In this document: one piece after another, positions 1 to 64,000 of the stretch | How the letters are laid out: every line of letters begins with the position of its first letter | Position numbering within the stretch: the stretch's first letter is position 1 | NCBI RefSeq assembly: GCF_017874375.1 | Contig: NZ_JAGGLK010000002.1 | Coordinates: forward strand, 62,001-126,000 | Reading direction: 5' to 3' | Length of the DNA stretch: 64,000 bases | Source: Methanohalophilus levihalophilus | GTDB lineage: Archaea > Halobacteriota > Methanosarcinia > Methanosarcinales > Methanosarcinaceae | Translations under genes and position numbers: made by a program | Notes under the pieces: model-generated | Seen by the model: the letters and a program-made list of their open reading frames with translations, nothing else | What the model was told of the DNA's origin: nothing | The model's database searches: none

Positions 1-1
1 A

Positions 2-1774
2 GCTGGCGATGAATTCGCAGCTAACCAGATGAAGCATTGTTTGCAATTGACTGATACCATCATTGAGACAACATACTCTTACGAAGAATCTAAGCTGGTT
101 CTTGATAGCAATCCTGATGGTATAATGTTAGTTGTAGATGATTCTAAAAAGAACCAGAGTGCTATTTGCTCAGAATTAGAAGACGCCGGGTTTCCCGTAA
201 TGCATGTAAAATCAGGAACCATTGACATAAAGTCTCTTAATGAAAGAACCCGGGAACTTTTGATGAGAAAGCAATGTGACAAGGAACTTCTCACACAAAA
301 ACACGTTCTTGAGAAGCAAATCAAGGATAAGGAGAATAAGTTCCAGCATCTTTTTAATAGCCTCAGCGATGCAGTATTCATTCACGATCTGGAAGGAAAT
401 TTCCTTGAAGTTAATGACATAGCATGCAACAGATATGGATATTCAAGGGACGAATTTTTACAAATGAACAAAAAAGATATCGATGCCCTCGAATATGCAA
501 AAATGATAGGTCTCAAGATTGAGATGGTGTTGATAAAAGGAACTGCTCTCTTTGAAATTGTTCAGAGAACAAAAACAGGAAAAAAGTTTCCTGTAGAACT
601 CAGCAGCAGGGTCATCGAATATGAAGGTAAAACTGGAATTCTGTCCATTGCCCGTGACATCAGTCAGAGAAAACTATCCGAAGCAGAGCTATTCCAGGAA
701 AGACAGCAAAAGTTGACAATTCTTGACTCACTTAGTGAAACTGTACTTTACCTTGACAGAAACTTAACAATTAAATGGGCAAACCCACATGCCAAGGAAA
801 TATTTTCAAGTGAAATTATAGGAAAGCAATGCTGTGAAGTGCTACATAAAAAAACAAACATTCCCGACGACTGTCCTGCAAAAATAGCTTTAGAAACAGG
901 AAAAAAGCAACATCTGGAAATCAAGACCTCAGAGGGTAAATACTGGAATATTCGTGCCAATCCGGTGGTCGATCAGGAAAAAAACATCGTTGGAATAGTT
1001 ACTTCCATTCTTGATATTACAGAGCTGAAGCAAACCGAGGAAGATTTACTCCAATATCAACGTGATCTGGAAAAAATGGTCTATGAAAGGACAACAGAAC
1101 TCGAAGAATCAAACCAGCTAAAAGATATTTTCCTGGATATCTTACACCACGACTTGTTGAATCCTGCAGGCGTCATCAAGGGTTACTCACATTTGCTTGC
1201 ACGAACAGAAACAGATTCAAAGAAAAAGGAAGAAGAGTTGCGTATTGAGGAACAGTCCAAGAAAATAATTGAAATAATTGATAACGCCTCAAAACTTTCA
1301 AAACTACGTTCCTCCAAAGACCTCGAACTTCAGGAAGCCGACCTCTGCATGTTCCTGAAAAAGACTGTGGATAATTTCAAGGAGCAACTTGCAAGTAAAA
1401 ATATGCATGTAGAAGGCGAGCTTCCGGAAAATTGCACATCCCTTGTAAACCCCATCATTGAGGAAGTATTCGCTAACCTGATATCCAATGCTATCAAGTA
1501 TAGTCCCGAAGGTTCCACGATAAAAACTTCAATTGTAAGCAGCGAAAACAATTGGGAAGTCAGGATTACGGATTCAGGTGAAGGAATACCGGATTCTGAA
1601 AAGGAGAATGTTTTCCATCGTTTTGAACGGATTAACAAGGGAAGTGTGAAAGGCATAGGGCTTGGACTGGCAATTGTGAAGCGAATCGTTGAGCTCCACG
1701 GAGGAGATGTGGGAGTTCGTGACAATCCGGAAGGGAAGGGCAGTGAATTCTGGTTCCACCTTTCAAAAGCCTGA
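2..1774 (+). CDS. PAS-domain sensor histidine kinase, 5' end outside window
   Basis: The frame is open from the first bases of the window and no stop precedes the ATG at 29, so the true start probably lies upstream. Counting from that ATG: an N-terminal part of about 100 residues that I do not recognise, PAS domain 1 (about 104-215), PAS domain 2 (about 222-335), a coiled linker, an H-box with HHDLLNPAG (His373/His374 candidates for phosphorylation) and an HATPase_c domain with N-box NLISNAIKYS, G1 DSGEGIP and G2 GIGLGLAIV. No membrane segment is visible, so sensing should be cytosolic. No response regulator lies beside it and the signal is unknown. It converges with the antiporter gene, 11 bases away. 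Confidence 0.9.
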   Translation, partial: AGDEFAANQMKHCLQLTDTIIETTYSYEESKLVLDSNPDGIMLVVDDSKKNQSAICSELEDAGFPVMHVKSGTIDIKSLNERTRELLMRKQCDKELLTQKHVLEKQIKDKENKFQHLFNSLSDAVFIHDLEGNFLEVNDIACNRYGYSRDEFLQMNKKDIDALEYAKMIGLKIEMVLIKGTALFEIVQRTKTGKKFPVELSSRVIEYEGKTGILSIARDISQRKLSEAELFQERQQKLTILDSLSETVLYLDRNLTIKWANPHAKEIFSSEIIGKQCCEVLHKKTNIPDDCPAKIALETGKKQHLEIKTSEGKYWNIRANPVVDQEKNIVGIVTSILDITELKQTEEDLLQYQRDLEKMVYERTTELEESNQLKDIFLDILHHDLLNPAGVIKGYSHLLARTETDSKKKEEELRIEEQSKKIIEIIDNASKLSKLRSSKDLELQEADLCMFLKKTVDNFKEQLASKNMHVEGELPENCTSLVNPIIEEVFANLISNAIKYSPEGSTIKTSIVSSENNWEVRITDSGEGIPDSEKENVFHRFERINKGSVKGIGLGLAIVKRIVELHGGDVGVRDNPEGKGSEFWFHLSKA

Positions 1775-1785
1775 TGATTTAACCT

Positions 1786-2952
1786 TTAAGAAACATAATC
1801 TTGCCCCTGTTTTTTTCTTATAAGAGTTTTCAGCAAGATTGGTGATATGAATATTGATACCGCAACCATGACCACGACTGCAGAAAAAACCTCATCGGTT
1901 ATCAGTCCAAGATTTTTCCCGATGGAAATGACCACAAGTTCAACACCGGCCCTTGGCATCATCCCGGCCCCAAAAATCAGGCTTTCGTGATTTCCAAAAC
2001 CGATTACTTTTGCTCCGGCAAACCCACCAATCAATTTACCAAGCAATGCGAGAACTACGACAAGGAAGGCAAAGAGTCCCACTCCACCAAGTACTGAAAA
2101 GTTTACGGAAAGACCAATAAAAGCAAAGAAAATAGGAACAAAGATTCCATAAGCAACACCTGAAACCTTGCTTTGCACATCCTCTATCTTTGCAATCGGG
2201 ATATTAGAAATCAATACTCCTCCGATAAAGGCACCGATTACTGCATGAAGCTGGAACAATTCCGCGAGGTATGCTGAAAAAAGGGCAACCATTACAACCG
2301 TCCCAAACACTGATTCTTTGACATGCATCCTGTGAACATAATCAAAAATAGCAGGGAATACGTAACGTCCGAGAATACCCATTATCAAAACAAAGAAGAC
2401 CAATTTTGCTGTAAGTACTAAAAGCTGGATTCCGGAAGGGAACTGATTGTACTGTGCCATGGTTACAACAACTGAAAGCAGGAAAATCCCGATGATGTCA
2501 TCGAATATGGCAGAAGTCAGCATCATTGAACCCGGCCGGCTTGAAAGGTAATCCATGTCAATCAGGGTTTTTACAATGACCCCAATGCTTGTGGGACTAA
2601 AAGCAACAGCCAGAAACATGCTTTCTACAAATCCAAACCCAAAGTATACACCTAGTCCAAATCCAAAGATAAAGGCCGTACCAATCTGGAAAAGGGTTGC
2701 AATGAAAGCACTTCCTGATGAAGCTCTCAGATCCTGCAAATGTACTTCCTTATACCCGGCTGTAAAAAGAAGGAAAATTGCCCCTAATTCAGCTAAAGAA
2801 GTCAGGATTTCCGTCTCTGAAAGAAGAGCAAAGCCCAATAGAATACCGGCCAGCACTTCACCAAGAATGGAAGGCATTCCTATACGTTCAAAACACTCAC
2901 CCAGTAATTTGGCTACCAGAAGAATTAGAAGTATATGAAGAAGAAATTCCAT
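1786..2952 (-). CDS. CPA2-type cation:proton antiporter (KefB/NapA-like membrane domain)
   Basis: A 388-residue integral membrane protein with about 12 hydrophobic segments, starting MEFLLHILLILLVAKLLGE, typical of the Na+/H+ exchanger domain of the CPA2 family. It holds the acidic stretch TSAIFDDIIGIFLLS, the usual place of the ion-binding aspartates. There is no C-terminal TrkA-N/RCK domain, so it is the short form. The frame is open further upstream, but the ATG at 2952 follows the stop of the CBS gene by two bases, so translational coupling is likely. It probably extrudes Na+ or K+ in exchange for protons, with the upstream CBS protein as a possible adenylate-sensing partner (inference). 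Substrate ion is not readable. Confidence 0.88.
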   Translation of the reverse strand: MEFLLHILLILLVAKLLGECFERIGMPSILGEVLAGILLGFALLSETEILTSLAELGAIFLLFTAGYKEVHLQDLRASSGSAFIATLFQIGTAFIFGFGLGVYFGFGFVESMFLAVAFSPTSIGVIVKTLIDMDYLSSRPGSMMLTSAIFDDIIGIFLLSVVVTMAQYNQFPSGIQLLVLTAKLVFFVLIMGILGRYVFPAIFDYVHRMHVKESVFGTVVMVALFSAYLAELFQLHAVIGAFIGGVLISNIPIAKIEDVQSKVSGVAYGIFVPIFFAFIGLSVNFSVLGGVGLFAFLVVVLALLGKLIGGFAGAKVIGFGNHESLIFGAGMMPRAGVELVVISIGKNLGLITDEVFSAVVVMVAVSIFISPILLKTLIRKKQGQDYVS

Positions 2953-2954
2953 CC

Positions 2955-3452
2955 TCAAAGACCTCTGAGTTCGTAAACCTTCTTGATAACATCTGCCTTG
3001 CAAATGATACCAACAAGATTGCCATCATCAACCACACAAAAGCGATCCATTTTGTGTTTTATCATCAAATCCGCAGCATCACACAGGGATGTATCGGACG
3101 GGACTGTAACCGGGTGGGACACCATTATGCCTCTCGCATCATCGCTGGATGATTTTACCGCCATGAGATGGGTATGATCAAGTCTTGGAGTCCTGTTGAC
3201 AAGCAGGAGCTGCAAAATGAGATTTTGATCCACAACGCCGATAAAGGACCCCTTATCATCAACAACTGGGTACGTGTGAAAATGATAATTATTGAATAAC
3301 TCAAATATATTCTCCACAGATTCCCCTTCGTGGATTGAGACGGGGTCTCTGGTCATGACATCCCGTACAGATACCTGTGAACATGCAACTCGGAATTTTG
3401 CTGATGGATTATCTGGATCCTTAAAGATTTCATCACTCTGCGCCGGGCACAT
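2955..3452 (-). CDS. CBS-domain pair protein
   Basis: A 165-residue soluble protein made almost entirely of two CBS motifs (about 25-80 and 105-162). The motif cores are VRDVMTRDPVSI, HTYPVVDDKGSFIGVV and DRFCVVDDGNLVGIICKADV. CBS pairs (Bateman modules) bind adenine nucleotides and regulate partner proteins. It is first gene of a two-gene unit with the antiporter immediately downstream, which suggests control of that transporter, but this is inferred from adjacency only. Confidence 0.88.
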   Translation of the reverse strand: MCPAQSDEIFKDPDNPSAKFRVACSQVSVRDVMTRDPVSIHEGESVENIFELFNNYHFHTYPVVDDKGSFIGVVDQNLILQLLLVNRTPRLDHTHLMAVKSSSDDARGIMVSHPVTVPSDTSLCDAADLMIKHKMDRFCVVDDGNLVGIICKADVIKKVYELRGL

Positions 3453-3600
3453 AAAGATTCCCCCTAAAATATCTGCTTTTATTGTACAAGAAGCATTTGA
3501 TTAATACAAAAGTACATGGCAAAAAAATATATGACCTCATAAAACCATGGAGTATCGGGTAATTCTTACACAATCTATTGTATAATTCTGGAGATAAGTT

Positions 3601-4341
3601 ATGAGAACAGCTAATCCTGCTTTGAGCGATAAAGTCTTTCAGGGATACACTACAGCTACTGAGAAAATGACTTTGTCGGGAACAGTGAATAAATCTCTAA
3701 TTCTAATCTTTATTGTCTTCATGGCCGGAGCCTTTACATGGGATCTGGTATTCCCGGAAGGTCAAAACGCCCTTCCTTTAATTCCAATCTGGCTATACGC
3801 AACGATTTTCGGCGCTCTTATAGTTGCAGTCATTCTTGTTCTGAAAAAAGAACTTGCACCTTACCTCGCTCCAGCATATGCGATCCTTGAAGGTTGTGCC
3901 CTGGGAATTATTTCGGCATTCTTTGAGATCACTTATCCGGGAATTGTAGTGGATGCCATTACCGGAACAGTTGGAGTATTTGTTGCCCTGCTGCTGGTTT
4001 ACAAGAGCGGATTCATTAAAGTCACGGAAAATTTCAAACTTGGTGTAGTGGCTGCAACAGGAGGTATTTTCCTCATATACCTGGTGGATATTGTGATGGG
4101 ATTTTTCGGGAACTCAATCAGCTTCATCCACGAAGGTTCGTTGATTGGCATTGGGTTTTCTGTTATCGTGATAATAATTGCAGCCCTCAACCTGGTACTG
4201 GATTTTGACTTCATTGAAAGAGGTGTAGAAAGAGGTGCACCCAAATTCATGGAATGGTACGCAGCATTTGGTTTACTGGTAACCATCGTCTGGCTTTACA
4301 TTGAAATGCTGAGACTGCTGGCAAAAACGAGAAGCCGGTAA
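3601..4341 (+). CDS. Bax inhibitor-1/YccA-like membrane protein
   Basis: A 246-residue membrane protein with about seven hydrophobic segments. The opening MRTANPALSDKVFQG and the body match the prokaryotic Bax inhibitor-1/YccA-like family (the Bax1-I type). Family members are pH-gated calcium-leak proteins or protease modulators in the few studied cases; the role in methanogens is unknown. The start ATG at 3601 is preceded by GGAG at 3590-3593, and a TATA-like AAAATATATG lies at 3524-3533. It is a single-gene unit that converges with cbiO. Confidence 0.85.
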   Translation: MRTANPALSDKVFQGYTTATEKMTLSGTVNKSLILIFIVFMAGAFTWDLVFPEGQNALPLIPIWLYATIFGALIVAVILVLKKELAPYLAPAYAILEGCALGIISAFFEITYPGIVVDAITGTVGVFVALLLVYKSGFIKVTENFKLGVVAATGGIFLIYLVDIVMGFFGNSISFIHEGSLIGIGFSVIVIIIAALNLVLDFDFIERGVERGAPKFMEWYAAFGLLVTIVWLYIEMLRLLAKTRSR

Positions 4342-4364
4342 AAAGAATAAATTCGGAAAAAAGA

Positions 4365-5672
4365 TCATTGTGGATTTGCAACAGATACGCTGATTGCAAT
4401 TCCACTTCTGTCTACATACTCATTGATACGATTCAACGAGTGGGGAATCATCCCGCCGTTTGTCAGTATCATACATCTTTTGCCGCACAATGCCATGAGA
4501 ATAGCCCTGTCAATGACACCCGAAGAAATATCCACGGCAATAGAATTCTGTTCTGCAAGGGTTTTGCTGCGCTTACCCATGGCTCCGATTACGTCAATTC
4601 CGTCGTTCTGTATAAATTCGTCAAAGGCTTTGGAATCAAATCCATCCATATCGTAAATTGTAATCCCGCCAGCCTTGAACCCATGTCTTGTGAGTTCAAC
4701 GATTGCCTTTCCTTCGGGATGAATGTGTAAGACCTTTCCATTTACAGCTTCGTAAGGAGATTCAAGGGCATAGTCACCGTAAAGGATTCCAAGGTTAAGT
4801 TCATCCCCTTCCTGTGTCTCCGGGGGAACATCCACCCACATCAAATCAGGTGGTTTGAGTGCGTTTACAATATCAGGTACTGTCCGGGGATTCCGCTGTG
4901 AATGTGCAAGATTCCGCCTTTCTATCTCACGATAAATATCGAAAGTGACCGGAAGGCGCAAATGAGATTTCCGGAGTAATTCATGATCCCTGAAAACCTC
5001 CGAGGGTTTACCTTCCCCTATAATCTCACCTTTCACAAGGAAGAAAACATAATCTGCCCACTTGTAGGCAAGATCGACATCATGAGTCGAAATGATAAGG
5101 GTTGTTCCCATATGGTTGAGTTCATTTAGAATATCCATTAATTCATCAGCACCAACCGGGTCCAGATTTGCGAGAGGTTCATCCAGAATGACAACTTCTG
5201 GTTCCATTGCCACAACACCGGCAATTGCAACCCTTTTCTTCTGTCCTCCACTCAAATGGTGAGGAGGCCTGTCTTTGAGTTCCTCAATACCGAAGTAGCC
5301 CAGCATTTCATTGACTTTTGCCTCGACAATTTTATTGCTGTGACCGAGATTGGAAGGACCAAAAGCAATATCCTGGTAAACCGTGGGAGCAAAAATCTGA
5401 TCATCTGAATTCTGGAAAATTATGCCCACTTTCTGGCGTATTTCCTTAAGGGATTTGGAATCGTATTGAACCTCTTTTCCATCAAAGAGAATATTGCCCT
5501 CTGTAGGTTTCAGGGTGCCGTTGAGAAGAAGGAAAAGGGTTGATTTACCTGAACCGTTTTGCCCGACAAAAGCTATCTTTTTTCCTTTCATCAGTTTGAT
5601 GTCAAGGCCCTTAATCGCCTTTGTTCCATCAGGATATGAGAATTTAAGACCCTGTGTTTCGAGTATTGTCAT
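4365..5672 (-). CDS. cbiO: Cobalt ECF/ABC transporter ATPase CbiO with C-terminal extension
   Basis: ATP-binding subunit of the CbiMNQO cobalt importer, 435 residues. The ATPase domain (about 1-235) shows Walker [11 protein letters not shown], signature [14 protein letters not shown], Walker [14 protein letters not shown] and the switch histidine in [10 protein letters not shown]. Usual CbiO proteins have about 270-290 residues. Here about 190 extra residues follow (about 245-435), with pieces such as [20 protein letters not shown] and [17 protein letters not shown], which I cannot assign to a family. It is last in cbiM-N-Q-O, with its ATG four bases after the cbiQ stop. Confidence 0.93.
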
Positions 5673-5676
5673 TTAT

Positions 5677-6462
5677 TTACCACCGTCCTCCTACCCCATT
5701 GGAAATATACCACACAGCCACAATTACGGATACATAGCAAAGCGTCAAAAGAGCTTCCGAGGCCTTTAAAGGCCTTGTCTCTTCATAGAAGGCCATTTTT
5801 CCGTCGTAGCATCTTGCATTCATTGAAACAAATATTTTCTCACCCTGCTCCCATGATCTCAAAAAAAGGGTCGATGCGAGCATGGCAAGGGAATTAAGTG
5901 AAGTTCTCAGATCCTTGTAGCCAAGGCGAACAGTCTGGGCATATTTGATGCTCAATGCAACTTCCAGGAAAACAAAGATGTAACGGTACATCATCATGGA
6001 AACTTCGATAAACGAATCCGGAAGTCTTGATTTTTTGAGCACTGCGAAGAGCTCAACCATAGGTGTTGTCAATGCGAGGAAGAACAAACATGTCATTCCA
6101 CCAAGTGTTCTGGAGAAAACAAGAAAGGCCATTTCAAGCCCTTCTATATTGATTCCCACTCTGTAGCTGAATATATCAAAACCAAAGAGTTCCCGTCCTC
6201 CTCCAAAGAAAAAGGCGATGATAATTACGCTGAGAATTACAAAAGAAGCCGGAGCTGACAGCATTTTCAAGTAATCTTTCAAAGGCATCTTAGCGATTAA
6301 GACCGTTGCAACTCCCATGCATAAAGCTATCAAAAAAGGAACTACAGGTGAAGTTGATGATACGCCCATGAGAATTCCGAAAAATACCAGTCCTATCTTA
6401 AGCCAATTATTTGTATGGCGCAAAGGACTCATGAGAGCATAATCATCCAGCATTTTTGTCAT
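5677..6462 (-). CDS. cbiQ: Cobalt ECF transporter T component CbiQ
   Basis: A 261-residue membrane protein, the energy-coupling transmembrane (T) subunit of the cobalt importer. It has about five to six hydrophobic segments and the cytoplasmic coupling-helix region around EVALSIKYAQTVRLGYKDLR and LFLRSWEQGEKIFVSMNARC, which carries the Ala-Arg-Gly-like signatures that contact the ATPase. The gene lies between cbiN and cbiO, 91 bases after the cbiN stop, and starts at ATG 6462. Confidence 0.92.
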   Translation of the reverse strand: MTKMLDDYALMSPLRHTNNWLKIGLVFFGILMGVSSTSPVVPFLIALCMGVATVLIAKMPLKDYLKMLSAPASFVILSVIIIAFFFGGGRELFGFDIFSYRVGINIEGLEMAFLVFSRTLGGMTCLFFLALTTPMVELFAVLKKSRLPDSFIEVSMMMYRYIFVFLEVALSIKYAQTVRLGYKDLRTSLNSLAMLASTLFLRSWEQGEKIFVSMNARCYDGKMAFYEETRPLKASEALLTLCYVSVIVAVWYISNGVGGRW

Positions 6463-6553
6463 GATATCAGCTTGAGATGTTTTTTGTGCTTCTTTGGAAG
6501 CACCCTATTAATATGTAACGTTAAAAAAGGAAAAAAATAGAAAAATGAAAAGG

Positions 6554-6841
6554 TCATTGTTGAGACTGACCTTTTCCCCTGTAGTAACCGAAGAAATAAC
6601 CGATTACTACAGCACCGATTGCTGCCTGAAGAGCAAAGAGCAAGCTTTCAGTTTCACCGCCTGGTGGCTCGAAACCGAGGTTGCCAATCCAGGGCTCATA
6701 ATCAGGGTTTACTTCTGCAATAACATCCTCGGCTGCACCATCTGCACCACCGAATTCGGATCCGGGGTTTAATGCCATTCCATAGAAGAAAGAAGCAATA
6801 AAAAGAAGGGCTAGAGCTCCAAAGATCAGTTCACCTTTCAT
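6554..6841 (-). CDS. cbiN: Cobalt transporter auxiliary subunit CbiN
   Basis: A 95-residue protein with two membrane helices (about 5-25 and 68-88) flanking an acidic extracytoplasmic loop containing NPDYEPWIGNLGFEPPGGET. This topology and the PWIG...FEPPGGE loop are hallmarks of CbiN, the accessory subunit needed for metal loading of CbiM. The start ATG overlaps the cbiM stop (ATGA at 6838-6841), indicating translational coupling. Confidence 0.93.
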   Translation of the reverse strand: MKGELIFGALALLFIASFFYGMALNPGSEFGGADGAAEDVIAEVNPDYEPWIGNLGFEPPGGETESLLFALQAAIGAVVIGYFFGYYRGKGQSQQ

Positions 6842-7533
6842 GCTACTACACCTCTTAGTTTCTCAACCGTCTCAGCTGTTATCACTTTTAGTTCCACAAG
6901 TGCATCACTCTTGACCTGAACGATGTACTTGAATACAAGTGCGGTGAGCGCTCCTTCCATAATTGCCAGAGGCACCTGTGTGGTGGCGAAAATCGCTGCA
7001 AATGCCTGGAACGAGGCCATCGATCCCCCGACCTCCGCCGGGAAGGCTAAAGCAAGCTGTATCGATGTTACCACATACGTTGCCCAGTCAGCAAAGGCAG
7101 TTGCAAGGAAAACTACGACATAGAAGTTCATATTGGCTTTCATTCCTGCCTTGTAAATCACGTAAGCAACCACAGGACCGATGATACCCATTGAAGCCAC
7201 ATTGGCACCAAGAGTTGTAAATCCACCATGTGCAAGGAAGAGAGACTGGTAGAGCAATACAATTGTACCGAGTACGGCAGTTATTGCCGGACCGAAAAGA
7301 ATTGCAGCCATTCCTGTTCCTGTTGGATGGGAAGAACTACCGGTAACTGATGGGAGTTTCAGTGAAGATAATACAAAGATAAATGCACCTGCAACCGCCA
7401 GAAGAGGCAGAAGTTCGCGTCTTTCACTGATGAGTTTGTTCATTCTGTACATACCAAAGAATATTACCGGGATGGAGATTGCAAACCAGATCTGCCACCA
7501 CGGGCCGGGTAAAAAACCTTCAAATATATGCAT
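6838..7533 (-). CDS. cbiM: Cobalt transporter substrate-binding subunit CbiM
   Basis: A 231-residue polytopic membrane protein beginning MHIFEGFLPGPWW. In CbiM/NikM proteins the free N-terminal Met plus His2 and a further histidine, here in SSSHPTGTGM, form the metal site, so the MHI start is functionally constrained. It is the first gene of cbiMNQO. A TATA box lies about 75 bases upstream, with a 15-bp palindrome just before it. The gene set imports Co2+ for the corrinoid cofactors that methylotrophic methanogenesis needs in quantity. Confidence 0.94.
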   Translation of the reverse strand: MHIFEGFLPGPWWQIWFAISIPVIFFGMYRMNKLISERRELLPLLAVAGAFIFVLSSLKLPSVTGSSSHPTGTGMAAILFGPAITAVLGTIVLLYQSLFLAHGGFTTLGANVASMGIIGPVVAYVIYKAGMKANMNFYVVVFLATAFADWATYVVTSIQLALAFPAEVGGSMASFQAFAAIFATTQVPLAIMEGALTALVFKYIVQVKSDALVELKVITAETVEKLRGVVA

Positions 7534-7586
7534 ACAAGCATTCCTCTATAATAACAATTTTACTTTATTGAAATAAAGACTGGTTG

Positions 7587-7646
7587 GATTGCAAATATGA
7601 AATTATTGTATATATAGGTTGTCCTTTAATCAACTAAAGTTTAGTT
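7587..7646 (-). promoter_or_regulatory. cbiMNQO promoter with upstream palindrome
   Basis: Read on the minus strand, a TATA element (TATATATA, about 7608-7616) puts the transcription start near 7587, about 54 bases before the cbiM ATG. A perfect inverted repeat AACTAAA-G-TTTAGTT (7632-7646) lies about 15 bases upstream of the TATA box, a place where archaeal activators or metal-responsive regulators bind. I saw no cobalamin riboswitch fold here. The regulator is unknown. Confidence 0.5.
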
Positions 7647-7719
7647 TTTTTCTTGAAATGCTTTGTTGATAGTGAATATCTGAAAAAATCAGAAGAAAAG
7701 AAAACAATATTTGTAGTTT

Positions 7720-8301
7720 TTAAAAAACAACTACAACACAATGAAGAGAGGTTTTCGCTACCGGTGGAACATTTACAGTTCCCTGGGCAATACGCTCTTC
7801 GGGATATCCGAAATTCTCGCACACGTAAATGCTGGCTTCAATTCCCTTGTCTTTCAGGATTTCAGCAACTTCGGTTGATCCGAATGTGTCGGCAGGAAGA
7901 AGGAAAATGTTTTTTCCCAGATTGATTTGCTCAAGAAACTCTTTCTTTGCAGGGGCAGGGTCCCTTCCATGGGCCGTTATGATTGCAAGTCCTGCCATAT
8001 TAGCGCCCGTTTTTGCACATGCAACCTGAATTGAAGAAATACCCGGAATTATTTTGTCGCCTTCACCGGCAAACTTTCCCAATCCCGAAAACATCGGGTC
8101 ACCTGTGGAAAGTACAACAGCGTCCTTTGGGAGAAGGTGTAGGTTTTTGTAGTCCTTTATTTTCTGCCCTTCCCCATTGATGTACTTGGATGCAAGCTCA
8201 AGTGACCTTGGAGAACCATAAACCTCGGAAGCGTTGCTTATGGCTTCAATAGCTTCCTCGGTAAGCATGTTCGGGCCTACGCCTACACCCACAATGATCA
8301 T
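7720..8301 (-). CDS. cbiE: Cobalt-precorrin-7 (C5)-methyltransferase CbiE
   Basis: A 193-residue tetrapyrrole methylase of the anaerobic corrin ring pathway. The N-terminus [20 protein letters not shown] is the glycine-rich family start. [14 protein letters not shown] and [15 protein letters not shown] form the SAM site, and ITAHGRDP is a typical CbiE piece. The length fits the free CbiE form, so C15 methylation and decarboxylation need a separate CbiT that is not in this window. The ATG overlaps the cbiD stop by four bases (8298-8301). Confidence 0.92.
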
Positions 8302-9323
8302 TCGAAGTCCTCACTATCCATCAGGACTGTTCCATCTCTATCAACGACAACAACACGTGCACCGTTTGCTTTTTCAACGGTTTTCCTGAATGCAGCCTTG
8401 AGATGTTCTCCGTCTGGTTCGGTTTCAACCATTTCAGAAACAGTAGCAAAGCCCGTGTCTTTGAGGATTTCAGGATCTCCCCATTTAAGAACAAGTCCCG
8501 GCAATCCGCATATTACTGCTTCACCGGTTACAGCTTCCAGGCCTTCAGAAATCCGACTACCTGCAAGTACAACAGTGTAATCAGGGAACAGCATTGTGGA
8601 ATAGCGAATGCCGATACGCCCCGTTGTAAGTACAACTTTTGGAGAGGAGCTTATTAGCTCACTTTTCATCTCTCCAAGATGATCGTTCCATGGCTCCACA
8701 AAACCGGTAGTTCCGAGAATTGAAATGCCACCCTCAACACCAATTGTGGAATTTAATGTTTGTTTTCCGATTTCTTTACCTTTAGGGAGGGATATTTCCA
8801 CTTCTGCTCCGGAAAGACCAAGTTCCTCGACGGCTTCCTCAACGGCAGCCCTGATCTGTGCCAGAGGTTTAGGATTAATTGCAGGGAAACCTTTCTTCAC
8901 CTGCAAGCCACCTCTTGTGACAATTCCCACACCTTCACCGGCAGTTATCAAAATAGTATCAGAAGGTTTTGCCTGACCTACAAATTCAAGGCCCCTTGTT
9001 ATATCTGTTTCATGATCGTTCTGTATCTTGGCAACCTTTGCATAGCCATCCTTTGCCTCAATCACAGTGAAATTTGCACGTACACCTGAGGGAGTAGGTA
9101 CAGAAAAATCGGAAACTTCTTTCCCGAGAGAAAGAACGGCAGCCTTGGCTGCTGCAGCAGCTGTTGTTCCTGTCGTATATCCACGTTTTAGTACAGAACC
9201 ATCACTCAATAAAACAAGCATACCATTTTTGATGCCTTCTTCCAGCTCATCTCTTGGTAAACTGGATTTGGCCATCCATTCTTCGGGGATTTTTGATTTG
9301 TTCACGGGGTCGATCATTGTCAT
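8298..9323 (-). CDS. cbiD: Cobalt-precorrin-5B (C1)-methyltransferase CbiD
   Basis: A 341-residue corrin-ring methyltransferase of the anaerobic cobamide pathway. The family signature [17 protein letters not shown] is present near residue 48, and the core contains [17 protein letters not shown] and [10 protein letters not shown]. The in-frame TTG at 9326 is less likely than ATG at 9323. The TATA box CTTTTATAAC at 9342-9350 puts the start of transcription within a few bases of this ATG, so the mRNA is probably leaderless. It is first in the cbiD-cbiE pair. Confidence 0.93.
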
Positions 9324-9350
9324 CAAATCACAGCTCTAAAGTTATAAAAG
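9321..9350 (-). promoter_or_regulatory. cbiD promoter, probably leaderless
   Basis: The minus-strand TATA element (9342-9350) is centred about 23-25 bases from the cbiD ATG at 9323. At the usual archaeal spacing transcription would begin at or next to the start codon. No ribosome-binding sequence precedes the ATG, which agrees with a leaderless transcript. Confidence 0.45.
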
Positions 9351-9370
9351 TACCGACTTTTTATTTGCAA

Positions 9371-11155
9371 TCAACCTGTTCTCTTGAAGAGTTTGGCAAG
9401 TTCATCCATGGTAAGGCTGATAATTGTCGGCCGTCCGTGGGGACATGTAAATGGGTTTTCAGCCTTTTCGAGTTGCTCCAGCAGATTGGTCATCTGCTCA
9501 ATCGTGCATGGAGCTCCGGCCTTAATCGCAGCCCTGCAGGCCATCGTCTTGTACATGTGATCATAAATGTTATTCTTATCCTTGATCCGGCCTGTTGAAA
9601 GAATTTCAGAAACCATGTCCCGGATTCCCGACGGATCCTGAACTTTCCCAAAAACATGTGGTACTGCAGTTATGATGTAAGTATTAGGGCCGAATTCCGA
9701 AAGGGCAAAACCCATCTCTTCAAAGTAAGGTATATACTCCTGCATTATCGCCTTTTCGCGAGGAGTCAAATCAATTGTCAAAGGCTCCAGAAGTTCCTGC
9801 CAGCCACTTGACGCCTTCCTGCGTATCTGCTCATACATTATCCTTTCATGTGCAGCATGCTGATCAATCAGCATAAGCCCGTCTTCGGACTCCACAATTA
9901 TGTAAAGATCATGTACCTGCCCTATGATTTTCATGTCCTTCAAAGCAATACGGATACTTTCAGGAGCTTCGTCCAAAAACGTTCTTTCTGATCTCCTGAT
10001 GCGCTTTTCGGTATCTTTTGCCGATGCCCTGTAAGCAGCTTTGCTTTCTTTCACAACCGGTACAGCAGGACTTTCAGCTTCTATCATCGGTTTCTCAGGG
10101 TTCAAAGGCATCTGGAATTGTGCTTTTTTAGAACTTTTGAGTTTCACTTCGGGAATCAGTTCCTGATTTGCAAGGGCATCTTCCACGGCCCGGGTAAGTT
10201 CATCCATCACATCGGATTCACGACTAAAACGAACATGGCGTTTTGCAGGATGCACATTGACATCCACTTCCTTGAGATTTACACTCACATTGAGAACAGC
10301 AAGTGGCTGTCGTCCTTTAGGAAGAAGTGAATAATATCCCATAAGCACAGCATTGCTCATAGCTGCCGAAGCAATGCTGCGTCCGTTCACGAAAAAGTAC
10401 TGCATATCCTTTCCGGTTCTGCTAATCTCAGGTTTTGAAATGAAACCCGAAACTTTGACAAGTTCTCCTTCATACTTCACCGGAAGCATTGTTTTTGCAA
10501 TATCACTTCCAAGTAACTGTATTATCCTGTCAAATATATCACCTGCCGGCGCACGGAGTATGACCCTACCCTCACTCACCAAAGTAAACGATACATTTGG
10601 ATTGGCAAGTGCCAGACGCATGACAGTATCGGTAATATGGGAAAGCTCAGTTCTTGCACTTTTGAGATACTTGCGTCTTGCAGGTGTGTTATAGAAAAGA
10701 TCTTTTACCACAATTTTTGTTCCGGGGGAAGAACCAATTTCACTAACATCCTCAACAATCCCCCCGGTTACCTGAACCTTCACACCTGAAAGGGCATCGT
10801 GTTTCCTGCTCACAAGTTCAACGTGGGCAACAGCGGCAATTGATGAGAGAGCCTCGCCCCTGAAACCCATGGTCTGGACTTCTTCAATATCCTCAATGTT
10901 CCTTATTTTGCTTGTTGCGTGTTTGTTGAATGCAATTTCGGCATCTTCACGGCTCATGCCTTCACCGTTGTCAAGTACGGACGTTAGTTTCGAACCAGAC
11001 CCCCTCACTTCCACTCGAACATCGGTAGCAGAAGCGTCAATTGAATTTTCGATAAGCTCCTTGACGATCGATGCCGGGCGCTCTATTACCTCTCCTGCGG
11101 CTATTTTATTGATGGTTGCTTCGTCCAGTATATGTATGCGACGATTGTCATCCAT
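9371..11155 (-). CDS. mutL: DNA mismatch repair protein MutL
   Basis: A 594-residue MutL. The N-terminal GHKL ATPase shows ENSIDASATDVRVEV, DNGEGM and GFRGEALSSIAAV, followed by a proline/charge-rich linker. The C-terminal domain carries the endonuclease motif DQHAAHERIMYE (DQHAx2Ex4E) plus ACRAAIKAG and CPHGRPT. It should therefore be a nicking MutL of the type used where MutH is absent. It overlaps the mutS stop by eight bases (11148-11155), giving a mutS-mutL operon. In archaea this pair is restricted to a few groups and is generally regarded as bacterial in origin. Confidence 0.97.
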   Translation of the reverse strand: MDDNRRIHILDEATINKIAAGEVIERPASIVKELIENSIDASATDVRVEVRGSGSKLTSVLDNGEGMSREDAEIAFNKHATSKIRNIEDIEEVQTMGFRGEALSSIAAVAHVELVSRKHDALSGVKVQVTGGIVEDVSEIGSSPGTKIVVKDLFYNTPARRKYLKSARTELSHITDTVMRLALANPNVSFTLVSEGRVILRAPAGDIFDRIIQLLGSDIAKTMLPVKYEGELVKVSGFISKPEISRTGKDMQYFFVNGRSIASAAMSNAVLMGYYSLLPKGRQPLAVLNVSVNLKEVDVNVHPAKRHVRFSRESDVMDELTRAVEDALANQELIPEVKLKSSKKAQFQMPLNPEKPMIEAESPAVPVVKESKAAYRASAKDTEKRIRRSERTFLDEAPESIRIALKDMKIIGQVHDLYIIVESEDGLMLIDQHAAHERIMYEQIRRKASSGWQELLEPLTIDLTPREKAIMQEYIPYFEEMGFALSEFGPNTYIITAVPHVFGKVQDPSGIRDMVSEILSTGRIKDKNNIYDHMYKTMACRAAIKAGAPCTIEQMTNLLEQLEKAENPFTCPHGRPTIISLTMDELAKLFKRTG

Positions 11156-13811
11156 TGAGCTCGTTCTCCTTTATCTTCTTCTGGATTTCATGAAGCTTTG
11201 TAAAAGATTCAATCGGGGTCATGTTATTGAGATCAATATCCCGTATTTCATCAAGTATTTCCATGCTGTAGTCAGGTTCCTGACCGGCATAGGGATCAAA
11301 GAGCAAAACCTGTGTATATTTAGCGGTTGAGCTGCGCCTTTTCTCAGCGGTGTTTTCCTTGCTGATTATACTCTCATTTTCAATATCGTTAAGAATTTCA
11401 AGGGAGCGCTGTGTAACCTTGCGAGGAACTCCTGCAAGCCTGGCAACATGGATACCATAGCTCTTATCCGTAGCACCGGGAACAATCTTGCGCAGGAAAA
11501 CCAATTCATCGCCTTCCTCTTTAACAGCAATATGGTAATTTTTCACCCTTTTGAGCTGGGATGCTATATCCGTAAGCTGGTGGTAGTGGGTTGCAAAAAG
11601 CGATCTTACTCCAACACGTCCCTTGTTATGAATATACTCCACGACTGCCTTGGCAATACTGTAGCCATCATAGGTGCTTGTACCCCTACCGATTTCATCC
11701 AGCAGGACAAGACTTCTTGAGGTTGCATTGTTCAGGATATTGGCAAGCTCTACCATTTCCACCATGAAGGTACTCTGCCCGCTTGCAAGATCGTCGAAGG
11801 CTCCAACCCTTGTGAAAACCCTGTCAACAATCCCGACGGAAGCGTGGGATGCAGGTACAAAGGAACCCGCCTGTGCCATAATTACTATCAGGGCAACCTG
11901 TCGCATGTAGGTAGACTTTCCTGCCATGTTGGGGCCTGTTATCAGGAGGAACTGGCTGTCAGAGCAATCCATCTCAATATCATTGGGTACAAAACCTCCT
12001 TCAACAGAATCCTCAACTACCGGATGCCTTCCCTCACGAACAAGTACTTTGCAATCGTTTGTGATGCTCGGCCGGACATAGTTATTGTTGGCTGCTACCT
12101 CAGCAAGACAAGCAAGCACATCGAGTGTTCCCAGGCATGATGCAGTCTCCTGTAATTCCCGGGAAAAAGAGGCAACATAAGATGATATTTCCGTGAAAAT
12201 CCGGTGCTCCAGAGCAATCATTTTTTCGTCAGCAGATAGTATCTTGCTCTCCCACTCCTTGAGCTGGGGAGTGAAGAATCGCTCGGCATTGGTCATGGTC
12301 TGCTTGCGAATGTAATCTTCAGGAATCTGGGAAATGTTCGTTTTTGTGACCTCTATATAATAGCCTATGACTTTGTTGTATCCAACCTTCAGGGATTTGA
12401 TACCTGTCCTCTCTTTCTCCTGTTGCTGGAAAGATGCAATCCATGATTTTGCATTGCTGGAGACTTCCCTCAGTTCATCCAGTTCGGCATTGTAGCCCCG
12501 CTTGATCACCCCTCCCTCACGGACAGAGAGGGGCGGTTCTTCAACAATTGCACGGTCAATGAGATCAATAAGTTCTTCCCTTGCAGAAAATGAGTTTAAG
12601 GTATCAATTGATTCATGTAATAGAAAACTGTGAGTATCCGAGTCCATTGATTCCAGAATTGGACCTACGGATTGCATGGATTTCTTGAGAGCTACGAGAT
12701 CCCGGGCATTCCCGTTACCGTAAACAACCCTTCCCACCAGCCTTTCTATATCCCTTACATAGGAAAGATGTGAGCGTACATCAAATCGCATCATGGTATT
12801 GCTGCTGAATTCCTCAACCGCATCGAGGCGCCTGTTGATGTCATCTACATCAAGCAATGGTTTGGTAAGCCACTTCAAAAGAGTCCTGCTGCCCATGGGA
12901 GTAGAGGTTTCGTCCAGCACTTTCAGCAATGTTGCTTCCTTGCCATCTCCTCTCACATTTCTTACAACCTCAAGGTTTCTCAGGGTGATTGAATCCAGAA
13001 CCATGTACTCAGAGCTTGAATATGTCTTGAGTGTCTGGACATGACCCAATTCCCGCATCTGCGTCTCTGTTGCATATTCAAGGGCTGCAGCAGCTGATGA
13101 AATTGCTGCGGGAAGATTGTCACAACCCATGCCTTCCAGCGTCTTGACGCCGAAGTGATCCATCAGTTTTTGCCTTCCGATTTCAGTATCAAAAGCTTCT
13201 GAGACAAACTCATGGACAATGAGATTCAGTTCCTCAAGTCGCCGAACAAGCTTTGTCTCCTCCATTAGACTTGTGGGAAGAATCAGTTCTGCTGGATGCA
13301 TACGCGATATTTCGGCTGCAACACCATCGTAAGGAAAATCATCCTGTATACTGGTGGTCAGGAATTCCCCGGTAGATACGTCAAGGAAGGATATCCCGAA
13401 GTTATCCTTTTCCTGTGACATTGCCATGAGGTAATTATTGGCAGAATCAGTAAGAATAGAAGAATCAATAGCAGTTCCGGGGGTTACAACACGGACAACT
13501 CCCCGCTTTACAACACCTTTTGCTTTCTTGGGGTCTTCGAGTTGTTCGCAAATGGCTACCTTGTAGCCTTTTTTCACAAGGCGGGGAAGATAATTGTCAA
13601 TTGCATGATAGGGGATGCCTGCAAGAGGCATTTTTGAGCCGTCTTTTCCTTTTCCCCTGCTGGTAAGAGTAATCTCAAGCTCCCGGGAAATTGTTTTCGC
13701 ATCCTCACCGAAGGACTCGTAAAAATCGCCCATCCTGAAAAAAATCAGGGCATCAGGATGCTCTTTTTTTGCACTGTAGTACTGCTCCATAGCAGGCGTT
13801 AGTTTGCTCAT
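11148..13811 (-). CDS. mutS: DNA mismatch repair protein MutS (MutS1)
   Basis: An 887-residue mismatch-recognition ATPase. The N-terminal mismatch-binding domain has the Phe-x-Glu motif in FFRMGDFYESFGEDA. Connector, core and clamp domains follow. The C-terminal ATPase has Walker A GPNMAGKSTYMRQ, Walker B LVLLDEIGRGTSTYDG and the signature FATHYHQL. Length and motifs identify mismatch-repair MutS1 rather than MutS2 or MutS5. The start ATG at 13811 has GGAG in front of it. It is first gene of mutS-mutL. Confidence 0.97.
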   Translation of the reverse strand: MSKLTPAMEQYYSAKKEHPDALIFFRMGDFYESFGEDAKTISRELEITLTSRGKGKDGSKMPLAGIPYHAIDNYLPRLVKKGYKVAICEQLEDPKKAKGVVKRGVVRVVTPGTAIDSSILTDSANNYLMAMSQEKDNFGISFLDVSTGEFLTTSIQDDFPYDGVAAEISRMHPAELILPTSLMEETKLVRRLEELNLIVHEFVSEAFDTEIGRQKLMDHFGVKTLEGMGCDNLPAAISSAAAALEYATETQMRELGHVQTLKTYSSSEYMVLDSITLRNLEVVRNVRGDGKEATLLKVLDETSTPMGSRTLLKWLTKPLLDVDDINRRLDAVEEFSSNTMMRFDVRSHLSYVRDIERLVGRVVYGNGNARDLVALKKSMQSVGPILESMDSDTHSFLLHESIDTLNSFSAREELIDLIDRAIVEEPPLSVREGGVIKRGYNAELDELREVSSNAKSWIASFQQQEKERTGIKSLKVGYNKVIGYYIEVTKTNISQIPEDYIRKQTMTNAERFFTPQLKEWESKILSADEKMIALEHRIFTEISSYVASFSRELQETASCLGTLDVLACLAEVAANNNYVRPSITNDCKVLVREGRHPVVEDSVEGGFVPNDIEMDCSDSQFLLITGPNMAGKSTYMRQVALIVIMAQAGSFVPASHASVGIVDRVFTRVGAFDDLASGQSTFMVEMVELANILNNATSRSLVLLDEIGRGTSTYDGYSIAKAVVEYIHNKGRVGVRSLFATHYHQLTDIASQLKRVKNYHIAVKEEGDELVFLRKIVPGATDKSYGIHVARLAGVPRKVTQRSLEILNDIENESIISKENTAEKRRSSTAKYTQVLLFDPYAGQEPDYSMEILDEIRDIDLNNMTPIESFTKLHEIQKKIKENELNG

Positions 13812-13959
13812 TCTTACTCCGCACTGAATAGGTCTGGTGAATTTATCTGTTTGTTGGTATTTTTGTGTTTGGATTGCAAAAAATACCTATAACACAGTTC
13901 TCAGAAAAATATAGTCACATGTTCAAATCTGTTAAATAGTACAATCCTAATTTCTATCT

Positions 13960-14448
13960 ATGACCAATGACGTAGATGCTACACAAAGCACTGCTGAAAA
14001 ATACCTTGAAAACAGACTTGAACAATACAGATCATGGTATGATAATAAAGCCGTGAAGATGAAGAGAAGATATCAGTTTACTCAGGCTCTGGCAGCAATT
14101 GGGGCGGTTCTGGTTCCTGTTGTCAACAATATATCTTTCGAAGCATCAATTGGAAACTTAAATCTGGATTATGCAAGAGTGTCTGTAACAGTTATTGGAA
14201 TTCTGGTAGCCCTCGCAATTGCTCTTGAAGGTGTTTTCCACTACAGGGAACAATGGAAAAATTACCGTTCAACAGAGCAATATCTGGAAACACAGAAACA
14301 ACTGTTTGTTCATAGAATTGGGGATTATTCTGATCTTGCTGATACAGATGCTTTCAAGCTTCTGGTGAACCGCATTGAGGGAGCTATCGCGGAAGAGAAT
14401 GCAGTAACTTTGAACATACTGACAAGGGTTGAATCCAATAACGGATAA
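13960..14448 (+). CDS. DUF4231-like small membrane protein
   Basis: A 162-residue protein with an N-terminal amphipathic part (about 10-45), two hydrophobic segments (about 45-65 and 78-98) and a soluble helical C-terminus. The pattern YLENRLEQYRSWYDNKA and EGVFHYREQWKNYRSTEQYL resembles the DUF4231 family, whose function is unknown although some members sit near nucleotide-sensing defence effectors. No partner is visible here. A TATA-like TTAAATAG at 13932-13939 lies about 25 bases before the ATG, which suggests a leaderless message. Confidence 0.75.
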   Translation: MTNDVDATQSTAEKYLENRLEQYRSWYDNKAVKMKRRYQFTQALAAIGAVLVPVVNNISFEASIGNLNLDYARVSVTVIGILVALAIALEGVFHYREQWKNYRSTEQYLETQKQLFVHRIGDYSDLADTDAFKLLVNRIEGAIAEENAVTLNILTRVESNNG

Positions 14449-14477
14449 TACAAACAAAATTAGAAAGCAATATTTTC

Positions 14478-14594
14478 AAAAACGGAGGAGGGGAGAGGGG
14501 ATGGAAATGATCCCCCACTCCGAATACACCAGGCGCCCCACGCCTGTTCGTATTACTACGAATAAGGTGTTAACGTTTATTCCTTAAATAGTTA
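14478..14594 (-). ncRNA. Possible structured RNA between convergent genes
   Basis: The stretch folds into nested helices. AAACG (14480-14484) pairs with CGTTT (14574-14578), and ACACC (14526-14530) pairs with GGTGT (14566-14570). CAGGCG/CGCCTG (14530-14546) and TTCGTA/TACGAA (14547-14562) form two hairpins, and GGGGAT/ATCCCC with GGAG/CTCC forms a third (about 14490-14521). On the minus strand a TATA-like TTTTATAAAATC (14615-14625) predicts a start near 14594, and TTTTT follows the fold at its far end. Strand is uncertain because the fold is nearly symmetric. It matches no RNA family I know. Confidence 0.4.
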
Positions 14595-14650
14595 ACTATT
14601 GGTTATTGCTAGTGATTTTATAAAAATGAAATAGATAGAACAGATTGTAC

Positions 14651-14692
14651 AGTAAAAACAAAAAAGAGGTGGAGCCAAATCGAAGACTCCAC
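14651..14692 (-). terminator. Terminator after the alpha-2-macroglobulin gene
   Basis: On the minus strand, hairpin GTGGAG/CTCCAC (14669-14692) is followed by a T-rich run interrupted by one G (14654-14665). It lies 16 bases past the stop of the macroglobulin gene and is well placed to end its transcript. Confidence 0.6.
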
Positions 14693-14707
14693 TTTCCCAA
14701 GGAAATA

Positions 14708-17700
14708 TCACGTCACAACAATGTCCATTCCTTTTGCTTCAGCCCTGACCTCAGGATTATAGTATGAGTAAGCACTGCTTTCCTGCACCATGGCCTTTAC
14801 CGGGAACTTAGCCCTCATCTGCAGGGAGAAATCCATTCTTTCTCCGGGACTCATCTCGTCGATATAGAGCACAACTTTACGACCCGCTATTTCATAACGA
14901 GTAATGGTTCCATCTTCCTTGAGTGCTTCAAGGCTTGAAGATACCGGTGTGAAGCCTGTGGGTACTGCAATATCAACTATCATCATACCGCTGGACTCAA
15001 CAACACCCCGGATTCCCGGAAGCCCGTTGTACTTCAGGCGAACATCAACTGTTACAATATCATCAACTGCCACATCCGTGGAATCGTATTCCACATCCAG
15101 TTCGATTTCCTCATACTCAATTACCTCGGGGAGGATTACATTGAAACGCCTGACAAGCTGGTAATTAACCTCCCCGCTTCCGGTAAGACTCAATTCCAAT
15201 CTTTCCGTTCCTTCAGGAATCTCAATGACATTCACAACATCATAGTTCTCGGAAGTGATCCTTATACTCTTGATTTCCTCCCCATCACCACTGACAGTTA
15301 TGGTGGCATCCACATCCTTGCCAGCTGAAGCTGCTGCAGTCATCAATGCCCTGAAAGCCATCACGGTATCCTGAGTACTGGAAAATCCTCCATTGGAATT
15401 GCGCTGTGCAGCTATCCATTTCAGGGAAGAGCTTGCACGTGGATCATTTACTTCAATGAGTGCAAGAGTGGCGTAAGCTGTTGTTTCAACGTTCTTGCTT
15501 GAAACCGGATATATGCCATATCCCCCATATTCATAGGGTTCCGGAATTACGTCGTCGTATCCCCAGTACATACCATTCTCGTCTTCCTTTGCAAGTTCCA
15601 GAAGCATGTTCCTTGCATCATCTGCCCTCTCACTTCCCAGTTTTTCAAGTGCAAGAGTGCTGATGGCAAGAGCATATGGGTCATCCTGGGAGTCAAGATT
15701 GTCCTCAAGATAAATGCGTGCACCGTCCATTACTTCAGGAGTTGCAAAACCGTATTCATCGAGTGCAAGAGCGATATAGGCTGTCAGTGCGTAGGTCCCG
15801 CTGACTCCACCCATCATATCCTGATGGATTACAAAACCAACAGACTCCCAAGAACCATCTTCTTTCTGGTGTGATCCTATCCAGTCAGCCGTGTCCCTGA
15901 GAACATTCTCATCAATGGTTGTGAGATCCCGTGCCCCGCTAAACTGTGAAAGCACAAAAGCGGAAAGCCAAAGGCTTCCTTCAGGATCACTTTCCCCGAA
16001 TGCAGAGAATGATCCGTCTGTACGCTGGAAAGTCAGTTCCCTCTGGTAACCAGTTGTGATGAAGGTCAGTGCCTTTGCCTGCAACTCGGGATTTTGCTGG
16101 TTGGTTGCCTTGAGATACCTTAATACTTCAACATCCGTGGAGAACAGCATCATATTCTGCTCACCGCATCCGTATGGCATACCAAGCAGGTCATCGACTC
16201 CGCTGATACTCTGGGCCACAATGCTCGGGGTGAAACTCACAAGTACTTTCTCGGAATCCGGGACAATAACTTCCGGAAGTGTGGCATCCAGTTCAACACT
16301 GCCGTTCTTCAGGATACCATTGTTCACAATTTCCCTTGTGGCACCTTCTGCTTCAACAATCACAGTCTTGCGTATTGCATCGGCTTTCTCGGTGGTCTGG
16401 CCGGTCAGTTCGACTTCCTGAACACCAACTTCCGTTGGTCGGATTGTAAAGCTTGCAGATGTCACACTGTTGGCATCCACACTTACCTCAACCACATCCT
16501 CGCCCACAAGTTCAAACCAGTCTGCACCACTCAAGGTCAGTTTCACATCCTGCGGATTGTCAAGATAGTTGTAAACCTGCACCTGAACAGGGAACTCCTC
16601 ACCCCTGATTACAGCATACGGGAGATCAGGATCAATGAAGAAATCCTGGAATACGGTTAATCCGGTCTCGGATATGCCTATACCCTCCGGACTGGAAGAT
16701 ACCGCATGCAATCTCCATGTTGTAATGGAATCGGGCGCGATAAGGTCGAGGTTTGCCTTACCACTATCGTCAGTTATGATATCAGGCATCCAGACCCATG
16801 TCTCGGGGAAGAACTGCCTCACTCTCTGGACTTCTGCGAGTTCTCCGCCTGTACCGTCATCTGCTGCCGAAGGTTCCATTGGTACTTCCATTTCAGCTTC
16901 TTCCTCGACTTCTACTGCATCGAGAGCCATTTCAAAGCCGGCAAATTCCTGGACTTCCCAGACATTTCTCTGGTTCTGGGGAATTTCCAGACTGCCCGAT
17001 GCCAGCACAATCATGCCTGCATCGTCAATAACATCATAAGCTGATTCCTGATAACCCCATGAAGGATGTGCCTCCACCTGGGGTTCCATGAAGCGGATTT
17101 CAAGTTCGTCGAACACCTGTTTCAGGTTGAGCCTGCCTTGACTCAATGCAAAGACAGATTCGTCCACAATGGACACCCCGATCATTGATTTGGTTCCTGC
17201 GTCAAGCTCAACGAGGACATCAGCTCCGGGTTCAACAATCTCCCTGTCAAAGCTTGAAGAAAGGTCCACCTGTGAACTGAATCTCACATCAAAGGGTAGG
17301 CTGTCAGCGGAGACTTCGTTGTTCGGATTTATCATATAGGCAACCACTTTCGCAGAAGGACTCATCTGCGGTGTTATCGGGATGTTTATCTGGGACTCGT
17401 CACTTGTGGCAGAATATACTGTCCTGCCGTTGGCGAAAACATCATAGAACACTGTACCCTTGTTGGTTGAGTAAACCTTGAAGGAAATTGTGTCACCAAC
17501 TTCGGGTACACCATCTGTCACCTGGCTTATGTGCAGGAAACTGGCGCTTGGTGAATAAGCTGCCGTCAGGGAACTGAAGACATCTATGCCTTCTGATTCT
17601 GCACGAAGTTCAAGGCTGGTGGTATCCACGGGGATGTCAAATGTCAGCAATGCAACCCCATTTTCCGTGGCAACGGTTTCCTCCTGAGTTGTTCTCTCAT

Positions 17701-18910
17701 ACCTTTCATCATAGATATCTGCGGAAATCGTCACTTCCTGCTCCAGTGGCTGTCCTCCGGGGTCTTTTGTAACTATGAGAACCTGCAAGGGCATTCCCGG
17801 TTTGATGGAATCGGATTCGGGTATCATCTGCAGTACAACCGGATGCTGTGCAATGGTCAGCAGCTCAGTGGTTTCCTCAACATTACCACCTGTGTCGGTA
17901 ACGGTTACATTGAGCATGACACTGCCCTGTCCGGCGGCACCGAAGGTACCTGCTACGTATTCCACAGGATCGAGTTCGAATTCAACAAATCCGTCTTCAA
18001 GATTGCCTGAGTAGGTGGTGTATTCTTCCCAAACACCCACGTATCTCATGGCTTCTATCTCGACTGTACCCTCAACGTCCTTGCCGAAGAAGTATTCTGC
18101 AGAAACGACTCCCGTAATCGGATCGTCCACAAGGAACCAATTCTTTTCCGTGGATAATTCCAGATCGAACTTTGGGAGAACATATTGCTCCACCCTGATA
18201 TCCACCTCGGACATCGAAGTTCCGGATGTTGCCTTTACCTTCCATGTTCCCAGATTCAGTTCGGAAGCCAGTGGCAGGTCGAAGTATGCAACTCCGTATT
18301 CATTGGTGGTAAGTTCATCCTTGAATATCCTCACGCCTTTTGCATCGGAAATTTCGACCTCTGTGTCCTGAACCACCGGAACAAGGTTGTTGTTCAGGCA
18401 AAGCAGGCGAACGTGTATGGTCTGCCCGGGCTTGTAAATCGGTTTGTCAGTCTCAATGAAAATGGGATTGTTCTGGATTACCTGTATAGTCGTTGTGAAA
18501 CCAGAATCCGCACCAACAGGTGTTGCAGTCAGGGTGTAGCTGCCTTCCTCAATGTCAGGCACATCGAACTTTGCAACAGTGTTTCCTGCATCGGATGTTG
18601 ATGCCTTGACCAGTGGAATAATCTCACCGGCTGCATCGGTCAGTGTGTATTCAAAGCACCTGCTCACCGACTCCTCATCGAGGAAAGCGGACATGGTCAC
18701 AGAGCTTTCCCCGCCTGAGAACATCATTTTTGGAACCAGCAGGAGATATTCATCTTCTGTTGAGTAAGTGCCTCCTTCCTCACAGGAAAGAGCTTCATTT
18801 GCAGGAGGGAAATCACCCTCCCCATCTGGACCGATGCATCCTGCTGCGAAGATGCCTGATAATATTAACAACACAAGGAAAGAACCCTGTACAACCCCTA
18901 TGGATCTCAT
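14708..18910 (-). CDS. Alpha-2-macroglobulin/complement-like thioester lipoprotein
   Basis: A 1400-residue secreted protein. The N-terminus has a lipoprotein signal (hydrophobic stretch, lipobox LSGIFAAGC), so it should be anchored on the outer face of the membrane. Several macroglobulin-type beta domains follow, with typical stretches such as ETDKPIYKPGQTIHVRLL. A variable acidic segment near 640-730 could be a bait region. The thioester motif GCGEQNM has its Cys at about residue 915 (codon 16166-16168). An alpha-toroid domain then contains IHQDMMGG with its His at about 1029, and the end resembles a receptor-binding domain. The GTG at 18919 is an alternative start. It is monocistronic. It probably traps attacking proteases or tags surfaces covalently; the target is unknown. 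Confidence 0.93.
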   Translation of the reverse strand: MRSIGVVQGSFLVLLILSGIFAAGCIGPDGEGDFPPANEALSCEEGGTYSTEDEYLLLVPKMMFSGGESSVTMSAFLDEESVSRCFEYTLTDAAGEIIPLVKASTSDAGNTVAKFDVPDIEEGSYTLTATPVGADSGFTTTIQVIQNNPIFIETDKPIYKPGQTIHVRLLCLNNNLVPVVQDTEVEISDAKGVRIFKDELTTNEYGVAYFDLPLASELNLGTWKVKATSGTSMSEVDIRVEQYVLPKFDLELSTEKNWFLVDDPITGVVSAEYFFGKDVEGTVEIEAMRYVGVWEEYTTYSGNLEDGFVEFELDPVEYVAGTFGAAGQGSVMLNVTVTDTGGNVEETTELLTIAQHPVVLQMIPESDSIKPGMPLQVLIVTKDPGGQPLEQEVTISADIYDERYERTTQEETVATENGVALLTFDIPVDTTSLELRAESEGIDVFSSLTAAYSPSASFLHISQVTDGVPEVGDTISFKVYSTNKGTVFYDVFANGRTVYSATSDESQINIPITPQMSPSAKVVAYMINPNNEVSADSLPFDVRFSSQVDLSSSFDREIVEPGADVLVELDAGTKSMIGVSIVDESVFALSQGRLNLKQVFDELEIRFMEPQVEAHPSWGYQESAYDVIDDAGMIVLASGSLEIPQNQRNVWEVQEFAGFEMALDAVEVEEEAEMEVPMEPSAADDGTGGELAEVQRVRQFFPETWVWMPDIITDDSGKANLDLIAPDSITTWRLHAVSSSPEGIGISETGLTVFQDFFIDPDLPYAVIRGEEFPVQVQVYNYLDNPQDVKLTLSGADWFELVGEDVVEVSVDANSVTSASFTIRPTEVGVQEVELTGQTTEKADAIRKTVIVEAEGATREIVNNGILKNGSVELDATLPEVIVPDSEKVLVSFTPSIVAQSISGVDDLLGMPYGCGEQNMMLFSTDVEVLRYLKATNQQNPELQAKALTFITTGYQRELTFQRTDGSFSAFGESDPEGSLWLSAFVLSQFSGARDLTTIDENVLRDTADWIGSHQKEDGSWESVGFVIHQDMMGGVSGTYALTAYIALALDEYGFATPEVMDGARIYLEDNLDSQDDPYALAISTLALEKLGSERADDARNMLLELAKEDENGMYWGYDDVIPEPYEYGGYGIYPVSSKNVETTAYATLALIEVNDPRASSSLKWIAAQRNSNGGFSSTQDTVMAFRALMTAAASAGKDVDATITVSGDGEEIKSIRITSENYDVVNVIEIPEGTERLELSLTGSGEVNYQLVRRFNVILPEVIEYEEIELDVEYDSTDVAVDDIVTVDVRLKYNGLPGIRGVVESSGMMIVDIAVPTGFTPVSSSLEALKEDGTITRYEIAGRKVVLYIDEMSPGERMDFSLQMRAKFPVKAMVQESSAYSYYNPEVRAEAKGMDIVVT

Positions 18911-18946
18911 TTTTAACACTACCCGATTGATTTGATTTTTGAATAA

Positions 18947-18990
18947 GGAAAAGATCGTAACTATTGGGTATAAACTTAGCTTAAGCTACA
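18947..18990 (-). promoter_or_regulatory. Macroglobulin gene promoter with palindrome
   Basis: A minus-strand TATA-like GTTTATACC (about 18968-18976) predicts transcription from near 18948. Directly upstream is the perfect 12-bp palindrome TAGCTTAAGCTA (18977-18988). Its position against the TATA box suggests a regulator site, but no regulator can be named. Confidence 0.4.
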
Positions 18991-19050
18991 AAATTGTTCG
19001 AAGCTATAACTATTAAAAAAAAGGAAAGGCCAGTTTTCTATCGGTATAGA

Positions 19051-19437
19051 TTACTGGCTGTTCTGCATCAAAGCATATCCCATACCGATAGTATACATCG
19101 GCATTATAAGATATCTCAGTCCGATTTCAGCAAAATACTCTGCAACTGTCATCGGGAAAAAACCTGCACTCATCATGACCAGATCCAGGCCGAGACTGAT
19201 TACCAGCCAGATGACCCCAAGAAGAATACCGTCCTTCACATAATCTGTACGGATGTCCTTGAAGTATGCAACCGCAAGTATCACCCCGGTAAAGCCGCCC
19301 ACAAGTATCATTATTGTCTTGAAGAAAATCTCATCGATGAGGAAGTTCCCACTTGAATCCACGAAGGGAAATCCGGAAAAAAACGGAATCACCCACAGTA
19401 TAAAACCAAACAGAGCCATTTTTGCATATTTGTTCAT
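19051..19437 (-). CDS. Unknown four-helix membrane protein
   Basis: A 128-residue protein with four hydrophobic segments and no recognisable family. The start ATG at 19437 is chosen because AGGAG precedes it by eight bases. A TTG at 19464 would give nine more residues and overlap the upstream gene. It lies directly after the ABC-2 permease gene on the same strand and is probably co-transcribed, so it may be an accessory part of that exporter (inference). Confidence 0.6.
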   Translation of the reverse strand: MNKYAKMALFGFILWVIPFFSGFPFVDSSGNFLIDEIFFKTIMILVGGFTGVILAVAYFKDIRTDYVKDGILLGVIWLVISLGLDLVMMSAGFFPMTVAEYFAEIGLRYLIMPMYTIGMGYALMQNSQ

Positions 19438-19453
19438 TTCACGTATCTCCTTT

Positions 19454-20236
19454 TCAGACGACAAGCCTTTTCTTCATAAGGTTTATTGAAAGCAGGAAGA
19501 GAAGAGCTGTTACAACAATCATCCATGCCAAACTGAATAGGATTGAAACATCAAGAATTCCTGACGTCAGGGAACGTATAACTATCACTATATGCGCAAG
19601 CGGTAGTGTTGCCAGAGCGAAGTACTGGACCGCCTGTGGGAGCAGTGAAAGAGGGAAAAATGTTCCGCTGAAGAGGAACATCGGTGTGATGAAAAGGAGA
19701 GATGGATAGGTCAGTGAGTTAATATTTGGGGTTACGGCGGTAAAGCACATGGCAATACAGGAAAACAGGAGTCCTGCAAGAAATGCGAAGGGTATTATCA
19801 GAAGGGAATGCGGGAAGACCACAAGCCCGAATACTGCCATGACCGGAAGCACTATAATGGAATTTATAACACTACGGGTAGCACCCCAGAACAACTCTCC
19901 TGCTATTACTTCATCGATATTCAGCGGAGTTGCTATGATTGCGTCGAAAGTTTTCTGGTAATACATCCTCACATAAGAGCCGAACGTACATTCGTAAAAG
20001 CCGGCAAACATCACCGATGTGGCTATGAGTGCGGGAGCGATGAATTCCGCATAGGATACACCGTCAATGTCGGTGATGTAGTTCCCCAGCCCGAAACCCA
20101 GCGCAAAGAGGTAGAGTATGGGTTCGACAAGGGGAGGTAGGAAATTTACTTTGAATGAGCTCACGAACACATCACGGTTGCGCAACCAGACCTTGAAGGA
20201 TCTTGTGGTTATGTCAGGAATGCTGAAATATCCCAT
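19454..20236 (-). CDS. ABC-2 type exporter permease
   Basis: A 260-residue membrane protein with about six hydrophobic segments. VNFLPPLVEPILYLFALGFG and FYECTFGSYVRMYYQKTFDA are typical of the ABC-2 (NodJ/DrrB-like) permease family. The start is the ATG at 20236, two bases after the ATPase gene stop, rather than the longer open frame. It pairs with the ATPase upstream to form a two-component exporter; the substrate is unknown. Confidence 0.88.
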   Translation of the reverse strand: MGYFSIPDITTRSFKVWLRNRDVFVSSFKVNFLPPLVEPILYLFALGFGLGNYITDIDGVSYAEFIAPALIATSVMFAGFYECTFGSYVRMYYQKTFDAIIATPLNIDEVIAGELFWGATRSVINSIIVLPVMAVFGLVVFPHSLLIIPFAFLAGLLFSCIAMCFTAVTPNINSLTYPSLLFITPMFLFSGTFFPLSLLPQAVQYFALATLPLAHIVIVIRSLTSGILDVSILFSLAWMIVVTALLFLLSINLMKKRLVV

Positions 20237-20238
20237 GA

Positions 20239-21198
20239 TTATTCCCTCAGTTTTCGTCCGGTAAGTTTCAGGAACACGTCTTCCAGTGTTGCCTTTCGTG
20301 CCGTGATTTTTACAAGAGTGCACTCATTCATCAAACGATCCGTTATCATCTGGGGATGGCTGGTATAGATCTGAATGATATCCCCTATTACTTCATAGCG
20401 GGCCTTGTTATTTTCCAGACAGGTGCGTATTTCCTCGCTATCTTCGGTTTCCACGATGTCGCTGCCTATGTTTTCCTGTATTATATCTTCAGGGGTACCC
20501 TCCACGAGGATCTTGCCGTTATCCATTACCACAAGCCTGTCGCATAGCTGGGCGGCTTCCTCAAGATAATGGGTAGTCATTACAATGGTAGCCCCGTTTT
20601 TCTTGAGTTCCCTGAGTTTATCCCACATTATGTGCCTGGATTGCGGGTCCAGTCCCACCGTGGGTTCGTCGAGCATCAGGAGTTTGGGATTGTTTATGAG
20701 GGCACGGGCAAGGATCAGCCGCCTTTTCATACCTCCGGAGAGAGCATCGGTTACTGTGTCCTTTTTCTCATTCAACTGGACAAACTCCAGCAATTCCCCA
20801 ATTCTTTTTTCTGCTTCTGCTTTGGGAATATCAAAATAACGTGAAAAAACATAGAGGTTCTTGTACACGGAAAAATCAGGATCCAGATTGTTTTCCTGCG
20901 GAACAACGCCCATGAAACTTTTTATTTCGCGGTGTTTTTTGCTGACATCGAGCCCGAAAACTTCAAGCTTGCCACCATCAAGGGGAGAAACACATTGTAT
21001 CATTCTCATGGTGGTGGTTTTTCCTGCGCCGTTTGGACCAAGGAATCCAAAAACCTCTCCGCTGTTGACGGTAAAACTCACATCATCAACAGCAACGAAG
21101 CCATTAAAGTGCTTTTTCAGGTTTTCAGCAACAATTACCGGTTCGATAGTATGGCCACCACTGATTTTGATTAAGATGAAAATGATACTATCGGACAA
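20239..21198 (-). CDS. ABC transporter ATPase (drug/ABC-2 exporter type)
   Basis: A 319-residue ATPase with Walker A GPNGAGKTTTMRMI, signature ALSGGMKRRLILARALI, Walker B LLMLDEPTVGLDPQ and H-switch MTTHYLEEA. It belongs to the DrrA/CcmA-like class that energises ABC-2 permeases, and the permease follows two bases later. The start is uncertain: the frame opens with TTG at 21198, and homology begins only near IEPVIVAENLKKHF, about 18 residues in. No good ribosome-binding site is visible. Confidence 0.88.
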   Translation of the reverse strand: MSDSIIFILIKISGGHTIEPVIVAENLKKHFNGFVAVDDVSFTVNSGEVFGFLGPNGAGKTTTMRMIQCVSPLDGGKLEVFGLDVSKKHREIKSFMGVVPQENNLDPDFSVYKNLYVFSRYFDIPKAEAEKRIGELLEFVQLNEKKDTVTDALSGGMKRRLILARALINNPKLLMLDEPTVGLDPQSRHIMWDKLRELKKNGATIVMTTHYLEEAAQLCDRLVVMDNGKILVEGTPEDIIQENIGSDIVETEDSEEIRTCLENNKARYEVIGDIIQIYTSHPQMITDRLMNECTLVKITARKATLEDVFLKLTGRKLRE

Positions 21199-21240
21199 AA
21201 ATGTAACTATTATTTGGAAGGAAAAACAGAAGAATGCTGT

Positions 21241-21450
21241 TTATTCCGGCCCGGTTTCTTCTTCAAAAATGAAAACGTCTTCTATACTTGAATCAAAGAC
21301 CCGCGCAATTGCATAAGCTAATTTCAGGGAGGGGTTGTACTTTCCCTTTTCCAGGAAAAGGATTGTTTCCCTTCTGACCCCAACTCTTTTTGCAAGCTCT
21401 TCCTGAGTCAGGTCATATCTGGCACGAAGTTCTTTGATTCTGGTTTTCAT
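21241..21450 (-). CDS. XRE-family helix-turn-helix regulator
   Basis: A 69-residue protein that is nearly all one HTH domain. [20 protein letters not shown] is the recognition unit, and [20 protein letters not shown] matches the small YgzD/YozG-like regulators. Such small XRE proteins commonly accompany DUF2178-type membrane proteins, as here, where two lie just upstream on the same strand. It probably controls its own cluster and perhaps the exporter behind it (inference). Confidence 0.88.
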
Positions 21451-21459
21451 GGGTATGTC

Positions 21460-21855
21460 TCATAAATCTTTCTTATTATAATACCATTTCAGAATCAGCA
21501 ATGAGTATATCCCAACTAAAAATAGCTCGGTGCTTACATCCCTGAGTAACATTTTGTCGTAAAACAGGTCAGTATGCCGGTCTATCACTGTCAGGATTAG
21601 CATGGACATCAAGAGAACCCAGAAAGCATGATATCCCGCCTTTTCAGTAACCCGTGTGGACCTTTCATCACATGTGATGTGATCCCGTGGCTGGAAAGAT
21701 GCATAGAAAAACATCACTACAAGAATCAGGGATGTAATTATGAAATACATGCCAATCCAAGAATACGGAGAGTACCAAAGGACAATTCCAAGCAGGAAGG
21801 TCACGGCAATGGCTGTCAGAAACCTTAGACTGTGCTTATCAAATCTTATTTTCAT
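21460..21855 (-). CDS. DUF2178-like membrane protein
   Basis: A 131-residue protein with four hydrophobic segments. A cytoplasmic stretch CDERSTRVTEKAGYHAFWVL matches the DER-(x)n-KA signature of DUF2178 proteins. Function is unknown. It lies nine bases before the XRE regulator gene and follows a related gene, which suggests one operon. Confidence 0.7.
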   Translation of the reverse strand: MKIRFDKHSLRFLTAIAVTFLLGIVLWYSPYSWIGMYFIITSLILVVMFFYASFQPRDHITCDERSTRVTEKAGYHAFWVLLMSMLILTVIDRHTDLFYDKMLLRDVSTELFLVGIYSLLILKWYYNKKDL

Positions 21856-21867
21856 AATAATCCCCCA

Positions 21868-22170
21868 TTATAGATCCTTTGACGTGTAGTAAGTAACAAA
21901 TCCCAGCATTGATAGCAGCAAAACAGGAAACAATATGGCTATTGTTTCTCTTGTTTCCAGTTTGAATAGATTGAAGATATCTCCCCAGAGAATCACTGCA
22001 AAGGAAATCATCAGCACAACAATAGTACTTCTTGCAGCTTTCCCTGCCACTTTTTCAGTTCTTTCGTCGTGTTCAGGCTCTCCAGATTTACTTCGCTTCC
22101 TACTGGAAACCAGAAATCCAACCACTACTCCAATGATTACCGGTATAAAACTGAATATGTCTATAGCCAT
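21868..22170 (-). CDS. DUF2178-like membrane protein, second copy
   Basis: A 100-residue protein with three hydrophobic segments and the same HDERTEKVAGKAARSTIV signature as the next gene, so the two are probably distant paralogues. The ATG at 22170 is preferred because GAGGG lies about eight bases upstream. A TTG at 22185 is the alternative. It is first gene of the group 22170-21241. Confidence 0.7.
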   Translation of the reverse strand: MAIDIFSFIPVIIGVVVGFLVSSRKRSKSGEPEHDERTEKVAGKAARSTIVVLMISFAVILWGDIFNLFKLETRETIAILFPVLLLSMLGFVTYYTSKDL

Positions 22171-22371
22171 TGTAGCTACCCTCAAAGTTATCTAATTCAA
22201 ACTTAATATTAGATTTACCGCACATCATGTATTTGTAACTTTTGGAGTAATTTTCTTTCAGGTTTTATGGAAAAATACATTTCTGAGCTTCGAGTGATCT
22301 TCTTCAGACTCTCTGATAACTCGCGAAATCTTTAACATAAATAGCATTCTAAATTTAATTGGTTTGGTAAT

Positions 22372-22905
22372 ATGGCTTTTAAGAAAATATTAGCTTTAGC
22401 TGTGGTAATATCATTTCTTTTCATTTCAGGATGCACCGAGCAGGGAACTACCGACGAAACTCCTGCTGAAACTGTAGACTGGAAGAACATGGAACTGACC
22501 GACATTGCTACAGGTGAGACTTTCAGGATAAGCGATTTTGAGGGAACCCCTGTCCTTATCGAGAGTTTTGCAGTGTGGTGCCCTACCTGTCTCAGGCAAC
22601 AAAGGGAGATGCAGGAACTCATCGATCTAGAAGGCGATAGGATAATTCACATTTCCCTTGACACTGATCCCAACGAGGACGAGGAAGCGGTCAGGGAACA
22701 CTTTACAGAGCATGGGTTTGAATGGTATTTCGCCGTCCCGCCGGATGAATATACCCAGGCTTTAATTGACGAGTTCGGACTTGAAGTTGTCAACGCTCCA
22801 GGTGCACCGGTCATCCTTGTGTGTGAGGACCAGTCCACAAGATTCCTCCAGAGAAATGTGAAATCCGCAGAAGAATTGATAGCAGAAGTCGAGGAAGGTT
22901 GCTGA
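22372..22905 (+). CDS. Thioredoxin-like lipoprotein (TlpA/ResA type)
   Basis: A 177-residue protein with a lipoprotein signal (FLFISGC, Cys21) followed by a thioredoxin fold. The active site is FAVWCPTCLRQQ, and a cis-proline region lies in NAPGAPVILV. It should act outside the membrane as a thiol-disulfide exchange protein. The next gene, one base later, encodes CcdA, which would supply it with electrons. TATA and start signals lie in 22300-22371; the opposite DUF2178 operon diverges from here. Confidence 0.9.
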   Translation: MAFKKILALAVVISFLFISGCTEQGTTDETPAETVDWKNMELTDIATGETFRISDFEGTPVLIESFAVWCPTCLRQQREMQELIDLEGDRIIHISLDTDPNEDEEAVREHFTEHGFEWYFAVPPDEYTQALIDEFGLEVVNAPGAPVILVCEDQSTRFLQRNVKSAEELIAEVEEGC

Positions 22906-22906
22906 A

Positions 22907-23605
22907 ATGGCAACACTTCTCGCGTTCCTGGCTGATCTTTCCGTTTCATTCACGCTGGGATTGCTCACACCGCTGACTGCAGTATGCGTACTTCCACTGT
23001 ATCCTGCATTCCTGACCTATCTTTCAAACCAGATGAAGAATGTGGAAGAAAAAAGCAAGCTACCGATTATCTTTGGATTGCTGGTAAGTGCGGGTGCTAT
23101 CCTTTTCATGACCCTCCTGGGACTGGTATTTACAACCATCCTGCAGGTTTCACTGACAAATGTTATAGGAGTTATCTCCCCGATAGCCTTCGGGATACTG
23201 TTTGTGATCAGCATCCTTCTCATACTGGACTATGATATCGGACAGTTCCTTCCACAGAAACAGGTAGGAAGGAAAGGCAATCCGTTTGTCAGTGCATTCC
23301 TTTACGGGTTCTTTTTCGGAGCAATCGTTGTTCCCTGCAACCCGCTTTTCATCGCGGCCCTTTTCACCAAGACCCTGCTGGTTGTTGATTTCATCCAGAA
23401 TTTCCTGAACTTCGTAGCCTTTGGCGTCGGGATAAGTTTCCCGTTGCTTGTCTTCTCGGCAATTTCATCCGCAAGGAGCAAATCAATTATCGGATTCCTT
23501 ATCAAGCACAAGAGAAGGATCAATCTCGCAACCGGTTCCATCATGCTGGTGATTTCGGTATACTACCTGCTGTTCGTTTTCAAGATCTTTAAGGGAATAA
23601 TATGA
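22907..23605 (+). CDS. CcdA-type transmembrane thiol electron carrier
   Basis: A 232-residue protein with six hydrophobic segments. The two conserved cysteines lie in TPLTAVCVLPLYPAF (helix 1) and IVVPCNPLFIAA (helix 4), as in CcdA/DsbD-beta. It passes reducing power from cytoplasmic thioredoxin across the membrane. It follows the thioredoxin-like lipoprotein gene and overlaps the DUF3179 gene by four bases, so the three form one export-redox operon. Confidence 0.92.
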   Translation: MATLLAFLADLSVSFTLGLLTPLTAVCVLPLYPAFLTYLSNQMKNVEEKSKLPIIFGLLVSAGAILFMTLLGLVFTTILQVSLTNVIGVISPIAFGILFVISILLILDYDIGQFLPQKQVGRKGNPFVSAFLYGFFFGAIVVPCNPLFIAALFTKTLLVVDFIQNFLNFVAFGVGISFPLLVFSAISSARSKSIIGFLIKHKRRINLATGSIMLVISVYYLLFVFKIFKGII

Positions 23606-24702
23606 AACTGAAAATTATGTGTGCATTGCTGGCGATTTGCATACTTTCTATCGTTGGGGCTGCACAGGAAGAGGGACCTGTTGAAAGGATTCCTGAGCTC
23701 GACGAGATGGAAATTGAGCAGGGTATAATGCTGACCGACTTAGGAGTCAAATACATTGTTGACCCCGAGAAAATCGTCTCCGGGGGACCTCCAATGGACG
23801 GTATCCCCTCAATCGACAATCCCGAATTCGTAAGTGTTGCAGAAGCTGATGACTGGATTGCGGACAACGAGCTTGTGCTGGCATTGATCTACAACGATAA
23901 GAAACGTGTCTATCCGCTGCAGATTATGGTCTGGCATGAGATTGTCAACGAGGAAATAAACGGTGAGCCAATTCTTATCACATACTGCCCGCTATGCGGT
24001 TCCGGAATTGCCTATGAGAGGACAATCGATGGCGAACCCGTGGAATTCGGAACCTCAGGAAAGTTGTACAATTCCAATCTTGTGATGTATGACAGGAAGA
24101 CGAATTCCTACTGGACTCAGATTGACGGGCTTGCTATCGTCGGCGAACTCACAGGCACGGAGCTTACAGCCATATCCATCGATACCGTCGCCTGGAGGGA
24201 TTGGAAGGTTGCTCATCCGGATTCCGAGGTTCTGAGCCAGAATACCGGCTTCGACAGACGCTACGGAACCGATCCCTACGGCAGCTACTACGAGAACAGC
24301 TTTGTGTTCTTCCCGGTTGAAGAAGAAGACAACAGGATTCACCCAAAAACAGTGATTTTTGGAGTGGAAATAGAGGGCGTTTTCAAGGCCTACCGCGAGG
24401 ATGACCTCGTTGAAATGGGCTCAATTGAAGACACCGTAAACGGCACAAATGTACTTGTGGAAAGAGACGAGGCAGGAATAGTCACCATCACAAATACGGA
24501 TACAGGAGAGGAAATCGTTAAGGAAAGAGACTTCTGGTTCGCCTGGTACGCTTTCCACCCGGACACACAAGTTTACCTGCCTGAAGGCGAAGAACTCCCA
24601 CCAGCCGAGGAAACACCTGCCAACGCAACACCCCTCGGAAGCCTGCTGATGCCTTTGGGACTTTTGGCTGCTTTCCTGCTTGTGCAGAGAAGCCGTAAGT
24701 GA
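23602..24702 (+). CDS. DUF3179 secreted protein with C-terminal membrane anchor
   Basis: A 366-residue protein. It has a signal peptide (about 1-21), then a DUF3179 domain with YPLQIMVWHEIVNE, LITYCPLCGSGIAYER and FGTSGKLYNSNLVMYDRKT. At the C-terminus a threonine/glutamate-rich spacer, one hydrophobic helix and RSRK look like a cell-surface sorting tail. The CPLC pair could be a redox or metal site and fits the upstream thioredoxin and CcdA. The reaction is unknown. Confidence 0.88.
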   Translation: MKLKIMCALLAICILSIVGAAQEEGPVERIPELDEMEIEQGIMLTDLGVKYIVDPEKIVSGGPPMDGIPSIDNPEFVSVAEADDWIADNELVLALIYNDKKRVYPLQIMVWHEIVNEEINGEPILITYCPLCGSGIAYERTIDGEPVEFGTSGKLYNSNLVMYDRKTNSYWTQIDGLAIVGELTGTELTAISIDTVAWRDWKVAHPDSEVLSQNTGFDRRYGTDPYGSYYENSFVFFPVEEEDNRIHPKTVIFGVEIEGVFKAYREDDLVEMGSIEDTVNGTNVLVERDEAGIVTITNTDTGEEIVKERDFWFAWYAFHPDTQVYLPEGEELPPAEETPANATPLGSLLMPLGLLAAFLLVQRSRK

Positions 24703-24797
24703 ATTTGTGGATGCCGCCGGATTTGGTGGCACTACTTTTATTTTTTCAGCCCTCTTTCAATACTTTTATATCATTTACAACTGCTTTTTCCAATGAA

Positions 24798-26387
24798 ATG
24801 TTTGAGAACTTACAGGAACAACTGGGATGGTTGAATGAGCCAAAATGGGCTAATCGTGTGACGTTTTACGTTTTCTTTTTTGCCTGTATTGGTCTAGCAT
24901 TTCGCTTGGCAACTCTATTAATACCTGCTATCTCAGATTACAGCTTCCTGCAAAGTGGAGTAAATGAAGATAATGTCAGATACATGCTCAGTGCCTTGGT
25001 GCAGAGCTTGGCTGCAGTTATTGCAATTGTTGTTACGCTTAGCTTGGTAGCAATCCAGCTTTCAGCACAGTCTTATTCATCAAGAGTAATTGATTTTTAC
25101 AAGACGATGCCAGACTTATGGATACTCATATTCGTCTATGTAATCGCTATCGTCTTTGGACTGGGATTAATAAACAGTGTTGGCACTGATGTTCTACCAG
25201 CTGACGGGATTCTGAGTTTCAAATACCTTCTTACATTAGAATATTTGTTTGGAGTGGGAGCTTTTCTATGCCTTTTCCCCTACAGTTGGAATACCATGTC
25301 TTTAATGAATCCCACCAAGATCATACGATTGCTGTCAGAAAGTATAACAAAAGAAAAAATGGACTTTGCTACAACTTCCACAAACGATCAAACACAAGAC
25401 TTGAAAATTTTGAACAAAAATGGAGAAGAAGATCCTTTCTTACCCATCATTGATATTCTCACTGCCTCCATGATGAAGTATGATTACGCAACCTTAAGAA
25501 CAGGATCAAATGCTCTCTCCATCAAAACAAGCGAAATATTGAGCAAGGAGCATGAAAAAGAGGTTTCAGAGCATGTTGCTAATCACTTAAAAAGAGTTAG
25601 CATGTTATCTCTAAAAAGAGGCGATGAGGAATCTTTTGAGATTTTTATGGGTTGTTTCGCCAAGATAGCAAATAATACGGTCAAAAATGGCTTGGAAAGG
25701 GCAACCAAATCTATTGTTAGCGTATTGGAAGAGATTGGGGTACAAGCACTCAGCAATCAAAACTATCTGGTAGTTTCTTCGATTTATACCCTGAAAAAAA
25801 TAGGAATAATGGCAGGAGAAAAGGGACAGAAATCTGCTACTAGCAACGTAATATCTGCGTTGAATACCTTTTGTCAGTATCCTAGCTTTAAAGGCGTGGA
25901 TTCAAGCCTAATAAGTGCATTAGATCGTGTTAGCCAAGATGTAATCGAAAAAAAATGGTGTCAAGAGGTCGAACAAATAATCTATTCACTGGGGTTTATC
26001 GAAGACAGAGTACTACAAACTGAATCTTACTGGGATATTGACAACATAATTCATGCATACGCAAGAATTGGTGAAAAAGCTGCACAAAATGATTGCCCAA
26101 ATTCTGTATATCTCACCTTGATTCCACTAGGAAACATAGGTCGGGAAATGGTTCGACATGAAACTAGACTAGAACTCGAGTTTGTATTAGATGCAATACA
26201 AAAAATAGGTGAAAATGCAGTGCATTTGGGAGATAATACAGATATAGCAATTAAACAGCTGGAAATCATAGAAGATGAAGGCATTAAAAGAGAGTGGGGA
26301 AAGATTGCAAGGAAAAGAATTGCTCGTATCAAGCAAAAGCAATCAGAAGAAATCAATTCCAGTCCGCTTGAGCATGATTCTGATTGA
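24798..26387 (+). CDS. DUF2254-like membrane protein
   Basis: A 529-residue protein with four hydrophobic segments in its first 180 residues; VVTLSLVAIQLSAQSYSSRV matches DUF2254 membrane proteins. A long soluble helical part of unknown fold follows. The frame is open back to 24699, but ATG 24798 begins the conserved part. The gene is clearly richer in A+T than its neighbours and ends beside a tRNA gene, which hints at separate origin. Function unknown. Confidence 0.72.
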   Translation: MFENLQEQLGWLNEPKWANRVTFYVFFFACIGLAFRLATLLIPAISDYSFLQSGVNEDNVRYMLSALVQSLAAVIAIVVTLSLVAIQLSAQSYSSRVIDFYKTMPDLWILIFVYVIAIVFGLGLINSVGTDVLPADGILSFKYLLTLEYLFGVGAFLCLFPYSWNTMSLMNPTKIIRLLSESITKEKMDFATTSTNDQTQDLKILNKNGEEDPFLPIIDILTASMMKYDYATLRTGSNALSIKTSEILSKEHEKEVSEHVANHLKRVSMLSLKRGDEESFEIFMGCFAKIANNTVKNGLERATKSIVSVLEEIGVQALSNQNYLVVSSIYTLKKIGIMAGEKGQKSATSNVISALNTFCQYPSFKGVDSSLISALDRVSQDVIEKKWCQEVEQIIYSLGFIEDRVLQTESYWDIDNIIHAYARIGEKAAQNDCPNSVYLTLIPLGNIGREMVRHETRLELEFVLDAIQKIGENAVHLGDNTDIAIKQLEIIEDEGIKREWGKIARKRIARIKQKQSEEINSSPLEHDSD

Positions 26388-26469
26388 AAATCAGAATCTC
26401 CCGTAAAATCTTCGATTTTACGTGATAGCGAAACGGACCTCGCGCTCCCGAAGCGAGTTTCGGGAAGCG
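26376..26469. repeat. Three tandem hairpins between DUF2254 gene and tRNA-Pro
   Basis: Three unrelated inverted repeats follow each other: GATTCTGATT/AATCAGAATC (26376-26398, spanning the DUF2254 stop codon), CGTAAAATC/GATTTTACG (26402-26422, loop TTC) and CGCTCCCGAA/TTCGGGAAGCG (26443-26469, one bulge). They may be back-to-back terminators for the convergent DUF2254 and tRNA transcripts, or the remains of a mobile element boundary. Confidence 0.55.
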
Positions 26470-26483
26470 AATATCGGGTTTTA

Positions 26484-26561
26484 TGGTGGGGCCGCTGAGA
26501 TTTGAACTCAAGTCGCAAGACCCCCAGCCTTGCAGGATGGACCAGGCTACCCTACGGCCCC
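26484..26561 (-). tRNA. tRNA-Pro (anticodon GGG), CCA encoded
   Basis: On the minus strand the acceptor stem GGGGCCG (from 26561) pairs with CGGCCCC, followed by discriminator A and an encoded CCA (26484-26486). The anticodon stem CAAGG/TCTTG encloses the loop CTGGGGG, giving anticodon GGG for proline. The T arm TTGAG-TTCAAAT-CTCAG and a D arm with the archaeal Pro pattern are present. No intron is visible. Confidence 0.93.
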
Positions 26562-26646
26562 ACGGGGTCTGAGCATCTAATTAGAACTTTATCTATATCA
26601 CTTTTTCTGATAGTTTTCGACGGTCTGATTCCGATGACCTGATCTA

Positions 26647-27375
26647 TCAGGCGGATGAGGATTTCCACAGTTCATAGGCTTCGGTAATCTCGGCGCCTCC
26701 GAGGAAAACACAATCGTGCATCTCTGCATACTTCTTTGCATCTTCTTTTGTCAGGGCTTTACCTGTGCTGTCATCCAGCATCTCGCAGACCACCATAGCC
26801 GGGGAAATGCCTGCGATTTCCGCCATTGCAATGGAGAGTTCGGTCTGGCCGCTGCGGTTCTCCATGAGTCCGGGTGCCGCCCGAAGTAATGCTACGTGGC
26901 CGGGTGCACGAAATTCAGCACCGAAATCCACGTTTCCGGGATTGCTGTTGCGGGTTATCTCACTGATTTCCGCGAGCTTATTGATTGTAAGGGCACGCTC
27001 CCTGTCTGGAATGCCGGTTCTTGTGTCACGGTGATTTACCCAGAGGGAGAATGAGGATCGGTTGTCGTATTTCAGATCACCGGCCTTCTCTGCAATACTC
27101 TTGATGGCAGGCCATTCCGATTCGACATCATGCAGGACATCCGCCATGAAAGGCAGGCCGAGCTTCTCACAAACGTCATCGGCAAGTGCTACACAGATAA
27201 GCCCACCGCCGTCAACACGCATCCACCTGACATCATCGGCTGTAACCGCTGCTGCCGGAATTGTGAAATCAGTCTCCCCTTCCCTGCTATCCGAATCGAA
27301 AATAAAGATCATCTTGCCTTCCCGGACAGCTTCAATACCTTTTCGGATACTTGGACTAAAAACAGAATCTTCCAT
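26647..27375 (-). CDS. ribB: 3,4-dihydroxy-2-butanone 4-phosphate synthase
   Basis: A 242-residue enzyme that converts ribulose 5-phosphate to dihydroxybutanone phosphate and formate for riboflavin (and so FAD and F420) synthesis. The metal and substrate motifs are SREGETDFTIPA, FRAPGHVALLRAA and RSGQTELSIAMAE. The start is the ATG at 27375, preceded by GAGG; the longer open frame would run into ribK. It is 22 bases after the ribK stop, forming a ribK-ribB unit. Confidence 0.93.
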   Translation of the reverse strand: MEDSVFSPSIRKGIEAVREGKMIFIFDSDSREGETDFTIPAAAVTADDVRWMRVDGGGLICVALADDVCEKLGLPFMADVLHDVESEWPAIKSIAEKAGDLKYDNRSSFSLWVNHRDTRTGIPDRERALTINKLAEISEITRNSNPGNVDFGAEFRAPGHVALLRAAPGLMENRSGQTELSIAMAEIAGISPAMVVCEMLDDSTGKALTKEDAKKYAEMHDCVFLGGAEITEAYELWKSSSA

Positions 27376-27397
27376 TAAACTCGCCTCTTCTTTCCTC

Positions 27398-28063
27398 TTA
27401 ACTCCCGTCAATAACAATACGCACTTCATCCCCGTCTTTGAGTTTCAATTCCTTTCGCAATTCCACCGGGGAAACAATCTCAAGCAAATCCTTTGGATAA
27501 TGTGTCCTGTCAGGCATCACTACCGCTGCCTCGACACCGTTAATGTAAACACGGTAACAACTGACACCACCGAATGTCCTCTCACCGTCGGTAAACCCAG
27601 CCAGCGGTATCACTGCACCCTTCTCTGCCCCTTCACGCAGTTTCATGCTGAAATCCGTCAGATGGATATTCAGGGTTCCCGGATACGGGGAAAAACCCAG
27701 CTTCTCATGAAACTGCCGCTGGTAACCTTCCTGCCCGATGTAATACTGCCCTTCACCAAGACCTGTCACCACATGGCCGTGGAGCTCAACATGCTCATGA
27801 CCTCCATTGCCACCGAAAATATGAAGATAATCTGCATACTCCTTCTCAAGAATTGCCTTCCCGCTCAGGGAAATCTGGATCATCTGCCCGCCTGCAACAA
27901 GTCTCCTGTCAACAAACCCCTCTTCCTCCAGCATCTTGAGTATCCGCGCAGCTGTCTTGGAGCTTGTGGAAAGGTATTCCGCAAATTCGGCTGAAGAAAG
28001 CTTGATGGGCCGGTCCAGTGCGCCCAGCAATCCCAGATTCTTAAGTGAAGGAATGGTATGCAT
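27398..28063 (-). CDS. ribK: CTP-dependent riboflavin kinase with HTH domain (RbkR type)
   Basis: A 221-residue two-domain protein. Residues 1-75 form a winged-helix DNA-binding domain (LSSAEFAEYLSTSSKTAARI, then LEEEGFVDRR). Residues 85-221 are the archaeal riboflavin kinase domain, with GHVVTGLGEGQYYIG and GFSPYPGTLNIHL. Archaeal proteins of this build (RbkR) make FMN from riboflavin and CTP and also regulate riboflavin genes. It leads the ribK-ribB unit, and an inverted repeat lies in its own promoter. GAGG precedes the ATG. Confidence 0.93.
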   Translation of the reverse strand: MHTIPSLKNLGLLGALDRPIKLSSAEFAEYLSTSSKTAARILKMLEEEGFVDRRLVAGGQMIQISLSGKAILEKEYADYLHIFGGNGGHEHVELHGHVVTGLGEGQYYIGQEGYQRQFHEKLGFSPYPGTLNIHLTDFSMKLREGAEKGAVIPLAGFTDGERTFGGVSCYRVYINGVEAAVVMPDRTHYPKDLLEIVSPVELRKELKLKDGDEVRIVIDGS

Positions 28064-28083
28064 AAAACGTAACCTCTCATTTT

Positions 28084-28105
28084 TGAGACGTATCTCATAT
28101 ATGGG
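28084..28105 (-). promoter_or_regulatory. ribK-ribB promoter with candidate autoregulatory operator
   Basis: The minus-strand TATA element CCCATATATG (28096-28105) predicts a start near 28075, 12 bases before the ribK ATG. The inverted repeat TGAGA-TACG-TCTCA (28084-28097) touches the TATA box and lies between it and the start site. That is where a bound protein would block transcription. The encoded protein has its own HTH domain, so self-control is plausible but unproven. Confidence 0.5.
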
Positions 28106-28182
28106 ATTTTTGTTAGATAAAGGTTGGCTAAAGGATTGCTTAAAGGTTCACGTAATGTTATTATCCTGCCGATTAGTCGAAG

Positions 28183-28941
28183 TTAAAAATCATCATAAAA
28201 TGCATCAAAACCTCTAGGAACAATCGCTTTGAAGAGGAGGTAGACGGCACTAAATATAGCTCCTATGATTAGTGCCAACATGAATTTTAAAAACAGACTT
28301 GTGGTATTTATACCCATATAAACAACAATAATTCCAAAAAGAGAGAACACCAGAATAATGAGCAATTGGCTTTGCCTGTATGATAAACGAGGGTATTTTA
28401 GAGGCGTTCGATTTACTTCTGTATATTTTGGGCTCCCCGCTCCTTTTATTTTCCCTATAATTTCAAAATCTTCTCCCGATGTGCCGGTGTGAACAATTTT
28501 TGCAATTATACCTTCATCTTTGTCTACATAATCAAATTTTAGCTGAAATCCCTTTTCATCTGCTATTTTTTCAAGAGAAAAATTGTTTGCAGGTTCTTTA
28601 GAATCAATAATTTTGGCGTCAAGTATTTTGCAATTCTTTTTTGGAACAATAAATAGTGGTTCTGCAGGTGTGATGTCTGATCCGTCAATTGTTTCTCGAC
28701 CTTTGTTCCAAAAAATAAGTTTTGATACAGTTAAATTTTCAATTTGCTCATCAGAATAAAGAATGTTTAAGGATTCAAATTTGCTAATTGAGCTATCTAT
28801 GATATTGAAGCTACGTGTAGAATAAGAGGGTCTCTTTTCTTTTCTTGATTTTATGGCTATAATGATACCAACTATTCCAATGATATATCCAACAATAATA
28901 TTGGGGTTAGTTAACTGATCAATCATTGGTGCCAAATCCAT
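28183..28941 (-). CDS. Unknown protein with N- and C-terminal membrane helices
   Basis: A 252-residue protein with one hydrophobic helix at about 12-30, a soluble middle of beta character (about 45-185) and two hydrophobic helices near the end (about 192-240). I recognise no family. Codon use is A+T-rich. It stands alone between the ribK promoter and the potassium channel gene. Nothing in the context indicates a role. Confidence 0.6.
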   Translation of the reverse strand: MDLAPMIDQLTNPNIIVGYIIGIVGIIIAIKSRKEKRPSYSTRSFNIIDSSISKFESLNILYSDEQIENLTVSKLIFWNKGRETIDGSDITPAEPLFIVPKKNCKILDAKIIDSKEPANNFSLEKIADEKGFQLKFDYVDKDEGIIAKIVHTGTSGEDFEIIGKIKGAGSPKYTEVNRTPLKYPRLSYRQSQLLIILVFSLFGIIVVYMGINTTSLFLKFMLALIIGAIFSAVYLLFKAIVPRGFDAFYDDF

Positions 28942-29097
28942 ACCATTTAATTAATTTCACTTATAAATAAAACTTCGTCCAAAATTCAGGAATATTTTGT
29001 ATGAATGCAGGACAACGTAAACTGAACAAAAATAATATTTTAAGCAAAAAGACTGTAGTAAACTAGGGTATATAGTTGAAACAATCGGGGGATTCAG

Positions 29098-29967
29098 GTG
29101 AAGAGCAAATACAGGTATGAAAACGCTCCTGAGAAGGGAAGCTGGAAAGAGCCCATATACAGCATTATTTTTGAAGCCGACACAGCCGCAGGGAAATCTT
29201 TTGATCTGGGACTCATACTTGTAATAGTAGCCAGCGTGCTTGTAGTAATGCTGGATAGTGTTCAATCCCTGAGCACAACTTATCACAACACATTTCATTT
29301 CATGGAGTGGGCATTCACAATCCTCTTTACAATCGAATACCTGTTGAGAATAGCATGTGTCCGGGAAAAAAAGAAATATGCTCTCAGTTTTTTCGGGATA
29401 ATTGATCTCATCGCAGTGCTCCCAACATACCTGACGATGTTCCTCCCCGGCGGGCAATTCCTGCTGGTAATACGCAGCCTCAGGCTTTTGAGGATCTTCA
29501 GGATTCTCAAACTTGTCCAGTACCTCAGTGAAGCTGAACTCCTCATGGAAGCTTTCCGTGAAAGTCAGCGTAAGATTGTGGTTTTTCTCTTTGCTGTTCT
29601 AAATATTGTGATAATTCTTGGTTCATTGATGTATGTTGTCGAAAATGAAAACCCGGATTTTACAAGTATCCCGGAAAGTATCTACTGGGCAATCACAACG
29701 ATAACCACGGTGGGTTATGGTGACATTGTCCCGACCACACCGCTTGGACATGTGATAGCCTCAATAATCATGATAACAGGTTTTTCAATAATTGCGGTAC
29801 CCACCGGGATTGTAACCCACTCTATAATCAGGGTTTCCAGTCGCACAACCGGACCACAGGTTTTTGAGCAGGAAGACAGTGGCAGTTCGGGAACCTGCAA
29901 CAACTGTGGTTTGGATACACACGACAGCGACGCGTCCTACTGCAAGCGTTGCGGGACTAAACTTTGA
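29098..29967 (+). CDS. Voltage-gated-type potassium channel with C-terminal zinc ribbon
   Basis: A 289-residue six-helix channel. S1-S3 carry acidic residues, S4 is the arginine-rich LVIRSLRLLRIFRILKLVQ (about 122-141), and a pore loop with selectivity filter TTVGYGD is near residue 204. S6 follows. The C-terminus adds a zinc-ribbon CNNCGLDTHDSDASYCKRCG (about 265-285), uncommon for KvAP-like channels. The start is GTG 29098, with GGGGG seven bases upstream and no in-frame ATG nearby. Confidence 0.9.
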   Translation: MKSKYRYENAPEKGSWKEPIYSIIFEADTAAGKSFDLGLILVIVASVLVVMLDSVQSLSTTYHNTFHFMEWAFTILFTIEYLLRIACVREKKKYALSFFGIIDLIAVLPTYLTMFLPGGQFLLVIRSLRLLRIFRILKLVQYLSEAELLMEAFRESQRKIVVFLFAVLNIVIILGSLMYVVENENPDFTSIPESIYWAITTITTVGYGDIVPTTPLGHVIASIIMITGFSIIAVPTGIVTHSIIRVSSRTTGPQVFEQEDSGSSGTCNNCGLDTHDSDASYCKRCGTKL

Positions 29968-30057
29968 GCCCATAACCCCAAAACAATGTCGAAGAGTATT
30001 TGTATGGCAAAGGGCATCTAATCTGTACTCTTAAAACAACATTTTAAAGGTGTTTTC

Positions 30058-30951
30058 ATGGAAATTAATGGCGTTGAAATCGAAGATACATTTGCAGAAG
30101 CATTTCCAATAAAGATCGGAAGAGTATTAATCACAGCTGTAAACGAGCGCTGGGCAAGAATTGCAGCCTAGGAAGCAACCGGTTTTGGTACTTCAGTTAT
30201 TATGTGTCCTGCAGAAGCAGGTATTGAAAGAATGGTCAGTGCAGACGAAACCCCTGACGGAAGACCTGGTGTAATTGTCCAGTTCTGCACATTCGGATAC
30301 AAGTCACTTGAAGAACAGCTCCTTGAAAGAGTCAGCCAGTGTATCCTGACCGCACCAACAACCGCTGTTTTCAACGCTCTCCCTGATGCAGAAAAGCAGT
30401 TTGACACAGGTTTCAAACTCAAATTCTTCGCAGACGGAACAGAATCCGAGACAGAAGTCGGCGGAAGGAAAGCCTACAAGATTCCAATGATGGAAGGCGA
30501 CTTTGTTATTGAACACTCCATTGGTGCAGTAGCTGGTGTTGCAGGTGGTAACTTCTTCATCTTCGGAGACTGCCAGATGAGTGCACTCAACGCTGCAGAA
30601 GCTGCCGTTGAAGCAATCGAGAAAGTCGAAGGCTCAATCACACCTTTCCCAGGAGGAATTGTTGCCAGTGGTTCCAAGCCAGGTGCTAACAAGTACAAGT
30701 TCCTGAAAGCAACTGCGAACGAGAAATTCTGCCCATCAATCAAAGACCAGATCGAGGGAACCGAAATTCCTGCAGATGTCGGTGCAGTCTATGAGATTGT
30801 CATCAACGGTATAAGCGAAGAGGCAGTAGCAAACGCAATGTCTGCTGGTATCAAGGCTTCCGTAAAAGTACCGGGTGTCAAGAAAATCACCGCAGGAAAC
30901 TACGGTGGCAGCCTCGGTCCATACAAATTCAACCTTCACGACCTTGTCTAA
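30058..30951 (+). CDS. ftr: Formylmethanofuran:tetrahydromethanopterin formyltransferase with in-frame TAG (probable pyrrolysine)
   Basis: Transfers the formyl group between methanofuran and tetrahydromethanopterin (sarcinapterin) in C1 metabolism. Reading from ATG 30058 (AAGGTG upstream) gives [20 protein letters not shown] and ends at 30951, 297 codons, the normal Ftr length. Codon 38 (30169-30171) is TAG, between RIAA and [13 protein letters not shown]. Homology continues at once in the same frame on both sides, so nothing is missing. No CDS in this window ends in TAG, so decoding as pyrrolysine is the best reading. A sequencing error, another suppressor or a recent null mutation are the alternatives. 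The restart ATG at 30202 would lose 48 conserved residues. Confidence 0.93.
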
Positions 30952-31052
30952 GGTCGTCCCTTTTTTCTTTCTTTTTACTTTTTCCTAACTTTCTTGTTTC
31001 CCGGACGTTAATCTTATTACTCCTGATGCTGACTTTTTTTGCGTGAACTAAA

Positions 31053-31652
31053 ATGGCAGATATGCAGGATTACCTTAGAGCAACGGAAATAATCGACTGG
31101 ATAAATCCCGCAGTCCTGCAAAAGGCAAAGGAGCTTGCAGGCGATCGTACAGACCCTGTTGAAATCTCAAGACGTTATTTTGAATGGGTGCGGGATGAAA
31201 TAATGCATAGTAATGATCACAAGATGAATTCCGTGACCCTGAAAGCCTCAGAAGTCCTAAAATACGGTACAGGTTACTGTTATGCTAAAAGCCACCTTCT
31301 GGCAGCTCTGCTCAGGGCAAACTCCATTCCATGCGGAATCTGCTACCAGCGATTAAGCATAGATGACAATGGAGAACCATTTTGTCTGCATGCTCTGAAT
31401 GCTGTATACCTTCCAGAAATCGGCTGGTATCGTATGGATGCCCGCGGCAATAAGGAAGGAGTAGATGCCCGATTCACGCCTCCAAAAGAACAACTGGCCT
31501 TTGGGATTAACTTTGAAGATGAAATGGATTTGCCTGAAATCTGGCCGGACCCGCTTCCTGTGGTTGTTGACGTGCTGGAAAAGTACTCAAGATTTGATGA
31601 AGTAGCTGAGAATCTGCCGGATGTCCTGATAATCGGGAAAAAGAAAAGATGA
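31053..31652 (+). CDS. Transglutaminase-like cysteine protease-fold protein
   Basis: A 199-residue soluble protein with the transglutaminase-core triad: Cys in GTGYCYAKSHLLAALLRA, His in FCLHALNAVYL and Asp in RMDARGNKEG. Such small cytosolic forms probably act as peptidases or amidases; the substrate is unknown. It is monocistronic and converges with the TraB gene. Confidence 0.88.
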   Translation: MADMQDYLRATEIIDWINPAVLQKAKELAGDRTDPVEISRRYFEWVRDEIMHSNDHKMNSVTLKASEVLKYGTGYCYAKSHLLAALLRANSIPCGICYQRLSIDDNGEPFCLHALNAVYLPEIGWYRMDARGNKEGVDARFTPPKEQLAFGINFEDEMDLPEIWPDPLPVVVDVLEKYSRFDEVAENLPDVLIIGKKKR

Positions 31653-31673
31653 AGGACTGGAACTTCTGAAACT

Positions 31674-33023
31674 TTACAGTCCAAGTCTTATCATCAAATT
31701 GTTGAAACCGGCTTCGATGATATCCCTGGGATCAAGTCCTGTTACGGTTACCATAACATACACACCAAGGATTGTACCAATAACACTTCCAATATTTGCA
31801 AGGGCTGCAACCATTATAACCCTGAAGAAATTGTTATTCTGCATCTCACCAAATGTTTCAAGCTCTGTGATTTCCTTGAGATCCGCACCTGTGGGATGTC
31901 TCTGTTTTGCTTCCATAAGCCCGGCAAACCAGCCAGCTGCCATCATGGGGTTTAGTGATGTGAGCCATGCAACTCCGAAAGCCGTAAGAACAGAATAGGG
32001 ATGACCTTTTGCGAGAGCCGCCCCCGCGGCACTGAGCACACCATTGATGATAAACCACCATGCAAAAGCAAGCAATAGCAGTTCTACAGGTGTACCTGAG
32101 AAAATCAATAAAATGAAAGTCAACAATGCAAGTGCTACCAGCGCAAACCCTACCATTTTTACAATATTGAAGCGGGGTTTGGGTATTTCCACAAGTGATT
32201 GCATGGGAGGAATAGTTGAAGGATTGGTAAGATACTTCTGGATTCCGGGTTTGTGACCTGCACCCACGACAGCAACAACGGTTTTCCCGCCACCTGAAAC
32301 CAGATTTACCAGATTACCCGCAATGTAGGCATCCCGTTCGTCAATCAGGGTTTTGCTTGCATTTGGTGCCGTGTCCCTGAGTTCTTCTGTAAGCACGGAA
32401 ATGGCATCCGAACTTGTGATATTGTCCATATCAACTTCCTGTCCTCCGCCAATACCTAAGGCAGCACTTATGAGTTCCCACATCATACGTGCTTTTTCAA
32501 AAAATCCCATGGAAGACCAGAAACGCTGCATTGTAACCTGTATATCCCTGTCTACCAGAGCTATTTCATGTCCTTCTGCTTTAGCGGCATCAATGGCAGC
32601 AATCATCTCGGAGCCCGGATCGACTCCCATTTCACTTCCGATTTTTTTCTGTACATAGGAAAGAAGCACCTGGATTAGAAGGAAGTAGAATTTGCCCCCT
32701 GTAAGCATCTCTTTGATTGGAAGTTCCGTAGAAGAAGACTGATTCGGATTCTGCAGGGCTTCATAGCGTGCCCGGCAAAGTTCCACTGCAACAATATCAG
32801 GTTTTTCCCGCTGGATAGTTTCCCTGACCTCTTGCACACTTTTTTCCGAGACATGGGCAGTCCCAACAATTACTATCCTAGATTTGCGAGGTTCTGCACC
32901 TTCAGGAACTTCTGCAGCTGAATCACTATACGCAGATGGATGATCCCCTGAAGAAGAAACGTTATCGTAGGAATAATCCATATCATGACTACTGGAGCCA
33001 CTTAACTGAGCTTCCCTTTCCAT
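31674..33023 (-). CDS. TraB-domain membrane protein
   Basis: A 449-residue protein of the TraB family. After a serine-rich, disordered N-terminus (about 1-50) comes the TraB domain with RIVIVGTAHVSEKSV, ELCRARYEAL and ALVDRDIQVTMQRF. The C-terminus holds about four hydrophobic helices. Related proteins include Enterococcus TraB and eukaryotic TIKI-like metalloproteases; the archaeal function is unknown. The start is ATG 33023 with AGAGGA in front; the GTG at 33047 overlaps the upstream gene. It follows the site-2 protease gene and may share its transcript. Confidence 0.87.
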   Translation of the reverse strand: MEREAQLSGSSSHDMDYSYDNVSSSGDHPSAYSDSAAEVPEGAEPRKSRIVIVGTAHVSEKSVQEVRETIQREKPDIVAVELCRARYEALQNPNQSSSTELPIKEMLTGGKFYFLLIQVLLSYVQKKIGSEMGVDPGSEMIAAIDAAKAEGHEIALVDRDIQVTMQRFWSSMGFFEKARMMWELISAALGIGGGQEVDMDNITSSDAISVLTEELRDTAPNASKTLIDERDAYIAGNLVNLVSGGGKTVVAVVGAGHKPGIQKYLTNPSTIPPMQSLVEIPKPRFNIVKMVGFALVALALLTFILLIFSGTPVELLLLAFAWWFIINGVLSAAGAALAKGHPYSVLTAFGVAWLTSLNPMMAAGWFAGLMEAKQRHPTGADLKEITELETFGEMQNNNFFRVIMVAALANIGSVIGTILGVYVMVTVTGLDPRDIIEAGFNNLMIRLGL

Positions 33024-33043
33024 TATAATCCTCTTGTGTGCCC

Positions 33044-34144
33044 TCACTCACTTAACAAGGCCATGGCATGCATGAGGTCCGTACGGGAAAGGATACCCAC
33101 AACTTCATCGTTTTCCACAACCACAAGCCTTCCGATATTATTTGCAGTCAGAAGCTTAAAAGCATCAGTTGCGGATGCATCAGGAGCTATGGAAACAACA
33201 TTTCTGTTCATTACTTCGGATACCAGCAGGGCAACCCTTTCTACGGGAACCACATGACGCACATCCGTAAATGTAATGATTCCTTTTAAATCATTGCGTT
33301 CCAGAACAGGATAGCCCATATGTTTGTGCTTGAACATGAACTGCATCAGTTCTTCAATGGTCATATCAGGAGACACCGAAACCACATTATCTGACATCAG
33401 ATCCCGGACATGCACATTTTCAAGTGTAGTGGTAACAACAGTTGAGCGTTCTTCACCTGAAGCACCCATGTAAACAAATACTGCTATCAAAAGCAACCAG
33501 GGATTCCAAGGACTGGAAAGCAACCCGGCAAGGGCCATCAGAAATGCAAAAAACTTCCCGACAGTTGCGGCATTGTGGGTTGCGCGGGCATAGCTCATTC
33601 TCTTGGCAAACCAGGCACGAAGAATGCGACCTCCATCCATTGGAAACGCAGGTATCAGGTTGAAAATACCCAGTACAATGTTGATAGTAGCCAGTATTTC
33701 CACTACCCTGTAAGCGGAAGTGGCAGCATATGAGGCAACAGCTGTTACAATACCAAAATTAAGGATGAAAAGAGAAAAACCAATTATGAAACTGACCATG
33801 GGACCTGCAAAGGCCATCTTGGCTTCCTGCGCGGGATTGCGTGGTATCTCTTCCATTGAGGAAACCCCACCAATAAGGAAAAGAGTAATATTCTCAATTT
33901 TTACCCCAAATCGTTTTGCAAAATATGAATGTCCCAGTTCATGTAGGAGCACGCAGGCAAAAAGCAGGATTGTTGTGAGGAGTGCAAGTAAATAGCTCAA
34001 ATAGGGAGGCTGGATATCCTCAAATCCATAGGGCGCAGGAGCTGAAGCAAAAACCAGTGCAAATAAAGGCAGTACAATAAGGAACGAAATGTGAATCAAT
34101 ATGGGAATTCCCATTATTGTTCCAATCTTGAAGGAGCTAGCCAT
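33044..34144 (-). CDS. Site-2 protease (M50) with C-terminal CBS pair
   Basis: A 366-residue intramembrane metalloprotease. The zinc motif is HELGHSYFAKRFG, the third ligand lies in NLIPAFPMDGGRILRA, and there are about six membrane helices. Two CBS motifs follow (about 225-366; VRDLMSDNVVSV and VSEVMNRNVVSI), probably nucleotide-sensing regulators of proteolysis. The ATG at 34144 is preferred over TTG at 34159. Its role is likely cleavage of a membrane-bound regulator; none is identified. Confidence 0.92.
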   Translation of the reverse strand: MASSFKIGTIMGIPILIHISFLIVLPLFALVFASAPAPYGFEDIQPPYLSYLLALLTTILLFACVLLHELGHSYFAKRFGVKIENITLFLIGGVSSMEEIPRNPAQEAKMAFAGPMVSFIIGFSLFILNFGIVTAVASYAATSAYRVVEILATINIVLGIFNLIPAFPMDGGRILRAWFAKRMSYARATHNAATVGKFFAFLMALAGLLSSPWNPWLLLIAVFVYMGASGEERSTVVTTTLENVHVRDLMSDNVVSVSPDMTIEELMQFMFKHKHMGYPVLERNDLKGIITFTDVRHVVPVERVALLVSEVMNRNVVSIAPDASATDAFKLLTANNIGRLVVVENDEVVGILSRTDLMHAMALLSE

Positions 34145-34252
34145 ATCATTATTTTTCAATTTAATCTTATTTATCTCTATCCGGATTTAAAGTCCGAATA
34201 CTTTCACCCTGCTATCTTCAAGGATATATAAGCAGAAGGCATAGTTTAGATC

Positions 34253-34355
34253 AGTCACGGATTTGAAGGGTACACGCCTTTACAAGCTTCAAGGCTAGGT
34301 GCTCTTCAATTTAATCCATCCTCCGTGATTTGCTTTCATCCTCTTTTTATTTTTT
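34253..34355 (+). ncRNA. Small RNA gene with TATA box, hairpin and poly-T end
   Basis: TATATAAG (34225-34232) sits about 25 bases before the predicted start near 34253. The RNA closes with a seven-pair stem TCACGGA/TCCGTGA (34255-34328). Inside are TTGAAG/CTTCAA and GCCTT/AAGGC helices separated by internal loops. The tail reads into CTTTTTATTTTTTTT (34342-34357), an archaeal-type terminator. No reading frame of note is present and both flanking genes are on the other strand. It has no H/ACA or C/D boxes that I can see and is not a tRNA. Confidence 0.65.
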
Positions 34356-34437
34356 TTATACCAAATAGCATCAGCTCTTTGTTTTACTTTGGTTTGAAGA
34401 AATGATAAGTGAAGAAAGGACAAGGAAATATTTTATG

Positions 34438-35562
34438 TTATACAAGAGAGGCAAGATCGTCAAGGAATTCGGAAATAATATCCTTGCTAAGGTGAGGCAT
34501 AACAACAAGTCTGAGTGATTGCGGACTGTGGGTAACCGAAACCCTCCAGCCATATTCTGAGAGGAGACTATTCTGTAAATCCTCCGGAAAATCGGTTTCC
34601 AGACAAACTACATTCATTACCGGATTAATTACAGTTGAAAAACCTCTTTCCTTTGCCCCTGAGACCAGATCCCGGGTCATTTCCATGCAATTATCAACGA
34701 TTCTTTGGTAACCATCCATTCCAAGGTGAGTCATGACAGCATAGGTAGCAGCTACTGCAGCGCCACTTCTGGTACCGGTAAGGGAACTCTGGGTTCTTAC
34801 TGTTAAATAAGGTGTATGAACAGAAAGGGATTCAAAAAGAGTTTTATCCCTGAAAAGTAAGCCACCCGAAGGAATTGTACTCAAACCCATTTTATGTGGA
34901 TCTACAGTAATAGAAGAAACTCCACTAACTTCAAAATCATAAGAATAGTGCTTTTTCAGGAATGGAATCACAAAACCTCCAAACGCCGCATCCACATGCA
35001 GGAATAAATCGTTTTTTTCTGCAATGTACGAAAGCCTTTGGATATCATCAATCTGACCGAATTCTGTGGTTCCCGCAATTCCCACAAGTCCAATGGTATT
35101 ATCATCAATCAAATCTTCCACGGAATTTATGCTAACACGAAGATCCGGGTCAAGCTTTGCTCTCCTCATTTCAACTCCTGTGAGATTAGCGGTTTTCTCA
35201 AAAGAAAAATGAGCTGATTGGGGAAGAATAACGTTAGGTTTTTTTGAATTGCTGCAATTCTTCATAGCTCTAATAGCCTGAATGTTTGATTCAGTTCCAC
35301 CAGTACTCAGATAACCACAGGCATCTGGTTTATGGGATAACTCCCCGAGAAGTTTAATGACTTTTTCTTCAAGAATAGTTGTTCCCTTAAAGAGTCCCGG
35401 ATCTCCCATGTTTGCCTCAAGAAAATCCTGATGTGCTAAGGCTGCTATGGGATGAGGATATGTACACATGGAACTGAGAACTTTTTCATAAGGTGTATCA
35501 AGTGATCTTATCTTTGCAAGATCATTAAGTACATCTTTTTCAGGAACTCCGTTTTTGTTCAT
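34438..35562 (-). CDS. mfnA: L-tyrosine/L-aspartate decarboxylase, MfnA type
   Basis: A 374-residue PLP enzyme of group II. The lysine motif is SITVDPHKMGLSTIPSGG, with the PLP-binding LHVDAAFGGFVIPFL and GYLSTGGTESNIQAIRA. Archaeal members make tyramine for methanofuran or beta-alanine for coenzyme A. The frame is open to ATG 35676, but that ATG lies inside an origin box. The part starting MNKNGVPEKDVLNDL lines up with known MfnA starts, so ATG 35562 is chosen although no good ribosome site precedes it. Confidence 0.82.
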   Translation of the reverse strand: MNKNGVPEKDVLNDLAKIRSLDTPYEKVLSSMCTYPHPIAALAHQDFLEANMGDPGLFKGTTILEEKVIKLLGELSHKPDACGYLSTGGTESNIQAIRAMKNCSNSKKPNVILPQSAHFSFEKTANLTGVEMRRAKLDPDLRVSINSVEDLIDDNTIGLVGIAGTTEFGQIDDIQRLSYIAEKNDLFLHVDAAFGGFVIPFLKKHYSYDFEVSGVSSITVDPHKMGLSTIPSGGLLFRDKTLFESLSVHTPYLTVRTQSSLTGTRSGAAVAATYAVMTHLGMDGYQRIVDNCMEMTRDLVSGAKERGFSTVINPVMNVVCLETDFPEDLQNSLLSEYGWRVSVTHSPQSLRLVVMPHLSKDIISEFLDDLASLV

Positions 35563-35670
35563 CGGGATCGATGTAAAAATAGCATTACCTGATTTAAATG
35601 ATTTGTCTTTGTTCCCATAATTTATCTTCTTTTCTTTTTCCTCTGGGAAGTTTGAATTGGAAGAGAGGTA

Positions 35671-35690
35671 CCCCATGGTTTCTATTGGAA
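35671..35690 (-). repeat. ORB-like origin box 1
   Basis: Minus strand TTCCAATAGAAACCATGGGG, including the G-tract typical of Orc1/Cdc6 binding sites. It contains the upstream ATG (35676) of the mfnA frame. Confidence 0.65.
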
Positions 35691-35877
35691 GTAGTTAGAA
35701 CCTTAGTTTTTTTTAGGCAGAATAACGGCTGAAAAAACAAAAATCTTATTTTTGAATTTAAAAATAGGAAAAAATGTTACTTTTGTATTAGTTAATTATA
35801 AGTACTATTTTTCCTATACTTACACAACCATTTTTTTTCTGTTTTTTTAATTAAAGATGTAAAACATCTTTTTTCTA

Positions 35878-35898
35878 TTTCCACACGAAACCATAGGG
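35878..35898 (+). repeat. ORB-like origin box 2 (degenerate)
   Basis: TTTCCACACGAAACC followed by ATAGGG; same layout as the other boxes but with ACACG in place of the central AATAG. Confidence 0.45.
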
Positions 35899-35917
35899 TG
35901 TCCCCCTATTATATAGA

Positions 35918-35937
35918 CTCCAATAGAAATTAAGGGG
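35918..35937 (+). repeat. ORB-like origin box 3
   Basis: CTCCAATAGAAATTAAGGGG, the same core and G-tract as boxes 1 and 4, plus strand. Confidence 0.65.
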
Positions 35938-36044
35938 TCATTTAATGAAAAATCTTTAAAATATGTCTTTAGACACTGTTTCTCAGAAAAGTAACAAATT
36001 CGCATTTATTTTTTCTTCAATAAAATATTCTATTGTTCATTGTT

Positions 36045-36064
36045 TTCCAGTAGAAACAATGGGG
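36045..36064 (+). repeat. ORB-like origin box 4
   Basis: TTCCAGTAGAAACAATGGGG, the copy closest to the general archaeal ORB pattern (TTCCAGTGGAAAC plus G-tract). Confidence 0.7.
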
Positions 36065-36086
36065 TCTTCACCATAAACATTAATAA

Positions 36087-36103
36087 CCTCTGTTTCTATT
36101 GGA
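36087..36103 (-). repeat. ORB-like origin box 5
   Basis: Minus strand TCCAATAGAAACAGAGG, inverted against box 4 and separated from it by 22 bases. It lies about 110 bases before the orc1/cdc6 start. Confidence 0.6.
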
Positions 36104-36214
36104 TTTGTTACAACGAATTATCATCGCTATACCTAACAGGGTTTGATGTTACAATCATCAACCTTTCCTGACTATCGTATGGGTTTTAGAGGATCTTAAT
36201 TGGAAGGTGTTTGG

Positions 36215-37450
36215 ATGGCTAACGAATCATTAGACGGGTTATTTCAGGAGTTACTGGAAACCGAATCATTGTTTAAGAATAAGGAAGTATTACGTCCTTC
36301 GTATACTCCTGAGACACTTCCCCACAGGAGTGATCAAATAAACAGTCTTGCAACAATATTGGTTTCCGCTTTGAGGGGAGACACTCCTTCTAATATTCTC
36401 ATTTATGGGAAAACTGGAACAGGAAAAACAGCGGTTGCCAGATATGTAGGCATTGAGCTTGAAAAGAAAAGTGAAACATTGCACGTGCCATGTGTTGTGC
36501 TCTATATTAATTGTGAGGTAATCGATACTCAGTACAGGCTTCTGGCCAATCTTGCCAAGCAGTTTGGTGAGGATGTGCCTATGACAGGATGGCCAACTGA
36601 TCAGGTTTTCCATAAATTCAAGGAAGCAGTGGATTCCAGCAGGCAAGTTGTTATTATCGTTCTTGACGAGATAGATAAATTGATCAAAAAAGGTGATGAT
36701 GTCCTTTACAATTTGTCAAGGATTAACACAGAACTTGAGAATGCAAAAGTCAGTATGCTTGGAATATCAAACGATCTCAAATTCACCGAATTCCTTGATC
36801 CAAGGGTAAAGAGTTCCCTTGGAGAAGAAGAAATTATTTTCCCACCTTATGATGCCGAGCAGATAAGTGACATTCTAAAGTACAGGGCGGGTATAGCCTA
36901 TAAGGATGATTCACTGGCGGAAATGGTAATCCCATTATGTGCTGCGTTTGCTGCCCAAGAACATGGTGATGCCCGTCGTGCTCTTGATCTTCTGCGTGTT
37001 GCAGGTGAAATTGCCGAGAGGGAAAAGAAGAATCAGGTTCAAGAAAGCCATGTCCGGCAGGCCCAGGAGAAAATTGAAGTTGACAGGATTGTTGAGGTGG
37101 TCCGTACTCTTCCGACTCAATCCAAACTTGCACTCTATAGTGTAATGCTCCTCCGCAACCACGGTCACAGGAATGTTACCACAGGTGAGGTTTACAATGT
37201 TTATCGGCAGCTCTGCAGGAGTGCGGAAATGGATATCCTGACCCAGCGCAGGGTAACGGATCTGATTTCTGAGCTGGATATGCTTGGCATCCTGAATGCT
37301 ATCGTGGTAAGTAAAGGAAGATATGGACGTACCAAGGAAATCGTGTTAAGTGTCCCGCTTGATAGTACAAAGAATGTCCTGCTTGAGGATTACCGCCTGA
37401 ATCTGCTTGCTGATTTCAAACCAGTAATTACGGCACAGATGCACCTGTAA
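36215..37450 (+). CDS. cdc6: Origin recognition protein Orc1/Cdc6
   Basis: A 411-residue AAA+ initiator. Walker A is GKTGTGKT (65-72), Walker B is VVIIVLDEID (Asp151-Glu152), sensor 1 lies around LGISNDLKF, and a C-terminal winged helix (about 310-405) would bind the ORB boxes upstream. It marks and opens the origin and helps load MCM. ATG 36215 is taken as start because GGAAGG precedes it; a TTG at 36200 would add five residues. The origin-like region lies directly upstream. Confidence 0.95.
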   Translation: MANESLDGLFQELLETESLFKNKEVLRPSYTPETLPHRSDQINSLATILVSALRGDTPSNILIYGKTGTGKTAVARYVGIELEKKSETLHVPCVVLYINCEVIDTQYRLLANLAKQFGEDVPMTGWPTDQVFHKFKEAVDSSRQVVIIVLDEIDKLIKKGDDVLYNLSRINTELENAKVSMLGISNDLKFTEFLDPRVKSSLGEEEIIFPPYDAEQISDILKYRAGIAYKDDSLAEMVIPLCAAFAAQEHGDARRALDLLRVAGEIAEREKKNQVQESHVRQAQEKIEVDRIVEVVRTLPTQSKLALYSVMLLRNHGHRNVTTGEVYNVYRQLCRSAEMDILTQRRVTDLISELDMLGILNAIVVSKGRYGRTKEIVLSVPLDSTKNVLLEDYRLNLLADFKPVITAQMHL

Positions 37451-37466
37451 TCGTTTTTAAAAGCTA

Positions 37467-38018
37467 TCAGGAAAAGATTAACCTTACGTGTCCGATATAG
37501 GGGATCCGGTAACGAGCAACCCCTATTATCCATTCTTCTTTTACAGGGGTCAGGTAGCTGACCATTCCCTGTTGATCATAGTATCTGTTAGTATTCTCAT
37601 TGTCACCCTTGGTAATGTAACCGGCATGAGGTGCAGCCGGACCATCTTCCCACATTGGTTCACCTTCTTCGACAAAATACATGGCCCTGTGGATTATGGG
37701 AGTCACACCTTCCTGTCCGTAGGGACGATAGAGAATAACATCTCCTTCCATCCCAAAAGAAGAATAATCATCAGCGGAGCCATGGGAAATTACTTCGGTT
37801 CGATCGATGTTTTGTATGAAAATAATATCTCCTACATTCATATGGGGTTCCATACTGCCTGATTCCACGGCAACCATTGGAGTCCAGAGACCGAATACCG
37901 CCTGCGAGAGAAGCGCAAATGTTGCGACTATAGCAAGAATTGAAATCCCGTCTCTGGCAAGGCTCACCCAGAAATTCTCACTTTCTTTGAATTGCCTGAT
38001 AGAATCTGGTAGGTCCAT
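37467..38018 (-). CDS. Signal peptidase I (archaeal/ER S26B type)
   Basis: A 183-residue membrane protease that removes signal peptides from exported proteins. An N-terminal helix (about 22-45) is followed by the catalytic serine box AVESGSMEPHMNVGD, the histidine box TPIIHRAM (in place of the bacterial lysine) and the aspartate box GYITKGDNENTNRYYD. The ATG at 38018 has AGGAGA seven bases upstream; the longer frame is rejected. It lies opposite to orc1 and diverges from the PolD small-subunit gene. Confidence 0.92.
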   Translation of the reverse strand: MDLPDSIRQFKESENFWVSLARDGISILAIVATFALLSQAVFGLWTPMVAVESGSMEPHMNVGDIIFIQNIDRTEVISHGSADDYSSFGMEGDVILYRPYGQEGVTPIIHRAMYFVEEGEPMWEDGPAAPHAGYITKGDNENTNRYYDQQGMVSYLTPVKEEWIIGVARYRIPYIGHVRLIFS

Positions 38019-38143
38019 GTTGTTAAAATCTCCTTTAGCCAAAGGGTTTGAGACTGTCTTTGGATATGAGTAGTAATAGTTTAAACCTATTGGTCTGTAT
38101 ATCACTATACTCTAAAAACGAAAAATAAAAAATTTGATCCAAG

Positions 38144-39640
38144 ATGAGTGGCGAATCCCGGCAGCAGGTTCTATTCAGGTTAATGGAAGAAGGTTACCAG
38201 GTGAGCCCTGAGGCTGCTGAATTAATTAATTGCCAATGTCAGTCCCCGGATCTTGCCGAACACATCCTTTCAAATCTCGGAGACGATGTTTTTGTAATAG
38301 ACACCCAGCATCTGGATCTTGAAAATTTTGCTGGGAATTCCACCAATCTGGCGTTTTCAGAAATACAAAGTGAATTTGCAGCTACAAAAAGTGAACCACT
38401 TTTCAGCGATAATCCAGTGGATATCCTTTCAGACATAACTGACAGTTCTACCTGCGTTGGGGAATACATGGAATTTGTTCAGTATTTCCGCAACAGATAT
38501 AGCAGGTTGAGTGAACTCATCCGTGGAAGGGTTAATGCACGGCCCCTTGAAAGCCTGAACAGGGGAAGAAGAAGTGGTACCGGTGAATATGGGGAAATAT
38601 CCATAATCGGCATGGTTTCGGATATCAGAAGCACTGCAAATGGTCATCGGCTTATCCAGTTTGAGGATCCGACCGGTTCTTTCCCGGTTTTATTTACCAC
38701 TTCCGAGAAGGATCTTTTTGAACAGGCCAGTCATCTTGTGCTGGATGATGTCGTGGGTATTAATGGCAAGTTGACTAATGATGGAAGGCTTTTGATAGCC
38801 AACAAGCTTGTTTTCCCCGATGTGCCAAACGGTTGTTTCAGATCGGCACCTTCCAGTGGAAAAGCCATTTTTATTTCGGATGTTCATATCGGGAGTACTA
38901 CTTTCCTTGATGAACAATGGGAAGCTTTTGTTGCTTTCCTGAAAGGGGAAAGCCCGGATGAAAAGCTAAGGGAATTAGCAAAGGAACTTCGTTACCTTGT
39001 GGTTGCAGGAGATATTGTGGATGGAGTAGGTATCTATCCCGGACAGGAAAATGAACTGGTGATTCAGGATGTCTACAAACAGTATGAGAAGGCGGCTGAG
39101 TATTTTAACCAGGTTCCGGAGCATATCAAGATTATAATGTGCCCTGGAAACCACGACGCTGTGAGACAGGCAGAACCACAGCCAGCTTTGCCCGCGCATA
39201 TACGGGAAATGTTTGATGACAGGATCATTTTTGTGGGAAATCCCGCACTTGTTGACCTCGATGGAATATACGTACTAATGTATCACGGCAGGTCAATTGA
39301 CGATTTTGTAGCATCGGTTCCGGGAGTTTCCTATCAGGATCCTGCAAAGGCCATGGTGGAAATGATAAAACGAAGACACCTTTCCCCCATATATGGAAGC
39401 AGGGTGTCCATTGCACCTGAGAAAAACGATCATTTCGTGATTGATAGAATTCCTGATATTCTCCATTGTGGACATGTGCATACTGTGGGAGTGGAACAAT
39501 ATCGTGGTGTTCTCCTGATCAATTCAGGAACATGGCAGTCACAGACCGAGTTCCAGAAGAGGGTAAATGTAGTTCCAACCCCCGCGCAGGTTCCGGTAGT
39601 TGATCTCTGCAATTTCAAAACTTTCCTCTTACAGTTCTGA
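38144..39640 (+). CDS. polB: DNA polymerase D small subunit (DP1)
   Basis: A 498-residue exonuclease subunit of the euryarchaeal replicative polymerase D. It has an OB-fold part (about 145-230) and a calcineurin-like phosphoesterase domain with FISDVHIGSTTF, VVAGDIVDGVG, CPGNHDAV, MYHGRSIDD and CGHVHTVG. The metal-binding residues appear intact, so the 3'-5' exonuclease should be active. It sits three genes from the origin and is followed by taw1. Confidence 0.95.
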   Translation: MSGESRQQVLFRLMEEGYQVSPEAAELINCQCQSPDLAEHILSNLGDDVFVIDTQHLDLENFAGNSTNLAFSEIQSEFAATKSEPLFSDNPVDILSDITDSSTCVGEYMEFVQYFRNRYSRLSELIRGRVNARPLESLNRGRRSGTGEYGEISIIGMVSDIRSTANGHRLIQFEDPTGSFPVLFTTSEKDLFEQASHLVLDDVVGINGKLTNDGRLLIANKLVFPDVPNGCFRSAPSSGKAIFISDVHIGSTTFLDEQWEAFVAFLKGESPDEKLRELAKELRYLVVAGDIVDGVGIYPGQENELVIQDVYKQYEKAAEYFNQVPEHIKIIMCPGNHDAVRQAEPQPALPAHIREMFDDRIIFVGNPALVDLDGIYVLMYHGRSIDDFVASVPGVSYQDPAKAMVEMIKRRHLSPIYGSRVSIAPEKNDHFVIDRIPDILHCGHVHTVGVEQYRGVLLINSGTWQSQTEFQKRVNVVPTPAQVPVVDLCNFKTFLLQF

Positions 39641-39694
39641 TTTTTAGGTCCTTCCGAGCATTTTATATATGGCAAACAAAAACTAACCATCCTG

Positions 39695-40633
39695 ATGGAT
39701 TCACCTGACCTTCCTGAAAAAACAGATATCAATAGTCTTTTGAAAAAACAGGGTTACAGCCTTGCAGGCTCTCATTCTGCCGTTAAGACCTGTCTCTGGC
39801 TGAGACGTTCCCTGCGCGAAGAAGGACAGTGTTACAAATCCCAGTTTTATGGAATTACTTCTCACAGGTGTATGCAGATGACACCCACTCTCATCTGCAA
39901 TCAGCGTTGCCTGCATTGCTGGAGACCAATTGAGGTGGATTCCCCGGTTCCTGAAAAGTGGGATTCTCCAATGGAAATCGTGGGGTCTTGCATTAAATCG
40001 CAGCAAAAACTGGTATCAGGTTTTGGAGGTTCTGCTTCCAGGGAACTCTGGGAAGAGGCCAATGAGCCTGCACATGTAGCAATTTCCCTTTCAGGGGAGC
40101 CTACAATGTATCCCCACCTCCCGGAACTAATTGAAGAATTCAGGAAACAGGGTCTCAGTACTTTTGTGGTAAGCAACGGAACAAATCCGGATATGATGGA
40201 AAAAATATCACCATCCCAATTATACATGAGTCTTGATGCGCCTGATACTGAAACCTATGATAAGGTTTGCAATCCGAAGAATCCTGATCTATGGGAGCGT
40301 ATCAACCAGTCCCTTGAAATCCTCAGGAAAAAGGATTGCCGAACAGCTATCAGGATTACGCTTGTTAAGGGAGTCAATATGTTTAATCCTGAGGGCTATG
40401 CCTCGCTGATAAAAAAAGCCGATCCTGATTTTGTTGAAGTTAAGGCCTATATGCATCTTGGTTTTTCCAGAAGGAGACTTGAGAGGGATGCAATGCCAAC
40501 GCACGAAGAAGTTGAGAAGTTTGCATCACAGGTAGCCGATTTTCTGGGCTACTACTTAGTTGATTCTTCACCTATAAGCCGCGTGGTTCTGCTTTCAAGG
40601 GAAGCCGAATACACAAAGTCGCTTCCCCTTTGA
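39695..40633 (+). CDS. taw1: tRNA 4-demethylwyosine synthase (TYW1/Taw1)
   Basis: A 312-residue radical SAM enzyme that builds the tricyclic imG-14 base at G37 of tRNA-Phe from pyruvate and m1G. The SAM cluster is CNQRCLHC (Cys68, 72, 75). The second cluster uses Cys33, Cys46 and Cys59, spaced exactly 13 apart as in the characterised archaeal enzyme. SLSGEPTMYPHLPELIEEF and FVEVKAYMHLG are further family segments. It starts at ATG 39695, 54 bases after polB. Confidence 0.94.
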   Translation: MDSPDLPEKTDINSLLKKQGYSLAGSHSAVKTCLWLRRSLREEGQCYKSQFYGITSHRCMQMTPTLICNQRCLHCWRPIEVDSPVPEKWDSPMEIVGSCIKSQQKLVSGFGGSASRELWEEANEPAHVAISLSGEPTMYPHLPELIEEFRKQGLSTFVVSNGTNPDMMEKISPSQLYMSLDAPDTETYDKVCNPKNPDLWERINQSLEILRKKDCRTAIRITLVKGVNMFNPEGYASLIKKADPDFVEVKAYMHLGFSRRRLERDAMPTHEEVEKFASQVADFLGYYLVDSSPISRVVLLSREAEYTKSLPL

Positions 40634-40734
40634 CAGCTGGCAGGCGGGACATAATCTATATTTATAACTACTGCGTAGTAACGCAAACTACCAATTTCCT
40701 TTAATCATTATTCTCATCACGGAGTATTTTCACA

Positions 40735-41979
40735 ATGTCTGAACAATCTGCCCATGACAAATATGAATTCAAGAAAAAGCTCGAGAGCTTGCGGGATAAA
40801 AAAGGGCGGGGTACGGAACTTATCTCCCTCTACATTCCTCCTGACAAACAGATTTCCGATGTGACTTCCCAGCTGAGGGAAGAACACAGTCAGGCTTCCA
40901 ATATCAAATCCAAAGTCACAAAAACAAATGTACAGGGAGCAATCGATTCCCTTCTTTCACGCTTGAGGTACGGGGAAGTCCCTGAAAACGGCATCGTTTA
41001 TTTCACCGGTGCAGTTGACGTTGGAGCTGACAAGACCAACATGGAAACAACCATTATTGTCCCTCCACAACCCATTACAATTTACAAATATCACTGTGAT
41101 TCTGCCTTTTATCTGCAGCCCCTTGAAGAGATGCTCAAGGATGCTAAGACTTATGGTCTTCTGGTTCTGGACAGGCGTGAAGCAACAGTGGGAATGCTGG
41201 TTGGAAAACACATCGATTCCTATCGTCATTTAACATCTACTGTTCCTGGAAAACAAAGGAAGGGTGGTCAGAGTGCTCATCGTTTCCAGCAGCTCAGGCT
41301 TATTGCAATCCACGATTTCTACAAAAGAATCGGGGATGCTGCAAGTGAAGTTTTCCTTACTGTTAATCACAAGGATTTCGAAGGCGTCCTCATTGGCGGT
41401 CCTTCACCTACCAAGGAAGAATTTGAGTCAGGTGAATTCCTGCACCACGAAATACAGAGGAAGGTCCTTGGTCTTTTTGATGTTGCCTATACCGATGAAT
41501 CGGGCTTGAGCGAACTTGTGAACGCTGCCGGTGACAGGCTGGCGGATCTTGACCTGATGGTTGAGAAAAACCTGATGCAGGCTTTCTTTAAGGAATTAGT
41601 ATCCGATTCCGGGAAGGTTGCCTATGGTGAGGAAGCGGTACGGCAGAACCTTTTGATAGGCGCTGTTGAAACCCTTCTTATTTCCGAAGATCTCAGGTCA
41701 GAGAAATTCAAAATACGCTGTGTTTCCTGCGGTGATGAAACAGAAATCATAAAAGACATGGGTCCGCGTGCTGAAAGTCTTCAGCTGGGCAACTGTACCA
41801 AATGCGGTTCTCCACTGGAAGTTACGGAGAAGGTGGATGTTGTTGATGAATTATCGGCTCTCAGTGACCAGATGGGAAGTCAGGTGTCCTTCATTTCAAC
41901 TGATTTTGAGGAAGGAGCGCAACTGATGAACGCTTTTGGTGGTATAGTGGCAATATTGCGCTATAACACAGGTATTTAA
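40735..41979 (+). CDS. prf1: Peptide chain release factor aRF1
   Basis: A 414-residue class I release factor that reads stop codons and frees the peptide. The NIKS loop lies in QASNIKSKVTKTNVQGA, and the catalytic GGQ lies in KRKGGQSAHRF-like context (KQRKGGQSAHRF). The C-terminal domain has the zinc-ribbon-like CVSCGDETEI...CTKCGSPL. In pyrrolysine-using methanogens this factor competes with tRNA-Pyl at UAG, which matters for the TAG inside ftr here. The TATA-like TATATTTATAAC lies near 40665-40676 and GGAG precedes the ATG. Confidence 0.94.
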   Translation: MSEQSAHDKYEFKKKLESLRDKKGRGTELISLYIPPDKQISDVTSQLREEHSQASNIKSKVTKTNVQGAIDSLLSRLRYGEVPENGIVYFTGAVDVGADKTNMETTIIVPPQPITIYKYHCDSAFYLQPLEEMLKDAKTYGLLVLDRREATVGMLVGKHIDSYRHLTSTVPGKQRKGGQSAHRFQQLRLIAIHDFYKRIGDAASEVFLTVNHKDFEGVLIGGPSPTKEEFESGEFLHHEIQRKVLGLFDVAYTDESGLSELVNAAGDRLADLDLMVEKNLMQAFFKELVSDSGKVAYGEEAVRQNLLIGAVETLLISEDLRSEKFKIRCVSCGDETEIIKDMGPRAESLQLGNCTKCGSPLEVTEKVDVVDELSALSDQMGSQVSFISTDFEEGAQLMNAFGGIVAILRYNTGI

Positions 41980-41989
41980 GGTGGTTTTC

Positions 41990-43693
41990 TTGTACCTTAC
42001 ATTCACAGAACAGGTTAAGTCTATTCTTGCAGAAGCAATCGAAAAGGCAGGGTTTGAAGCAGGAGAAATCTCCCTTGAGCCCTCCCAACACGCTGATCTT
42101 TCATCAAGAATCGCTTTTCAGATTGCAGCCAGTGCAAAGCAGAACCCGAAGGAAGTCTCTGACAAAATAGTAGCAGAAATCTCCATTCCAGAAGATTCCC
42201 TTGTTGGAAAAGTAGCGGCAACAGGTCCCTACATTAATTTCAGTGCAAGTGACACTTACATTCACAAGACTTATCAGTCCATTCGCGCTGACAGGGAGAA
42301 TTTCGGTGGAAACTTCGCCAGTGGTAAAATCCTGCTGGAACACACCTCTGCAAATCCCAACGGGCCATTGCATGTGGGTCATATACGTAACTCCATTCTT
42401 GGTGACACCCTCTCACGCCTTTTGAAGAGAGTCGGCTATGATGTGGAAGTCCAGTACTATGTTAACGACATGGGCAGGCAGATTGCAATTGTTTCCTGGG
42501 CTTTTGATCATTTTGAATTTGACAAGACCAAAAAAGGCGATCATGCAATCGCAGAGATTTACATAAAAGCAAATGCTGCACTGGAAGAAAATCCTGCAAA
42601 AGTGGCAGAGATCGACAAATTCATGCAGCTTGTGGAAAGTGGTGATGAAGCCACAATAAAACGTTTTGACGAAGCAGTTGATTTTGCAGTGGCAGGTATC
42701 AAGAAAACGCTGCTTGAGATGAACGTTCATCACGACTCTTTTGTAACCGAATCAAGCTTTATCCGCTCGGGTGCGGTTGGTGATATTGTTGAGAGAATCA
42801 AGGCAACCGGACGCACCGAAGTCGACGATGGGGCAACAGTAGTTGATCTATCAGATTATGGCTATGAAAAAACTTTAGTTATACAGCGCAGTGACGGCAC
42901 ATCCCTGTACACAACCCGGGACCTCGCCTACCATGAATGGAAGGCAACCCGTGCAGACAGGGTTATCGATGTTTTCGGCGCAGATCACAAACTCATTTCC
43001 GGACAGCTCAGGGCAACCCTGAATGCAGTTGGTGTTCAGGAGCCTGAAGTTGTAATCTTTGAATTCGTATCCTTGCCTGAAGGTTCCATGAGTACCCGCC
43101 GGGGTAAGTTCATCAGTGCAGATGAATTGCTGGAGCAGGTTGAGGCAAGAGCCCTTGAGGAAGTAACCATCCGCAGGCCGGAGATGGAGGATTCATTCAA
43201 GAAGGAAGTCTCAAGAATGGTTGGCATTGGCGCAGTACGTTATGATATTGTCAAAGTGACTCCGGAGAAATCCACCGTCTTCGACTGGAAAGAGGCACTG
43301 GATTTTGAAAAGCAGGGAGCACCTTTTATCCAGTATTCACATGCGAGAGCCTGCAGTATTCTCAAGAAGGCAGAGGAAGAGGGATTGTGGAATCCTGAAG
43401 CTGAGCTGAATCCGGCTCTTCTCATAGATGATTCGGAAATTGCATTCATCAAGAAAATGGCCCTCTTTGACCAGGTACTGGAAAAGTGTGCATCCGAACT
43501 CAAGCCTCATCATCTTGCTATTTACGGAAGGGAACTTGCAGATGCTTTCAACCAGTTCTACCGCTTCTCACCTGTGCTTGCCGCTGAGGACGACGAAATA
43601 AGGCAGGCTCGTCTGGGACTTGTGGACTGTGCAAGGGTTGTTATTGCAAATGTCTTGGATACTCTGGGAATTGATGCACCTCAATCAATGTGA
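41990..43693 (+). CDS. argS: Arginyl-tRNA synthetase
   Basis: A 567-residue class Ia synthetase. It has the N-terminal Add1 domain, the HIGH-type motif in NPNGPLHVGHIRNS, the KMSKS-region equivalent in LPEGSMSTRRGKF and a C-terminal DALR anticodon-binding domain ending ADAFNQFYRFSPVL. TTG 41990 is preferred because AGGTGG lies five to six bases before it and the resulting start matches relatives. GTG 41981 is the alternative, three residues longer and directly after the aRF1 stop. Operon with prf1 is likely. Confidence 0.95.
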   Translation: MYLTFTEQVKSILAEAIEKAGFEAGEISLEPSQHADLSSRIAFQIAASAKQNPKEVSDKIVAEISIPEDSLVGKVAATGPYINFSASDTYIHKTYQSIRADRENFGGNFASGKILLEHTSANPNGPLHVGHIRNSILGDTLSRLLKRVGYDVEVQYYVNDMGRQIAIVSWAFDHFEFDKTKKGDHAIAEIYIKANAALEENPAKVAEIDKFMQLVESGDEATIKRFDEAVDFAVAGIKKTLLEMNVHHDSFVTESSFIRSGAVGDIVERIKATGRTEVDDGATVVDLSDYGYEKTLVIQRSDGTSLYTTRDLAYHEWKATRADRVIDVFGADHKLISGQLRATLNAVGVQEPEVVIFEFVSLPEGSMSTRRGKFISADELLEQVEARALEEVTIRRPEMEDSFKKEVSRMVGIGAVRYDIVKVTPEKSTVFDWKEALDFEKQGAPFIQYSHARACSILKKAEEEGLWNPEAELNPALLIDDSEIAFIKKMALFDQVLEKCASELKPHHLAIYGRELADAFNQFYRFSPVLAAEDDEIRQARLGLVDCARVVIANVLDTLGIDAPQSM

Positions 43694-43698
43694 TTTCG

Positions 43699-43986
43699 AT
43701 GCTGCTCTTTGAAAGGCTCCTGCTTTTATACCTTCTGGTAATCAATGCAGGCGCCCTGTCGATTATGTGGTGGGACAAAAGGAAAGCCCGCAAGGGTGCT
43801 TACCGTATCCCGGAGAAAACTTTGTTCGTATGGGCACTGGCGGGTGGATCTGCCGGAGCTTATCTGGGGATGTATGTTTTCCGGCATAAAACCAGAAGGG
43901 CCAAGTTCAGGATTGGCTTCCCATTGATTCTTATTGTTCATTTCCTGATAGTCGCCAGATTACTCTGGCATATTCCGCTTCCCTGA
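43699..43986 (+). CDS. DUF1294 membrane protein
   Basis: A 95-residue protein with three hydrophobic segments and the DUF1294 signatures MWWDKRKARKGAYRIPEKTL, AGGSAGAYLGMYVFRHKT and KFRIGFPLI. Function is unknown. ATG 43699 is the likely start, six bases after the argS stop; GTG 43690 overlaps argS. Confidence 0.88.
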   Translation: MLLFERLLLLYLLVINAGALSIMWWDKRKARKGAYRIPEKTLFVWALAGGSAGAYLGMYVFRHKTRRAKFRIGFPLILIVHFLIVARLLWHIPLP

Positions 43987-44027
43987 AATCGTTAGCTATA
44001 AATGATCATGTACGGATAACAAAAGGC

Positions 44028-45050
44028 ATGGTAGAGTTCATATTTGACGACATTGGAAGTTACCCGCTTCCTGAAGGCGTTTCCCGGGAATGGGTTGAAG
44101 CGGCCTTTGATGGGGAGAAAGAAAAAGTCGCTGAGATTATAGGCTCTGCCTTTTTACAAAAATTAGAAGCCGGAGTTGCTGTTCCAACATATCCACAGTT
44201 TCAGGATATGAATAAACAATTCCTTTCAATTCTCAATGATCCCGATTGTACGGATGGACCTTTCAGTGTAAAACCGGAATGCGCTAAAATCATAGAACTT
44301 GAAGTGCTCGAGAATTATGCAAAACAATACAGGGAGAAAACCGGAAACAAACCCGATGTAAGGGTGTGTGTCACAGGTCCTCTTGAGCTGTATTTGCAGC
44401 AGTTTGGTTCCGCCGTCTATCCGGATATACTGAATCTAATTGCTTCAAGTATCAACCTGTTCATCAAAAATGCCATAGAAGATGCGGAAAATTTCAACGT
44501 TCGCACAATATCAATTGATGAGCCCAGCCTTGGTATCAATCCAGAGGTTTCATTTGATAACGCCGCTCTTATCGAGGCTCTTGAACTTGCAAGCAGCTAT
44601 TCCCATGAAAAAGGGCTGGACGTGGAAATCCATCTCCATTCAGCTTTGCATTACGAAATCCCCTGCCGTACACGGGGTATCAATGTAATTGGTGTCGAAT
44701 CGGCTTCCAATCCTGGCTACCTTGATCTTATTGACAAAGCATTATTGGAGGAAACCGATTCCTACCTGCGTGCGGGAGTTGCCCGAACAGATGTTTTCAA
44801 TTTGGTGGCAGGTCTAAACGAAGAATACAACACCAATGCATGGAAGGAACCTGAACTGCTTGAAAAGCTGGTTACCGATCTGGAAACCCCTGAAGTCATC
44901 GAGGAGCGACTGAGGGAAGTTTACAGCAGGTTTGGCGATCGTGTGATGTATGTGGGGCCGGATTGTGGTCTGGGTTCATGGCCCACGCAGGCTATTGCAG
45001 GCAAGCTGCTGGAGAATATTGCTGTTGCCCTTAGGAACTTTGATTCCTGA
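44028..45050 (+). CDS. MetE-like (core) methionine synthase
   Basis: A 340-residue protein similar to the C-terminal catalytic half of cobalamin-independent methionine synthase. The barrel contains SIDEPSLGINPEV, the zinc region VEIHLHSALHYEIP, the acidic ligand in NVIGVESASNPG and the cysteine ligand in YVGPDCGLGSWP. It lacks the N-terminal folate half, as in archaeal core synthases that accept methyl groups from methylcorrinoid proteins. The usual HxC zinc pair reads HxH here. Methionine formation is a family inference. Located after argS and DUF1294. Confidence 0.85.
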   Translation: MVEFIFDDIGSYPLPEGVSREWVEAAFDGEKEKVAEIIGSAFLQKLEAGVAVPTYPQFQDMNKQFLSILNDPDCTDGPFSVKPECAKIIELEVLENYAKQYREKTGNKPDVRVCVTGPLELYLQQFGSAVYPDILNLIASSINLFIKNAIEDAENFNVRTISIDEPSLGINPEVSFDNAALIEALELASSYSHEKGLDVEIHLHSALHYEIPCRTRGINVIGVESASNPGYLDLIDKALLEETDSYLRAGVARTDVFNLVAGLNEEYNTNAWKEPELLEKLVTDLETPEVIEERLREVYSRFGDRVMYVGPDCGLGSWPTQAIAGKLLENIAVALRNFDS

Positions 45051-45064
45051 ACTTCATTTTCTTT

Positions 45065-46057
45065 TTAGTTGAGATAATCCAGCACGAATTCAAAAATTGC
45101 TGCACCTATTTCAGGTGTTATCTCGGTTTCAATATAAGAAGCGATAAGTAGCAGGCAGACGCATGCAAAAATCGCTTTCCTGAAATAAGCGGATTTCAGG
45201 AATTTTGAAGCACATTTCTCGGTTTTGCTGATGTCTTTCTTCAGATCATCGACATAATTTCCTGAAAAAAGCAGTTCATTTTTGACAACAGTAGCCTGGC
45301 GGCTTGCAAACACATAACCCAGGCCCGCTGAAAGGAAAAGAGCGGGAATTTCAATTATTCCATGTGGAATGATAAAAGCCATAAAATATGCTATTCCTGC
45401 CAGTGCACCTGTAAATATTCCTGTGTTTCCAAAGATGTTCATTCCTTCAACCGAGCCGTTTACAGCCATGAATGCAAGCAGAATTCCTGCAAGGACTCCG
45501 TTGGCTACGGATACGAGGAAGGGCGGTGCATAGGGCAGCATGGAGGCAAACATGCGGTATTGACCCCGGTCATAGCCGTAATAGTTCCAGATTGAATCCT
45601 CACTTTTATGTACTTCATCATTGGAAAATGAGGCGTATGTTGATGGAAACAAGCGTCTGAAAAGACCGGAAAAGGGTCTGCCCCAGCTTTCCGTTTTCTT
45701 TGATAGCTTTCCATAAATGGGATATTTCTTGCGCAAATCAAGATCTGAAAGCAGCATCCTGTGAACAAAAACAATTAGGGCAGCACCGGCTGATCCGGTG
45801 AATGCCGCAATGCTATTGAAAACAAAGATGGAAGCAGTGAGACCCACATACCGGGCACCGACTTCGACTTTTGCCAGCGCACTGTTTGTTGTGCCTGAAA
45901 CAGCCTGATTTATTGGTGCCGGAGTCTGGGAAAAAAAGATTACTGCTGCATACACAAGTATGGCAACAGCAAAAGCAAGGATTGCTGAAAGCAGGAACAA
46001 TCTGGCAGACCAGAAAAACCCTTTTTTCAGCTCATGCTTGTTTTCATCATGTTCCAT
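45065..46057 (-). CDS. SpoIIM-like (stage II sporulation M family) membrane protein
   Basis: A 330-residue membrane protein with about six hydrophobic segments. FVFNSIAAFTGSAGAALIVF and IPHGIIEIPALFLSAGLGYV are the core signatures of the SpoIIM/DUF95 family. In archaea its role is unknown; some relatives go with RDD or vesicle-type proteins, none of which are seen here. It starts at ATG 46057, 11 bases after the hisG stop, so it may be read through from hisG. Confidence 0.85.
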   Translation of the reverse strand: MEHDENKHELKKGFFWSARLFLLSAILAFAVAILVYAAVIFFSQTPAPINQAVSGTTNSALAKVEVGARYVGLTASIFVFNSIAAFTGSAGAALIVFVHRMLLSDLDLRKKYPIYGKLSKKTESWGRPFSGLFRRLFPSTYASFSNDEVHKSEDSIWNYYGYDRGQYRMFASMLPYAPPFLVSVANGVLAGILLAFMAVNGSVEGMNIFGNTGIFTGALAGIAYFMAFIIPHGIIEIPALFLSAGLGYVFASRQATVVKNELLFSGNYVDDLKKDISKTEKCASKFLKSAYFRKAIFACVCLLLIASYIETEITPEIGAAIFEFVLDYLN

Positions 46058-46068
46058 TTGAAACTATC

Positions 46069-46941
46069 TCAGTGGACAATTTTTGAAATATCCAGTTCAA
46101 GGATATCCTCAGCTCCCAGTGCCTTGAGCTTTGGAATAAGTATGTTGACATCGCTCTTGTTGACAACAGTCTCCACGGCGTAGTAATCGGCACCATATAG
46201 CTGGGATACAGTTGGCCTTTTCAGGGAAGGCAATGCGCTGATAACGTCTTCAAGTTTGGCTATTGGCACGTTCATGTCAATCAATACTTTTCCACGAGCT
46301 TCGATAACTGATAAGAGCAGTGTTTTAATCTCTTCTATTTCCTGACGCTTCTCGGGATTTTCCCAGCTTTCCTTGTTTGCAACGAGTTTTGTGGAAGATT
46401 CCAGCATTACATCGACAATTTTTAAACCGTTTTTCCTGAGGGTTGAACCGGTTTCGGTAAGGTCAACGACTACGTCCATGAGATCAGGCACTTTGGCTTC
46501 GGTTGCGCCATAGGAATAATGGAGATCAACAGGAATTCCAAGATTTTCAAAGTGTCTTTTGGTAATGTTGGGGTATTCCGTGGTTACCCTGCTATTGGGT
46601 TTGATATCGGCAGAGGTCTGGATGTCACTTTCCTGTGGAACAGCAATTACAATTTTTACATTTCCAGCACCGGTTTTGCTGTAAGGCATATCCGCAATTT
46701 CGATAACATCGGAATCAGATTCAATTACCCAGTCCCTTCCGGAGATACCAATGTCAAAGTATCCTTCTTCAACGTATTTTGGGATTTCCTGTGGGCGGAG
46801 AATTTTAACCCTGTCAATCCGGGGGTCTTCAACTTTCGGATTATATTCTCTTGAAGTTTTCTTTATAGGGAGATCTGCCTGCTTGAATAGCAAAAGCGTT
46901 TGTTCCTCAAGGCTTCCTTTTGGAATGGCTATGTTAATCAT
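46069..46941 (-). CDS. hisG: ATP phosphoribosyltransferase, long form
   Basis: A 290-residue first enzyme of histidine synthesis, joining ATP and PRPP. The catalytic domains show IAIPKGSLEEQTLLLFKQAD, FDIGISGRDWVIES and the PRPP loop VVDLTETGSTLRKNGL. A C-terminal regulatory ACT-like domain (about 215-290) senses histidine, so no HisZ partner is needed. GAGG precedes the ATG at 46941, and a TATA-like element lies near 46966-46980. Confidence 0.95.
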   Translation of the reverse strand: MINIAIPKGSLEEQTLLLFKQADLPIKKTSREYNPKVEDPRIDRVKILRPQEIPKYVEEGYFDIGISGRDWVIESDSDVIEIADMPYSKTGAGNVKIVIAVPQESDIQTSADIKPNSRVTTEYPNITKRHFENLGIPVDLHYSYGATEAKVPDLMDVVVDLTETGSTLRKNGLKIVDVMLESSTKLVANKESWENPEKRQEIEEIKTLLLSVIEARGKVLIDMNVPIAKLEDVISALPSLKRPTVSQLYGADYYAVETVVNKSDVNILIPKLKALGAEDILELDISKIVH

Positions 46942-47057
46942 GTTTCTTCCTCAAATTTACCTATAACTTTAATATATAATATAGTATAATAATCTAATAG
47001 ATTTATAAATAGCAGGTTACAAATATAGCATGCTTCCTTTATAGTTTATTGTTTGGG

Positions 47058-47792
47058 ATGGAAATGAAAGTACAAACAGGCGTTGAAGGTTTTGATAGTC
47101 TTTGCAGTGGCGGCCTGCCCGCAGGAAGAGCATACATTGTTAGTGGTGCTCCCGGATGTGGGAAAACAACCTTCGGAATTCAGTTTCTAACCAATGGTGC
47201 ATCTTTTGGGGACGTAGGGCTCTATTTGACCTTACTGGAAACATCAGATGATATTGTAGCAAATATGTCTGGCTACGACATGAATCTGGAAGCCCTGATT
47301 AAGATGAAAAAGGTCCTGTTTTCAGACTTAAGTCCCGACATGGAATATGGTTACATTGATGAATTGCAGGAAGTGATTAGCCCCGAACTTGCTCCCTCTT
47401 ACGCTCCCATTGAAAACGACGCACCTTCTGCAGCAACTGTTTTCAAGGAAATCGCCTCATATGTTGAGAGCTACGATGTTAAGAGATTGGTGATAGATCC
47501 TGTTTCAGCAATTCGTTTTGCAGCAAAAGATGCCTGCATGAAAAAGAAAGAAATGGCACGTTTCATACGCAACCTGAAGCGTCTTGGATGCACAGTGATG
47601 ATGCTTACGGAAGGTAACAACGTGGCATTTGAAGCGCCCCAGTATTGCACCGCCGATGGAATTATCCTTCTGGAGAGTCCGGATGAAAATCTGGCATCAA
47701 CTATTCAGATTATGAAAATCCGTGGTTCCAGGCACAGCTCTGAAAAAGTTCCTTTTATTTTTGGGGAACAGGGTATAACACTTGAAAAATGA
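47058..47792 (+). CDS. KaiC/RecA-superfamily ATPase
   Basis: A 244-residue single-domain ATPase of the archaeal KaiC-like group. Walker A is GAPGCGKTTFGIQFL, Walker B is RLVIDPVSAIRF, and the start TGVEGFDSLCSGGLPAGRA is typical. It lacks the second KaiC domain and the phosphorylation motif of cyanobacterial clock proteins. Such proteins in archaea are linked to signal transduction; the partner is unknown. The TATA element ATTTATAAAT (47001-47010) precedes it. ATG 47058 and 47064 are both possible starts. Confidence 0.87.
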   Translation: MEMKVQTGVEGFDSLCSGGLPAGRAYIVSGAPGCGKTTFGIQFLTNGASFGDVGLYLTLLETSDDIVANMSGYDMNLEALIKMKKVLFSDLSPDMEYGYIDELQEVISPELAPSYAPIENDAPSAATVFKEIASYVESYDVKRLVIDPVSAIRFAAKDACMKKKEMARFIRNLKRLGCTVMMLTEGNNVAFEAPQYCTADGIILLESPDENLASTIQIMKIRGSRHSSEKVPFIFGEQGITLEK

Positions 47793-47800
47793 GAACTATT

Positions 47801-48847
47801 TTAGTTTTCTGTTTCCGCAAACCCATAACCTACAAATCTCTGTTTTGCGTCAAGGTTTGAGAGAATAAATCTGTCTGAGGAGCTGAAAGCAATTTCATGT
47901 GAACCGCTAAGGTGAAGAATACATTCATCTCCGGGACTTGCTTTTTCTGCAGCTTCCCCATTAATTTCAATTTTCTCCAGTCTCACAGGAGCAGACTGCA
48001 ATCCCACGAAAAGATGAGGGACATCTGAAACGGACAAAGGAGCTGAGAATGGGGAAATTTTACATTTGAGAATAAAGGATTCTGCCACCGTCTCTTTTTC
48101 CGAAATAACAAATCCACGCTCGATATCCTTTGATTGTATTCCTTTAAGCGCAAGCCCGACCCTTCCCCCGGTTGGTGCGCTTTTCACGTCTACATCATGC
48201 ATTTGTATTGAACGAACTTCAAGAGGTTTTGCAGATGGGTAAGCTGTCAGTTTGTCTTTCACATTGAGAGTACCCTGGGAGACGACACCAAGCACTACAC
48301 AACCGATACCCGTTACGTTGAAAGACTGGTCAACCATCACACGCACAGGTTTATCATCCTGTTTCCTGCTATCCTCAGCTACCTTTTCGTCAAGCTCAAG
48401 GATCTTTTCCTTGAGTTCATCGAGTCCTTCAAATGATTGGGTTGAAATGTTGATGAACTCCCAGTTTTCCATACAGGTTCCTGTGATGATTTTCCTGATG
48501 TTCTTTTCAAGTTCTTCCTGTGCATAGGCATAGCTTGTATCAGCTTTTGTAAGTACAATCATTCCATGCTTATATTGAAGCAGGTCCAATGCAACCAGGC
48601 ATTCGCCTGTGGAAACATCCGGTCCTTCAGGAGGGATGCAGAGAAGTGCGATATCAGATAAATTAAGAGCAGTAACAAGGGATTTGAGAGATTTCGGATA
48701 ACCATTTGCATCTATTGTGGTCATCACAACATCGTTTTTTGAAAAATCATACATTGTAATGTCGGCAACATTTCCTTTTTTACCGAGCTTTGCGGCCAGA
48801 GAAGTTCTGCCACTTTGCTCACTTCCGATAATAGCAACTTTTGTCAT
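47801..48847 (-). CDS. SelB-like translation factor aSelBL (EF-Tu superfamily), degenerate GTPase
   Basis: A 348-residue protein with the layout of a SelB/EF-Tu factor: a GTPase-like domain (about 1-170) and two beta-barrels (about 180-348), without the C-terminal SECIS-binding domain. The nucleotide motifs are altered. The P-loop reads GSEQSGRTS where translational GTPases have GHVDHGKT, no clear DxxG is seen, and NKxD appears as TKAD. This fits the archaeal SelB-like family that was once proposed to deliver Pyl-tRNA, a role later questioned. ATG 48847 follows AGGGA; TTG 48853 is rejected. Confidence 0.82.
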   Translation of the reverse strand: MTKVAIIGSEQSGRTSLAAKLGKKGNVADITMYDFSKNDVVMTTIDANGYPKSLKSLVTALNLSDIALLCIPPEGPDVSTGECLVALDLLQYKHGMIVLTKADTSYAYAQEELEKNIRKIITGTCMENWEFINISTQSFEGLDELKEKILELDEKVAEDSRKQDDKPVRVMVDQSFNVTGIGCVVLGVVSQGTLNVKDKLTAYPSAKPLEVRSIQMHDVDVKSAPTGGRVGLALKGIQSKDIERGFVISEKETVAESFILKCKISPFSAPLSVSDVPHLFVGLQSAPVRLEKIEINGEAAEKASPGDECILHLSGSHEIAFSSSDRFILSNLDAKQRFVGYGFAETEN

Positions 48848-48908
48848 GGTCAAATCCCTGAATCCTTACAGAGCTTCACAACATAAAAAGGCTACTGTTT
48901 ATCCCGAA

Positions 48909-50078
48909 TTACCAGAGATCGCCATTCCACATGGCTTCTGTTTTGTCACTGGTACTACGGTTTATTTTGTGAATATGGATCAGGTATTCGTCACCGACCT
49001 TCTCCGGCTCACTGAAAATAGCTTCAAGACCCAGCAATCTTGAATAGTCTTCAAATTCCTTGAGGGTTTCCAGATCCTGTACACGGATACGAACCTCATC
49101 AATGACTCTCTCATTTTTCCGGACTTTTTTCACGGTTTCAATCATCGGGACAAGGATGCTCTCACCAAGCCTGAGACAACGTTCACTTCTCTCATTCTCA
49201 CTTTCTGACCATTCGGCACTCTGGAATCCTTCCCTAACGACTCTGGAAAAAAGATAGTCTCTACCGACATCATTGTAAAACTTAAATGCATGCAGAAGGT
49301 CTGAGCAATTGCTCTGTGAGCAGGTGTATTTTATGGGGGAAACAATCATTTCGGGATCTTTGATAACAACTCCTTCGTGCCCAATTTTTCCCAGTTCCTG
49401 TATATGCTTAAAAATTGCTTCCGCTGACTCTTCAAGCTTATAATTCCCAAGCAGCGGTGCTTCCAGAAACCCGTATTCCTCTGCAAGCTGGCGTCTTCTG
49501 GAAATCGAAACAGGTTCACCGGTATTCTTTTCTCTGATATCAAATACAAAAAATGCCAGTGATTCAATCCCATAGATTTCTTTTGGAACATAGGGATTCT
49601 CCGGGCCTATCATTTCCCCGTGCAATACGTAATCGGGATTGTCCCTGAAAAAATCAATATTTAATAAAAGGTTTGCTTTTTCCGTAGAATAAGGGCAGAC
49701 GTTACCGCCACGTGTGAGTGCAATAAGCCTTTCCTGAAAGAGAATGACACGAACATTATAGCCGTTCATTTTCTCTTCAACACAAAGAGTTTTGGTGTTT
49801 ATGAACTGCTTCCTGATTGCAGGTTCAAGGAGCATGGCCCTGCGAATCTTGGGAAAACCATGTATCAGTTCAAACTCACCGTTTTCCTTCTGGTAAAGAA
49901 CACTTCCACGCTCAATACCGGACACGGATGTTTCAAAATGGAATAATTGCTGATACCTGCCTTTATTTGGTACCAGCAGTCTGCGCTGCGTAAGATTTTC
50001 AAGCCTTTCCTCAGGAAGCTTAAGATATCCCGCAGCTGCCGGAATATCAAGCTTTCCTTCTGCTATTTTCATTGACAT
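48909..50078 (-). CDS. ATP-dependent RNA ligase (archaeal Rnl3 type)
   Basis: A 389-residue nucleotidyltransferase. Motif I is EEKMNGYNVR with the adenylated lysine at 103, motif III is LAFFVFDIRE, motif IV is GHEGVVIKDP and motif V is HAFKFYNDVG. The N- and C-terminal extensions match the Pyrococcus Pab1020-like homodimeric RNA ligases, which circularise or join RNA. It starts two bases after a CBS gene stop and probably is co-transcribed with the CBS cluster. The natural substrate is unknown. Confidence 0.9.
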   Translation of the reverse strand: MSMKIAEGKLDIPAAAGYLKLPEERLENLTQRRLLVPNKGRYQQLFHFETSVSGIERGSVLYQKENGEFELIHGFPKIRRAMLLEPAIRKQFINTKTLCVEEKMNGYNVRVILFQERLIALTRGGNVCPYSTEKANLLLNIDFFRDNPDYVLHGEMIGPENPYVPKEIYGIESLAFFVFDIREKNTGEPVSISRRRQLAEEYGFLEAPLLGNYKLEESAEAIFKHIQELGKIGHEGVVIKDPEMIVSPIKYTCSQSNCSDLLHAFKFYNDVGRDYLFSRVVREGFQSAEWSESENERSERCLRLGESILVPMIETVKKVRKNERVIDEVRIRVQDLETLKEFEDYSRLLGLEAIFSEPEKVGDEYLIHIHKINRSTSDKTEAMWNGDLW

Positions 50079-50079
50079 A

Positions 50080-50853
50080 TCATGCCAGTGTTTTCAGGAG
50101 ACTCCTCCTTGTAATGAATCCAACCATTTCATCTTCAAGATTCATCACCGGAACGCCTCCGTAGTTGCTTTCCAGCATGAGTTTGGCTACTTCGGAAACA
50201 GGAGTATTTGTCTTCACGGACTGGACACCTGTTTTCATAATGTCCTCGACTATCAGATTCTTAATTCTGGAATCCTGCTGGTTTCCGGAAACAATTTCCC
50301 TGAAAGCCTTCATAGCCTTTGCAATATCCTTTTCGGTAACCATTCCCATGAGTCTTCCATTTTCAACTACAGGGAACCTTCCCATATCATTCTCGAGGAT
50401 AATGTGCCTCACATGGCTTACCCTGTCGGCTGGAGAAACGACGGTAGGCTCCTTATGCATGATTTCTCCTGCATAGCCATTAAATTCCATGTTCTCCATG
50501 ATTTGCTGGGGGGTCACCCATCCAAGTATGTTCTCATTGTCTGTGACAATTACAACCCCGCCATTCTTTGCCATCAGCGTAATGACGTCGTCTACTTCTG
50601 TATCAGGGAGCACCTTGGTAAAGTTTTCCGAAACTGCGGTAGCCACATGCAATGAAGATGCCGGTTTAGTTCCCTTCTTGCGGGTCCCAAGTTCTTTGGT
50701 AAGGTTTCTCATGGTCAGGATTCCAAGAAGCTTGCTATCATGAGTTACCAGAAGTCTTCGGGTACTGTTTTTTTCCATCAGATCCAATGCGTGGGAAAGT
50801 GTGTCCGCTTTATCGACCTTAACAGGCTGTACCATTATATCTTGTACTTGCAT
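50080..50853 (-). CDS. Four-CBS-motif protein (cluster member 1)
   Basis: A 257-residue soluble protein with four CBS motifs starting [11 protein letters not shown], a second near [14 protein letters not shown], a third at [12 protein letters not shown] and a fourth at [12 protein letters not shown]. Each has the DIM...G(V/I)(V/I)T layout of adenylate-binding Bateman modules. There is no effector domain. AGAGGG precedes the ATG. It is fifth in the run of five CBS genes transcribed leftward and is followed by the RNA ligase gene. Confidence 0.9.
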
Positions 50854-50873
50854 TTCAAATCCCTCTCTGGAAA

Positions 50874-51716
50874 TTATTTTGCTTCACGTATTACATCGTG
50901 TCTGCTTAGCATACCTACAATCTTTCCTTCGTTCTCAACAGGCACACCGGTGAGATTCTCTTCAACCATCAGTTTTGCTGCCTCAGCAAGTGTATTTTCA
51001 TACTGTACAATTCCATCAAGTTCCACCATGATATCCTCTGCAACAAGTGGAACATCCTTTACATACCTGTATGTCTTTTCACCTCCAGCTGTAGGCCTGC
51101 GTGCCATCTTGATACTCTTTCCGGGCAATTTACCTTCGGAATCCTTAAACATGCTAAGGGCAAGGTCCCTTGTGGAGATCATTCCCACAATGTTTCCAGC
51201 ATCGTTTTCTACGAGAACTTTGCTGACTTCATTTGCTTCGATTTCGTCTATTACGTGGTTGATCGTGTGGTGGCGGTGTACAATTACAGGTTCACCTTCA
51301 AGAACTTCGCTGATTTTTATTCCACCAGGCTGATCTCCTATGTATCTCAGTATATCCCCTATAGTTACAATTCCAAGAAGATCACCATCCACTACAGGCA
51401 GGTTGTTGAAGTTGTTTTCAAGAAGCAGCTCTACGGCCTGTTCAATTGAAGCATCCGGGTAAATGGTTACCAGTGGGTCTTCAGTCATGACCAGACGAAT
51501 TGGAACCTTGTCTATTGGGCGTCTTCTCCACATTGGCTCTGTCTGGGCCAGCCTGTTTCCAATATCGCTTTTAGTTACAATTCCCACCATTTTTTCTTCT
51601 TCTGCAACGATGAGAGTACTGATTTTATGCCTCAGCATAAGGTTTCTGGCATGCGATACAGGCTCTTCAGGTCCAATAGCGTATACTGGAGAGCTCATTA
51701 TGTCGGCAATTTTCAA
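50874..51716 (-). CDS. Four-CBS-motif protein (cluster member 2), TTG start
   Basis: A 280-residue protein with four CBS motifs (starting at [36 protein letters not shown] and [12 protein letters not shown]). A basic stretch [17 protein letters not shown] joins motifs three and four. The start is TTG 51716: GGAGG stands seven bases upstream and no ATG is in place before the first motif. No effector domain is present. Confidence 0.9.
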
Positions 51717-51738
51717 AATAATTCCTCCATATCAAAGT

Positions 51739-52689
51739 TTAGGTGTGCTTTGCTAGGGCAATAAGGATATCCCTTTCGGTTATTATCCCTTTCAGTTCCC
51801 CGTTTTCAATAACAGGTAGTGAACCAATTCCCTTTTCATTCATAATTTCTGCTGCTTTCCCGAGATCAGTTTCGGGATCAGTCCAGACAACATCCCTGGC
51901 AATCAGCGAACTTACAGGCTCGTCAAAAGCTTCATGCACATTTCCTGTTACCAGCTTTTCAAACGCTTCACCCTCCCCGATATACTTCATGATATCAAAG
52001 GCGGTGATTATCCCGACAAGAATTCCGTCCTTGACTACAGGAAGACGCTTGAAATGTCCTTTCACCATTATTTTTGCTGCGTTCCAAAGGCTTGTGCTGT
52101 AATCTGCTGTTTCAACTCCTTCTTTCATGTACTGCCTGACTTTAATATCTGTTTTGAGACCGCTCATGAATCCAAGGAAATCTCTTTCCGTGCAAATTGC
52201 CACAACCTGGCCATTCCGGTCAACTATTGGAATGCTTCCAACGTTGTTTTTTGTCATCAATTCAAAAGCACGACCGATATCTGAAGTTACAGGAAGGGAA
52301 TGAACTTCATGTTGCATTATTCCCCTGATTTCAGCGTTTATTGAAGCAAGCAGATTCCCTTTAAACTTTTTCTCCACAAAAAGGCTTTTGTCGCCTCCTC
52401 CAAAGAGATCAATTACATCAAATGATGAAATGATTCCTTCGAGGCGATTTGTTCCGGCATCTGTAATAGGCATATGACGGAATTTTCCCTTTGTCATAGT
52501 TTTCAGGGCATCAATGATGGGAGTAGTGGGTTGAGCTGTTACAACGTCTCTTGTTGCAATGGACATAATATCTCCCTCGTGTTGCGAAATGCGATCATGG
52601 AACTGCACAGGTCCTTGATCCAGCACACTCTCAGAAGTAAAGGCACGAGGGTCTTTTCTTGGCCTTTCCTTTATGGAAACATCTTTCAT
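51739..52689 (-). CDS. Four-CBS-motif protein (cluster member 3)
   Basis: A 316-residue protein. A charged N-terminal stretch of about 40 residues is followed by four CBS motifs (MSIATRDVVTAQPT, IRGIMQHEVHSL, VRQYMKEGVETA and VSSLIARDVVWT). GGAGG before ATG 52689 supports the start. It has the same layout as its neighbours and probably arose by duplication with them. Confidence 0.9.
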   Translation of the reverse strand: MKDVSIKERPRKDPRAFTSESVLDQGPVQFHDRISQHEGDIMSIATRDVVTAQPTTPIIDALKTMTKGKFRHMPITDAGTNRLEGIISSFDVIDLFGGGDKSLFVEKKFKGNLLASINAEIRGIMQHEVHSLPVTSDIGRAFELMTKNNVGSIPIVDRNGQVVAICTERDFLGFMSGLKTDIKVRQYMKEGVETADYSTSLWNAAKIMVKGHFKRLPVVKDGILVGIITAFDIMKYIGEGEAFEKLVTGNVHEAFDEPVSSLIARDVVWTDPETDLGKAAEIMNEKGIGSLPVIENGELKGIITERDILIALAKHT

Positions 52690-52812
52690 GGTTTTACCTC
52701 CATCTTTATTTTCTCAATAGTTGTTTGTTTGTCTGTCCTTTGCATTACAAATCGGCATCAAAAACTGATGTCTGCATTAGGTCAATTTTATTCCTATAGG
52801 CAAAAAAGCCGA

Positions 52813-53628
52813 TCAGGAATTGTCTATACATGCGCGTAACAGGTCGTTGCGATCTACAACCCCAACAGGTTTGGAACCATCGACCACTGTGACTCTTCCA
52901 ACATCATTATGCAGGATAATATCCCTGCACTCATCAAGGGATGCATGCGGATCCACGGTATATGCAGGCGTTGACATAATACGCTCCACAGGAGGCATAT
53001 CCTTTGGATTACTCTTGTGACTGTCGCTAAGCACTACCCTCACAAAACCAGCTTTTATGACGTCTCTTCTGGTTACCATTCCAAGTAATTCGTTCTTTTT
53101 GGAAATCACTGGTATACCGGTATAATCATTGTTGAGCATATTGGCCCATACTTTTGAAATACTGTCTTCAGGATTACAGGTCATCAGGTCCGTACTCATT
53201 ATGCTTGATGCAGTAACATTCCCCCTTTTCGGGAAGTTTAAATTTCGAAGCAAATCAGAGACACTCACAACCCCTTCAAGTTCTCTTTCATTCTCAGATT
53301 TGACGACAGGACATCTTTCCATCCTTGCCTCAAGCATCATTTTTGCAGCTGCGACTATATCGCAGTCAGGACAAATGAGTGGACACTCCCTTATAAATCC
53401 ACCAATAATCACATCGGATCGCGTTGAAGTGATGTTCAATATGTCCTGATCCGTAACCATTCCTTTAACCCTGCCATCATGATCCACCACAGGGAAACCC
53501 CTCAGAAAGTGGTCTCTCATTATCTGGCGTGTATTTGTTACAGTATTGTCTTCCTGAACGTAGACAGCGTCTCCCGTCATAATGTCTTTTATCTGCGTAT
53601 TAATCTCCCCCTTTGTTTGCAGATGCAA
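52813..53628 (-). CDS. Four-CBS-motif protein (cluster member 4)
   Basis: A 271-residue protein with four CBS motifs, beginning IKDIMTGDAVYV, IGGFIRECPLIC, ASSIMSTDLMTC and VERIMSTPAYTV. The start is uncertain: TTG 53628 has only a distant GAGGG. A strong GGGGGAG near 53601 precedes no standard start codon in frame, and the first ATG (53580) falls inside the first motif. It lies 18 bases after member 5. Confidence 0.85.
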   Translation of the reverse strand: MHLQTKGEINTQIKDIMTGDAVYVQEDNTVTNTRQIMRDHFLRGFPVVDHDGRVKGMVTDQDILNITSTRSDVIIGGFIRECPLICPDCDIVAAAKMMLEARMERCPVVKSENERELEGVVSVSDLLRNLNFPKRGNVTASSIMSTDLMTCNPEDSISKVWANMLNNDYTGIPVISKKNELLGMVTRRDVIKAGFVRVVLSDSHKSNPKDMPPVERIMSTPAYTVDPHASLDECRDIILHNDVGRVTVVDGSKPVGVVDRNDLLRACIDNS

Positions 53629-53646
53629 TTTATTGGTTTTCAGCCC

Positions 53647-54246
53647 TCAATCGAAATATCCTTCATCATCCATGCAGTCTTCACAAAGCATAAGTCCACC
53701 GGTTTCGGTTAAAATATCTACATAGGCACCACAACGCTGGCATATTCCTCTTCCCGTTTCCTTTCCCTCAGGTAAACTGGTTTCTTCGTTCATCTCTATT
53801 AGATTCTCAAGAATAGTATTCAGAACAGGTGAGATGGCGAGAATATCCCTATCCGTAATAATACCTACTATATCGCCCCCTTTGGCAACTGCAAGTCTTC
53901 TGATATTCGATTTGACCATGATCTTGGATGCATCGATCACACTTGAGGAAGGTTCTGCCGATATTATCGGAGAGGACATTATATCTCCGGCTTTTACAGC
54001 GCTCGGAGTCGCATCCTTTGTAGTTACCTTTCCGACGATATCACGTTCAGTTATTATCCCTACGGCTTCCCCATCTTTTGTTAATATGATGCTTCCAACA
54101 CCGTTTTCCATCATTGCATTAGCAACTTCAAGTACTGTACTGGAAACGTCTAGCTCGATAACGCATTGGTTCATTATTTCGTTAATAGGAACCTCGCTTT
54201 CGATGCCCTGAAAAGATGAGTTTTTGTCGTGCAGGACCAACGGCAT
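53647..54246 (-). CDS. CBS-pair protein with C-terminal zinc ribbon (cluster member 5)
   Basis: A 199-residue protein with two CBS motifs (about 20-145; INEIMNQCVIEL and AGDIMSSPIISA) and a C-terminal zinc ribbon built from CQRCGAY and LCEDC. CBS pairs with such a ribbon are common in methanogens and bind adenylates or nucleic acids. It is first gene of the five-gene CBS run. GGAG precedes the start; GTG 54249 is also possible. Confidence 0.9.
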   Translation of the reverse strand: MPLVLHDKNSSFQGIESEVPINEIMNQCVIELDVSSTVLEVANAMMENGVGSIILTKDGEAVGIITERDIVGKVTTKDATPSAVKAGDIMSSPIISAEPSSSVIDASKIMVKSNIRRLAVAKGGDIVGIITDRDILAISPVLNTILENLIEMNEETSLPEGKETGRGICQRCGAYVDILTETGGLMLCEDCMDDEGYFD

Positions 54247-54296
54247 CACACTCCATAGATCACTATCTTCTCAATAGCATATATATCTGATCGTAG

Positions 54297-55424
54297 TTAC
54301 AGGAAAACAACCCTGCTCCGCCTTCCTGTATTCAATTCAACTTCATCATTGAATCCGGTTTTGGCATAAGCATCAATTACTTCCATTTCTGTATCAATGT
54401 CAACATTTTCTGCCATTTCTGCCATATCGTCCCACAGGGTTACACGGATACGGCCAGTGTCATCCGAAAGGTAGACATTTGAGACCATTCCGACACCACC
54501 ATCTTTTCTGGAAAATTCCCGAACTTCTCCTATACCGGAGATAAAACCGCGAACAGAATAGCTTTCTCCGGGAATTATGTCAGAGATAGGAGTATATTGT
54601 TCCTTGTACAGGACTTCCGAATCTGCTTTCCTGATTACACCGTGGTTTCCAATCTGGATTTCAACCTCATCGTTGAAGTTATTCACGCGTGCATAACCAT
54701 TGATAATTTCTATGGAAACACCTTCATGAAGGCTCCTGTCAAGTTCTGCCTTTTCGTCCCAGAGGGTGACCCTGATTTTTCCGGAATCGTCTCCCACCAG
54801 GATGTTACGGACTTTTCCTTCTCCGCCGGTTCTCTTATTGAATGTTCTTATGTCCAAAACCTGTAAAATAACAGCATTGAGGTTAATATCGGAGTCATTT
54901 TCTTTTATGTCAGCTATCTTCATGGAAGGTAATTCAATCTGGATCTCTTCATCGACTTCTTCTATCCCACCATATCTTCCAACGTTTATTTCCAGACCTG
55001 AATAACCTTCTTTAACATAGCCACTGACCCTGTATGATTTTCCTGCCTGTATAGATCCGGTTGTCATCTGATCTGCCAGTTCATCCCAGAGGGTCACACG
55101 AATGGAGCCGCTGCTATCTGCAACTATGAGGTTTCCAACTCTTCCGGTTGTACCATCATTTCTTGAAAATTCACGTGTATCGAATAGGGAAACAACCTTT
55201 CCAATGATGTAAACATTGGAACTGTTTTCATTAATGTCGGCTATTTTCATAGGTTCCTGAGAGGCATCTGTCACTCCCAGATCGCTTGCAACAAGTAGGG
55301 CAATGGTTTTCTTATCACACAGTGGTCCCATTTTGTCCATTTTCTCATTCACTTTCCTCAGAAATTCTTCTTCAGAAACCACGCTTGCTAATTTCTCATA
55401 AATAGGGGCAATTTCGCTATCCAT
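54297..55424 (-). CDS. Replication protein A-like single-stranded DNA-binding protein
   Basis: A 375-residue protein of an N-terminal helical part (about 1-65) and three OB folds (about 75-165, 175-270, 285-370). Each fold repeats (V/I)GNLIVADSSGSIRVTLWDE-like sequence with KDGG or NDGTTG loops. Methanosarcinales RPA proteins have this form. It protects single-stranded DNA in replication and repair. ATG 55424 has AGGTG before it and begins like known family members; the TTG at 55541 would add a low-complexity tail. No zinc finger is present. Confidence 0.9.
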   Translation of the reverse strand: MDSEIAPIYEKLASVVSEEEFLRKVNEKMDKMGPLCDKKTIALLVASDLGVTDASQEPMKIADINENSSNVYIIGKVVSLFDTREFSRNDGTTGRVGNLIVADSSGSIRVTLWDELADQMTTGSIQAGKSYRVSGYVKEGYSGLEINVGRYGGIEEVDEEIQIELPSMKIADIKENDSDINLNAVILQVLDIRTFNKRTGGEGKVRNILVGDDSGKIRVTLWDEKAELDRSLHEGVSIEIINGYARVNNFNDEVEIQIGNHGVIRKADSEVLYKEQYTPISDIIPGESYSVRGFISGIGEVREFSRKDGGVGMVSNVYLSDDTGRIRVTLWDDMAEMAENVDIDTEMEVIDAYAKTGFNDEVELNTGRRSRVVFL

Positions 55425-55586
55425 TAAAACACCTGAAAGTTGAAGATCATTGTCTTTGACTGGCTTTTTAGGGGAGGAGTTTTGCGGAGAAGGAGATAAA
55501 GTTAACGAGGGATTGAAGGTATTTGAAGATTGAGAGGTCAAAGTTTTCCGATAAGGTAATTAAGTATAAGCACTCTCAATGTTAGC

Positions 55587-56213
55587 ATGATTCGCAGGTG
55601 TCAGGAGCATGGTTATTTCCGGGGAGAAAACTGCCCGGAATGTGGTGAAAAGGGTCGTTATTTGTTGGATGACGAAAGGGAACAACGTCTTGGACGTTTT
55701 GTTTCCGGAGCTCTGCGCCATTTCCCTGATGATCTGGGACTCCAGATGGATTTGCAGGGATGGGTTGATCTTGACAGGTTCTGTGCCGTCATGAAGAAAC
55801 GATATCCCTGGACAAGTGAAGATCGTCTGGTTGGACTTGTGGAGTCGGATACCAAGAAGCGGTATGAGATTGAAGACAGGTACATAAGAGCACGCTATGG
55901 GCATTCTGTTGATGTCGATCTGGATCATCCAGTATGTGATTCAGAGTTCTTGTATTATGGTGTCAGCCAGGAAGAAGTTGAAATGCTGCTGGATCAGGGA
56001 ATTTCCCCGATAAGGCAAACATATGTTCACCTAAGCACTTCCAGGCAGAGAGCAAATGAAGCTGCTTCTGTTCATACGGACAATCCAATAGTTTTAAAGA
56101 TAAATGCTCTTGAAGCTTCAGAAGAAGGCATTGAATTCATCTGTGCTAACGAAGATATCGCACTTACGGAGTATGTACCTTCAGAGTTTATCTCCATTGA
56201 AGACGACGATTAA
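55587..56213 (+). CDS. kptA: RNA 2'-phosphotransferase (Tpt1/KptA)
   Basis: A 208-residue enzyme that moves a 2'-phosphate from RNA to NAD+. An N-terminal zinc ribbon (CQEHGYFRGENCPECG) is typical of the euryarchaeal form. The catalytic domain has SGALRHFPDDLGL, IRARYGHSV, LYYGVS and YVHLSTSRQRANEAA, with the conserved R-H-R-R set. Its natural substrate in archaea is unclear. It diverges from the RPA gene. Confidence 0.92.
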   Translation: MIRRCQEHGYFRGENCPECGEKGRYLLDDEREQRLGRFVSGALRHFPDDLGLQMDLQGWVDLDRFCAVMKKRYPWTSEDRLVGLVESDTKKRYEIEDRYIRARYGHSVDVDLDHPVCDSEFLYYGVSQEEVEMLLDQGISPIRQTYVHLSTSRQRANEAASVHTDNPIVLKINALEASEEGIEFICANEDIALTEYVPSEFISIEDDD

Positions 56214-56537
56214 ATCCAGAAAAATGCTGCTCTTCCACCATATTTCTGGTGGAGATGCATAGCTAATTATCTTTTGGAAGAACCATAAAGTTCTTAAACC
56301 CAAAGGGTAATTAGGTAATGGTCATAATAATGATCATTTCACATATCATCATGATTCCATTGGGTGCTGAATGATCCAATGGGTTAAAAACCAACATAAA
56401 TAATTTGAATCATCATCGTTGGTTATCAGAAGGTAACCAATATTCACAAAGAAGCACAATTTCGGGTTTCATTGCCTCATAGAAGGTATAATTTCAACTT
56501 ACAATCTTAATTTATATGTGCTGTAACTGAACAATAC
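56214..56537. other. Non-coding stretch with several hairpins
   Basis: No gene is supported. Three stable hairpins are visible: TCCACCA/TGGTGGA (56234-56253, shortly after the kptA stop), CCATTGG/CCAATGG (56357-56382, loop of 12) and TTGGTTA/TAACCAA (56419-56440). The first may end the kptA transcript. The other two could belong to a longer untranslated RNA. TTTATATG at 56511-56518 looks like the promoter of the small RNA that follows. Confidence 0.4.
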
Positions 56538-56695
56538 CGTAGTGCAAATAGACTACTCAATAAAAATTGGTTGATATCAAGTTTATTTGCATGCTTCTAT
56601 GGCTCCTGTAATCAGGGGAGATTTGCCAGCTATCTCTTGGAGGGGAGATGCTGCGATCAAATGCAGGGGTATGGAAAACCGTCTGAATTTTTTTG
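56538..56695 (+). ncRNA. Small RNA gene upstream of dnaG
   Basis: TTTATATG (56511-56518) lies about 25 bases before a stem TGCAAATA/TATTTGCA (56543-56591). A second hairpin follows: ATTTG/CAAAT with AGC-ATCTC/GAGATGCT inside (56621-56662), showing TTGGAGGG in its loop. The stretch ends in seven Ts (56688-56694), an archaeal terminator signal, 64 bases before dnaG, which has its own ribosome site. It may instead be a long dnaG leader with an attenuator. No family recognised. Confidence 0.55.
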
Positions 56696-56758
56696 CTTCT
56701 TTCTACCTCTGGTTTTGATTCTTTTATTTTGTCCGGTTAAGCAAAAGGAGAAATTATC

Positions 56759-58078
56759 ATGCAAAGCAGTGATACAACAAAATATATCATCCATTCCAAA
56801 GTTAATGCCGACGGGGTCATTGAACGTCCCGATATTGTCGGTGCAATTTTCGGTCAGACAGAAGGTCTTCTGGGCTCTGATCTCGATCTCAGGGATTTGC
56901 AAAAAACAGGCCGTATAGGCCGTATTGAAGTAATAGTCAACACAAAAGGCGGGAAGACAAGGGGAAATATCCACATACCTTCAAGCCTTGACCGTATCGA
57001 GACATCTATTCTGGCAGCATCCCTTGAAACCATAGACAGGGTGGGTCCCTGCACTGCAAAGATTGAGGTAAGCCAGATTGAGGACGTACGTGCGACTAAG
57101 AGGAAGCATATCATTGACAGGGCAAAATACATTCTCACTGACATGTTTGATGAAAATCTTCCAGAATCCCAGGAGATTGCGGAGGAAGTCAGGCAGTCTG
57201 TCCGTATTGAAGAAATGCAGTATTATGGGAAAAACAAAATCCCATGCGGTCCTAATGTATTGGATTCTGATGCAATTGTTGTCGTGGAAGGTCGTGCCGA
57301 TGTCCTGAACCTCCTCAGGTACGGCATTAAGAATACTATCTGTGTTGGCGGAACTAACGTTCCCCCTGAAGTGGCAGAACTCACGAAGAAGAAAACAGTT
57401 ACTGCATTTACCGATGGTGACAGGGGAGGAAAACTCATTATCAAGGAACTCCTGCAGGTTGCCGATATTGATTATGTTGCCCGTGCACCCGATGGAAAGA
57501 GCGTTGAAGATCTTGTCCAGCGTGAAATTGTAAGGTCACTCAGGCAGAAAGTTCCTGTTGAGCAGGCAATTGACGCTTACTCCATTGAAGGCGAATCATC
57601 AGGCAAGACACCTGCAACAGCCAAAAAAGGCAGACTGCCACGTGTTGCAAAACGCAAGGAAAGGGTTGTTAAACCGGATGTCTCAAGAACGGCTTCAAAA
57701 ACAAAAGATCTTGCTGAACCCAAGGAAAGGAAGGAATCACGTCACAGGCCGGAGAGAAGACAGTCTCCTGCAAGGAGATCTTATCCACCGGAGGCCAGTC
57801 GTTTCAAGAAACACTCGGAAGATCTCACTGGAACCCTCGGCGCCAGACTTCTGGATAACGAGGATAAAGTAATAAGCGAGACACCTGTGAGGGATCTTGT
57901 CAACGCTCTAAAGGAGTCTGAGGAAAACATCAAAAGTGTCGTATTTGACGGTGTAATAACCCAGAGAATACTTGATATCGCCTCAAGCAGGGGAATAGAA
58001 AACCTTGTTGGAGTGAAAAGGGGCAATATCACAAAGAATCCAACTTCTGTAAAAGTCTATACCGCACAAGGGGCATAA
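56759..58078 (+). CDS. dnaG: Archaeal DnaG-like primase
   Basis: A 439-residue protein with a central Toprim domain: [15 protein letters not shown] holds the catalytic glutamate and [11 protein letters not shown] the DxD. The archaeal-specific N-terminus (about 1-165) and a basic, disordered linker (about 285-370) flank it. In archaea DnaG is mostly bound to the RNA exosome as an adaptor for A-rich RNA and may also prime DNA. AAGGAGA precedes ATG 56759. Confidence 0.95.
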
Positions 58079-58127
58079 AGTCCCCTTGTCTTTTTCCTAT
58101 TGATATTGTTTCTCTGGAGTAATTTCG

Positions 58128-58604
58128 ATGAAGAAATTCCTTCTTTTTTCTATTTTTGTTCTTTCCGTACTGATTTCAGGTTGTTCGGATATAACGGATA
58201 CAGTTGAGGAAGTAAACCAGAGCATCTCGCAAACCAAAGAAGATCTGGAGTTTCTTTCATGGATGACAGATTCCATGCAAATAATCAGGAACGATTACAC
58301 AAATGTCAGTGACTCATTGTCCTCCAGGGATTCTGAAAAGCTTTCGGAAGCTGCTATTAAGCTGAGGCAGGATAGCATGGAAGCTAACCTTGTGAGGGTT
58401 ACGTACAACCTTTCTCCATCTATCCAGAACGTTTCGGATAGGTATGGTACTTTTCTGGATAATTCCTACGAATTGGGAACAACTCTGGAAGAAAATGCAC
58501 CTCATCTGGAGATCCTTGATATGAATTCTACCGCTGAAGAGGTAGATGAAGGTCTTACGGCATGGAATGAAGTTTATTCTCTTCTTATGAACGAAAACAA
58601 ATAA
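58128..58604 (+). CDS. Small lipoprotein, helical
   Basis: A 158-residue protein with a lipoprotein signal peptide (VLSVLISGC, Cys19) and a helical, acidic remainder rich in Ser, Asn and Glu. No family is recognised. It should be attached to the outer face of the membrane. It begins 49 bases after dnaG, with GGAG before the ATG. A hairpin TATTACT/AGTAATA (58614-58630) follows its stop. Confidence 0.75.
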   Translation: MKKFLLFSIFVLSVLISGCSDITDTVEEVNQSISQTKEDLEFLSWMTDSMQIIRNDYTNVSDSLSSRDSEKLSEAAIKLRQDSMEANLVRVTYNLSPSIQNVSDRYGTFLDNSYELGTTLEENAPHLEILDMNSTAEEVDEGLTAWNEVYSLLMNENK

Positions 58605-58613
58605 GAACTGAAA

Positions 58614-58630
58614 TATTACTTTTAGTAATA
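58614..58630 (+). terminator. Hairpin after lipoprotein gene
   Basis: The inverted repeat TATTACT-TTT-AGTAATA lies 10 bases after the lipoprotein stop and just before the next TATA box. It is a likely transcript end or processing site, although no T-run follows. Confidence 0.4.
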
Positions 58631-58672
58631 ATCAGTAGAACCAAAAATATATATAGAATCCAGCCTATGAAG

Positions 58673-58780
58673 GGTCCTGTTGAGGAATACGATATTAGTA
58701 CCCCCCAAATCCCCATTGTGATTTAAGTACTGATCCTCCAAACTCATCCCCTCATCAGTATTCCTCAACACTTTTTTTGT
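58673..58780 (+). ncRNA. Small RNA gene with 13-bp closing stem and C-rich loops
   Basis: A TATA box AAAATATATATAG (58643-58655) predicts a start near 58673. The perfect 13-pair stem TGTTGAGGAATAC/GTATTCCTCAACA (58678-58770) encloses a hairpin AGTAC...GTACT with AAATC/GATTT inside. Seven Ts (58772-58778) follow at once as terminator. The unpaired parts hold CCCCCC, CCCC, CCTCC and CCCC, complementary to ribosome-binding sites. No reading frame fits. It sits between the lipoprotein gene and the convergent purP and matches no family I know by name. Confidence 0.72.
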
Positions 58781-58787
58781 AATGTTT

Positions 58788-59855
58788 TCAGGATACTATT
58801 TCTTCAAGTTTGTTGAGTTTGGCTGCCATTTTGATTTCTTGCGCAATACGGCGACCTGTTGAGAGATTCTCCTCGATCATATCGGAATAAGGAGAGCCGT
58901 TTGTGTAAATGTTTGTGCCTGCTACAATGCGGGCGGAGATCTCGAATACCTTGATTTCCAGCTGATCCGTAAATACTGTTTCAAGGCAGAAAGGACCAAT
59001 CATTCCACCAAATCTGGAGAGTGATTCCTCAACTACCATTTCACCAAGCGCGAAAATCTTGGGTAACAGTGATTCCCTTGCAACGAGCGGGACATTTCCG
59101 GTAACAACATATGTTGGATAAACACCTGCTTCTTCAAGCTCCCTTGGGGAACCCAGACGGAAAATTTCGTCTGCATTGGATTCTACCCTTCTGTCCATGC
59201 TGAGCATTTCAAGAGTACCTTTGCTCAGCTTGTACCCTTCGGTTTTAAGCGGGGAATAGAAGTAGTGAAGGTAATAGCGGGTTCCTACGATGAATTCCTG
59301 GATAGTGTACTTCTGGCTTTTGTCAATGTTGGCAAGGAATTCGTCATAGTTCTTTGCGACAAAGAATCCTCTTCCACCCTTGGCACCATGATATTTCACC
59401 ATGACAGGGCCGTTGATATCTTCGGGTTCGACAAGGCGCGGCATGTGAATACCTGCACTTTCAAGCCATTCTCTTTCCTTATCCCGATCTGATTCCCAGT
59501 CCAGAACCGCACGGTTTCCAAAGGTAGGCACGCCGAAGTCAAGAAACTTGTTAGCTCCCATATATTCTACAAAGGAACCGTGGGGAATAATGATTGCATT
59601 TTTTTCCTGAAGCAGGGGGGCAATATCCATAATTTCTTCATAGCTGTCAACAACGATGAACTCATCAGGTTTTGCTTTTGGGAAAGCGTCATAGAATCGC
59701 GGGGGTTTTCCTATGCAGATTCCGATGGTTTTGAAACCTTCTTTGCGTGCTCCATCGAAAATCTGGAGGCTGGAATGTGAACAGACTGTTGCAATAGAAA
59801 GTTCATCGGTGTTATACGAATTAAGAATATCAGCTATTTCCCGCTTTGTAATCAT
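58788..59855 (-). CDS. purP: FAICAR synthetase PurP (formate-dependent)
   Basis: A 355-residue ATP-grasp enzyme that formylates AICAR with free formate in archaeal purine synthesis. Recognisable stretches are TVCSHSSLQIFDGARKEGF, KYHGAKGGRGFFVAKNYDEF, FIVGTRYYLHYFYSP and EISARIVAGTNIY. It starts at ATG 59855 and ends just after the terminator of the small RNA gene coming from the other side. Confidence 0.94.
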   Translation of the reverse strand: MITKREIADILNSYNTDELSIATVCSHSSLQIFDGARKEGFKTIGICIGKPPRFYDAFPKAKPDEFIVVDSYEEIMDIAPLLQEKNAIIIPHGSFVEYMGANKFLDFGVPTFGNRAVLDWESDRDKEREWLESAGIHMPRLVEPEDINGPVMVKYHGAKGGRGFFVAKNYDEFLANIDKSQKYTIQEFIVGTRYYLHYFYSPLKTEGYKLSKGTLEMLSMDRRVESNADEIFRLGSPRELEEAGVYPTYVVTGNVPLVARESLLPKIFALGEMVVEESLSRFGGMIGPFCLETVFTDQLEIKVFEISARIVAGTNIYTNGSPYSDMIEENLSTGRRIAQEIKMAAKLNKLEEIVS

Positions 59856-59989
59856 AATAATGCCTCAAAAGTTACAACACATTGTATGAGGTGCTATTTA
59901 AGTTTACGGATGACAGGAGAAACAGGAAAACTTCGAATCAATTCGTACATTACGGTATGTTTATTAGGTTTCTTGGGACTATTTCCTTT

Positions 59990-60775
59990 ATGGAACAGGA
60001 TATGACTGGAGACAATACGGAAAAATTACTGATTCTTCCCCTGAGCGAAGAGTCCCGCCAGGTTACCCAGACCCTTTCCAATGAGAAGGCATTGAAAATT
60101 CTGGAACTGCTGGCTCAGGAACCCATGTCAGCAACTTCAATTGCAGATTCTCTTGACCTGCCACTGACAACTGTCAAATACAATCTGGACAGCCTGATTG
60201 AGGCTGATCTGATTCAGGTAAAAGATACCCGATGGAGCCGCAAAGGCAGGGAAATTAAGATCTATGAGCCTGTCCAGAAAATGATTGTCGTAATGCCCGG
60301 TACCAAACGTCCGGATAAATCCAGTGTCCTCGATATGCTGAAGAAATACCTGGCTCTTGGTGCAGGTGCAATTTTCGCAGCAGCAGGAATTGAATCATTA
60401 AACGGTTTTTCCAGGCAACCTCTTATGGGGGCTTCGGAAATGCGTGTAATGGATGAATCTCTTCCCGAAATGGCTTTTATGGCAAATGAAAGCGAAATGG
60501 GTGCAGCTGCTGATGTGGCAGCTGAAGAAGAATTTAACATTACCATGGTTTCTCCTGCAATGGAAGAGGAAGTTCTTGAAGAAGCCATGATCCCTCAGAG
60601 TGATGCCGCTTCAATGTCAATGGCTGATTCTGTTGCTGATGGTGGCACACAATTCATTCCGGATCTCCTTTCCCACGTAAGTGTCTGGTTTTTGATAGGA
60701 TGCCTGTCTGTACTGACAATTTTGGCAGTGTGGGAAATATATAAGAGGAAAAAGCGTATAGATGGGCAGAAGTGA
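59990..60775 (+). CDS. Membrane-tethered winged-helix (ArsR-like) regulator
   Basis: A 261-residue protein. The winged-helix domain (about 22-100) has ALKILELLAQEPMSATSIAD and LPLTTVKYNLDSLIEADLI. A membrane segment follows (LALGAGAIFAAAGI, about 117-135), then an acidic methionine-rich stretch (about 145-215) and a second membrane segment (VWFLIGCLSVLTILAVW) with a basic tail. It should sense at the membrane and act on DNA inside. The frame is open to 59882; ATG 59990 or 60002 is preferred. It precedes truA by six bases. Confidence 0.83.
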   Translation: MEQDMTGDNTEKLLILPLSEESRQVTQTLSNEKALKILELLAQEPMSATSIADSLDLPLTTVKYNLDSLIEADLIQVKDTRWSRKGREIKIYEPVQKMIVVMPGTKRPDKSSVLDMLKKYLALGAGAIFAAAGIESLNGFSRQPLMGASEMRVMDESLPEMAFMANESEMGAAADVAAEEEFNITMVSPAMEEEVLEEAMIPQSDAASMSMADSVADGGTQFIPDLLSHVSVWFLIGCLSVLTILAVWEIYKRKKRIDGQK

Positions 60776-60781
60776 ATATTC

Positions 60782-61600
60782 ATGAGAGTTGCTCTCAAAA
60801 TTGCCTATATCGGTTCCGCATATCACGGGCTCCAGATCCAGCCGAATGTACCTACCATAGAAGGAAAGCTTTTTGAAGCCCTTAAGGAACTTGAAGTTAT
60901 TGACAATCCGGCCTCCGCGAATTTTGTCAGCTCAGGCCGCACTGATTCGGGGGTCAATGCCATGGGTCAGGTAGTAGCATTTGATACGGATAAGCCGAAT
61001 CTCGCTATTCCCAGGGTAATTAATTCAAAGCTCCCAAATGATATCTGGGCGTGGGCACATGCGGAAGTCCCGGATGATTTCCATCCCCGTCGTTATGCAA
61101 GACGCAGGACATATCGTTATATTGTCCCGGTAGATGACCACGATATTTCCCTGATCAGGTCTGCTTCGCGCATTTTATTGGGGACACACGATTTTGCTAA
61201 TTTTTGTGTAAATGAAGAAGGAAGAAGCACCATCAGGACAATTGAGAAAATCGATGTCAGACTTACTGGTAATCTCCTGAAAATAGATGTTGAAGCCAAC
61301 AGTTTTCTCTGGAAGATGGTTCGCAAGATTGTTACCTCCCTGATGCTTGTTGGAAGTGGTGAGCGGGACACAGAATGGCTGGAACAAATGATTCAACCTG
61401 AAATTTTCGAGGAAGGGCTTGAGCCTTCAGCTCCTTATGGCCTGATTCTTCTGGATGTAAATTATGGTAAATCAGTTGATTGGATAACTGATGGTTATGC
61501 TGTCAAACGCTCCGGTGAAAAGGTTCAGGAATATCTTAAATATCACATGGTAATGGCGGAATTGATGGAGCAATTTCTCCCGAGAGAGCCACAGGAATGA
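60782..61600 (+). CDS. truA: tRNA pseudouridine synthase TruA
   Basis: A 272-residue enzyme that isomerises uridine at positions 38-40 of tRNA anticodon arms. The catalytic aspartate is Asp55 in SSGRTDSGVNAMGQV. YRYIVPVDDHDISLI and NSFLWKMVRKIVTSLMLVG are further family motifs. It begins six bases after the regulator gene and converges with the methyltransferase gene, four bases away. Confidence 0.94.
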   Translation: MRVALKIAYIGSAYHGLQIQPNVPTIEGKLFEALKELEVIDNPASANFVSSGRTDSGVNAMGQVVAFDTDKPNLAIPRVINSKLPNDIWAWAHAEVPDDFHPRRYARRRTYRYIVPVDDHDISLIRSASRILLGTHDFANFCVNEEGRSTIRTIEKIDVRLTGNLLKIDVEANSFLWKMVRKIVTSLMLVGSGERDTEWLEQMIQPEIFEEGLEPSAPYGLILLDVNYGKSVDWITDGYAVKRSGEKVQEYLKYHMVMAELMEQFLPREPQE

Positions 61601-61604
61601 CCTT

Positions 61605-62639
61605 TCACTTCTGAAGTACGACAATATTTCGTGTAAGGCTTCTGTGAACCCTTTGCTGATATTCCGAAAGAACAGTAAAACCAGCTTCCCGTGCAATTTC
61701 AGCAGCGGGAATTTCGGAAACAATGACAGCTTTTTTGCCTTTTTTGAGCACTCTGAACATTTCCCTGAATGATTCACGGTACAATTTTTCCAGGGATTCT
61801 GCTTTTATCATCGCTGAGCGCCCGTAAGGCGGATCTGTGACGATTGCATCAAATGAATTATCGGTAAATGGAAGACGGGAAGCATCACCCTGTACCAGCG
61901 CGAAATCGGAACTGAACCATTCAAGGTTGAGTTTTGCTCCCTGAATTATATTGTAGCGCACTTCAACACCAACCACTTCAACTCCCAGCAATCCGGCTTC
62001 TGTAAGCACACCGGCAGTTCCGCAGAAAGGGTCGAGTAATTTCATGCCTGCCTGGACACCGGTCAGGTTTACAATAGCCCTTCCTGTGATGGGCATCAGG
62101 ACGCCTGGATAAAAGAACGGTTTTTTGTGGGGAGCGCGGTCATGGAAGGCTTTCCTGTCAACTGAAGCGATTATTGAACCGAATATGGCCTTCTCACTCA
62201 TCACTATCCTGAAAGTAACATCCGCATTCTTGAGATCTGCCCGGAAACCTTTTGCGAAAATGGCTCCTCCAATGCGGCCTTCCAGTTGTGCGCAATTGAT
62301 GTCGGTATTATGTTTTACTCTCCTTGCACGAACCACAAAGGTCTGTCCGGGATTAATATGAGTTGAAATATCACTGTCTCCGGCTGCTTTGCGTATGGAG
62401 CCGGGATCGTTTTCAGTTATTGCAATCACTTTCAGGATATGGTGGCACATCGCAATCCTGCTGGCAACTGTTTTGAGAGCGTTTTCTATTTGGGATTCAT
62501 CACCGGCAATATCAACCACAATACAATGATCAAATAAAATGTGGTTTTCCGGATGTATACCTTCGGTTTCCAGACAGGCAAATACTTCGGCCGCAGCGAT
62601 CTCTTCATGATCGCCTGAGAGTTCAAAAGCGTAAAGCAT
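61605..62639 (-). CDS. tRNA (guanine10-N2)-methyltransferase (Trm-G10 type)
   Basis: A 344-residue protein with an N-terminal THUMP RNA-binding domain (about 45-155) and a Rossmann methyltransferase domain. The SAM motif lies in LLDPFCGTAGVLTEAGLLG and the catalytic box is DPPYGRS. Archaeal members make m2G/m2,2G at position 10 of tRNAs. It follows the DUF1805 gene by four bases on the same strand. Confidence 0.92.
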   Translation of the reverse strand: MLYAFELSGDHEEIAAAEVFACLETEGIHPENHILFDHCIVVDIAGDESQIENALKTVASRIAMCHHILKVIAITENDPGSIRKAAGDSDISTHINPGQTFVVRARRVKHNTDINCAQLEGRIGGAIFAKGFRADLKNADVTFRIVMSEKAIFGSIIASVDRKAFHDRAPHKKPFFYPGVLMPITGRAIVNLTGVQAGMKLLDPFCGTAGVLTEAGLLGVEVVGVEVRYNIIQGAKLNLEWFSSDFALVQGDASRLPFTDNSFDAIVTDPPYGRSAMIKAESLEKLYRESFREMFRVLKKGKKAVIVSEIPAAEIAREAGFTVLSEYQQRVHRSLTRNIVVLQK

Positions 62640-62643
62640 ACAA

Positions 62644-62931
62644 TCAGTACATCAATTCAAGGGCTTCTCTTCCGGTAATTCCCTCGCTAATCCCGAGTTT
62701 TTGCGCATTTTTGCTTACTGCTTTTAGTGGTGCTTCCAAAACATCATCAAAGGTGCTAACTCCACTCACAACAGCTGCTACATCTCCCAATTTGTTGGCA
62801 GTTTCGATGTTCAGGTATCCACACATAACAAAGCCCTTATCCGCTTTGATAACCAGCAGGGCTGCATTTTCCATTTTCCATTGGAGACCAACTGCAGTCT
62901 TGTCTCCGATCTTTATTTGCTCGATGATCAT
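62644..62931 (-). CDS. DUF1805 protein
   Basis: A 95-residue protein matching DUF1805: KTAVGLQWKMENAALLVIKA, KGFVMCGYLNIETANKLGD and a C-terminal EGITGREALELM. A homologous domain is widespread in methanogens, and its function is not known to me. ATG 62931 has GGTG before it; GTG 62940 is the alternative. Probably co-transcribed with the methyltransferase gene. Confidence 0.87.
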   Translation of the reverse strand: MIIEQIKIGDKTAVGLQWKMENAALLVIKADKGFVMCGYLNIETANKLGDVAAVVSGVSTFDDVLEAPLKAVSKNAQKLGISEGITGREALELMY

Positions 62932-63024
62932 TTGCTTCACCGTTTCTGGTTTTGTGCCTAAGTCAAAGTGTTTCTGTGTTTGTTTTTTGGTTCTTGTTTT
63001 CTAAAAGAATCAAGAAACAGATTG

Positions 63025-63047
63025 TGTATTGCAACCAGAGCAATACA
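63025..63047 (-). terminator. Hairpin after methionine aminopeptidase gene
   Basis: A perfect eight-pair stem TGTATTGC/GCAATACA with a seven-base loop lies 14 bases past the map stop on the minus strand. T-rich DNA follows 8-25 bases further, so it is a plausible transcript end. Confidence 0.45.
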
Positions 63048-63061
63048 AAATCTCCCCGGTT

Positions 63062-63952
63062 TCAGGTTGTTATTATTTCACAGCCGTCTTCTGTGACAAC
63101 TACTGTGTGCTCGGCCTGGGACACAAGTCCTCCGCCTACTTCCTTGAGAACCGGATAAGAAGTTATCAAACCCGCCCTTTCGAGCTGCATAAGAGATAGA
63201 TCAAGTTTGGGTGAAGTGAGCCAGCGTTTTGCAAAAGGCAATGTCTTGTATTCCTGCAATTCCTTCAACAATTTTCGGGCTGCAGGCATACGTATTGGCT
63301 TGTTCTGGACGATCTGGAATATTTCCGTAAGCGCCCCTTCCGAAATCTTACCGGCACCGTCTGTTGCAAAAGGTTCTATCGCTATCATTTGCCCTTGTTC
63401 AAGCTCAACACCATGTCCAACATGCCTGTTTGGAATACTTGGAGGTGTATGCGCGAGATAGCGGGAGACACCGTGGCCTGTAAGGTTGGTAATGGGCTTG
63501 AATCCATATCCTCGAATTGTCTCTTCGATAACCGCGCCTATTTCAGCGGTATTTACGCCCGCCTTCACCGTATCAATGGCTGCTGCAAGTGCATTTTCTG
63601 AAGCTTTAACAAGATCCGGATTTCCTGAAAGATCAACTGTAACGGCTGCATCTGCGATATATCCCTCAACATGGACTCCCAGATCGAGTTTCACCATATC
63701 TTTCTCGAAGACGTCTTCATCTCCAGTTCTGGGTGTGGCATGAGCAGCTTCTTCATTGCGTGAAATATTGCAGGGAAAGGCTGGTTTACCGCCCAGTTCT
63801 ATAGTTCTTTGCTCGACAAACTCCGCAACGTCAAGCAGACGTGCTCCCACTTTGATTTTCTCTTTTGCTTCTTTCCTCACCGTTGAAAGTATCTCACCTG
63901 CGGTCAGGTAGTTAACGAGAATTTCTTCCAGTTCCTGAAGTTTGTCTGCCAT
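63062..63952 (-). CDS. map: Methionine aminopeptidase, type II (archaeal)
   Basis: A 296-residue metalloprotease that removes the starting methionine. It holds the histidine of FPCNISRNEEAAHATP, the metal aspartates in VKLDLGVHVEGYIADAAVTV, then LTGHGVSRYLAHTPPSIPN, AIEPFATDG and the final glutamate in EHTVVVTEDG. The 60-residue insert typical of type II is present. It starts at ATG 63952, close to the right edge of the window, and its promoter is only partly included. Confidence 0.95.
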   Translation of the reverse strand: MADKLQELEEILVNYLTAGEILSTVRKEAKEKIKVGARLLDVAEFVEQRTIELGGKPAFPCNISRNEEAAHATPRTGDEDVFEKDMVKLDLGVHVEGYIADAAVTVDLSGNPDLVKASENALAAAIDTVKAGVNTAEIGAVIEETIRGYGFKPITNLTGHGVSRYLAHTPPSIPNRHVGHGVELEQGQMIAIEPFATDGAGKISEGALTEIFQIVQNKPIRMPAARKLLKELQEYKTLPFAKRWLTSPKLDLSLMQLERAGLITSYPVLKEVGGGLVSQAEHTVVVTEDGCEIITT

Positions 63953-64000
63953 TATTCAACACCTGTAGACTTTAGAAAAAGATGTTATAGTACAAATTCC

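What the first reader, a model, noticed from the sequence alone, without database searches (positions are those of the whole stretch)
15824..16180. Complement-like thioester centre in an archaeal macroglobulin
The motif is GCGEQNM, the form of animal alpha-2-macroglobulins and complement C3/C4, whereas the bacterial forms I recall read CLEQ. In addition IHQDMMGG follows with its histidine 114 residues after the thioester cysteine. In C3 and C4B the equivalent His (IHQEMIGG in C3) lies about 115 residues after it and directs ester formation with hydroxyl groups. An archaeal lipoprotein with both features suggests covalent attack on sugars or tyrosines of foreign surfaces.
Basis: partly seen in the sequence, partly recalled or inferred. 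Interest (0 to 1): 0.82.

Follow-up and report, generated by a model that had tools for sequence, protein, structure and literature searches.

The report
Archaeal cousin of animal CD109/complement
A methane-producing archaeon makes a membrane-anchored protein that has the full domain order and the reactive chemical centre of the animal CD109/complement/macroglobulin defence proteins, and family trees place the animal proteins beside such archaeal proteins, which makes the origin of that animal immune family testable.

Summary
The His is invariant in all 27 prokaryotic relatives of the same clade that I aligned. The protein is a full-length animal-type macroglobulin (MG2-MG4, bait-region domain, A2M, TED, receptor domain), with none of the bacterial (ECAM) extra domains. 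Its closest solved relative is CD109, not C3; CD109 and A2ML1 also have the His, so it is not a complement signature. Orthologues occur in Methanosarcinales, Archaeoglobi-like and ANME-like archaea, Planctomycetota and Hydrogenedentota. In trees, animal A2M/CD109/C3/C4 group with three archaeal proteins (96-100% support) and lie far from ECAM (CLEQ) proteins; the direction of transfer is unresolved (AU p 0.04-0.08). Likely mechanism: cleavage of a fast-evolving bait segment releases a conserved Arg/Phe plug, exposes the thioester, and a His-acyl intermediate bonds the attacker. A 2021 paper had already listed archaeal macroglobulins, including probably an orthologue, as bacterial acquisitions. 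Side finding: a sister clade in Planctomycetota has an in-frame TGA exactly at the thioester Cys, with SelB and a downstream hairpin, so a probable selenoester.

The parts
14708..18919 (-). animal-type (CD109/A2M-like) macroglobulin lipoprotein gene, 1403 aa; likely start ATG at 18910 (codon 4)
18836..18847 (-). lipobox AAGC, Cys28: lipoprotein anchor
   Evidence: sequence; [A/S]GC at this place in all Methanosarcinaceae orthologues checked
17591..18463 (-). MG2-MG3-MG4 macroglobulin domains (residues 153-443)
   Evidence: Pfam, all over cut-off
17144..17530 (-). A2M_BRD bait-region domain (464-592)
   Evidence: Pfam E 1.3e-24
16829..17029 (-). bait-like variable segment (631-697), Glu-rich
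   Evidence: 38-41% conserved among Methanosarcinaceae against a mean of 70%; low pLDDT in the model
16796..16819 (-). plug motif R701..F704-PETW directly after the bait segment
   Evidence: R and F invariant in 26/26 clade-A sequences; equivalent to A2ML1 Arg730/Phe733 (PMC9156758)
16532..16801 (-). A2M (MG7-region) domain (707-796)
   Evidence: Pfam E 6.6e-28
15341..16222 (-). thioester domain TED (900-1193)
   Evidence: Pfam E 1.7e-75; model matches CD109 TED, Z 37.4, 2.5 A, 296 residues
16151..16171 (-). thioester motif GCGEQNM, Cys918-Gln921
15824..15826 (-). catalytic-type His1032
   Evidence: invariant in 27/27 prokaryotic clade-A rows, present in CD109, A2ML1 and C3
14738..14998 (-). 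A2M_recep (receptor-binding/MG8) domain (1308-1394)
   Evidence: Pfam E 1.9e-17

Best explanation
It is a membrane-anchored, CD109-type macroglobulin. Shown by sequence or model: lipobox, complete animal-type domain order, variable bait segment, conserved R..F plug, CGEQ thioester motif, invariant His. Inferred: in the resting state the Cys918-Gln921 thioester is buried. When an outside protease cuts the bait segment (631-697), the Arg/Phe plug leaves its channel, the protein rearranges and the TED swings out. His1032 attacks the thioester to give an acyl-imidazole, and the freed Cys thiolate helps the acyl group pass to a nearby hydroxyl or amine. The attacking protease, or the surface that carries it, becomes covalently tethered to the archaeal envelope. 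In other words, a cell-surface protease trap and tagger in sediment communities.
For: Domains and absence of the bMG5/6/10 domains that mark ECAM. Colinear phmmer match to CD109 over residues 152-1391. Best full-length Foldseek match is native CD109, E 8.5e-72; best TED match is CD109, Z 37.4. His invariant in 27/27 clade-A and present in 20/23 clade-B sequences. Plug R/F invariant. Bait segment among the fastest-evolving parts. Lipobox or other export signal in relatives. The His-acyl-imidazole route and the plug mechanism are described for A2ML1, C3 and C4B (PMC9156758).
Against: No biochemistry on any archaeal member. The model is moderate (pLDDT 74; thioester loop low) and I could not measure the Cys-His distance. 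No protease or partner gene is consistently linked across relatives. A signalling or adhesion role, as for parts of CD109 biology, is not excluded. MG4 (386-455) is as variable as the bait segment, so variability alone does not prove a bait.
Confidence: 0.6

Rival explanations
1. Complement-style opsonin or adhesin: the thioester attaches the protein to glycans of neighbouring cells or surfaces, for aggregation or marking, without trapping a protease.
For: The invariant His favours ester formation with hydroxyls (PMC9156758). Relatives in ANME-like archaea of the same order, whose lineages live in consortia (own knowledge).
Against: No ANA or C345C domain in the Pfam scan. The conserved plug and variable bait segment point to triggering by proteolysis. 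It is tethered to its own cell (lipobox).
Confidence: 0.25
2. An ordinary ECAM-type bacterial macroglobulin acquired from bacteria, with convergent CGEQ and His.
For: PMC8416519 (2021) classed Methanomicrobia members, e.g. WP_015053894.1, as close to bacterial alpha-2-macroglobulins and likely acquired from bacteria. Close bacterial relatives do exist in Planctomycetota and Hydrogenedentota.
Against: An ECAM-rooted tree separates ECAM from clades A, B and animals with support 100. ECAM lacks FPETW and any His 95-140 residues after the Cys and has bMG domains. Gene phylogeny within Methanosarcinales follows the family codes.
Confidence: 0.05
3. Recent capture of an animal CD109-like gene by archaea, or animal contamination.
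For: High similarity to CD109 (274 bits, 36% identity over MG7-TED).
Against: Present in complete archaeal genomes at a conserved mutS locus. The L070 copy lies among archaeal genes with no introns. Prokaryotic diversity is deeper than one animal branch and spans three families of one order.
Confidence: 0.07

Closest known systems
Human CD109
   Same: Domain order, CGEQNM, catalytic His (VIHSELQGG), single membrane-anchored chain; best full-length fold match and best TED match (Z 37.4, 40% id).
   Different: Lipid anchor at the N-terminus instead of a C-terminal GPI anchor (the latter from own knowledge); only 5 Cys (28, 46, 88, 174, 918), so few disulphides are possible; archaeal.
Complement C3/C4B, insect TEP1
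   Same: Thioester, His with the IHQ[DE]M.GG context of C3, TED fold (native C3 Z 35.3; TEP1 Z 36.1).
   Different: No anaphylatoxin or C345C domain detected, no convertase cascade seen; lower sequence score than CD109 (about 140 against 270 bits).
Human A2M / A2ML1
   Same: Bait-region architecture and plug residues; A2ML1 has the His.
   Different: A2M lacks the His (Asn) and is a soluble tetramer (own knowledge).
Bacterial ECAM (YfhM) / type I bacterial macroglobulin
   Same: Lipoprotein with thioester; superfamily fold.
   Different: CLEQ motif, bMG5/6/10 domains, no FPETW plug, no equivalent His, PbpC partner.
Archaeal alpha-2-macroglobulin homologues of PMC8416519 (2021), e.g. WP_015053894.1 Methanolobus psychrophilus
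   Same: Probably a direct orthologue: the 3.07 Mb genome G294, whose size fits M. psychrophilus, has one TED gene only.
   Different: That paper called it bacterial-derived and its main text reports neither the His, nor the CD109 affinity, nor the animal branch.

Membership tests
Animal-type A2M family (A2M/CD109/C3) | MG2-MG3-MG4-BRD-A2M-TED-A2M_recep order | tested here: met
   all seven over Pfam cut-off, in order
Animal-type A2M family (A2M/CD109/C3) | internal thioester motif CGEQ | tested here: met
   residues 918-921
Animal-type A2M family (A2M/CD109/C3) | Arg/Phe plug (R..FPETW) after the bait region | tested here: met
   R701, F704
Animal-type A2M family (A2M/CD109/C3) | groups with animal members rather than ECAM in trees | tested here: met
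   clade A plus animals 95, clades A, B and animals against ECAM 100
Animal-type A2M family (A2M/CD109/C3) | thioester actually forms; conformational change on cleavage | not testable with these tools
   needs purified protein
Complement C3/C4 proper | catalytic His about 115 residues after the thioester Cys | tested here: met
   His1032, 114 residues; not exclusive to complement
Complement C3/C4 proper | anaphylatoxin domain and C345C/NTR domain | tested here: not met
   neither in the Pfam scan at E up to 10
CD109 | closest sequence and fold; membrane anchored | tested here: met
   lipobox
CD109 | orthology to CD109 rather than to the whole animal family | tested here: not met
   animals are one clade to which CD109 belongs (99/93, 100/100)
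ECAM / type I bacterial A2M | bMG5/bMG6/bMG10 domains, CLEQ motif | tested here: not met
   absent from the window protein, present in the L163 ECAM

The most novel reading that the evidence does not exclude
The whole animal complement/A2M/CD109 family descends from a prokaryotic CD109-like macroglobulin, close to those of Archaeoglobi-like and ANME-like archaea, taken up by an early animal. His-assisted ester chemistry and the plug-and-bait trigger would then be prokaryotic inventions older than animals.
Probability: 0.35. Interest if true: 0.88.

Novelty: new member of a known kind. Interest (0 to 1): 0.66.

Why it matters
Where the animal thioester defence proteins come from is open. Published work puts the ancestor as a CD109-like protein that appears after the sponge split, with no fungal relatives found (PMC9156758), while bacterial macroglobulins are usually explained as taken from animals (hypothesis cited in PMC13069473). 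A prokaryotic clade with the complete animal-type machinery, nearest to animals in trees, makes both ideas testable and offers disulphide-poor archaeal proteins for studying the chemistry. The sister clade with a probable selenocysteine in the same reactive position would, if real, be a selenoester version of this centre.

Tried and rejected
ECAM origin with convergence: rejected. Animal contamination: rejected by synteny and neighbours. Mobile or viral carriage: no viral-contig relative, no phage DNA match, plasmid hits only distant, under 26% identity. Treating the His as a complement signature: rejected, since CD109, A2ML1 and most clade-B bacterial proteins have it. Conserved operon partner: none across families; only mutS-side synteny and a DUF4231/SLATT neighbour in some genomes. 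Animals wholly outside prokaryotic clade A: not firmly rejected (AU p 0.08 with all animals; 0.04 without C3, C4 and frog A2M). Asgard and other archaeal phyla could not be sampled (search centres limited). TEP1 letters were not obtained for the tree. Budd et al. 2004 and two selenoprotein papers by Haft were not held. The N-terminal-half tree has very long animal branches and weak support (90/64).

Full report
CHECK. The gene is ORF 14708-18919 on the minus strand, 1403 aa from GTG; the ATG at codon 4 is a plausible true start, because orthologues begin there. GCGEQNM is at 917-923, Cys918 at 16166-16168, and His1032 at 15824-15826, 114 residues on. Pfam finds MG2, MG3, MG4, A2M_BRD, A2M, TED_complement and A2M_recep, all above cut-off, in the animal order. 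It is the only TED gene of its genome.

RELATIVES. Among solved proteins, the best full-length sequence matches are human A2M and CD109 (392 and 390 bits); of these only CD109 is matched in one colinear stretch, 152-1391. Over MG7-TED, CD109 leads clearly: 270 bits against 216 (A2M), 154 (TEP1) and about 140 (C3, C4). The archaeal protein is as close to CD109 (274 bits, 36%) as human A2M is (271 bits, 37%). Orthologues: all Methanococcoides-like (79-83%) and Methanolobus-like (66-69%) genomes found, Methanomethylovorans, two further families of the order, an ANME-2-labelled MAG, and sparse copies in two other lineages of the phylum. Bacterial relatives at 43-49% occur in Planctomycetota and Hydrogenedentota. 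I call all of these clade A. A second bacterial clade B (FEQTSS motif, 33-38%) lies further out.

TREES. MG7+TED, 448 columns, LG+C20: animals (A2M, A2ML1, frog A2M, CD109, C3, C4A) are one clade (99/93), sister to archaeal L069/L070 (97/89); with L068 added the support is 100/100; then come Methanosarcinales (96/90), then clade-A bacteria, rooted on clade B. Holding the 16 archaea together without animals is rejected (AU p 0.0006, though this was named after seeing the tree); holding clade-A prokaryotes together with animals outside is not rejected (p 0.08). Without C3, C4 and frog A2M, animals + L068-70 have 99/95 and the same test gives p 0.04. Dropping L069/L070, dropping L068, using CD109 alone, or C3+C4 alone keeps the animal-archaeal join (SH-aLRT 93-99). 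With eight ECAM-type proteins as root, A + B + animals against ECAM has 100, A + animals 95, animals + the three archaea 96. The N-terminal half, independent of the TED, agrees weakly (90/64) with very long animal branches. The affinity is therefore solid; whether animals are nested, and the direction of transfer, are not settled. L070 lies among typical archaeal genes (prenyl-diphosphate synthase, a THUMP-type methyltransferase, IlvD-, FolE2/MptA- and PurE-like ORFs by sequence) with no introns.

CHEMISTRY. The His column is His in all 27 clade-A prokaryotic rows, in 20 of 23 clade-B rows, and in CD109, A2ML1 and C3; it is Asn in human A2M, Asp in C4A, Met in the frog protein. Published work: this His attacks the exposed thioester to give an acyl-imidazole that reacts with hydroxyls as well as amines (PMC9156758). 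The simplest reading is that His-assisted chemistry is ancestral and was lost in A2M and C4A. The R..F plug that holds the native state in A2ML1 (Arg730, Phe733) is R701/F704 here and invariant in 26/26 clade-A sequences; E. coli YfhM has neither FPETW nor a His at +95 to +140. The segment between BRD and plug (631-700) is 38-41% conserved against a mean of 70%; the signal region and MG4 are also variable. Membrane attachment: lipobox in Methanosarcinaceae and one related family, a TM-like N-terminus in another, signal-peptide-like N-termini in bacteria.

STRUCTURE. AlphaFold2 of residues 204-1403: pLDDT 74, pTM 0.51; Foldseek ranks native CD109 first, E 8.5e-72. TED alone: pLDDT 83; VIA-align gives CD109 Z 37.4, 2.5 A, 296 residues, 40% id; TEP1 36.1; bovine native C3 35.3, 2.0 A. 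Cys and His fall in the same places as in C3 by sequence alignment. Side-chain distance could not be measured, and the thioester loop has low confidence.

LOCUS. The gene sits beside mutS/mutL in the window and in Methanococcoides and Methanolobus. Against Methanococcoides it is 82% identical while MutS is 72%; against Methanolobus 68% and 71%. Seven other genomes of the window's genus lack it, and six of these, tested with the TED family model, have no TED gene at all. Inference: this copy was regained or replaced from a Methanococcoides-like donor at the ancestral site.

LITERATURE. PMC8416519 (2021) already found TED proteins with CxEQ in 24 archaeal genomes, including WP_015053894.1 of Methanolobus psychrophilus, and judged such Methanomicrobia members bacterial in origin. 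G294, whose size fits that species (own knowledge), has one TED gene, an orthologue of the window's. So the protein's existence is known; the CD109 affinity, invariant His and plug, and the animal-archaeal branch were not found in papers held here. PMC9156758 places the animal ancestor as CD109-like and arising after the sponge split. PMC13069473 reports the opposite idea, that bacteria took macroglobulins from animals.

SIDE FINDING. In clade B, 16 planctomycetal genes have an in-frame TGA exactly at the thioester Cys (PYG-TGA-FEQTSS), while others have Cys. SelB over cut-off: 14 of 16 TGA genomes against 1 of 14 Cys-only genomes (p 2e-5). The 60 nt after the TGA fold at a mean of -20.1 kcal/mol against -12.0 in Cys genes (p 2e-4). 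This predicts a selenoester centre. A 2026 review of the prokaryotic selenoproteome and a 2025 predictor paper do not mention macroglobulins in their main texts.

Noticed in passing
L087-L092, L094-L096, L099-L101, L103, L104, L106, L150 (planctomycetal clade-B macroglobulins): In-frame TGA exactly at the thioester Cys (PYG-TGA-FEQTSS) in 16 genes; SelB in 14 of 16 such genomes against 1 of 14 Cys-only genomes; stronger hairpin within 60 nt after the TGA. Predicts a selenocysteine (selenoester) macroglobulin.
   Followed up: yes
window 13960-14448 (+): DUF4231/SLATT-type two-TM protein convergent with the macroglobulin gene; about 80% identical homologue next to the gene in L165 and a shorter match near mutS in L158.
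   Followed up: partly
window 14708-18985: Macroglobulin gene is 82% identical to Methanococcoides while mutS is 72%, and seven other genomes of the genus lack it: possible gene replacement or re-acquisition at a syntenic site.
   Followed up: partly
L163 1-10247: A Sedimentisphaerales genome has an ECAM-type macroglobulin, a transglycosylase-transpeptidase (PbpC-like) gene and a clade-A macroglobulin side by side.
   Followed up: partly
L139 about 3136-3156 (G170:C136): The archaeal gene nearest to animals by score (291 bits to CD109) has one in-frame TAG between its 1044-aa main ORF and its C-terminal part; pyrrolysine, frame damage or assembly error not examined.
   Followed up: no

Follow-up and report, generated by a model that had tools for sequence, protein, structure and literature searches.

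The window, the whole 64-kb stretch of DNA analysed here from the halophilic, methanogenic archaeon Methanohalophilus, almost certainly carries a real, independent non-coding RNA gene. The gene is predicted to be free-standing and intergenic and to yield a small RNA of about 100 nt, and its status as an independent, conserved and non-coding unit is strongly supported by its fold, conservation and synteny, all read from genome sequences. The predicted transcript spans positions 58676-58778 of the plus strand; its 5' end (about 58673-58680) was inferred from the TATA spacing and its 3' end from the T-run. A preliminary description of the locus had reported a TATA box, a perfect 13-pair closing stem and a T7 terminator, all correctly spaced, and this description is accurate. 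The TATA box of the putative promoter (TATATATA, 58648-58655, +) lies 23 nt upstream of the stem, whose arms (TGTTGAGGAATAC, 58678-58690, and GTATTCCTCAACA, 58758-58770, both +) form a perfect 13-bp inverted repeat at 58678-58770 that encloses a loop of 67 nt, and the T7 run (58772-58778, +) begins two bases past the stem. The locus is flanked on one side by a dnaG-like primase gene and a small lipoprotein gene, both on the plus strand, and on the other by a convergent purP-like gene (58788-59855, -; Pfam matches to DUF1246/DUF1297).

The loop is composed of 34% C and 9% G, and the four C-runs named in the preliminary description are all present: CCCCCC at 58701, CCCC at 58711, CCTCC at 58735 and CCCC at 58748. 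The first C-rich stretch, CCCCCCAAATCCCC (58701-58714, +), is mostly unpaired in the predicted fold. Within the loop, an internal hairpin of seven Watson-Crick pairs and one G-U was predicted between ATTAGTAC (58694-58701) and GTACTGAT (58727-58734), enclosing CCCCC, AAATCCCC and a weak AAAUC/GAUUU hairpin (AAATC/GATTT in the DNA). This hairpin (58694-58734, +) had been listed among the elements of the RNA and was recovered for the window and for genome G002, but six of the eight Methanohalophilus genomes fold differently inside the stem, so that it is not a conserved element.

The structure is unusual for the sequence in which it lies. The folding energy of the 108-nt sequence was -25.9 kcal/mol, compared with -13.0 ± 2.9 kcal/mol after shuffling (z -4.5; none of 200 shuffles as good). 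The core alone gave a z of -5.6 and the cores of distinct relatives -5.6 to -6.7, for a range of -4.5 to -6.7 over seven distinct sequences. A repeat search of the 64-kb window found no other perfect 13-bp inverted repeat at a spacing of up to 120 nt; perfect 12-mer stems with a loop of 40-90 nt occurred twice, whereas order-1 random sequences had 0.28 on average. A second long inverted repeat (28634-28718) is located within a 252-codon open reading frame of the window and was rejected as a small RNA on that ground.

One copy of the gene was found in each of the eight Methanohalophilus genomes (8/8), always adjoining purP. A DNA search detected copies in all eight and in none of 52 other genomes of the family and order, and a covariance model of the RNA (R1), run over 112 genomes of the family, recovered the same eight genomes; its remaining matches in those 112 had E values of 0.06-1, lacked the stem arms and are attributed to chance. 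An exact-stem scan of named genomes gave matches only in Methanohalophilus records, namely those of M. euhalobius, M. profundi and two others. All of 101 family genomes contained a purP-like gene, and no such RNA was seen on its 3' side in the neighbours from other genera read by eye; among the neighbours read, the RNA beside purP is limited to Methanohalophilus. On the side opposite to purP, dnaG is found wherever the sequence extends far enough. In the Methanohalophilus MAG DJKA121_NP-J24_bin.30, where no lipoprotein gene was found, about 2.3 kb of other DNA separates dnaG (ending at 2847) from the RNA (5183), which is kept (L080).

Two groups can be distinguished among the eight genomes, one made up of the window's genome and G002 and the other of the remaining six. 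Between the groups, 64-70% of the fourfold-degenerate sites of purP differ, which is close to saturation, and most of the flanking intergenic sequence is unalignable. Across the same distance, the 12+12 inner bases of the stem arms are invariant, and a 26-nt loop segment, GTACTGATCCTCCAAAACTCATCCCC, shows no substitution in any of the eight genomes; its A-run reads AAAA in the seven relatives and is one A shorter in the window, where the segment is GTACTGATCCTCCAAACTCATCCCC (58727-58751, +). Because arms and segment are unchanged while the fourfold sites of purP are nearly saturated, the sequence itself is under strong purifying selection, which acts on the arms as well as on the loop segment (ACUGAUCCUCC...CUCAUCCCC). 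The invariant segment is likely the target-binding part of the RNA. The first C-run follows another pattern, CCCCCCAAATCCCC in the window and CCCCCAAACTCCCCC in most relatives, its composition being kept and its exact sequence not. The preliminary description had called for stem-preserving changes to be sought in related genomes. The stem is kept in all eight, but all 12 modelled pairs are invariant, and no covariation could be scored; this invariance points to constraint on the sequence and, as far as covariation goes, neither supports nor refutes the pairing.

The signals for separate expression are kept as well. The motif TATATATA stands 22-24 nt ahead of the stem in all eight genomes, though the surrounding intergenic DNA has diverged, and a T-run of 4-7 lies within 2-12 nt of the stem in every one of them. 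An independent promoter and terminator are thus present in 8/8 genomes, and the RNA lies between genes in all. Cores of 91, 96, 98 and 99 nt do not keep a reading frame, which ruled out a small protein on either strand, and the 19-codon sense open reading frame of the window is absent in the other genomes. With Rfam 15 at the gathering threshold, only a tRNA was detected in the window and no family was assigned to the RNA; at E <= 10 the best sub-threshold matches were to unrelated miRNA and snoRNA models. A scan for bacterial-type promoters and terminators returned no matches, as expected for an archaeon. The RNA gene of about 100 bases is previously uncatalogued.

As to function, we give a little better than an even chance to an RNA that is made from its own TATA promoter and whose C-rich loop masks ribosome-binding sites (RBSs) in trans, lowering translation. 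Transcription would start from the archaeal promoter and end at the T-run just past the long closing stem; the perfect stem would serve both to protect the transcript and to leave the G-poor loop with its C-runs open and accessible. In trans, the loop could then pair with translation initiation regions rich in purines (GGAGG/GGGG), at times as far as the AUG, and an initiation region so paired would be blocked for binding of the 30S subunit, with less translation as the result. Over samples of 283 and 304 gene starts, the segment paired more strongly with starts than with gene interiors, and its reversed form did likewise. In the window's genome, the loop paired with gene starts at a mean of -11.3 kcal/mol and with gene interiors at -8.8 kcal/mol. 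The reversed loop, used as a control, had nearly the same start preference (-10.4 vs -8.0 kcal/mol), from which it follows that the anti-RBS character reflects a C-rich composition meeting purine-rich leaders. The start-region preference is compatible with RBS masking and is no proof of it.

Targets were sought by a pattern search of the eight genomes and of sampled stretches, a search that was not exhaustive. Among the near-complements of the invariant segment that were inspected in the eight genomes, only the one at clpB lay at a gene start in several genomes; the others were inside genes, antisense to genes, or at the start of a gene in a single genome. The clpB leader, TGGAGGATCAGT|ATG, perfectly complements the invariant segment in four of the eight genomes (G001, G003, G005 and G007; for example G003 C1:1341482-1341493, L131), with a predicted duplex of 14 contiguous bp that takes in the Shine-Dalgarno sequence (SD), the spacer and the start codon's AU. 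In G003, clpB ranked first of 304 start regions, in a sample chosen to include it. The site has one mismatch in G006 and at least two in G004, and it is missing from G002 and from the window's genome, both of which have unrelated clpB leaders. Since only four genomes have the perfect site, while two have an eroded one and two have none, clpB was rejected as a conserved target; judged from these leaders it may be a species-level target in some species, and it is not the reason for the conservation of the RNA. No target site conserved across the genus was found among the near-complements inspected. The prediction of targets among start regions, which the preliminary description had proposed as a check, thus yielded clpB in half of the genomes but nothing in the window's own at that gene, and the ACDS operon, considered by analogy with sRNA41 of Methanosarcina mazei, was rejected because its start sites fell mostly mid-background in the eight genomes.

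To our knowledge, the mechanism is known for no more than a few archaeal sRNAs. In the related M. mazei, the three characterised sRNAs (sRNA162, sRNA154 and sRNA41) cover ribosome-binding sites (PMC3510493, PMC5867862, PMC6560208), and by analogy with these RBS masking is the best mechanism to propose for the window RNA. Like the latter, sRNA41 is an intergenic sRNA of a methanoarchaeon, and it is reported to repress translation by covering RBSs in polycistronic mRNAs (PMC5867862, PMC6560208). Its reported target is the ACDS operon, whereas the window RNA pairs with Methanohalophilus ACDS starts no better than background; in g8, the Methanosarcina-sized genus, the best match of R1 had an E of 0.059 and was not significant. 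ACDS complementarity thus gives no support to an orthologous relationship with sRNA41, and the absence of an orthologue in Methanosarcina was judged from R1. In sRNA162 and its homologue sRNA171, a single-stranded region between stems pairs with the RBS, and homologues are reported only in close relatives (PMC3510493), a lineage restriction that recalls the genus-limited occurrence of the window RNA. However, sRNA162 is longer, at 191 nt, and has three stem-loops as well as a linker of 39 nt, in contrast to about 100 nt and a single closing stem in the window RNA. The anti-RBS loop of sRNA154 represses translation of glnA2, and this sRNA is highly conserved within its genus (PMC5867862); it differs in being nitrogen-regulated, in having two loops and in also stabilising mRNAs. 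A likeness by description only is offered by nine cold-induced sRNAs of Methanolobus psychrophilus R15, of the same order, which are intergenic, have their own promoters, are highly conserved and share a common upstream motif (PMC5378194). Transcription start sites in M. psychrophilus lie about 19-22 nt from the BRE/TATA elements (PMC5378194).

An architecture scan of sampled stretches revealed a separate family of stem-closed C-loop RNAs in Methanosarcinaceae that have the motif CCCCACUCCCCA in the loop. Of the 112 family genomes, 99 contain this exact 12-mer, as do 11 of 14 genera, mostly with 2-4 copies per genome; the reversed control was near zero. At the loci that were read, Watson-Crick stems of 9 bp or more enclosed 32 of 36 copies, compared with 3.7% of random places. 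Members combine a TATA promoter, a perfect 9-13 bp closing stem and a G-poor, C-rich loop, often followed by a T-rich tail. Examples with TATA box, stem and motif are G000 C1:129362-129436 (L164:9362-9436, +) and a locus in G000 C3 near 278694 (L289), and relatives were found in L179, L269, L287, L297, L298, L302 and L307-L336. In this family the stems differ and covary, with 9 of 13 pairs changed on both sides and 98.7% of cells paired; the cores were cut at their best stems, which makes these covariation figures lean upwards, and the comparison with random places is the fairer control. No Rfam family covers the RNA at the loci tested.

The window RNA shares the TATA, stem and C-loop architecture with these RNAs, but its stem and loop sequences differ, and its stem is invariant whereas theirs covary. 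A covariance model of the family (R2) gave no match at E <= 10 in the window or in six relatives, while three family members scored 48-62 bits. By sequence, then, the window RNA is not a member, and the architecture alone is common to both. A HEARO RNA (HNH endonuclease-associated, RF02033, 106 bits; L310:937-1176, -) was seen near a CCCCACUCCCCA sRNA in a g11 genome. Other C-rich elements were also encountered: a candidate stem-closed RNA in G003 (C1:1019191-1019265; L187:19191-19265, +) has a TATA box and a 13-bp stem, TGAAAGGGACCGG, and lacks CCCCACUCCCCA, and G011, of the neighbouring genus g5, has at least four copies (C1:212972, 241675, 299613 and 350471; L279, L282, L285 and L288) of a C/T-rich element, CATAAGCTTTTCCCCTCTCCCCC...CCCCTCACC, followed by a T-run and ...GTAGACG.

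The preliminary description had read the RNA as a trans-acting repressor of translation. This is plausible because the loop prefers gene starts and because the three characterised M. mazei sRNAs mask RBSs, but the reversed loop behaves alike and no conserved target site was found. Base-pairing to an RBS also leaves the invariance of the stem arms unexplained. A function mediated by a protein would better explain it: the invariant stem and C-rich loop would form a site for a dedicated single-strand or poly-C binding protein (Sm-like, TRAM or KH), and the RNA would serve as a sponge or scaffold, with no base-pairing to mRNA. We consider this rather unlikely overall, while noting that neither arm varies, whereas compensatory changes would be expected if pairing alone mattered, that the 26-nt segment is conserved yet no conserved target complement was found for it, and that the separate C-loop family also keeps its C motif exactly. 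Against it, the CCUCC/GAUCCUCC core resembles an anti-SD sequence, which a protein-only model does not predict, and the sRNAs characterised in related methanogens work on mRNAs.

It is improbable that the locus is a cis element, whether as the terminator or 3' UTR belonging to the dnaG/lipoprotein transcript upstream of it or as antisense to the 3' end of the purP mRNA. The RNA does sit between two convergent genes, and in the window 10 nt separate the end of the T-run from the purP stop, which would make read-through from purP antisense to the RNA; in most relatives, however, the RNA is 100-200 nt from the end of purP, and purP is present in other genera that lack the RNA. No lipoprotein gene was found between dnaG and the RNA in G002, where RNA and TATA box are kept, and the RNA is therefore not the 3' UTR of that gene. 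The TATA box at a fixed spacing in eight genomes likewise argues for separate transcription, and the internal conservation is far too high for a terminator. Very improbable is a small sensor or processing RNA from which a nuclease would cut the long stem and free a C-rich fragment as the active species, for although a perfect 12-13 bp stem could serve as a double-strand processing signal and sRNA162 of M. mazei accumulates as processed 5' fragments (PMC3510493), 13 bp is short for the known double-strand nucleases.

Viewed across the family, these observations suggest a broader idea, which we put forward tentatively and hold to be possible but not probable: Methanosarcinaceae might use a whole undescribed class of "C-loop" sRNAs, short and TATA-driven, with C-runs displayed in a large open loop that a perfect stem locks. 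Such RNAs would have arisen in several lineages unrelated in sequence, among them the window RNA and the CCCCACUCCCCA family, and all would act on purine-rich RBSs or through one shared C-binding protein. If so, the window RNA would represent the branch of that class specific to Methanohalophilus. It is compact, single-copy and strongly constrained, and its 26-nt likely contact segment is open to mutation tests. Similar RNAs from across the family, which Rfam lacks, could make the regulation of translation by RNA in archaea testable across many methanogens.
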